Assembly (NCBI GenBank): GCA_018813685.1
Contig: JAHJAV010000008.1
Location: 1 to 33,981 of the forward strand
From: Nanobdellota archaeon
Lineage (GTDB): Archaea > Nanobdellota > Nanobdellia > Woesearchaeales > JACPBV01
Length of the DNA stretch: 33,981 nt
Reading direction: 5' to 3'
The notes beneath the pieces were generated by a model. It saw nothing but the letters and a program-made list of their open reading frames with translations, did no database searches and had not been told where the DNA came from. The position numbers and the translations under genes are program-made. This document shows, in pieces, positions 1 to 33,981 of the stretch; position 1 is the stretch's first letter; each line of letters opens with the position of its first letter.

Positions 1-13
1 ATTGAGCATTTTA

Positions 14-577
14 TTATAACCTTTTAACAAACTTCTTAATATTCTTTTTATAATAAATATCTTCTTTCTCTATATTCCTGAATATCTTCTTTATATTTTC
101 AGCTTCTTTCTTTGAAACGTTCTTTTTTACACTGCCGTTTTTAGCTATTGATTTTACAACACTGCAATCACTGCAGGGATCATGTTCAATAACTTTGAGC
201 TTATTGTTTGTGAGCCTAATAGCCCAGAAAGGGAATATCCTGCATATGTTTGGCCTTATATTGTAAATTTCGCATTTACCATGGTCGCCTAAAAAGATGC
301 ACTTTCCATTCTTTTTTGTCTTTAGCCTTAGGATCCTGTTTTTGTCCAGCTGGTGATATCTCATCTTTCCTTCAAGAACAGGGTCTTCGTCTTTCAATGA
401 ACTGGCTAATGGTTTAGGGAGTGGAGAATAATCTAAGAAATAACTATAATCTTTTTTTGTTGTTCTTTTGATATTTTCTGCGTTTTTGATGCCTACAAAG
501 ACAAATCCTAACTGATCATCAAAAATACAGCAGTGCTCGTGTTTTTTGCAGTTTTTACAGTTGCTTTCGAAATACAT
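14..577 (-). CDS. YkgJ-type cysteine-cluster (Zn/Fe-chelating) protein
   Basis: ORF with N-terminal CKNCKKHEHCC and later CEIYNIRPNICRIFPFW, typical of the YkgJ/UPF0153 cysteine cluster. Confidence 0.75.
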   Translation of the reverse strand: MYFESNCKNCKKHEHCCIFDDQLGFVFVGIKNAENIKRTTKKDYSYFLDYSPLPKPLASSLKDEDPVLEGKMRYHQLDKNRILRLKTKKNGKCIFLGDHGKCEIYNIRPNICRIFPFWAIRLTNNKLKVIEHDPCSDCSVVKSIAKNGSVKKNVSKKEAENIKKIFRNIEKEDIYYKKNIKKFVKRL

Positions 578-650
578 TATTTAAAATAATCAGCCCTTAT
601 TAATAAACCTGATGAATTTCTAAATGTTTAATCTATTTTTTGAGAATAAA

Positions 651-824
651 CTATTCTTGCGAATCTATGTTATCTTTTTTATCTTCAATATCTATTCCTA
701 ATCTTTCCCATCTTCTCAGTTCCATACATTCTGGATTTCCGCAAGTAATCATACGCTTAAACTGCGCTGGGAAATCTATCTCTTTGAATTCTGTTCTACA
801 GTACCTGCAAATTTTGGTTTTCAT
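651..824 (-). CDS. small zinc-ribbon-like protein, 57 aa (MKTKICRYCRTEFKEIDFPAQFKRMITCGNPECMELRRWERLGIDIEDKKDNIDSQE)
   Basis: Translated by hand from the minus strand; CxxC...CxxxxC; GGAGG upstream. Below the ORF-track length cutoff. Confidence 0.65.
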   Translation of the reverse strand: MKTKICRYCRTEFKEIDFPAQFKRMITCGNPECMELRRWERLGIDIEDKKDNIDSQE

Positions 825-828
825 TTTG

Positions 829-850
829 ATTGAAAATCCTCCTTTTCAAT
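829..850 (-). promoter_or_regulatory. hairpin with Shine-Dalgarno in the loop
   Basis: Minus strand ATTGAAAA-GGAGGA-TTTTCAAT: perfect 8-bp stem with the SD as loop, 4 nt before the ATG at 824. Confidence 0.6.
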
Positions 851-890
851 AAAATGAACCGGAAATGCTATGCATTTCTAAGTTCATTTT
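851..890. promoter_or_regulatory. long two-part hairpin inside the small-ORF operon (attenuator/terminator candidate)
   Basis: Outer stem AAAATGAAC (851-859)/GTTCATTTT (882-890), inner stem GAAATGC-TAT-GCATTTC (862-878). Confidence 0.5.
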
Positions 891-895
891 CTTCT

Positions 896-1003
896 CTATT
901 TTTCTTCAAATTCAGACATTCTGCATCTAAGATCAAAATGCTTTTTGAAAAATTCATAATGTTGGTCTTCAAATGGGTTTTCAAAATTGATAATTTTTAC
1001 CAC
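896..1003 (-). CDS. tiny ORF, 35 aa, no recognised family
   Basis: GTG ORF (VVKIINFENPFEDQHYEFFKKHFDLRCRMSEFEEK) fitted between neighbouring small ORFs with a 6-nt gap; purine-rich leader. Confidence 0.35.
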   Translation of the reverse strand: MVKIINFENPFEDQHYEFFKKHFDLRCRMSEFEEK

Positions 1004-1009
1004 TCCCCT

Positions 1010-1138
1010 TTAGCTGTCGAAATATGCAAACCTTTCTTCTGGCATCATATCTTTTTCACAGTCCCTGCATAGGTAGGGGTCATTTATTGCGCTTTTCTTT
1101 ATCATAAGGCCGCACCTAATACATCTTGTCTTTTTCAT
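1010..1138 (-). CDS. small zinc-ribbon protein, 42 aa (MKKTRCIRCGLMIKKSAINDPYLCRDCEKDMMPEERFAYFDS)
   Basis: CxxC...CxxC; strong SD GAGGTG-AGAAT-ATG. Confidence 0.65.
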   Translation of the reverse strand: MKKTRCIRCGLMIKKSAINDPYLCRDCEKDMMPEERFAYFDS

Positions 1139-1147
1139 ATTCTCACC

Positions 1148-1297
1148 TCATACAGCGCTTTTTTCCAGGTATACAGAGCCGCATACAGGGCATTCATAAC
1201 TATTGCCGTTAAAGCTCATCTCTGTTTTGCAGCTATTGCAGTAGACAAAGTCCCACTTGTCTCTGAAAACTAGCCTGTTTTCCATCCATTTTGCCAT
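1148..1297 (-). CDS. small zinc-ribbon protein, 49 aa (MAKWMENRLVFRDKWDFVYCNSCKTEMSFNGNSYECPVCGSVYLEKSAV)
   Basis: CNSC...CPVCG; 9-nt gap to the next ORF. Confidence 0.65.
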   Translation of the reverse strand: MAKWMENRLVFRDKWDFVYCNSCKTEMSFNGNSYECPVCGSVYLEKSAV

Positions 1298-1304
1298 CTT
1301 TTAC

Positions 1305-1472
1305 CTATATTGTCGTTTCTTTTTCATAACCCATCCCACATAAGGGGCATGCAAAATGATTGCCATGAACACACCTCATCTCTTTCATACATCCTCTGCA
1401 GTAAAGAAGCGCCGGAACCTTTGTCAGGATTATAGGTTCGCAGCCAGGCATTTGCTCAAATCCTTCTAACAT
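1305..1472 (-). CDS. small zinc-ribbon protein, 55 aa (MLEGFEQMPGCEPIILTKVPALLYCRGCMKEMRCVHGNHFACPLCGMGYEKETTI)
   Basis: CRGC...CPLCG; SD GAGGTGATAAAC-ATG. Confidence 0.65.
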   Translation of the reverse strand: MLEGFEQMPGCEPIILTKVPALLYCRGCMKEMRCVHGNHFACPLCGMGYEKETTI

Positions 1473-1536
1473 GTTTATCACCTCACCCTAATCCCACCAA
1501 TTCACTATGGGCAAAAGTTTTATATATAACCTTGCT

Positions 1537-1576
1537 ATATACCATATATAGTATATATGTAAAGTTTATGGTATAT
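1537..1576. promoter_or_regulatory. inverted-repeat operator candidate between divergent transcription units
   Basis: ATATACCATA (1537-1546)/TATGGTATAT (1567-1576), perfect 10-bp IR between the zinc-ribbon operon and the AbrB-PhoU gene. Confidence 0.45.
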
Positions 1577-1620
1577 GTTTTTTTATATAAAAATTAAAGA
1601 TTATAAGTGGGGTGGTTTAA

Positions 1621-2634
1621 ATCGATTTTAGAAAGGTAATAAGTTTTGGAAAGAATTCCTTGATTGTTTCACTGCCAAAGCAGTTGGTAGATAGGAATAA
1701 GGTAGGTAAGGGCGATCTGATTTCTATGGATGAGAATAAAGAAGGGCTTTTGATAAGGACAAACAAGGAAGAGCCTAAAAAGGAGGAACCTAGATCTATT
1801 GTGATAAACTCAGAAGATAAAAGTTTAGTCCACTTAAAGACAGAGATTGTTTCTGCGTATCTTGATAATTATGACCTAATTGAGGTTATGTCTAAAGACC
1901 TGAAGACAAACTCTCCAGAGATAAAAAAGATATTGCAGGATCTGGCGGGGATGGAGATAATAAACCAGAGCTCTACCCGGATTGTTGCAAAGGATCTTAT
2001 TAATATAAAAGAGATTTCTATAGTGACATTGATAAGAAGGATGGACACTATTGTTAGGTCAATGATGCAGGATGCAATAGAGTGTTTTGATGGAGTTGAT
2101 CATGCACAAAGCGTATTCCATATTGATGAAGAGGTTAATAGGCTGCACTTTTTGACTTATAGGATAATAAGAAGCGGATTAAAAGATGTGAGGATTGCAA
2201 ATTCATTGGGAACAAATGCACTTAAATTACATTCAGATCACACTGTTACAAATAAGATAGAACGGATAGCTGATAATACTAAGAGGGTGTGCAGATTTTC
2301 TAATGAAACTAAGCTGGATGAAAAATGGAGAAGTGAGCTTAAGAGGGCATTAAAAAATATCAAACAAAGCTATTTGGATGTTATGAAATCATATTATACA
2401 AATGATGTGCAGATTGCCCTTAAAATAGAGGAAGATAATAAAGAGATAATCAGGGAGTGTGATAAATTTTTTGTTAAGCACGACCATAAGGAATTAAAGT
2501 TTGATGACAATATCAGGAAAGGTGTATGCGGATTTAGGGGATCTTGCGGAGCAACAGCGAAGATAATAGAGAACATGAAAGAGATGGCTTCTTGTGTGAG
2601 ATATATTGCAAGAACTATAATCGGGGGAGGTTAA
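1621..2634 (+). CDS. AbrB/SpoVT DNA-binding domain + PhoU domain regulator
   Basis: In-frame extension of track ORF 1660..2634: IDFRKVISFGKNSLIVSLPKQ is the conserved AbrB N-terminus. SD GGTG at 1611-1614; apparent AUC start at 1621. Confidence 0.75.
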   Translation: MDFRKVISFGKNSLIVSLPKQLVDRNKVGKGDLISMDENKEGLLIRTNKEEPKKEEPRSIVINSEDKSLVHLKTEIVSAYLDNYDLIEVMSKDLKTNSPEIKKILQDLAGMEIINQSSTRIVAKDLINIKEISIVTLIRRMDTIVRSMMQDAIECFDGVDHAQSVFHIDEEVNRLHFLTYRIIRSGLKDVRIANSLGTNALKLHSDHTVTNKIERIADNTKRVCRFSNETKLDEKWRSELKRALKNIKQSYLDVMKSYYTNDVQIALKIEEDNKEIIRECDKFFVKHDHKELKFDDNIRKGVCGFRGSCGATAKIIENMKEMASCVRYIARTIIGGG

Positions 2635-2779
2635 ATAACTAGTATAGGTCATATTCGAAGTTGCAGAAAGAAGTTCCTAGATTAGATAAGGATGATTTTG
2701 ATTCTTTTAAGGATAGGGTGCATGAAGCAGAGTGTGATGCCCTGCAGATATTTATAATGTCTTTGGAGGTATAATAGAA

Positions 2780-2932
2780 TTATTTCCTATAAATCGGACA
2801 GACCTTGCATAAACTATTAACTTCTCCTTCTTTAATTTCAGCAGGGCAATCAGGAAAAGTACCTTTGCAGTAAGGATACTTGGTTTTACTATGAAACTCA
2901 TCATGCTCCTTAGCCCATGCTGGCTTAGGAAT
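2780..2932 (-). CDS. small Cys-rich protein, about 50 aa
   Basis: (I)PKPAWAKEHDEFHSKTKYPYCKGTFPDCPAEIKEGEVNSLCKVCPIYRK; no ATG/GTG/TTG upstream; TATTTATA (2956-2963) about 27 nt upstream suits a leaderless AUU start. Confidence 0.4.
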   Translation of the reverse strand: MPKPAWAKEHDEFHSKTKYPYCKGTFPDCPAEIKEGEVNSLCKVCPIYRK

Positions 2933-2944
2933 ATTCTTTGATTT

Positions 2945-3139
2945 GTGGAGAAAGATATTTATAATGATTCAACTTATGAATATAACATGAGAAAGAACAA
3001 AGCAAAACCAGTAAGCTATAAGGCAATAAAGAATAACAGGACATTGAGTGAGTTTGTTAAAGAAGAAGTCATAGACAAGACAAAAGAGATAACTAAGATT
3101 ACATGGGATCTGGTTATGAAGATGACTAAGAAGAAATGA
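2945..3139 (+). CDS. hypothetical small protein
   Basis: ORF track, GTG start; basic C-terminus. Confidence 0.4.
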   Translation: MEKDIYNDSTYEYNMRKNKAKPVSYKAIKNNRTLSEFVKEEVIDKTKEITKITWDLVMKMTKKK

Positions 3140-3332
3140 ATTGAGAATTATTTTTGCCCAGTTAATAACATCCTATAATTACTTTCTACAATAGGAATAT
3201 AGGGGAAGTATAAAAACATTATGCACCATATATAATTAACGATAAACACTTTATAACGATTGACTATATAATTGTTAGGGTTAGTTATTAAAGAAAAGTT
3301 TAAATAAAGGATTAAACTCCTTTTATTTTAGA

Positions 3333-3524
3333 ATGACAAAAGATATATTTGCGGAGTTTGCTGGTATGTTAGGTATAAGTATTTTTTCTGGAGTAATAGT
3401 TGCGTGGTTTATGGGAGGACAACAAATAGAAGGAAAAGCACCTTGGATATATTATTTGCTTTTTGGATCAGCTGCACTTATTATGATTTATGTTAGGGCA
3501 TATTCTAAATCTAATAAATATTAA
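3333..3524 (+). CDS. small membrane protein (2 predicted TM)
   Basis: ORF with two hydrophobic segments. Confidence 0.5.
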   Translation: MTKDIFAEFAGMLGISIFSGVIVAWFMGGQQIEGKAPWIYYLLFGSAALIMIYVRAYSKSNKY

Positions 3525-3534
3525 ACCATAGACT

Positions 3535-3744
3535 TCATATAAATCCATACCTCATACTTTGCTCTATATACTCTGCAGAGTATAACAGATCATGCCTAAA
3601 GCTCAAATAAGCAGCATACAGCAATAGAGCGCCAATAATAACTATGCATATCCTTACCACTACTTTTAGATTATGGCTCTTTATCTTCCTTATATTCCAT
3701 GCTGCTATAAAATAAAGCAGTACTGTTATGAATAGCTTTAGCAT
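3535..3744 (-). CDS. small membrane protein
   Basis: ORF with two hydrophobic segments. Confidence 0.45.
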   Translation of the reverse strand: MLKLFITVLLYFIAAWNIRKIKSHNLKVVVRICIVIIGALLLYAAYLSFRHDLLYSAEYIEQSMRYGFI

Positions 3745-3753
3745 AATAACGTC

Positions 3754-4020
3754 TTAGAATGTTTTTTTCCTGCCCCTTGGGCTTAAAGATGATCCTTGTT
3801 GGTTATAATTATAGGAATTATACTTAAAACCAAATCTCTCGTGTATATCTTCCCATGTCATGAACCCCCCGTAATTCTTCAAGAACTCGATAGCTTCTTT
3901 CCTTCTCTCTATTGCAGATATACATTTGCTCTTGCCTGTTCGTTTGGCATTTTCTTCTAGCAATTCTATCTGTGCTTCAATCCTTCTTATCTTTTGTAGG
4001 TTTTTGTAAATTTTAGGCAT
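3754..4020 (-). CDS. hypothetical protein
   Basis: Charged 88-aa ORF, no recognised family. Confidence 0.45.
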   Translation of the reverse strand: MPKIYKNLQKIRRIEAQIELLEENAKRTGKSKCISAIERRKEAIEFLKNYGGFMTWEDIHERFGFKYNSYNYNQQGSSLSPRGRKKTF

Positions 4021-4257
4021 CTTCCCCTCACACTAACTCAACCTATTAAAAATTAATAATTTATTTAAACTTTATTCTTTCTTCTTTTATATCATGCTAT
4101 TAATGAGCGGAATATTTAAACCTTCCTAAACCTCACCGCTCCAGCACCACGCAAAACTTTCTACTAAGATTATTTTTCCAGAAGAAAAACTAATCTGGAA
4201 AAAATGCAAAGCATTTTGACAATTCTTAGGCTAAAGCCACGAATTTACTGAATTGCA

Positions 4258-4755
4258 TTATCTCTTTAAATCTTCTCTTACAGCCTCTATAAACTCCTTT
4301 GCTTCATCAACCAGTTTCTTTACTATGGATGTATCCAGTATTGTTTCTGTGCCGTACTGGAATTTTTCTCTCAGATTTATTATTTCATCGCTTGCTGATT
4401 TTTCATCAAATGAGGCTATTTTCTTGAGCTGCTCCAAGCTTATTCCTGATTTTTTCTCTTTTATCAAAACCTCGACAGCTGCAAAAGTGCATTCCTGATT
4501 CCTAGATTCATATCCATTCTTTGCCAGAATAGCGAGCAGGCAATGATACATTGTGTAGAAGCATGCACTAACGGCCCAGTCCACAAAGCCGCCTTTCATA
4601 AGGTATTGCATAACAGTAAGATTGTGAATAGCCTTTTTTATGTAGTCATTTGCACTTTCAACAGAGGGCTGCACCTTCTTAAGCCCCCTATGCTTTTCTC
4701 CCTCTTTTTCTGCTTTGTTCAAGCACCATCTCAATTTGTTTTCAATCTGACCCAT
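4258..4755 (-). CDS. HEPN domain protein
   Basis: Helical protein with AVSACFYTMYHCLLAILAKNGYESRNQECTFAAVEVL; overlaps the upstream MNT gene. Confidence 0.75.
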   Translation of the reverse strand: MGQIENKLRWCLNKAEKEGEKHRGLKKVQPSVESANDYIKKAIHNLTVMQYLMKGGFVDWAVSACFYTMYHCLLAILAKNGYESRNQECTFAAVEVLIKEKKSGISLEQLKKIASFDEKSASDEIINLREKFQYGTETILDTSIVKKLVDEAKEFIEAVREDLKR

Positions 4756-5335
4756 TTTTAATCGCCTCGACTATTATTTCAGCCCCCCATAAAATCTTGC
4801 CGGTTTTTATTATGTCCAGGATTACCTTATCGCCTTTTTGGATATTTTTCAGCAAATCTTCTTTAGTCTGCATCAATTCATGTATTTTCTTTGGCTTAAG
4901 GGACTTTATTTTGCTTAATTCCTTGCTTACCCTGCTGAAATCTTTTTTTTCTAAGATAACCAATATATCTATATCGTTAGCTTCCTTTCCTTTAGTCAAT
5001 ACCGAACCAAATAAAACGCAACATAGGGTACTATCTTTCAAAGGGTTAAGATCTTCTGCCTGTATCTGTGCGTAAGGACTCAAATTATTCTGTATTAACA
5101 CCAACTCTGAAAGCTTTGCTCCAATCTCTTCATTCAAGTTTGGCTTGTAATATAGGGCATTGCCTATCTTCTCAGGCACAACTGCATTGATTTTTTCAAG
5201 TTTTTTTAGTATCTTGTATGCTCCCATAGGGCTTAGCTCTAGCCTTTTTCCTATCTCATTTACGCTGTTCCTTTCTTGGAAATTCCTTATCAAAAAGTCC
5301 ATTACCCTTGCTTCGTTTTGTGTTAAGCTTTGCAA
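4742..5335 (-). CDS. wHTH + MNT nucleotidyltransferase fusion (antitoxin-like)
   Basis: N-terminal wHTH (LIRNFQERNSVNEIGKRLELSPMGAYKILKKLEK) plus GSVLTKGKEANDIDILV (GS...DxD). TTG start with SD GGTG-atttaa-TTG. Confidence 0.8.
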   Translation of the reverse strand: MQSLTQNEARVMDFLIRNFQERNSVNEIGKRLELSPMGAYKILKKLEKINAVVPEKIGNALYYKPNLNEEIGAKLSELVLIQNNLSPYAQIQAEDLNPLKDSTLCCVLFGSVLTKGKEANDIDILVILEKKDFSRVSKELSKIKSLKPKKIHELMQTKEDLLKNIQKGDKVILDIIKTGKILWGAEIIVEAIKNGSD

Positions 5336-5344
5336 TTAAATCAC

Positions 5345-5395
5345 CTTCATATACCTATAGTATATAATTATATACCCCTAGTATATAAAGGTTTT
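5345..5395 (-). promoter_or_regulatory. promoter/operator with tandem near-repeats
   Basis: Minus strand TATATACTAGGGGTATATAAT then TATATACTATAGGTATATG, directly before the wHTH-MNT start. Confidence 0.45.
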
Positions 5396-5537
5396 GTTTG
5401 AAAAAAATCAAAATCACCTCTTTTTTAAAAAAACAAATTCATTTCTTTTTCTTTTCTGAGTTATCCATCACTTTATCCATATAATTCACTTGTTTCAGAA
5501 ATCAAACATATCACAAGAACTAGTAAGGTCTGATTAA

Positions 5538-6941
5538 TCACTTAACTATCTGGACTTTCATCATATTCATGTTTCCAGGTGTAGTGAATGGAATGCCTGC
5601 AGTTATAACAACTATATCTCCTCTTTTTATCAGGCCTCTTTTCAGAACAAGGTCTATTGCATTTTCCATAAGGCTGTCTGCGCTCTTTGGCTTTTCAATC
5701 AATAGCGGATGAACTCCCCACCATAGGTTTAGTTTTTTAATCTCTTTCTTTTTTGGGGTTACTGCTATTATTGTTGTTGTAGGCTTTTTCCTTGATATGA
5801 CTTTTGCAGTATGACCCGATAAGGTGCAGGTTATGATAGCTTTTGCTTTTACTTCATGCGCTGTCTGACAGACGTTTTTGCTTAGTGAATCTTCTATGCT
5901 AAGTTTGCTGCGTGAATATGGGTCAGATTTGAAGTCCATCCTTGGCTCTATCTGGTTAGCAATTTTTTGCATCATCTCAACTGCTTTTAATGGGAATTTT
6001 CCTATTGCTGTTTCACCGCTAAGCATGATTGCATCTGTGCCGTCAATTATTGCATTTGCAACATCAGTAACTTCTGCTCTAGTAGGTCTTGGGTTTTTAG
6101 TCATTGATTCGAGCATCTGTGTTGCTACAATTACTGGTTTTCCTGCCCTGTTGCATTTTCTTATTATCATCTTCTGGGCATTTGGGACTTGTTCTATCGG
6201 AATTTGAACTCCCAAGTCACCTCTTGCTACCATTATGCCGTCTGCTGCTGCGATGATCTGATCTATGTTCTTAATTCCCTGCAGGCATTCTATCTTTGCA
6301 ATTATAAGGGCACCTGAGTTGTTTTTCTTTAGAAGGTTTTTTAGGTCTATTACATCTTTTGCTGACCTTACCCATGATTGAGCTACGAAATCTATCTGGT
6401 TTTTTGCTCCAAACTCGATGTCTCTTATATCTTTTTCATCTATGCTTGGAAGATCAACTATGACTCCTGGAACGCTTACGTTTTTTCTTGAGTTTACTTC
6501 TCCGCCTTCTATGACCTCACATAATATATCATTTCCTGTTATTTTCTTTACTTTTAGCTCTATTGTTCCGTCTGATATATAGATTAAATCATTGACTTTT
6601 AGTTGTTTATGGAGGTTTTTGTAACTTACAGAGATAATCTTATCGTCACATATTGTTTCAGTTGTAGTTATAGTGATTTCATCTCCTTTTATTAGTATGA
6701 CCGGATGTTTGAAATTGCCTAATCTTATCTCAGGACCTCTTGTGTCGAGCATGATCCCTACAGGAGCTAACCGCTTTGAGTTGATATCATTTATTTTTTT
6801 TATCCTATCCAGGTGCTCATCATAGCTGCTATGTGAGAAATTAAGCCTTGCAATATTCATTCCTGCTTTTGCAAGTTTTTCAATCATATCTACACTGTCA
6901 GAAGCAGGACCTATTGTGCATATTATCTTTGTTCGTATCAT
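5538..6941 (-). CDS. pyk: pyruvate kinase
   Basis: MIRTKIICTIGPASDS, IARLNFSH, MVARGDLGVQIP, ATQMLESM. Confidence 0.95.
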   Translation of the reverse strand: MIRTKIICTIGPASDSVDMIEKLAKAGMNIARLNFSHSSYDEHLDRIKKINDINSKRLAPVGIMLDTRGPEIRLGNFKHPVILIKGDEITITTTETICDDKIISVSYKNLHKQLKVNDLIYISDGTIELKVKKITGNDILCEVIEGGEVNSRKNVSVPGVIVDLPSIDEKDIRDIEFGAKNQIDFVAQSWVRSAKDVIDLKNLLKKNNSGALIIAKIECLQGIKNIDQIIAAADGIMVARGDLGVQIPIEQVPNAQKMIIRKCNRAGKPVIVATQMLESMTKNPRPTRAEVTDVANAIIDGTDAIMLSGETAIGKFPLKAVEMMQKIANQIEPRMDFKSDPYSRSKLSIEDSLSKNVCQTAHEVKAKAIITCTLSGHTAKVISRKKPTTTIIAVTPKKKEIKKLNLWWGVHPLLIEKPKSADSLMENAIDLVLKRGLIKRGDIVVITAGIPFTTPGNMNMMKVQIVK

Positions 6942-6947
6942 CCTGGG

Positions 6948-8054
6948 TTAATAACCTTCGAAAACAATCTTTTTCTTATCTTTTATCAGGACAGTTCCAG
7001 AGCCTTTTTTAACTTCACCGATAACCTGGGCTTTTTCTTTGAATTTTTCTGCAATAGAAACAGCTGAGTCAGCATAATGCCTATCCACAATCACAAAAAA
7101 ACCCTGACCCATATTGAATGTTGTGTACATCTTCTCATTGCTAAATCCGGATTCTTTTTGCATCAAGTCAAAAATAGGCAGTGGCTTTATTGGATTATTA
7201 ATTTCAAACTGCACTCCTTTAATCCTATTTAGATTCTTTAGCCCATAACCTGTATTATTGGCGCAGACTGCTTTCATCTGGGAAGCAATTGCAGCGACTG
7301 CTTTGCAATAGATCCTTGTCGGCTCTAATAATCTTTCACCGATTGTAGCTCCGTCAAACTTATCATCGACTCTAAACTTTCCAGCATACTTCTTTTTATG
7401 CTTGAGCCTTGTTTCAAAATCTCCGTTTAATAATTTTAACCTTAAATCAGTATAACCATTTGAATGTGGGCCAGAACTTTTTAGGGCAATTATCTTATCT
7501 CCAACTTTGACTTCACTATGAACATCTTTTTTTCTTACAAAACCCATCATCCCCCCTGCAATATCAAAGCCCATCCCTGCCTTAGTGCCTGATATCAATT
7601 CATCAACAGAAGCTGTCTCGCCTTTTCCTATGTTGATATGGATATCATTTCTTAATATATCTCCAACTTCAGACATCTCCAGCCCTTTTACAACTCCTTT
7701 CATCAAATCTCCAGCCAATCCTTTTTCAGCAAAATCAGACTGCACTGCAAAATAATCGATAAACAGGAAAGGAGCAACCTTACCCAAAGTAGCTAAATCA
7801 TTGGCAGACATTGCAACTAGATCAATGCCCACTGTGTCGTATTTTTCCATCACTTCAGCAAGTATCAATTTTGTGCCTACACCGTCAATAGAACATGCCA
7901 TATAGTGATTAGGAAACACTTCATCATTCTGGAAAAGCTCAGCAAACATTCCGTCAGAAATCGGCAACATATTCTGTTTTAGCTTAGCAGGTATGGCTTT
8001 CTTGATAGCAGAAACTGCTTTTGATTCTCTCTGCTGATAGTTTGTTTTATCCAT
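6948..8054 (-). CDS. purM: phosphoribosylformylglycinamidine cyclo-ligase (AIR synthetase)
   Basis: SIDGVGTKLILAEVMEKYDTVGIDLVAMSANDLA, KSSGPHSNGYT. Confidence 0.92.
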   Translation of the reverse strand: MDKTNYQQRESKAVSAIKKAIPAKLKQNMLPISDGMFAELFQNDEVFPNHYMACSIDGVGTKLILAEVMEKYDTVGIDLVAMSANDLATLGKVAPFLFIDYFAVQSDFAEKGLAGDLMKGVVKGLEMSEVGDILRNDIHINIGKGETASVDELISGTKAGMGFDIAGGMMGFVRKKDVHSEVKVGDKIIALKSSGPHSNGYTDLRLKLLNGDFETRLKHKKKYAGKFRVDDKFDGATIGERLLEPTRIYCKAVAAIASQMKAVCANNTGYGLKNLNRIKGVQFEINNPIKPLPIFDLMQKESGFSNEKMYTTFNMGQGFFVIVDRHYADSAVSIAEKFKEKAQVIGEVKKGSGTVLIKDKKKIVFEGY

Positions 8055-8096
8055 AGGAAAATAAAAATAAAGGGAGTTTATAAAAGTTGCTAAAAA

Positions 8097-9755
8097 TCAA
8101 TCTATCTTTAATTCCTTTTTCCAAAAGCTGCAGAGCTTCTCTACTTTTTTGCTGGAAATGCCTAAATAGTTCTCTGGGCTTTTCAGGATTTCAATCTGTT
8201 TTTTTGTGAATTTGGCTAAGTATGGCTCTATGCTTTTGTCTTTGAACAAAAGTTCTCTGAATGGTTTTCCTGTCTGCTGGCTTTTTAGGGTTAGTTCTCT
8301 GGTGTATTCGTGAGCATCCGGGTGGTTGTGGGCAGCTAACAATATGTATACTGGCTCTGCTGTTATCATCTCTTTGTTCATGTCGAAATTCTTTTTTAGG
8401 TTGTTTTTGTCTACAACTAATTTAGACATTGTCCTGTTTAGCCTATTTATTGAGGTGTAGAGCCCTGCTAAGATTTCTGGGATGAACCTTGATGTTGCAG
8501 AGTTGGTTAAGTCTCTCTGGTGCTCGCATATCTGGTCCATGTATAAGGTGTTCATCCTGGGCATGAATTCTTTCCACATAGATTTTACATTTTCAAAGTT
8601 AATTGGATTTCTTTTGTGAGGCATTGTTGAAGAGCCTACTTGTTTTGCTTCAAAGAATTCACCAACTTCACCTATCTCTGATCTTTGTAAGTGCCTCATA
8701 TCATCTGCTAGATTTGCCAGGACGCCAAAACAGCTTGTTACTGAATGGATGAAGTCAGCCATGTATTCTGCTTCAACTACTTGTGTAGAGATTGGAGAGG
8801 GTTTTAGCTTTAATTCCTTTAATACATCTGCTTCAAAGCTTTCTGGGTCTTCAAAGAATAATGATGATGCATTGTAAGCACCTACTGCTCCTGCTATTTT
8901 TCCCCTTAAGTTGTTAGCTGTTCTTTGTATTGCTTTTATCCTTGTCCCTAATCTTGAAACATATTGGGCGATTGCAAAGCCAAATGTGATAGGCTCAGCG
9001 TGCTGACCGTGGGTTCTTCCTATCTGCAATGTGTTTTTTTCTCTTAGTGCTAAATGGATTAGTGTTCTTTCTAGGTTAGTTATTGCTGGGATTAGGGTGT
9101 CATTGGAGAATTCTTTGAATCTTGCAGCATCTGCTGTGCAGATTATATCGTGAGATGTAGTTGTGAAATGAACATATGGCTTTGCTTTGTCAGAAACTCT
9201 ATTTCTTATTGAGTTTGCTAAAGCTCTGATGTTGTGTTTTATCCTGTCTTCTTCTTTGTAGACTTCCTGAGCTGTTACTTGAGTAGAGGCTGCTTGGACT
9301 TCGTTTGCAACTGATTTTGAGCAGATGCCTTTTTTAGCTAGTGTTCTTGTTAATGCTGCTTCTACTCTTGCTAAGTATCTTACTGCGCCTTCTTCAGACA
9401 GGTAAGGCTTTAGCTTTTGTTTTGTCTTTTCATCTCTTCCATAATATCTGTAGTCTAATGGGGAGATGTTTTCAAATAATGGGATCGTTTCTTCTTTTTC
9501 TTCTGGTTGTTTGGTTTCCATGAGGTTTTCTATGTTCTTTAGGAGGTTGTTGTTTTTGTTTAATTTTATTATTTTTCTGTTTTTATCCTGTATTTCATTT
9601 ATTATATTATGTTTTTTGAATATCTGGATTGTTTGATGGACTTTTGCTGGACTTATCTTTAATCGTTCAGCTATTTCTCTTATGTGCAATGATTCTTTTT
9701 CCAATAGGTTTAGAATTTCAATGTTCTTTTTTGTAAAGATTTTAGTTATTTCCAT
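8097..9755 (-). CDS. purB: adenylosuccinate lyase with N-terminal winged-HTH domain
   Basis: PurB motifs (TTTSHDI, GRTHGQHAEP, GSSTMPHKRNPINFE); wHTH in the first ~75 aa. Likely start ATG at 9755 after GGTGGCTAAAT (track ORF begins at 9788). Confidence 0.92.
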   Translation of the reverse strand: MEITKIFTKKNIEILNLLEKESLHIREIAERLKISPAKVHQTIQIFKKHNIINEIQDKNRKIIKLNKNNNLLKNIENLMETKQPEEKEETIPLFENISPLDYRYYGRDEKTKQKLKPYLSEEGAVRYLARVEAALTRTLAKKGICSKSVANEVQAASTQVTAQEVYKEEDRIKHNIRALANSIRNRVSDKAKPYVHFTTTSHDIICTADAARFKEFSNDTLIPAITNLERTLIHLALREKNTLQIGRTHGQHAEPITFGFAIAQYVSRLGTRIKAIQRTANNLRGKIAGAVGAYNASSLFFEDPESFEADVLKELKLKPSPISTQVVEAEYMADFIHSVTSCFGVLANLADDMRHLQRSEIGEVGEFFEAKQVGSSTMPHKRNPINFENVKSMWKEFMPRMNTLYMDQICEHQRDLTNSATSRFIPEILAGLYTSINRLNRTMSKLVVDKNNLKKNFDMNKEMITAEPVYILLAAHNHPDAHEYTRELTLKSQQTGKPFRELLFKDKSIEPYLAKFTKKQIEILKSPENYLGISSKKVEKLCSFWKKELKID

Positions 9756-9827
9756 ATTTAGCCACCTCAGTAAGAATAAATCGTTCATTATTTATAAACT
9801 TTTCTATATTTTAGTATGTAATGTTTA

Positions 9828-10592
9828 CTATTTAAGAACACTTAGAATCTTGTTATGAATTTTTCCATTTGTTGCAATATAGTCCTTTATTTCTGGAGTC
9901 CATCTCTTTCCGTTTAAATCAGTTACCTTTCCGCCTGCTTCTTCGACCATGAGTAAAACAGCAGAGTGGTCCCATATGTTGCTTTTGAAATCAATATTGA
10001 TGCCTGCTTTGCCTTCTGCTATCAGAATGTTGTTATATACTGCAACTCCATAACTTCTTGTTCTCCATGTTGATTTTGCAAGTTTTTTTAGGATGTTTAT
10101 CTTCATGTCTGTATCTTCTCTTAGCTTAGCGTCGAATATAAGAAGGCATTTTTTTAGGTCTGTTTCATTATTTACCCTTAGTTTTTTTCCATTGCAGAAG
10201 AAACCCTTGCCTTTTTCTGCATAATAAAGTCTTTTTAATGCAGGCATATAGACTACGCCCAGGATAATCTCTTTTTGGTATTGGAGTGCTATAGAACTTC
10301 CGAACAGGGGGTTGTCCATTATGAAGTTGTGAGTGCCGTCTAATGGATCTATAATCCATCTGTAATCAGAGTGTTTATTGCTGCTCCCCATCTCTTCACA
10401 GATAATATCATGGTTAGGGAATTCTTTTAGGATTATGCTTCTTATCTTTTTGGTGCTTTCTATGTCTGCTTTTGTGACATAGCTGTTATCTGCTTTTTCT
10501 TTTTTCTTTATATCTTTACAGAAATATCTTAATTGTATCCTTGCTGCTGCTTTTGCTGCTTTTAGCGCTATTTGTCTGAAAGTCATAATCAA
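9828..10592 (-). CDS. inositol monophosphatase/FBPase-family phosphatase
   Basis: WIIDPLDGTHNF, EEMG, WDHSAVLLMVEEAGG. ATG at 10586 may be the true start. Confidence 0.9.
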   Translation of the reverse strand: MIMTFRQIALKAAKAAARIQLRYFCKDIKKKEKADNSYVTKADIESTKKIRSIILKEFPNHDIICEEMGSSNKHSDYRWIIDPLDGTHNFIMDNPLFGSSIALQYQKEIILGVVYMPALKRLYYAEKGKGFFCNGKKLRVNNETDLKKCLLIFDAKLREDTDMKINILKKLAKSTWRTRSYGVAVYNNILIAEGKAGINIDFKSNIWDHSAVLLMVEEAGGKVTDLNGKRWTPEIKDYIATNGKIHNKILSVLK

Positions 10593-10707
10593 AGAACAAA
10601 GAACTAATTATTTAAATGTTTAGTTTTTGCATTTATCTTCACCCCTTTTTGTGGCTTAAAATAAAAACATAAGATTTAAATACTACTTAGTATTACTTAG
10701 TTATACT

Positions 10708-10962
10708 ATGGAAGCAGTAAGCTTAAAGTTAGAGGATACATTTTTGAAAGACATAGAAAAGTCTATGAAAAGGAATAGATATACAACTAAAACAGAGTTT
10801 ATTAGAGAGGCAATAAGGGATAAAATAAGGGATTTGGAAAAAGAGGAAGCCTTGCTTAGAGTGAGAAAATTATATGGCGCATCAAAAAGAAAAACAACTG
10901 ATGAAGAGCTTCATAAATCAGGGGAAAAAGCTTTCGAAGAATTAGAGAAAGAGCTTAAATAA
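10708..10962 (+). CDS. ribbon-helix-helix (CopG/ParD-like) protein
   Basis: MEAVSLKLEDTFLKDIEKSMKRNRYTTKTEFIREAIRDKI. Confidence 0.75.
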   Translation: MEAVSLKLEDTFLKDIEKSMKRNRYTTKTEFIREAIRDKIRDLEKEEALLRVRKLYGASKRKTTDEELHKSGEKAFEELEKELK

Positions 10963-11362
10963 AATCTTCTGGTTTTTTAGCAGTTGTAATGTCCTTTAGC
11001 TGTTCAAAATGAGGATCTGTTGCTATTAATTGCAGATTATTGTCTCTAGCCAATACCGCATGAAGTGCATCTTTTTTAGGAATATTTCTTTGCCTAGCTA
11101 ATTTCCTCGCTTCTTCAATTTGTTCTCTATAAATATGGGCATGTTTTATGTTTTTTGGCTTAGCTATGCTTAGAATTGAATTGATGTTGTCATTAGTATA
11201 TCCAAGATTTTTGAATTCTTTAACATTCAAATCAGAATAATCTATCTTAAAATCATCTTCAATAATCTTAATAATCAATCTCAAAGCTAGCTCTCCATTC
11301 CTCCCTCTTTTTTCATGAAAATCTAACCAAATTGAAGTGTCAAAATAAAACTCATCAGCCAT
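10955..11362 (-). CDS. PIN-domain protein
   Basis: FYFDTSIWLDFHE, KKDALHAVLARDNNLQLIATDPHF. Confidence 0.75.
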   Translation of the reverse strand: MADEFYFDTSIWLDFHEKRGRNGELALRLIIKIIEDDFKIDYSDLNVKEFKNLGYTNDNINSILSIAKPKNIKHAHIYREQIEEARKLARQRNIPKKDALHAVLARDNNLQLIATDPHFEQLKDITTAKKPEDFI

Positions 11363-12333
11363 TATAAATATCCATTTCCCTCTAGATTCTTTTCAATCCT
11401 TCCAGAAACATCCCCAACATTAGCCTTAAACTCCTTTCCAGTTATCATCTCATACAACTTAATATATCTTTTACTTAACTCAACTACTAATTCCTTAGGA
11501 GCCTCTGGCAATTCTTTATCCTTATAAGGGTCGCAATGTTTCTTAAACCATAAGCGTAGAAATTCTTTATCAATATTCTCTGGTTCTTCTCCTTTGTTTA
11601 ATCTTTCATTGTAAGTTGATTTTATCCAGAATCTGCTTGAGTCTGGGGTGTGGATCTCATCTATGAGGTAGATGTTTCCTTTTTCGTCATGGCCAAATTC
11701 ATATTTTGTGTCTACTAAAATTAATCCGTTCTTTTCAGCTATTTCTGTTCCCCTTTGGAATAGTTTTAAAGCTTTGTCTGCGACAAAGTCCCATTGTTCC
11801 TGGGTCATCAGGTTTCTTTTTACAATCTCTTTTGCTGAGATTTTTTCATCGTGCTCATCTGATTTTGTAGTTGGAGTTAAGATTGGCTTTTCGAACTTCT
11901 GGTTTTTCTTAAGGCCTTCTGGCAGAGTATTTCCGCAGAAGTTTCTTTCTCCTTTTTCATAGGCTGTCCATGCAGCTGTGCTTGTGACGCCTGTGATATA
12001 ACCCCTTACTACAACCTCAACTGGGAATACTTTTAGTTTTTTGCAGACTACTACATTAGGGTCCGGCATTTCTATGACATGATTTTGAATTATATCTTTA
12101 GTGTGATCAAACCAGAATCCAGATGTCTGTGTCAAGACTTGTCCTTTGAATGGGATATTCGCTAAGTTTCTATCAAAAGCAGACTGCCTGTCTGTTGAGA
12201 TCAAGAAAAGGTTTTTCTCTCCGACATAGACATCTCTCACTTTGCCCTTATATTTATTGCCTAGTTTTGGAAGATCAGTTTCTTTAAGTGTAAATTCTAT
12301 CTGTTCTTTTATTATATCGTCAGATAACATCAA
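11362..12333 (-). CDS. purC: SAICAR synthase
   Basis: YKGKVRDVYVGEKNLFLISTDRQSAFD, VVVRGYITGV, LVDTKYEFG, PDSSRFW. Confidence 0.95.
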   Translation of the reverse strand: MMLSDDIIKEQIEFTLKETDLPKLGNKYKGKVRDVYVGEKNLFLISTDRQSAFDRNLANIPFKGQVLTQTSGFWFDHTKDIIQNHVIEMPDPNVVVCKKLKVFPVEVVVRGYITGVTSTAAWTAYEKGERNFCGNTLPEGLKKNQKFEKPILTPTTKSDEHDEKISAKEIVKRNLMTQEQWDFVADKALKLFQRGTEIAEKNGLILVDTKYEFGHDEKGNIYLIDEIHTPDSSRFWIKSTYNERLNKGEEPENIDKEFLRLWFKKHCDPYKDKELPEAPKELVVELSKRYIKLYEMITGKEFKANVGDVSGRIEKNLEGNGYL

Positions 12334-12728
12334 TATCCCTCCACTTTAATTTCTTTTATCCTTTCAAAATGATCTTTATTTTGGGTTATAATTGTATCAC
12401 AGCCATTTGCAATCATGGTTCCTGCAATCATAGAGTCAGTACTTTCTATTTCTCTTCCATTAAGAATGAGATTTGCATTTATTCTTGCTGAATTAATACA
12501 GGCTGTTTCATTAAAATCCAATATTTCTATTCTATCTAGGATAAGTTTAGCTTTTTCAGAGAATTTTTGTTGATCTTTTTGCCCTCTTAAAAAAGCACCT
12601 AATAATATCTCATATATGTTTATCCTTGTAGTGGCAATATTGTTTGAGTTGAGGTTTTCTATTTTTTTAACTGCCTCTTTCTTATTTCTTAATAAATCCA
12701 CTAAAAAAGAAGTATCTAAGCATATCAT
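12330..12728 (-). CDS. vapC: VapC-type PIN toxin
   Basis: MICLDTSFLVDLLRNKKEA, STDSMIAGTMIANGCDTIITQNKDHF; overlaps the putative antitoxin. Confidence 0.85.
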   Translation of the reverse strand: MICLDTSFLVDLLRNKKEAVKKIENLNSNNIATTRINIYEILLGAFLRGQKDQQKFSEKAKLILDRIEILDFNETACINSARINANLILNGREIESTDSMIAGTMIANGCDTIITQNKDHFERIKEIKVEGY

Positions 12729-12982
12729 AATCCATTTACCTTCTCTAACAATTTTTTAGTGCTGCTTTTTCTGTTTTTTATTATCTCTTTTTTCATGTCT
12801 TCTGCTTCTTTATCAGTTAGTAGGCTATCCCACAGTCCTGCACACTCCAGTACTGCCTCTTTACCCCCTCTTCTGTTTTTACTAAGATTTCTAATTGCAT
12901 CAGAGAAACTTTCATCTTTTTTCTTCAGCCTATTCAGCATATTATAGGCGTCTTCCATTATGGTTATAGTTTTTGTTGCCAT
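12725..12982 (-). CDS. vapB: VapB-type antitoxin
   Basis: MATKTITIMEDAYNMLNRLKKKDESFSDAIRNLSK, immediately before and overlapping vapC. Confidence 0.8.
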   Translation of the reverse strand: MATKTITIMEDAYNMLNRLKKKDESFSDAIRNLSKNRRGGKEAVLECAGLWDSLLTDKEAEDMKKEIIKNRKSSTKKLLEKVNGL

Positions 12983-13018
12983 AAGTGTATGTGTACACGT
13001 ACTTGTATTTAAAGCTTT

Positions 13019-13801
13019 CTACACTGATCTGATTTCCATGTCGCTTTGGTTTACTTTTTCTTTTTGTCTTTCTCTGTATCTGTTTAGTTTTAGAGTGTAT
13101 TTGTCGTTTGTGTTCATTATTTCTATAGCAGCTAAAGCGGCGTTTCTTCCATTGTTTAGGCCTACCCACAAGCCATGCCTGCTGTGCTTTAATACGTTTA
13201 AGGCAGCTTCTGCTTTGTCATCATCTTTCATTGATAATGGGCAGTAGATGACTAGCTGGTCTTTTTCAGGAATGTTTTCATCTAAGGATACAAATTGTAT
13301 ATTGATGCTGTCATTGTCACATGATTCTGATTCATTTGGGGCAATTTCAAATTCACTTAGTATTTCTTTTGCTTTTTTTAGAGCATCATTAGGCGATTTG
13401 CTTACTAGGTTTATTGACAGATAAGGTTTTAGCAGCTTTACTGCGTTTTTTACAGCTATATCTACTTGGCCAACTCCTACGCTTAATACAGGGATTCCAG
13501 GCGGCATTTGCATGATTGATAATAAGGCATCTAGGCCTTCATAGCTGCCATGGCATGGAACTCCTATAATCGGTTTTATTGTTTTAGAAGCTACTACTCC
13601 GGGTAAAGCTGCTGACAATCCAGCACCTGCAATTATTACTTTGCAGTCTGTTTTTATTATCTCGAAAAGCTCTTCTGGAGTCCTATGAGCAGAACTAATG
13701 CGCATCTCAACACTGACATTGCGTTTCTTCAGGCCTTTTACTATCTCCTTGTATACAGGCGCATCTGATTTAGAACCGAAAACAACCAATACATCTGGCA
13801 T
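13019..13801 (-). CDS. purE: PurE with a C-terminal degenerate second PurE-like segment
   Basis: VFGSKSDAPVYKEI, SSAHRTPEEL, GAGLSAALPGVVAS, LSIMQMPPGIPVLSVGVG; second segment HGLWVGLNNGRNAALAAIEIMN. SD GGTG before ATG. Confidence 0.9.
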   Translation of the reverse strand: MPDVLVVFGSKSDAPVYKEIVKGLKKRNVSVEMRISSAHRTPEELFEIIKTDCKVIIAGAGLSAALPGVVASKTIKPIIGVPCHGSYEGLDALLSIMQMPPGIPVLSVGVGQVDIAVKNAVKLLKPYLSINLVSKSPNDALKKAKEILSEFEIAPNESESCDNDSINIQFVSLDENIPEKDQLVIYCPLSMKDDDKAEAALNVLKHSRHGLWVGLNNGRNAALAAIEIMNTNDKYTLKLNRYRERQKEKVNQSDMEIRSV

Positions 13802-13859
13802 TATACTTCACCCCTAAGGAAATAGCAATCATTTTAGTTTATATACTTTTTGGATTTTA

Positions 13860-14046
13860 GTATAAGGTAAGCGCCTTCAAAATTCTCGATGGAGTTGTGA
13901 AGGGAGCTGCGTTTCCGTAGTCTCGGAAATTAGAGATTTCTGAGATCTCCAAAATGCATAGCATTTTCGAGAGGAGCAACCCCTCGCAACGCTCGTCGAT
14001 AACAATCACTTAATAGAATTTTGACCTTATGGCGCTTACCTTATAC
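13860..14046. mobile_element. MITE-like element, copy 1 (187 nt)
   Basis: 16-bp perfect terminal IR GTATAAGGTAAGCGCC/GGCGCTTACCTTATAC flanked by 8-bp direct repeats GGATTTTA (13852-13859, 14047-14054); core near-identical to copy 2. Confidence 0.85.
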
Positions 14047-14056
14047 GGATTTTATG

Positions 14057-15238
14057 TTAAATAACTTCACCAACTAAATAGATAGAGCCTGTGATCAGTA
14101 TTAGGTCGTCTTTACCTGCTTGTTTCGTTGCATAGGCCAATGCTTTTTTTATATCTGGGATTACTATATTTTCTTTTTCTGTCTCTTTTGCCAGGATATC
14201 TGGGTCTAGTGCTCTTGGTATCTTTGGCTTTACGAATATTATCTTGTTTATTAGGGGTGTTAAAACATCTAACATCTTTTTATGGTCTTTGTCTTTTAGG
14301 ACTCCAAAAATTAAGAAGACTTTTTTGTAGTTCTTTTTTATCTTTAACAGTTCTTTTTTAAGTGCTTTTATTGCTGAAGGATTATGGGCGCAATCTACAA
14401 GGGTGTTTTTAGATATGAATTCCAATCTTCCAGGCCATGTTGTCTTTAATAGTCCGGTTTTTATGGATTCTTGTTTTATTTTTAAGTTATAATGGTTGTT
14501 TAATACTTTGATGGTTTCTGATGCTATAGAAGCATTTGTTTTCTGGAAGTCTCCGTTTAATCTTAAGGGAAACTCAGTTAATGGATTATTGACAGTGAAT
14601 ACTTCAGAGTTTCGTTCTTTTGCTGCTTTTTTGATTACGTTTAATGCAGGGCCTTCTGCAGCTGTTATTATGGGGATGTTGGTTTTTATTATTCCAGCTT
14701 TTTCAGAGGCTATTTTTTCAATAGTATCTCCTAAATAATCCTGGTGCTCTAAACCTATGTTAGTGATGATTGAAACTAATGGGGTGATTATGTTTGTTGC
14801 ATCTAGCTTTCCTCCTAAGCCGACTTCACAAACTAAGTAATCTACTTTCTTTTCCTTGAAGTAGAGGAATGCTAATGCTGTTACAACCTCAAAGAAGGTT
14901 TGATCTGTGATGAATGGCTTGAGCTTTTCAAGATAATATACTAACTCCTGCTCTGATATCATCTTTTTGTTTATTGTGAAACGCTCTCTGAATTCTTTTA
15001 GGTGAGGGGATATATACATTCCAACTTTGTATCCTGCTTCTTTTAGTATTGATGAGAGCATTGCACAGACAGAGCCTTTTCCGTTTGTTCCTGCGACGTG
15101 TATTATTTTTAGGGATTTTTCTGGGCTGTTTAATTTTTTAAGAAGAATCTTCATATTTTCCAGGCTAAGGTTAAAGCTGCCCTTATGCTCAGAGCCTTTT
15201 AAGTTGTAGATGAAGTTTAGGGTTTGTTTGTAGTTCAT
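14057..15238 (-). CDS. folC: folylpolyglutamate/dihydrofolate synthase
   Basis: IIHVAGTNGKGSVCAMLSSIL, YISPHL, EVGLGGKLDATN, DCAHNPSAIKAL. Confidence 0.92.
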   Translation of the reverse strand: MNYKQTLNFIYNLKGSEHKGSFNLSLENMKILLKKLNSPEKSLKIIHVAGTNGKGSVCAMLSSILKEAGYKVGMYISPHLKEFRERFTINKKMISEQELVYYLEKLKPFITDQTFFEVVTALAFLYFKEKKVDYLVCEVGLGGKLDATNIITPLVSIITNIGLEHQDYLGDTIEKIASEKAGIIKTNIPIITAAEGPALNVIKKAAKERNSEVFTVNNPLTEFPLRLNGDFQKTNASIASETIKVLNNHYNLKIKQESIKTGLLKTTWPGRLEFISKNTLVDCAHNPSAIKALKKELLKIKKNYKKVFLIFGVLKDKDHKKMLDVLTPLINKIIFVKPKIPRALDPDILAKETEKENIVIPDIKKALAYATKQAGKDDLILITGSIYLVGEVI

Positions 15239-15271
15239 AATGAGCTAATAAAAAAGAAGATATTAATAAAG

Positions 15272-15313
15272 TTAGTGCTTAAATAACCTTACACCAGAGA
15301 AAACCATAGCTAT
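15272..15313 (-). pseudogene. remnant/alternative 3' end of purH
   Basis: Minus strand ATA GCT ATG GTT TTC TCT GGT GTA AGG TTA TTT AAG CAC TAA = IAMVFSGVRLFKH*, identical in protein to the PurH C-terminus with mostly different synonymous codons. Confidence 0.85.
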
Positions 15314-15382
15314 CAGCTTTTTTTCTTACGAAAAAAACCTGGGAAAAAGTAAGGAATCCTTCGGATTCAAATGCCCTGGCAA

Positions 15383-16912
15383 TCAATGTTTAAAAAGTCT
15401 GACGCCGCTAAAAACCATTGCTATCCCCAACTCATTACACTTGGCAATAACTTCTTCGTCCTTTTTAGCGCCGCCTGGCTGAATGATAGACTTAATTCCT
15501 GCTTCAGCAGCTGCTTCGACTGCATCTGGGAAAGGGAAGAAAGCGTCGCTGGACATGCTCCCTCCGTTGGCTCTTCCTGTGGATTTTCTTTTTGCTATGA
15601 TTGAAGCATCCACTCTTGACATCTGGCCAACACCCATACCGTAGCCAGTCTTGTTTTTAGCGAATACAACTGAGTTTGATTTTGTGTGCTTGTTTACTTT
15701 CCAGGCAAACCTTAAGTCTTCTAATTCCTTTTTAGTTGGCTTTCTTTTTGTTACGCATTTAAGCTCGAGCTTTTCTATATCTGGCCATCTTCTTGATTGC
15801 AATAATATTCCACCTACTACTTTTTTCATGTCATAGCCTTTGTCTGATCTTGTTAATCTACCCACTTCCAGGATCCTGCAGTTTTTTTTGTTGTCTTTAA
15901 GGAATTGGAGAGCGTCTTTGTCAAAGTCTGGAGCTATTAATAGCTCTATGAATTTTCCCTTTGTCATCTCTGCTATTTTCATTGTGCATTTTCGGTTCAT
16001 AGCTATTACACAGCCAAATGCAGACATAGGATCAACATTATAGGCATCTTCAAATGCTTTTTCGATTGTTTCTCTTTCAGCTACACCGCACGGATTAGCG
16101 TGCTTTATGATTGCAACAGCAGGATTTTTGAATTCTTTTACTAATTCCAAAGCACCATCACCGTCAAATATGTTGTTATAGCTTAGTTCCTTGCCCCATA
16201 ACTGCTTTGCATTTACGATAGATGTTTCATTTAGCATAAGCTCTTTGTAGAAAGCTCCTCTCTGGTGAGGGTTTTCTCCGTATCTTAAGTTCTGGAGCTT
16301 TTCAAAAGGAATGATCATATCTTTTGGGAATTCGTCTGTTTCAAGGTATTTCGCAATCATGCTGTCATATGCAGCTGTTTTTTCAAAGACTTTTTTAGCC
16401 AGATTCTTTCTTTCTTCTATTGAGATACTTTCTTGTTTTTTGAGCTTGTCTAAAATTTTAGAGCAGTCTTTTGGGTCTGTAAGCACAATAACATCGTGGA
16501 AGTTTTTAGCTGCGCTTCTTATCATTGAAGGGCCGCCTATGTCTATCATCTCGATAGTTTCTTCAAAGCTAAGGTTCTTTTTTACGGTTTCTGCAAATGG
16601 ATATAGGTTGACAACAACCATATCAATCATCTCTATCTTGTTGTCTTTTGCCTGCTTCATATGTTCTTTGTTGTTTCTTAAAGCTAATAATCCGCCATGT
16701 ACTTTTGGATGCAGTGTTTTTACCCTGCCATCCATCATCTCAGGAAAGCCAGTGTAGTCAGAAACATCTTTTACTTTAATGCCAGCATCTTTCAATGCTT
16801 TTGCTGTTCCGCCTGTTGATAGGATTTCGATTCCTAACTTATCGAGTTCTTTAGCGAATTCTACAATTCCTGTCTTGTCAAAAACTGATATCAATGCTCT
16901 TTTTATTGTCAT
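15383..16912 (-). CDS. purH: bifunctional AICAR transformylase/IMP cyclohydrolase
   Basis: ALISVFDKTGIVEFAKEL, LHPKVHGGLLA, LRYGENPHQRGAFY, AIIKHANPCGVA, ending GIAMVFSGVRLFKH. Confidence 0.95.
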   Translation of the reverse strand: MTIKRALISVFDKTGIVEFAKELDKLGIEILSTGGTAKALKDAGIKVKDVSDYTGFPEMMDGRVKTLHPKVHGGLLALRNNKEHMKQAKDNKIEMIDMVVVNLYPFAETVKKNLSFEETIEMIDIGGPSMIRSAAKNFHDVIVLTDPKDCSKILDKLKKQESISIEERKNLAKKVFEKTAAYDSMIAKYLETDEFPKDMIIPFEKLQNLRYGENPHQRGAFYKELMLNETSIVNAKQLWGKELSYNNIFDGDGALELVKEFKNPAVAIIKHANPCGVAERETIEKAFEDAYNVDPMSAFGCVIAMNRKCTMKIAEMTKGKFIELLIAPDFDKDALQFLKDNKKNCRILEVGRLTRSDKGYDMKKVVGGILLQSRRWPDIEKLELKCVTKRKPTKKELEDLRFAWKVNKHTKSNSVVFAKNKTGYGMGVGQMSRVDASIIAKRKSTGRANGGSMSSDAFFPFPDAVEAAAEAGIKSIIQPGGAKKDEEVIAKCNELGIAMVFSGVRLFKH

Positions 16913-16940
16913 TTTTTTACCTTCCTTTTTTTGTTTTTTA

Positions 16941-17555
16941 TTATGCTAATATGGCCACTTTATTCCCTTCTACTTTTATCTTTCCATCTCTGAACAGTTC
17001 AATACCTTTTATTATGATGTTCTGCTCTGCTTTCTGAACCTTTTCTTTTAATGAATCTATTGTTTCATCTTCTTCTACAGGAACTTCTTTCTGTAGGATG
17101 ATTGGGCCAGTGTCTGCGCCTTCATCTATGAATATCAGAGATGCTCCTGTTATTTTGTCTCCATTTTCTAATACTGTTTCGTGAACGCCTTTGTCCATGC
17201 CACCTGCGTATTTTGGCAATAAGCTGGGATGTATGTTCATGACTTTGTTAAGCCATTTTTGGACGAATTGTGAAGACATCAATTTCATATAACCTATTAG
17301 CAGAACTAAGTTGATTTTGTGTTCTTGTAAGAGCTTATCGACTTCCTGGTCGTATTCTTCTCTTGTTTTTCCTTTTGGGTCAAGGAAGATTGCTTTTATG
17401 TTATGGGCTCTAGCTCTTTCAAGGATATAAGCTGATTCCTTATTGCTAAGAACAAAAGAAATCTCAACATCTTTTAAATTGCCGTATTCTATAGAATCAA
17501 TTACTGCCTGCAAATCAGTTCCTTTTGTCGAGCCTAGTACGGCAATCTTTAAAAT
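16941..17555 (-). CDS. purN: phosphoribosylglycinamide formyltransferase
   Basis: Track ORF 16941..17513 extended in frame to (I)LKIAVLGSTKGTDLQAVIDSIE; MNIHPSLLPKY, ADTGPIILQKEV. Apparent AUU start, SD GGTG-gtttga-ATT. Confidence 0.88.
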   Translation of the reverse strand: MLKIAVLGSTKGTDLQAVIDSIEYGNLKDVEISFVLSNKESAYILERARAHNIKAIFLDPKGKTREEYDQEVDKLLQEHKINLVLLIGYMKLMSSQFVQKWLNKVMNIHPSLLPKYAGGMDKGVHETVLENGDKITGASLIFIDEGADTGPIILQKEVPVEEDETIDSLKEKVQKAEQNIIIKGIELFRDGKIKVEGNKVAILA

Positions 17556-17666
17556 TCAAACCACCGTATACAAAGAAAATCTATATAGTTTATAAATGTT
17601 ACTAGAAAATCTTTGTATTTACTCCATGATAGGTATATTTAAAAAAGAAGGTGCAATCCTTTTTTT

Positions 17667-18605
17667 ATGCCATCAACAAAACCAATTAGTGGGAATATTG
17701 TGCCTTATGTTACTTTGTTTAATCATAGTGGTAATGTTGATTATAAAGCTATGTATGCTCTTTTTCAGGCAACTGCTCCTTTTGTGGATGCAGCTTTTGT
17801 TGGCGGCGGCACTGGCCAGGGATGGATGCTGGATCCTCAAGATCTTGGTGACATTGTTAAACTTGCAAAAGGCGTATTTAATCCGAAGCCAGTTATAGCC
17901 GCTATTTGGGAAGTACCTCTCTCATGCTCGCAACCTATAGTTAGAAAGGGAGAAGATTATGCAGGAGTTTTGAAAGCAAGAGGGGTAGATAGTTTGGTGA
18001 TTCCTCCGCCAATAACTGAAACTCCATTGGGAGCTAATGATATATTACAATATTATTCTCGTATAGATAACTTATTCGGAGATATTAGAAAGATCGTATA
18101 TAATAATCCCGGATTAACACATAATCCTTTGACATTGCCTCTTTCTTTGGATATAGCCAGTGCTGTTGAGCTTGGCGGTTATAAAGACAGTTCAGGCGAT
18201 TTAGGCTTTCTTGACAGCCTTCTGCAATTGTCCGAGGGATGGTTTGATGTATACTTAGGTTCAGAGGCTCTTGCAGCTCAGTTATTTCCAGATTCTAATT
18301 ATCAAGGAAAATTTAAAGGGGTTGTGGGAAGCACTGGAAATGCTGCGGCAGAATTCATGGGCGAGTTGTGGAATGCTTATGCGCAAGGCAATTTAGAAAG
18401 ATCCAGACGATTGGGTGATACACTTCTTGAGGCTTTGCCTCTAATTAATGGGCCTAGCAATTCTGAGATTGTGCAAAGATTGACATTTGCACTTAACTCT
18501 GCGGGAATAGGGAGTCCAGATACCCTTTACAATCCAGCTTCTGATGCTGCAAAGGGGGAAGTTATTTCCGGCTTGAAGATGCTTCAGGATGCACTTAAGG
18601 GTTAG
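17667..18605 (+). CDS. DHDPS/NAL-family aldolase (class I, Schiff-base Lys)
   Basis: VGGGTGQGWML, IVYNNPG, GGYKDSSGD (Lys), GVVGSTGNA. Confidence 0.8.
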   Translation: MPSTKPISGNIVPYVTLFNHSGNVDYKAMYALFQATAPFVDAAFVGGGTGQGWMLDPQDLGDIVKLAKGVFNPKPVIAAIWEVPLSCSQPIVRKGEDYAGVLKARGVDSLVIPPPITETPLGANDILQYYSRIDNLFGDIRKIVYNNPGLTHNPLTLPLSLDIASAVELGGYKDSSGDLGFLDSLLQLSEGWFDVYLGSEALAAQLFPDSNYQGKFKGVVGSTGNAAAEFMGELWNAYAQGNLERSRRLGDTLLEALPLINGPSNSEIVQRLTFALNSAGIGSPDTLYNPASDAAKGEVISGLKMLQDALKG

Positions 18606-18612
18606 AAAAAGA

Positions 18613-19461
18613 TTACTCTAGAACTCTTTTCTGCAATTCCATACATTCTAATGTGTTTTCCATCAGGCAGGCTATTGTCATCGGACCTACGCCTTTTGGA
18701 ACTGGAGTTATGTAACCAGCTACTTCCTTTACAGAATCAAAGTCAACATCTCCTACTAATTTGTCAAAGACTTTGTTTGTGCCTACATCTATTACTATTG
18801 CGCCTTTCTTGACCATGTCTTTTGTTATTGCCCTTGCTTTTCCTATTGCAACTACCAATATATCTGCTTGTTTGGTGTATTCTTCCAATGGTTTTGTCCT
18901 AGAGTGGCACATCGTGACTGTGCAGTTTTTCTGCTGCAATAGCATTGCAATTGGCTTTCCTACAATATTTGACCTGCCTACAACAACAGCATGTTTTCCT
19001 TCTAATTTAATGCCAGTTGATTCTATAAGCTTAATTACACCTTTAGGTGTTGCAGGAACAATTATATTTTTTCCGATAAATAAGTTTCCCATGTTTATGG
19101 GGTTGAATCCATCTGCATCCTTATGGGGCAAGATAGAATCTATAATCAGCTGTTCATCAATATGCTTTGGCAGAGGCAGCTGGACGAGCATGCCATGTAT
19201 TTTAGAATCTTGATTTAAATCATCTATTGTTTTTAATAGTTGTTCTTCTGTTGTGTTTTCTGGCAGGATGATCTTTTTTGAATAAAATCCTATATCTGCG
19301 CATTTTTTTTCTTTCATGTTGACATAGACCTGAGAAGCAGGGTTATTTCCAACTAATACAACAGCAAGGCCTGGCTTAGACTTTAGCCTGCTTACTTTTT
19401 TCTTTAGATTATTAAGAAGGCCATCAGCTACTTTCCTGCCATCGATTATCTTTGCTGTCAT
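18613..19461 (-). CDS. folD: methylene-THF dehydrogenase/cyclohydrolase
   Basis: GNNPASQVYVNMKEKKCADIG, GMLVQLPLPKH, ATPKGVIKLIE, VVGRSNIVGKPIAMLL, PVPKGVGPMTIACLMENT. Confidence 0.95.
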   Translation of the reverse strand: MTAKIIDGRKVADGLLNNLKKKVSRLKSKPGLAVVLVGNNPASQVYVNMKEKKCADIGFYSKKIILPENTTEEQLLKTIDDLNQDSKIHGMLVQLPLPKHIDEQLIIDSILPHKDADGFNPINMGNLFIGKNIIVPATPKGVIKLIESTGIKLEGKHAVVVGRSNIVGKPIAMLLQQKNCTVTMCHSRTKPLEEYTKQADILVVAIGKARAITKDMVKKGAIVIDVGTNKVFDKLVGDVDFDSVKEVAGYITPVPKGVGPMTIACLMENTLECMELQKRVLE

Positions 19462-19505
19462 ATGTTTAGTTTAATTATGTTTATATATAAATTTTGTTGT
19501 TTTAT

Positions 19506-19692
19506 GTATGTGCATAGCATCTTCAAAATTCTTGACGGAAGAGGCAAAGGAGCTGCGTTCCCGTAGTCTCGGAAATCAGAGATTTCTGAGATCTCCAAAA
19601 TGCATAGCATTTTCGAGAGGAGCAACCCCTCGCGACGCTCGTCGATAATATTTGATTTAAGGAATTTTGACATTAGGACGCTATGCACATAC
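19506..19692. mobile_element. MITE-like element, copy 2 (187 nt)
   Basis: 13-bp perfect terminal IR GTATGTGCATAGC/GCTATGCACATAC flanked by 8-bp direct repeats TGTTTTAT (19498-19505, 19693-19700); same length and core as copy 1. Confidence 0.85.
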
Positions 19693-19790
19693 TGTTTTAT
19701 GGGTTTTTGTTCTTGAATTGATTCTGTTTTTGAATACTTAAACTTTCAGAAGCGAAACTTATTTATATAAAATTGATAATTGTAACATAA

Positions 19791-21092
19791 ATGGTATACC
19801 TTAGCGAGCTGAAAAATAACTGCGTGTATGATTCTGGTAATCTTTGTTTAGGTAAATTGATAGATTTAGTTTTTGTAGACGGAACGAATTATGCAGAGAT
19901 AACCCATCTGATATTCCAGGATGAAATCAAATACAAGAAAAAGATACCCTGGTCTTTTGTAAAGGAATTTAAGGATGAGGCAGACGGCAAGGGGAAACAG
20001 ATCAGCATATGCCTGAATTCTAAATCTCAGGATATAACTCCTTTTTTCATGAAAGATAATGAAACTCTTGTAGGGGACATATTGGATAAGCAGGTAATCG
20101 ATATAAACGGCGTTAAAGTAGTAAGAGTTAATGATGTGATATTGGGAAAGGTTGAAAATAAATTTTATATTGTTGCTGTCTGCGTTGGGGCGACAAGTTT
20201 TGTCAGAAGATTGGGATTGTGGAGATTGTCTGATGCTGCTTCTTCAAGAATGAGGGAAAGTATAATTCCGTGGAAGTCTGTTGAAAGATTAGACTCTGAA
20301 TTTCATGACCTTCACCTAAAGATACAAAAAGAAAAACTAAAAGACCTTCATCCAGAGGATATAGCAGATATCATGGAAGACCTTTCATACTCGCAGAGGA
20401 TTCTTCTCTTTAATACACTTGATGAGAGAAAAGCAGCCAAGACTTTGCTTAAGTCAGATGAAGATGTTCAGGATTCTTTTTTAAAGAGCTTTAAGATGAG
20501 CAAGATAAAAGACCTGCTTGAGAATATTCCTTCTGACCAGGCTGCAGACATAATAAGCTTGATGCCAACTAAAAAAGGGGAGGAGATATTGACTGCAATG
20601 GATTCTAAACTTGCTATGAAGATAAGAAAGGTCCTTAATTATTATCCTGAGTCTATAGGGGCTATAATGAAAACAGAGTTTATAACTATCTCAGAGGATT
20701 TTACTGTCCAGAAAACAATTACATGGCTTAGGCAGGTAAAGCCTCAGTCTGATAGGATGTATCATCTTTATGTTGTAAATAAAGATAATCATCTTGTAGG
20801 TGTTCTTTCTGTAAGGGCCCTGATAATTGCCAATCCTAAAACAAAGATAACTGAGGTAATGAGTCGGAAAATCATTTATTTAAGGACTAACAGCCCAAAA
20901 GAGAATGCGAGCAGGCTGATGGCAAGATATGATCTGTTGGTTCTTCCAGTTATAGATAAAGATGGAGTTTTGAGGGGCATAGTAAAAGCAGATGACGTGA
21001 TAGATGAATATCTTCCAAAAAAATTAAAAAGAGAGAGATTTCTTCCGTTAAGGTTAAGGCAGATACACAATGGAATCAGTAAAAAAGATTAA
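19791..21092 (+). CDS. soluble PRC-barrel/MgtE_N/CBS-pair protein (probable Mg2+ sensor)
   Basis: LKDLHPEDIADIMEDLSYSQRILLFNTLDERKAAKTL (MgtE_N) then tandem CBS; no MgtE membrane domain. Confidence 0.8.
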   Translation: MVYLSELKNNCVYDSGNLCLGKLIDLVFVDGTNYAEITHLIFQDEIKYKKKIPWSFVKEFKDEADGKGKQISICLNSKSQDITPFFMKDNETLVGDILDKQVIDINGVKVVRVNDVILGKVENKFYIVAVCVGATSFVRRLGLWRLSDAASSRMRESIIPWKSVERLDSEFHDLHLKIQKEKLKDLHPEDIADIMEDLSYSQRILLFNTLDERKAAKTLLKSDEDVQDSFLKSFKMSKIKDLLENIPSDQAADIISLMPTKKGEEILTAMDSKLAMKIRKVLNYYPESIGAIMKTEFITISEDFTVQKTITWLRQVKPQSDRMYHLYVVNKDNHLVGVLSVRALIIANPKTKITEVMSRKIIYLRTNSPKENASRLMARYDLLVLPVIDKDGVLRGIVKADDVIDEYLPKKLKRERFLPLRLRQIHNGISKKD

Positions 21093-22314
21093 CTGGAAGC
21101 ATATCTTATTTATTCTTGGGATAATTGGGCCGGGTATCATTACAGCCACTGTTGATAATGATGCTGGGGGAATAACTACTTATTCTGTAGCTGGAGCGCA
21201 TTTTGGCTATAGCTTGTTGTGGAGCCTGATACCTATAACTATATTGCTTGTTATTGTACAGGAGATGGTAGCGAGGATAGGCGCTGTCACTGGAAAAGGA
21301 TTGGCTGACCTGATTAGGGAGAATTTTGGGATAAAGATAACTTTTTTTATCATGATAGGATTAGTGTTTGCTAATCTGTTTGTTACACTAGCTGAGTTTG
21401 CAGGGATTGCAGCTGCTGGTGAATTATTTGGGATAAGCAGGTTTGTTTTAGTCCCTATAGCGGCATTTTTAGTATGGTTTTTGATATTGAAATTGGATTA
21501 TAAGATTCTTGAAAAATTCTTTTTTGTCGTGATATTCCTTTATATAGCTTATATAATATCTGGATTCATGGCTAAACCCCCATGGGGAACTGCATTAAAG
21601 GAGTTTGTGATGCCTACAATACATTTCAGTAAGGGATACTTATTTTTGCTGATTGCTGTTATCGGAACAACTATAACTCCATGGATGCAGTTTTACCTTC
21701 AGAGCTCTATTGTTGAGAAAGGGATAAGGAAAGAAGAGTATAAATATTCAAGATGGGATGTGATAATAGGGTCTATAACTACAGATGTAGTTTCATTTTT
21801 TATAATAGTTACCTGTTCAGCTGTTTTATTCACTAAGGGAATTCGCATAGAAAGCGCTGTTGATGCTGCTCAGGCACTGCAGCCGTTTGCCGGACAGTAT
21901 GCTACTATGCTTTTTGCTATAGGTTTTTTTGCAGCTGCTTTGTTTGGAGCTTTTATACTTCCTATAGCTACTGCTTATTATGTGTGTGAGGCTTTTGGGT
22001 GGGAATCAGGAGTTAATAAGAAATTTAAACAGGCAAAAAGTTTCTATATATTATTATCTTTGATGATATTTGTCTCTGCAGCTGCAATATTAATACCTAA
22101 TATCAACCTTATCTATCTTATGCTTTTGGCGCAGTTTATGAATGGAATATTACTGCCTGTAATATTGATAGTGATACTTAAACTGGTAAATGACAAGAAA
22201 CTTATGGGGGATTACAGAAATAGCAGATGGATGAATATTGTTGCCTGGACAGGTTGTGTTTTGATAATTGGCGTGAGTGCTGCTTTGCTTGTGACGACTG
22301 TTATGGGTGGTTAG
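21070..22314 (+). CDS. Nramp-family transporter (NRMT-like, putative Mg2+)
   Basis: GPGIITATVDNDAGGITTYSVAG replaces the DPGN motif and TTITPWMQFYLQSS replaces MPHNxxLHS; overlaps the upstream sensor gene by 23 nt. Confidence 0.8.
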   Translation: MESVKKINWKHILFILGIIGPGIITATVDNDAGGITTYSVAGAHFGYSLLWSLIPITILLVIVQEMVARIGAVTGKGLADLIRENFGIKITFFIMIGLVFANLFVTLAEFAGIAAAGELFGISRFVLVPIAAFLVWFLILKLDYKILEKFFFVVIFLYIAYIISGFMAKPPWGTALKEFVMPTIHFSKGYLFLLIAVIGTTITPWMQFYLQSSIVEKGIRKEEYKYSRWDVIIGSITTDVVSFFIIVTCSAVLFTKGIRIESAVDAAQALQPFAGQYATMLFAIGFFAAALFGAFILPIATAYYVCEAFGWESGVNKKFKQAKSFYILLSLMIFVSAAAILIPNINLIYLMLLAQFMNGILLPVILIVILKLVNDKKLMGDYRNSRWMNIVAWTGCVLIIGVSAALLVTTVMGG

Positions 22315-22317
22315 TTC

Positions 22318-23574
22318 TTAATCGAATTCTTTGTAAATAGGGAATTCTACAGTTAGTTTTTCTACGTTCTTTCTTATTCCCTTCTTTAGATCCGCATTGC
22401 CAGGGTCTTTTAGCACACTTGTGATAAATTCTCCGGCTTGTTCCATTTCTCCTTCTTTCATTCCCCTTGTAGTTAGAGAAGGAGTTCCCATCCTGATACC
22501 TGAAGGGTCAAACGGACTTCTGGTTTCAAAAGGAATTGTGTTCCTGTTTGTATAGATCCCTGCTTCTTCCAAGGCTGTAGAACCTATTTTCCCGGTTATT
22601 CCAACTGAGGTTGCATCTATCAGGACTAAATGATTGTCTGTACCTCTGGATATTATCCTGATCCCATTATCTCCAAGAACTTTAGCCAATATTGCTGCAT
22701 TCTTTTTTATTTGCTCCTGGTAAGGCTTAAAATCAGGTTTCATTGCTTCTTCAAAGCAGACTGCTTTTGCTGCAATAACATGTTCCATTGGCCCACCCTG
22801 CAAGCCAGGAAATACTGCTTTGTCTATCTGTTTTGCAAATTTTTCTTTACATAATATGATTGCACTTCTAGGTCCACGAAGAGTTTTATGCGTTGTTGTC
22901 ATTACAATATCCGCAGAACTGCAGTCTTTATGCACTCCTCCAAGAATTAAACCTACAATGTGGCTTACATCAGCCAGATGAACTGCACCTATTTCATGGG
23001 CAATCTTTGTGAACTTGTCAAAGTCTATTTCTCTTGGATAAGCTGTTGCTCCTGAAATAATCATTTTTGGCTTTTCTTTATGAGCTAGTTCAGCTAACTT
23101 ATCATAATTTATTCTTTCAGTATCCTTCTCAACACCATAATGAATCATATTGTAGAGTTTGCCAGAGAAATTAACAGGGCTCCCATGGGTTAAATGCCCG
23201 CCATGGCTTAAGTCCATGCCCATTGCTTTGTCCCCTACATTTAGCATTGCAAAGTAAACAGCTTGGTTGGCTGTAGAGCCTGCATTTGGCTGGACATTGG
23301 CGTGATCTGCTTTAAAGAGTTTTTTTGCCCTTTCAATAGCTAAGTTCTCTATTTGATCAATAAACTGGTTTCCTGTATAATATCTTTTTCCAGGATAGCC
23401 TTCTGAATATTTATTAGATAATGGGGTTCCCATTGCTTCTAAAACAGCAACAGAAGCATGATTTTCAGAGGGAATCATACACAAACCGTTTTTTTGCCTG
23501 TTAATCTCGCTTTTGACTAAATTATAAACAACACTGTCTTGTTTTTTTAATGATTCTAACATATTACCACCCAT
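22318..23574 (-). CDS. glyA: serine hydroxymethyltransferase
   Basis: IPSENHAS, NKYSEGYPGKRYYTGN, VQPNAGSTANQAVY, TTTHKTLRGPRSAII. Probably starts at ATG 23562 (GGTGGTAAT-ATG). Confidence 0.95.
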   Translation of the reverse strand: MGGNMLESLKKQDSVVYNLVKSEINRQKNGLCMIPSENHASVAVLEAMGTPLSNKYSEGYPGKRYYTGNQFIDQIENLAIERAKKLFKADHANVQPNAGSTANQAVYFAMLNVGDKAMGMDLSHGGHLTHGSPVNFSGKLYNMIHYGVEKDTERINYDKLAELAHKEKPKMIISGATAYPREIDFDKFTKIAHEIGAVHLADVSHIVGLILGGVHKDCSSADIVMTTTHKTLRGPRSAIILCKEKFAKQIDKAVFPGLQGGPMEHVIAAKAVCFEEAMKPDFKPYQEQIKKNAAILAKVLGDNGIRIISRGTDNHLVLIDATSVGITGKIGSTALEEAGIYTNRNTIPFETRSPFDPSGIRMGTPSLTTRGMKEGEMEQAGEFITSVLKDPGNADLKKGIRKNVEKLTVEFPIYKEFD

Positions 23575-23597
23575 GAATATTGAGAAATAGGTGCTTT

Positions 23598-23628
23598 AAA
23601 TACATTTCTATACTTCACTAATCACTTT
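23598..23628. repeat. 31-bp direct repeat, copy A (flanks Fic cassette)
   Basis: AAATACATTTCTATACTTCACTAATCACTTT, exact match to 24843-24873. Confidence 0.95.
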
Positions 23629-23641
23629 CTATTTGGTCGAA

Positions 23642-24658
23642 CTAATAAATCCTAATCCTTCCTTTTTGTATCTCCCACCTGCCGATGCTAGAGGAGCCGC
23701 CCTTTATGATTCCTTCTTTCTTGTATTCATCAATCATTTTTCCTGTTTTCTTTAGCTGCTCAACAAAGTATTTTGCAAGCTTGCTCTCTCTTCTTTCAAT
23801 AGCTTTTGCGAGAGCATTGCTGTAAGACCTGTGATTTTCGCTAAAGAATATTACTGGCATAAAAAAAGACTTCATAAGCAAAGCGTTGAGCAAAATCCTG
23901 CCTACCCTACCATTGCCATCCTGAAATGGATGTATCTGTTCGAACTTCCAATGAAACTTAAGCGATATAATGGGGGTGTATTCCTTTTTCATTCTGCCCT
24001 TAAGCCAAGATATAAGCATATTAATCTCTTCCTTTACTTTCTCTTTGGGTGTTGTTATTGATGCTATTCCGCCTGCGCCTACTACATTATTTGCCGCTTT
24101 GTACTTTCCAGCTATTTCATCATCAATCCCTTTAAACAACAGCATATGGATTTTTCTCAGTGAGGCAGAATTCCATTTCATATCCTTTGAAAAAGCAAAG
24201 TTTATTGCATCCAGTGAGTTTACAATTTCTATGTCTATTTTAGTCCTAGGTTTTTTTCTTTTGTTTATTATTTTTTCAATGTCCCCCCGTGTTACTCTGG
24301 AGCCTTCAGCGCGATTCGAGTTTAAAACGAAAAGGGTGACAAATAAGTCTTTAAATAGCTTGAATTCATTTTCGTTCAATTCATGGTTGATGAAGTGATA
24401 CCAAGCACGAGTGCTTTCAATTCTTTGTATGCCATTCGGAGGAAAATAATCTAATATTTCTTTACCCATTTTTTGGGCAGCTATTTTACCAATCTCCTCG
24501 AAATAGCCTTTTAGCTTTTCTTTCAGCTCTTCCTGAGAAAGAAGCTTCTTTCCTAAGTACCGTGTGAACAGTATCCTTTTTCCTTCTGTAGTTCTGAATG
24601 GGAATTCGAAGTAGTAATACTCTATGCCCTTGATTACCTTTTTTCTTATATATTGCAT
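23642..24658 (-). CDS. Fic-family protein (probable AMP-transferase)
   Basis: HPFQDGNGRVGRIL core motif; SNRAEG matches the (S/T)xxxE(G/N) inhibitory motif. Confidence 0.92.
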   Translation of the reverse strand: MQYIRKKVIKGIEYYYFEFPFRTTEGKRILFTRYLGKKLLSQEELKEKLKGYFEEIGKIAAQKMGKEILDYFPPNGIQRIESTRAWYHFINHELNENEFKLFKDLFVTLFVLNSNRAEGSRVTRGDIEKIINKRKKPRTKIDIEIVNSLDAINFAFSKDMKWNSASLRKIHMLLFKGIDDEIAGKYKAANNVVGAGGIASITTPKEKVKEEINMLISWLKGRMKKEYTPIISLKFHWKFEQIHPFQDGNGRVGRILLNALLMKSFFMPVIFFSENHRSYSNALAKAIERRESKLAKYFVEQLKKTGKMIDEYKKEGIIKGGSSSIGRWEIQKGRIRIY

Positions 24659-24842
24659 AGAAAACAGTTAGGCGTCAAATCTTTATAAATTTTTCTATTT
24701 TTGTCGGATATTTCAGGGTTTATCGTCTAGATGGTTAACTTATTTTTTGGTAAAAATGGTTGTTTTGGTTAGGCGTAAGAATCCGAGCAGAAGTTAAATA
24801 TAAACCCTTCGATTGAAGATAATACTAATTATCCAAGAGAAG

Positions 24843-24873
24843 AAATACATTTCTATACTTCACTAATCACTTT
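24843..24873. repeat. 31-bp direct repeat, copy B (3' end of the 5-FCL gene)
   Basis: Identical to 23598-23628; encodes the KVISEV* end of the 5-FCL gene. Confidence 0.95.
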
Positions 24874-25392
24874 ATCTAATCCTATATCCCATCTATCTTT
24901 AGGGATAATCTCCATTATCTGCATGTTAAAAGCTAAACCTATCTTTTTTCCTTTGAAATCTTTTAAGAATTTGTCATAATAACCTTTGCCGTAGCCTATT
25001 CTATGGGCGGTTTTGTCAAAGACAACTCCTGGGACAATTACAAGATCAATCTCTTTGCTTTCTATCTTTTGTATGTTTGTTGGCTCTAGAATTTTGTATT
25101 CATTCTTTTTGTTTAAGTCATCTATTCTATCTATTATCGAAGCAATCATCCTGTCTTTTTCAACAACAGGAACGCAGACTGTTTTTTCTTTTAGAGCTTC
25201 TTTTATCATTTCCATTGTGTTTACTTCAGAGCCGAATGAAACATAGAACATTATTACTTTTGATTTTTTGTATTCTTGTGAGCTGAAGAGATTGTTTTTT
25301 ATTATGCTGGATTTCTTTATGATTTCATCCTTGCTTAGTGCGTTTCTTTTTTTCAGTATAACTCTTCTATTTATCTGTTTCATATCAACCAT
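24853..25392 (-). CDS. 5-formyltetrahydrofolate cyclo-ligase
   Basis: LVIVPGVVFDKTAHRIGYGKGYYDKFL. Confidence 0.9.
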   Translation of the reverse strand: MVDMKQINRRVILKKRNALSKDEIIKKSSIIKNNLFSSQEYKKSKVIMFYVSFGSEVNTMEMIKEALKEKTVCVPVVEKDRMIASIIDRIDDLNKKNEYKILEPTNIQKIESKEIDLVIVPGVVFDKTAHRIGYGKGYYDKFLKDFKGKKIGLAFNMQIMEIIPKDRWDIGLDKVISEV

Positions 25393-25474
25393 AAAGAATT
25401 CCTTATTAATAAAACTATTGAAAAATCTTTAATTTTTCAATCGGTTTAAAATCTTTGATTTTAAAACTTATTGT

Positions 25475-27139
25475 TTAATTGTGGTTTTTAGCGCCATTCC
25501 ATTGGAGCCTGCCTTGTATTGCCTGAGCTATGTTTGTAAGATGGTCTCCTACTTTTTCCATGTTCATAAGGATATCTACAAAGATAAGACCAGACAAATG
25601 TTTACAGATACCTTTGCCTAATCTGTCTACATGATTACATCTGAATTCTATCACCATCCTATTTATTCTTTCTTCTTTGTCCAGTATCACTTTTGCAAGC
25701 TGCTTATCCAGGTCAGGGAATGCCTTTATTGTATCATCCATCATCTCCATTATGACTAAATTAGCTCTCCTAATCTCTTCTACTGCTGTTTTGCTTAAAA
25801 CTATTCCTTCATCAATCTTTCTTTCTGCTATGTTTGTAAGGTTAGTTGCATGGTCTGCTATCCTTTCAATATCATTTATCGAGTGAAACAATGAAGGGAT
25901 CATAGCTGACTCTTTCTCATCCAGCTCTTTTTCTGTTATCTTCTGAACATAATTAGTTATTGATTCCTGCAGCTCATCAACAATATCTTCTCTCATCCAG
26001 ACTTTTTGGACTTTCTTTTTATTGTTTTCATAGAATACATTCATTGCGTTTTCAAGCATCTCTTTTGTGAATTTTAGTGTTCTTAGAATCTCTTTTTTTG
26101 CAGCTTCTATAGCTATGGTCGGAGTTTTTAACAGGTTTTTGTCGAGATATTTTGGGCCTCGTTCTATCACTTGCTCTTTTCCAGGAACTACTTTTTTCAT
26201 GAGCTTTACAAATAAGGGAGTGAACCCAATGAAGATTGCGCCATTGACTACATTAAATATAGTATGGAAGTTTGCAATCTGCCTCATTATATCTGTTGAG
26301 CTGTGTGTGACTGCCAATATATAGATTGGAAACAATAATAATGCAATCATTGTTCCTATCACCTTGAATACTACGTGGACAAACGCTGCTCTCTTTGCTG
26401 AAAGATTTGCGCCTATGCTTGCTAAGACGGCAGTTATGCATGTCCCTATATTTGCTCCAAGGACAAGGGGGATTGCCCCCCTCAAATCCAATAGGCCTAC
26501 GCTTGCCAATGAAAGTATTATTCCAGTGGTAACTGATGAGCTTTGAAGTATGCCTGTCGCTATTGTGCCAACTAGTACGCCTAAAAAAGGATTGTAGCTT
26601 AGCCTGACAAAAGTGTTATGGACTATTGGACTGCTTCCTAATGGCTTTACTCCGCCTGACATTATGCTTAATCCTAAAAATAATATTCCAAATCCGAGTA
26701 TCGATTCACCTAATTGTTTTGTTTTTCTTTTTTTGGCAAATAAGTACATGGATGCGCCGATACCTACAATGGGCAATGCGTAATCAGTGAGTTTGAAAGC
26801 AATTAATTGTGCTGTTATTGTTGTACCTATATCTGCGCCGAGAATTATTGGGATTGATTGAACTAAGTTCATTAGCCCAACATTGACAAAACCGATAACC
26901 ATAACTGTGGTAGCGGAGCTGCTTTGTATTATTGAGGTTACAAATGCTCCAAGTCCTAGCCCTATGAATCTGTTTTTTGTCAAATGGGCTAGAATTTCCC
27001 TCATCTTTTGGCCTGCTACTTTTTGAAGGCCATCTCCCATCATCTTTATTCCGAAGATGAATAGGCCTAATCCGCCAATAATACTAAAAATTAAGCTAAC
27101 TATGTTTAAGTCCCCCATAAAATTGATTTTAAGATTCAA
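25475..27139 (-). CDS. Na/Pi cotransporter family protein with C-terminal PhoU domain
   Basis: GLGAFVTSIIQSSSATTVMVIGFVNVG and GTIATGILQSSSVTTGIIL repeats; C-terminal PhoU-like helical domain. Confidence 0.9.
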   Translation of the reverse strand: MNLKINFMGDLNIVSLIFSIIGGLGLFIFGIKMMGDGLQKVAGQKMREILAHLTKNRFIGLGLGAFVTSIIQSSSATTVMVIGFVNVGLMNLVQSIPIILGADIGTTITAQLIAFKLTDYALPIVGIGASMYLFAKKRKTKQLGESILGFGILFLGLSIMSGGVKPLGSSPIVHNTFVRLSYNPFLGVLVGTIATGILQSSSVTTGIILSLASVGLLDLRGAIPLVLGANIGTCITAVLASIGANLSAKRAAFVHVVFKVIGTMIALLLFPIYILAVTHSSTDIMRQIANFHTIFNVVNGAIFIGFTPLFVKLMKKVVPGKEQVIERGPKYLDKNLLKTPTIAIEAAKKEILRTLKFTKEMLENAMNVFYENNKKKVQKVWMREDIVDELQESITNYVQKITEKELDEKESAMIPSLFHSINDIERIADHATNLTNIAERKIDEGIVLSKTAVEEIRRANLVIMEMMDDTIKAFPDLDKQLAKVILDKEERINRMVIEFRCNHVDRLGKGICKHLSGLIFVDILMNMEKVGDHLTNIAQAIQGRLQWNGAKNHN

Positions 27140-27214
27140 GGTTTATAAGATTTATTGTGATTGAATTATTATTTGTTGTAATCGTTACGATTTAATGGAT
27201 TAATCGAGGGGCTG

Positions 27215-27323
27215 AAAAGGCAAAATTTATGCCCTATAGCCTTTCTAGGGGCAAAATTTTATCGAAACAAAAGAAATGCCAAAGGCATTTCTGAGTCTCT
27301 AAAAAAACTAAGTTTTTTTAGAA
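27215..27323. other. cluster of hairpins in the divergent NptA-gyrB intergenic region
   Basis: TGCCCTA...TAGGGGCA; AGAAATGCC-AAA-GGCATTTCT; TCTAAAAAAAC-TAA-GTTTTTTTAGA (27299-27323, 11-bp stem). Confidence 0.6.
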
Positions 27324-27382
27324 AGGTTTATAAAGGACTATACTTTCTAAAACTAGGATATCATCTAAAAAATTGTTGTTAA

Positions 27383-29290
<1,908 letters not shown>

Positions 29291-29456
29291 GGAATAAAAT
29301 AAAACAATAAGCAACAAAAAATTAATCTTTGTTGAGCCTTTGAAATTGCTTTGTAATTTCAAAAGCATAAAAAATCAGAGATTTTTAGCTTTATTTTTTG
29401 CTTTGCAAAAAACAAAGTTTTATAAACCAATCTCGTTTCCTCAATTCTAAAATAAA

Positions 29457-30284
29457 ATGGTTGAAGAAAAACAAGAAAAAGCACCAAAATCTGTAAAATC
29501 TTCAAAATTATCTAAGGTGAAGAGAAAGAGATGGGTTACAATAGTTACACCTGCTTCTTTTAACAGCGAATTTCTAGGTGAGATACCTGTTAATGAGCCA
29601 ACATCATTGATTGGAAAGGCTATCACTATTAATCTTATGAACCTTACAAGGGATATAAAGAAACAGAATACTACTCTTAAATTTATTATAAATGATGTTC
29701 AGGGAGATAAAGCAACTACTGAGCTTGTAGGATATACTTTAGTCGCTTCAAGTGTGAGAAGGCTTGTAAGAAGGGGAAAAGAAAGAATCGATATGTCCTT
29801 TATCTGCAAGACCTCTGATGGTAAGAGAGTCAGGATAAAGCCATTGATGATACCTCCTGTCAAATTAAAAAGTTCTGTTTCTGCTTTATTGAAGAAAACA
29901 GCTATAAATTTGGTTGTGCCTTTTGTTTCTAAGACTACTTTTGATAATGTTGTAAGGGAACTTATAGGTGGAAAATTACAGAGAAGCCTTAAAGATGGGC
30001 TTAAGAAAGTTTATCCTATAAGGGTTGTTGACATTTCTGCGTTCTATATCGAGAACAAGGTAAAGAAAGGTAAGGAAACAGTTGTAGAAATAAGTGAAGA
30101 GCCTAAGGAAGAGGAAGAGGTTTTTGAGGAAGAAGTTGAAGAGAGCAAGAAGACTGAGACTGATTCAGAAGAGCCAGTTCAAGAGAAGCCTAAAGATGTA
30201 CAGGAAGAATCTTCTAAAGAGCAATCTGAAGAGATAGAGGCTACTGAAGATTTTGGTGAAGAAGAGCCAGTCAAGAAAGAATAA
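29457..30284 (+). CDS. rps3ae: ribosomal protein S3Ae (eS1)
   Basis: KRKRWVTIVTPASFNSEFLGEIPVNEPTSLIGKAITINLMNLTRD; acidic C-terminal extension. Confidence 0.92.
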   Translation: MVEEKQEKAPKSVKSSKLSKVKRKRWVTIVTPASFNSEFLGEIPVNEPTSLIGKAITINLMNLTRDIKKQNTTLKFIINDVQGDKATTELVGYTLVASSVRRLVRRGKERIDMSFICKTSDGKRVRIKPLMIPPVKLKSSVSALLKKTAINLVVPFVSKTTFDNVVRELIGGKLQRSLKDGLKKVYPIRVVDISAFYIENKVKKGKETVVEISEEPKEEEEVFEEEVEESKKTETDSEEPVQEKPKDVQEESSKEQSEEIEATEDFGEEEPVKKE

Positions 30285-30386
30285 CGAGAAAATTTAAAAT
30301 AAATTCTCATAGTCTAGTAAATTTGCCTCAAACTTTATAAACAAAACCAAAGTTTTTAAAGTGTGAATTATTTCTCTGTTTTATAC

Positions 30387-30459
30387 AGCCCCATAGTCTA
30401 GTGGTCAAGGATAGGGCCCTCTGGAGGCTCTGACGGCAGTTCGAATCTGCCTGGGGCTA
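30387..30459 (+). tRNA. tRNA-Gln (anticodon CTG)
   Basis: Acceptor AGCCCCA/TGGGGCT, anticodon stem-loop GGGCC-CTCTGGA-GGCTC, T-arm GGCAG-TTCGAAT-CTGCC; no intron, no encoded CCA. Confidence 0.93.
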
Positions 30460-30493
30460 TTTTATTTAGTTTGTGGTTGGTAGTTAGTAGTTT

Positions 30494-30760
30494 GTGGATT
30501 GGGATTTAATGAGCTATGTAATGAGCAGTAAGCCAAGATTTAGAATTCTCACAGAACTTAGAAAAGGAAATAAGATTCCAACAGAGCTTGCCAAGATTCT
30601 TGATTCTCCAATTAGTCATATCAGTACAACATTAAAAGAACTTGAGATCAAGGAATTAGTTGAGTGTTTGACTTCTGAAAGAAGGAAGAATAAGTTTTTT
30701 AAAATAACTAATAAAGGAGAAGGGGTTTTAGGGGATATTGGGAAAGAGACGAAGAGATGA
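30494..30760 (+). CDS. winged-HTH transcriptional regulator
   Basis: SSKPRFRILTELRKGNKIPTELAKILDSPISHISTTLKELEIKELVE; GTG start. Confidence 0.8.
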   Translation: MDWDLMSYVMSSKPRFRILTELRKGNKIPTELAKILDSPISHISTTLKELEIKELVECLTSERRKNKFFKITNKGEGVLGDIGKETKR

Positions 30761-30897
30761 ACAAGGAACCTGACTTTTTTCAAAGATATGCTGATAAGTA
30801 TCTCAAAGGAAATAGAAGAATTACTATTGTAGTATTTTGGGGTGCTTTGATATTTCCATTCTTAATGCTAATTCTAACTATCAAATTTCTAATTTGA
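30757..30897 (+). CDS. small single-TM protein, 46 aa, coupled to the wHTH
   Basis: MNKEPDFFQRYADKYLKGNRRITIVVFWGALIFPFLMLILTIKFLI; ATGA overlap with the wHTH stop; absent from the ORF track. Confidence 0.65.
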   Translation: MNKEPDFFQRYADKYLKGNRRITIVVFWGALIFPFLMLILTIKFLI

Positions 30898-31111
30898 ACC
30901 TTCATAAAAACCAAGCGGCTTTACAATGTGCCTTTATTAGTAGCTTGCCGACAAAATCCCAAAATCCGCTACGCTTTCCCATTTTGGAATTTTTCTAGTA
31001 TTACAGAAACACTGAGAAGAGGCACGTGTATAATAATCGGGGGGCTGGGGAATGATTAGTAGTTAGTTAGTGGTGAGTAGTTCTTGGTTGGTTCGTGGTT
31101 TTTAGTGAGAT

Positions 31112-31159
31112 TTATTTTCTATATAGAAAATAAGCACTTGCCAAATCAAATGGCAAGTG
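31112..31159. repeat. 22-bp perfect palindrome followed by a 9-bp stem hairpin
   Basis: TTATTTTCTAT/ATAGAAAATAA (31112-31133), then CACTTGCCA-aatcaaa-TGGCAAGTG (31135-31159). Confidence 0.7.
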
Positions 31160-31278
31160 GAAGAGAGGCCTGGTATTGCCAAAATTTTGCTATCTCAGAC
31201 GGTGATTTTCACTTGCCACTTGTCACGGACCTGCGTGAAGTATTTAAATAACAACATCTTATTTATCGACGGAAAGAG

Positions 31279-31644
31279 GTGTTTTTTATGACGCAAGATT
31301 TTAAAAAACTTGAAGTATGGAAGCTGGCACATCAGTTTACATTAGACATCTATAGACTAACAGCTAACTTCCCAAAAGACGAAAGATTTGGAATGACACA
31401 GCAATTTAGAAGAGCATCATCATCAATTGGCGCTAATATCGCAGAAGGGGCTGGTAGAAAGACAAATAAGGACTTTGCTAGGGCTTTATACTTTAGCTCT
31501 GGTTCAATTAAGGAAATAGAGCACTTTCTGTTGTTAGCGAAGGATCTAAACTACATAGATATCTGTAAGTTTAATGCATTTAATCAGCAGTTAGAATCCA
31601 TAGCAAAGATGCTCAACAAGTTCATACAATGCCTGCATAAGTAA
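31279..31644 (+). CDS. four-helix-bundle protein (23S rRNA IVP/Avd-like, TIGR02436)
   Basis: FKKLEVWKLAHQFTLDIYRLTANFPKDERFGMTQQFRRASSSIGANIAEGAGRKT; SD GGTG-tttttt-ATG. Confidence 0.9.
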   Translation: MFFMTQDFKKLEVWKLAHQFTLDIYRLTANFPKDERFGMTQQFRRASSSIGANIAEGAGRKTNKDFARALYFSSGSIKEIEHFLLLAKDLNYIDICKFNAFNQQLESIAKMLNKFIQCLHK

Positions 31645-31814
31645 TATTCATACATTATGTGAAGGAGGTGATAATAAGATAACTGACTATATTTCGGACG
31701 GAGAAAAAGAGGCGAGATTCGGCTATTTTGGAGTCTATTAGACTTCAGAGTTTGGTCGTAAGAGTTAACTAATTTCCACCCTTTAAAGATTCTATTCACA
31801 TGCCTATGTAAAAA

Positions 31815-32110
31815 AATTGAGCCGGTTTTTCGTAAGAAAAAATTTGTTCCGAGCGAAAGTCCGTTTGTTTTGGTTTATAAATTACGAAGTAATTTACTAA
31901 ACTAGGAAAAATTCTGAAAGAATTTTTCCGTGAGTGGAACTAAATAATGCTATTTAGATGTAGGCTGGAGGAATGGAATGACCTAAGCCGTTTTATCAAT
32001 AATCCACTTGAAACAAACCGGAGAATGAGCCCTGAAGAAATAGGTGATAATTTTTTCCCAAAGTTGAAAATGTGAGAGTGAGCTTAGCGAACGGATTTTC
32101 AAAAATTATA
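31815..32110 (+). ncRNA. candidate structured non-coding RNA (identity unknown)
   Basis: No ORF; nested pairs TTTGTTT/AAACAAA (31864-31870/32011-32017) and AGTGGA/TCCACT (31933-31938/32003-32008), plus hairpins AAATTAC-GAA-GTAATTT, GGAAAAATTC-TGAAA-GAATTTTTCC, CTAAATA-ATGC-TATTTAG. Confidence 0.45.
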
Positions 32111-32139
32111 AATATTACCTATCGGTACTTATATGGAAG

Positions 32140-32802
32140 ATGAAAATAATTAAAAAATATGACTATAAGCTTACAGAAGGAAGTTTAGATAAAGATATTG
32201 AACAATTTATCTTAGAAGCGAGGAAAGGAGCTTATACGTGGGACTATAAACATGGAATGGAAGGTTTAAGGATAATCAAGCAGTATTTTAAGCTTATTCA
32301 GAAGGAATTTGATGAAAAGAATTTTGAGATTTGCAAGGTTTGTTATAAAAAATTGTTATCTTTATTATTTGAGGAAGGATATAAATACAGTTGTTTTGGT
32401 TATGAAGATATAATTGCTAGAACTAAATTGGACTTTGAAAAGATTATTCAAAATTATTTCTTATGTTTAATTGTTCTCCATAATGTAGAAGATCTATTTA
32501 ACGAGTATCTTGAATACCTGAAGGCAAAACAAGAGTATTATTTTGAGGCAGCTGAAAAAACTATTATGGATACATTAAATGCTGAAGATTTTGCTAAATT
32601 TAAGAATATGCTTTTATTAGAATCCAAAAACATCAAAGAGAAGGATTATTTTATGCATGATATTTTGACCTTTTTGATGGATATTGCTAAGAAAAAAGAG
32701 AAGAATGAAAATGAATTTATTGAATTGGCAAAGAAGTTTGCTCCTATTTTAGGTTATGATGATTTTAAAGAACTAATAAAAGATTATGAAGAGGATAGAT
32801 AA
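32140..32802 (+). CDS. hypothetical protein
   Basis: Long helical ORF, no recognised family. Confidence 0.6.
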   Translation: MKIIKKYDYKLTEGSLDKDIEQFILEARKGAYTWDYKHGMEGLRIIKQYFKLIQKEFDEKNFEICKVCYKKLLSLLFEEGYKYSCFGYEDIIARTKLDFEKIIQNYFLCLIVLHNVEDLFNEYLEYLKAKQEYYFEAAEKTIMDTLNAEDFAKFKNMLLLESKNIKEKDYFMHDILTFLMDIAKKKEKNENEFIELAKKFAPILGYDDFKELIKDYEEDR

Positions 32803-32803
32803 A

Positions 32804-33190
32804 ATGCCCTATTGCAGAATCTGCGGACATAAGTCTCAAGAAAAGGAATGTAAGAATTGTAAATATCTTCTGGATAATGGTGCAGACGAACAAACAATTA
32901 AAAGAATGCTAAGTAATGATGAAGTGAATAAAATATGGAAAGAAAATGGAAGATACTCTGAAAAACTAGCTCACGCATACTATGATTCTATTATTGAAAA
33001 CTATCCTGAAAATAAAGATTCAAAAGAGAACTTTGGTTTTAATACATTTGTTGATGGGATTAGGCTTGGATTAGATATTGTTGTGCCTTTGCTTGATGAA
33101 AAAGCAAGGGATATAGTTGTCGCTAAAATAGATAATATGATTAAGAGAAGAGAGGAAAGAAAACAATCGTCTCAAGAACAGAATAAATAA
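32804..33190 (+). CDS. protein with N-terminal zinc ribbon
   Basis: MPYCRICGHKSQEKECKNCKYLL; ATG at 32804 fits better than track start 32786, which overlaps the upstream gene. Confidence 0.6.
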   Translation: MPYCRICGHKSQEKECKNCKYLLDNGADEQTIKRMLSNDEVNKIWKENGRYSEKLAHAYYDSIIENYPENKDSKENFGFNTFVDGIRLGLDIVVPLLDEKARDIVVAKIDNMIKRREERKQSSQEQNK

Positions 33191-33203
33191 TAAATTCACT
33201 CTT

Positions 33204-33590
33204 ATGATGAAAATTGAGATTGATAAAAGGGGAAGAAAATTATATAAATTCAACCATTCTGTGCACCAAGGTGGATTTTTCTATTCTCATAAAACATTAA
33301 ATTCAACCTTGATAAAAAATAAAGAAGGCTTAAGAAATGCTTTAGATGCAATTGCTAAAAAATTTGAATTGATTGATGTTGCAATAAAGATATATGATTC
33401 AATATTTTTCTTTTTCTTTATGACAAAACCCATGACCCAACCAAAAGAATTGATTGAATCAATACATAATAACCTGAGTAATTTTGGAGAATGGGATAAA
33501 GAATATTTGCACAACACTGTTTATGATCTACAAGAAAAATATTTAAGAAAAGATTTAGATAGATTTGGTTTTGATTATGATAAAGGATAG
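33204..33590 (+). CDS. small protein, possibly a catalytically degenerate Y1 (IS200/TnpA)-like fold
   Basis: KFNHSVHQGGFFYSHKTL...IYDSIFFFFFMTKPMTQPKELIESI...EYLHNTVYDLQEKYLRKDL loosely follows the TnpA layout without the HUH motif. Confidence 0.35.
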   Translation: MMKIEIDKRGRKLYKFNHSVHQGGFFYSHKTLNSTLIKNKEGLRNALDAIAKKFELIDVAIKIYDSIFFFFFMTKPMTQPKELIESIHNNLSNFGEWDKEYLHNTVYDLQEKYLRKDLDRFGFDYDKG

Positions 33591-33605
33591 TTTAATATAA
33601 AAAAG

Positions 33606-33767
33606 ATGGAAGAACAAATAAACAGAATAATAATTGCAGAAGATAAGATTAAAGCTAATTTGAAAAGAAACATCTGCCCTAAATGTGGCAGATTGTATTT
33701 TATGGCAATTGCAAAAGATGGAAGTATAGCTGAGCCTTGTCCTGTTTGTTTAGGATTGTTTGATTAA
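33606..33767 (+). CDS. small zinc-ribbon protein, 53 aa
   Basis: MEEQINRIIIAEDKIKANLKRNICPKCGRLYFMAIAKDGSIAEPCPVCLGLFD; CPKC...CPVC; absent from the ORF track. Confidence 0.65.
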   Translation: MEEQINRIIIAEDKIKANLKRNICPKCGRLYFMAIAKDGSIAEPCPVCLGLFD

Positions 33768-33797
33768 TATAATGACAAAGATGACAGAAATGACAAA

Positions 33798-33934
33798 ACC
33801 ATTTTGCTGATGTCAGCAAAAAGGTCAAGATTAGTCTTGAGGCAAAAAACTGAAACTTTCAATATTAACTCCTAGTTAATATATACTAATTAGAAGTTAG
33901 TAAAAGACCATTTTGTCGGGGTCGCCAAAATGGT
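33798..33934. repeat. run of hairpins downstream of the zinc-ribbon gene
   Basis: TTTTGCTGA-TG-TCAGCAAAA (33802-33821); ATATTAACT-CCT-AGTTAATAT (33862-33882); ACCATTTTG...CAAAATGGT (33907-33934). Confidence 0.6.
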
Positions 33935-33981
33935 TAAACTACTCACAATCAAAACAAAAGCTTTATATACTAAATATATAA

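Follow-up and report, generated by a model that had tools for sequence, protein, structure and literature searches.

How do single toxin genes enter small archaeal genomes when they bring no recombinase of their own? This has been asked ever since restriction-modification genes were found to be accompanied by long target duplications, and the question is raised by a Fic gene on contig JAHJAV010000008.1 of a Nanobdellota archaeon (assembly GCA_018813685.1; 1.56 Mb, fragmented, 128 contigs). The stretch of DNA analysed, here called the window, comprises positions 1 to 33,981 of the forward strand of this contig. In the window, the Fic gene lies between the genes for 5-formyltetrahydrofolate cyclo-ligase (5-FCL) and serine hydroxymethyltransferase (glyA), and it is bounded by two copies of the 31-bp direct repeat AAATACATTTCTATACTTCACTAATCACTTT (Table 1). 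It is probable that the Fic gene was inserted at the 5-FCL–glyA junction, as a member of a class of cassettes that recurs in the order, and small toxin genes in these archaea appear to spread.

The repeat, the cassette and the empty junction

The two copies of the repeat match without a mismatch, and sequence identity ends sharply at both sides of them. On the minus (coding) strand the 31-mer reads AAAGTGATTAGTGAAGTATAG followed by AAATGTATTT, i.e., the last seven codons of the 5-FCL gene (KVISEV*) and the 10 bp downstream. KVISEV* is present in both copies: the 3′ end of the 5-FCL gene is duplicated and regenerated. The first-pass annotation, which had described an exact repeat with one copy forming the coding 3′ end of 5-FCL and the other lying between Fic and glyA, is correct in these respects. 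No match of this kind arose in 100 dinucleotide shuffles, and a comparison of 400 kb of a relative with its reversed sequence gave two 16-bp pairs and none longer, which together rule out a chance repeat. The 31-mer has only two copies in the whole 1.56-Mb assembly (searched at up to 3 mismatches) and is not spread over many unrelated loci, so a scattered family of genomic repeats is also ruled out; an exact copy was absent from the viral contigs searched.

Within the segment between the copies, Fic is the sole credible gene (a 142-aa ORF on the opposite strand is nested inside it), and neither the ORF list nor a domain search gave a recombinase, integrase or transposase ORF there. Thus, the earlier description of a 1.2-kb, Fic-only segment without a recombinase holds. 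No inverted-repeat pair was found at the two cassette ends. An insertion sequence or transposon was rejected, as there is no transposase, there are no terminal inverted repeats, and the duplication is long and variable. A plasmid origin of Fic was likewise set aside, as only distant Fic matches were obtained, none covering 80%.

The Fic protein is predicted to be a toxin-like AMP-transferase: the active-site motif HPFQDGNGRVGR can be read in the translation, as can an N-terminal SNRAEG that fits the inhibitory-helix pattern [ST]xxxE[GN] of class II, and its relatives of solved structure are 4x2e, FICD and SoFic. The N-terminal domain (YIRKK..YYYFE..RYLG) is predicted to fold as beta-beta-beta-alpha (AlphaFold2, residues 1-62, mean pLDDT 85). 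A fold search of this domain against the PDB gave no significant match (best E 0.11, to PC4) and lent no support to a DNA-binding fold; the co-variation of DNA motifs with the domain, judged by eye, suggests that it may bind DNA. The 9-bp motif ACGCCTAAC upstream of Fic is presumed to be an operator, since other Fic genes have comparable motif pairs. Two copies of GTTAGGC lie upstream of Fic, at neither cassette junction; the junctions are host gene ends.

Table 1. Features of the Fic locus in the window (positions in the 33,981-nucleotide stretch)
Feature	Positions	Strand	Basis and remarks
glyA, serine hydroxymethyltransferase, 418 aa	22318..23574	-	PF00464, E 4.4e-149
glyA promoter element GAAATGTATTTAAA	23595..23608	-	spans outer edge of repeat copy 2; conserved in G003 as GAAATATATTTAAA
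Repeat copy 2	23598..23628	-	exact match; glyA side, between Fic and glyA
Probable inserted cassette, 1,214 bp	23629..24842	-	absent from G003 and several other 5-FCL–glyA junctions of the order
Fic protein, 338 aa	23642..24658	-	PF02661, E 1.6e-17; motifs read from translation
9-bp motif ACGCCTAAC, copy 1	24667..24675	-	sequence; between TATA and Fic start codon
Putative Fic promoter TATA-like element TTTATAAA	24682..24689	-	sequence
9-bp motif ACGCCTAAC, copy 2	24768..24776	-	sequence; upstream of Fic
Repeat copy 1	24843..24873	-	exact match; 5-FCL last 7 codons (KVISEV*, 24853-24873) and 10 bp downstream
5-formyltetrahydrofolate cyclo-ligase (5-FCL), 179 aa	24853..25392	-	PF01812, E 7.8e-41, ORF; target gene, upstream side

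In Candidatus Nanoarchaeia archaeon PL23a_bin.24 (G003), which belongs to the same family as the window genome, the genes folD, glyA, 5-FCL and NaPi (a Na/Pi-cotransporter-like gene) follow one another uninterrupted, in the same order and orientation as in the window, without Fic. Several other genomes of the order have 5-FCL and glyA directly adjoining, or nearly so, also without Fic. G003 is a distant relative: its 5-FCL is only 43% identical to that of the window, and its GlyA 86% (for the window gene, an in-frame ATG at 23562 is a possible alternative start). About 50 bp before the start of glyA, G003 has GAAATATATTTAAA, and GAAATGTATTTAAA stands at the equal distance in the window; when the flanks of the window are joined without the cassette, they align to the G003 junction through GAAATRTATTTAAA. 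The adjacency in G003, together with the matching glyA promoter element, supports an unoccupied 5-FCL–glyA ancestor, which is what the first-pass annotation had proposed along with a duplication of 31 bp. No relative was found that has Fic at this site but lacks the repeats, and the 5-FCL–glyA intervals of other relatives contained no cassette with a copy of the 5-FCL 3′ end (score of at least 36).

The glyA promoter element straddles the outer edge of the repeat. To judge from this distant relative, the 31-mer would once have been a single copy that ended the 5-FCL gene and also contributed to the promoter of glyA; its duplication would have kept both functions whole. Probably, a horizontally acquired cassette of one gene, Fic, with its own promoter, entered at the junction and duplicated 31 bp of target, so that the C-terminus of 5-FCL was retained at one edge of the insert and the promoter element of glyA at the opposite edge.

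A reading without any insertion, in which the 3′ end of 5-FCL was duplicated locally, the repeat arose by chance or the assembly is in error, is very improbable. The assembly is fragmented, with the window as one of its contigs, and 31 is also a common k-mer size in assembly; however, a misjoin would require Fic DNA with the same 31-mer at both ends, other assemblies have different repeats flanking Fic (up to 63 bp), control sequence gave no chance pairs above 16 bp, and the empty junction is present in relatives.

Recurrence around Fic genes of the order

Ninety-eight distinct Fic genes of the order were collected from loci around matches in 59 of 98 genomes, the assemblies being mostly metagenomic and fragmented. 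At 22 of the 98 genes the two flanks share an exact direct repeat of 16 bp or longer; the same holds for none of 235 control ORFs, which were taken from the same DNA and are neighbours of Fic genes, not random genome genes (p = 3e-13). By inspection, made after the repeats had been seen, 16 of the 22 were classed as target-like duplications of unrelated sequences (p = 1e-9) and the remaining 6 repeat pairs as copies of a Fic-specific motif. Repeats of at least 25 bp occur at 10 Fic loci (p = 3e-6). The longest target-like repeats are 63, 59, 48, 47, 42, 39, 31 (the window), 29, 26 and 25 bp, and the spacing of nearly all target-like repeats is about 1.0-1.3 kb, i.e., one Fic gene. No long repeat flanks the other 76 of the 98, which suggests that mobility there is old or took another route.

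The targets at gene 3′ ends include the genes for iPGM (L086, 63 bp exact), a sugar-nucleotidyltransferase-like protein (L053) and the TctA transporter (L078). Gene 5′ ends are duplicated too (L115, L119), some target-like repeats lie near no gene end, and by eye neither a common core across the repeats, nor a consensus at the cassette termini, nor terminal inverted repeats were seen. The first-pass annotation had likened the event to att-site integration at a gene 3′ end. The regenerated 3′ end agrees with this, but a dedicated att site is not established, because among the 98 Fic loci the repeats all differ, some are at 5′ ends or away from any gene end, and inspection by eye revealed no core that they have in common.

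Duplicate copies are not always exact: at L053 and L077 most of the differences are codon changes of a synonymous or conservative kind, together with a swapped stop codon. At L130 the repeats measure 131-165 bp and may represent a repetitive element instead of duplicated target. A third copy at L089 resembles the 3′ half of a tRNA; ARAGORN and Rfam called no tRNA there, and an association with tRNA was set aside.

Many Fic genes have a 9-14 bp motif of their own, such as GGTGACCACA (L039), TTACCCTTTACA, TGTAGTGGTTAAC, TGTAAGCCCTAA, TGTATGGGCACA and others; examples are found at L039, L049, L055, L085, L104, L113, L066, L071 and L099. The motif often flanks the TATA box, with a further copy directly after the stop codon. 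A 10-bp word common to both flanks was found at 35 of 98 Fic loci (some of these being target duplications) versus at most 8 of 250 controls. The motif seems to vary with the N-terminal subtype of Fic, which suggests self-regulation or a cassette end.

Other cargo, arrays and possible routes of entry

The pattern goes beyond what the first-pass annotation described: it recurs with Fic and with other toxin-antitoxin cargo, and it forms arrays. When 400 kb of G068, and then a further 400 kb, were scanned without bias, gene-sized inserts were found between long repeats: some metabolic genes, as well as MNT-HEPN pairs and an AbiE-like pair. A 378-kb contig of G003 had no such inserts, save a possible IS200-type element and paralogues. 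Genome-wide duplication of gene 3′ ends is clear in G068, where it comes partly from tandem paralogues, which turn up in the control columns too, and was not found on the 378-kb G003 contig. The metabolic inserts of G068 lie between long direct repeats in the tiles L151-L170 of G068:C1 and, as annotated from the sequence, comprise a pyrroline-5-carboxylate reductase-like gene, a dehydroquinate synthase-like gene, a cation antiporter-like gene and a RelA-linked block.

In the genome of the window itself (L059), an MNT-HEPN pair is inserted at the 3′ end of a PD-(D/E)XK gene, the displaced copy encoding PEPSKECNYCRWVKDCKLY and a stop codon versus PEPSKECNYCRWVDSNHKLS and a stop codon. The contig of the Fic cassette also has, at 4258-5335 (-), an HTH MNT-like gene followed by a HEPN-like gene (annotated by eye; no long repeat was noticed around them) and, at 31279-31644 (+), a gene of the 23S rRNA-intervening-sequence protein family (PF05635). 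A separate sample of HepT loci had spanning repeats in 5 of 30; one of the five, L318, coincides with L078, an array of G018. That array consists of the TctA gene end, an MNT-HepT pair, end copy 2, Fic and end copy 3, and all three end copies keep the frame to the stop codon. At L158 (5100-9990; about 745-750 kb on G068:C1), four copies of the 3′ end of a cupredoxin-like gene separate three cassettes of toxin-antitoxin type, i.e., an MNT-like cluster, an MNT-HEPN pair and an AbiE-like pair. Copies 1 and 4, on the outside, are almost identical (score 80 over 45 bp), and copies 2 and 3, on the inside, have diverged, as would be expected had an entire foreign array entered this gene end anew. At L317 (G092:C12), the 3′ end of one gene is present in two diverged copies, which enclose both an MNT-HEPN pair and a ParE-like pair. 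Arrays such as L078 and L158 offer natural records of insertions made one after another at a single site.

Ten differing pairs of duplicate gene ends (among them two each from L078 and L158) show 36 synonymous versus 18 non-synonymous codon differences. Under full neutrality about 46 non-synonymous differences are expected, and none of 5000 simulations gave as few as 18; under a half-neutral model, with constraint on the gene-proximal copy alone, about 24 are expected, and the observed count is compatible with it (P 0.07). The repeated use of one end and the mainly synonymous differences favour recombination between homologous gene ends, whereas the varied targets, the duplication of 5′ ends as well, and the lack by eye of a core or a terminus consensus favour a less specific process such as insertion with long target duplication (ILTD).

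Three routes can be weighed against these observations. An illegitimate process may have placed a linear or circular fragment at any position while duplicating 20-80 bp there, and those insertions that spare both neighbours would then be retained by selection. This is a serious though tentative possibility: the lengths and sequences of the repeats vary, boundaries are sharp in the exact cases, 3′ ends, 5′ ends and junctions are all used, no terminus consensus or terminal inverted repeat is seen by eye, and such a class is known for restriction-modification genes (PMC3031569, PMC1643837). Alone, however, it does not explain the block of diverged end copies at the same gene end in L158.

Another route is site-specific integration, in which a tyrosine recombinase from elsewhere would join a circular cassette carrying a gene end (attP) to the resident end (attB), regenerating the gene. 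Gene 3′ ends are indeed regenerated, the reuse of one end yields arrays such as L078 and L158, and the displaced copies are diverged yet frame-preserving, as the codon counts indicate. Tyrosine integrases were present in 11 of 11 genomes checked, and in two cases one lies about 0.4-0.6 kb from a Fic gene (G030:C120:7028-8841 and G068:C1:856306-858220, the latter of 227 aa at C1:856306). This route is nevertheless somewhat unlikely, since the targets are many and unrelated with no common core by eye, 5′ ends are duplicated too (L115, L119, L327), none of the examined cassettes contains an integrase, a genome-wide repeat scan gave no repeat pair around the G068 integrase, no tie between any tyrosine integrase and these repeats was found in the 11 genomes, and the half-neutral model leaves room for weaker constraint on the displaced copies.

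Homologous recombination could achieve the same without a special enzyme, by a single crossover of the Campbell type with a circle made of the cassette and the orthologous gene 3′ end of a relative. The diverged, coding-conserved duplicate ends and the arrays would thereby be accounted for, but recombination would be required over 30-70 bp that are often mismatched, and the arrival of the first cassette would be left unexplained; we consider this unlikely.

The repeats, the empty site, the recurrence and the arrays are observed; from them we infer the direction of the event, the mobility of the cassettes, and an agent acting in trans, be it a recombinase or homologous recombination of circular cassettes. 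Neither an excised circle nor polymorphism within a population was observed. In the preferred account, the Fic cassette of the window would belong to a recurrent class of recombinase-free cassettes of toxin-antitoxin type (Fic, MNT-HEPN, AbiE-like, ParE-like) in this order of Nanoarchaeia, which would enter at gene ends or intergenic junctions, become bounded by duplications of 20-80 bp of host sequence and, by repeated entry at one site, form arrays. This gives a concrete and repeatable signature for the entry of single toxin or toxin-antitoxin genes into small archaeal genomes without a recombinase of their own, and DPANN genomes at large can be searched for it.

Comparison with known systems

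Elements with tyrosine integrases that insert at the 3′ ends of tRNA or protein genes are bounded by direct repeats that regenerate the 3′ end, and they undergo tandem accretion. Here, too, a gene 3′ end is duplicated and regenerated, and there is tandem accretion. However, there is no integrase in the cassette, many target genes are involved and 5′ ends are used. Nor is there an att core in common with other loci: within the genome, the 31-mer is present only at this locus, and the repeats of other loci are unrelated to it.

The dif/pdif modules of Acinetobacter (for example PMC6449649, PMC13141974) are likewise recombinase-free cassettes that include toxin-antitoxin genes, and they are moved by Xer recombination in trans. 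They differ in using one conserved Xer site, whereas the cassettes described here have locus-specific host repeats in direct orientation.

In superintegrons (PMC2654758), as here, small and often toxin-antitoxin cassettes form arrays with repeats between them. The separators here are copies of host gene ends, apparently in place of attC sites, and the Fic cassettes have their own promoter. An integron-like system in Nanoarchaeia, in which the attachment sites of recombinase-free toxin-antitoxin cassettes would be ordinary host gene ends, each cassette carrying the gene end of its previous host and a recombinase in trans inserting cassettes serially at the same ends across species, is a speculative and rather unlikely extension of this comparison.

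With regard to the cargo, Fic shares its active site and inhibitory-helix motif with class II Fic AMP-transferases (FICD, SoFic; 4x2e and others). It differs from them in the N-terminal beta-beta-beta-alpha domain, for which the PDB search found no solved relative, and in that, in relatives, the gene has a cognate DNA motif on either side. Contact with DNA is known for one Fic enzyme, that of Coxiella, which is induced by DNA binding (PMC10628234).

There is also a likeness in kind to the ILTD of restriction-modification genes in Helicobacter pylori (Nobusato et al. 2000, as cited in PMC3031569 and PMC1643837), where selfish, addiction-like cargo in a gene-sized insert is accompanied by a long and variable direct duplication of the target, as inferred from related genomes. 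At the window locus, the insert is absent from the orthologous site of the distant relative G003, contains no recombinase and has no terminal inverted repeats; the duplication is 31 bp here, and nine further Fic loci of the target-like kind have exact duplications of 25-63 bp. The cargo differs, being restriction-modification genes there and Fic here, with MNT-HEPN elsewhere; the hosts here are archaea, arrays form at one gene end, and the displaced copies can be diverged, frame-preserving ends. Among the open-access papers covered, the archaeal setting, the Fic and MNT-HEPN cargo, the arrays and the coding-conserved displaced ends are new.
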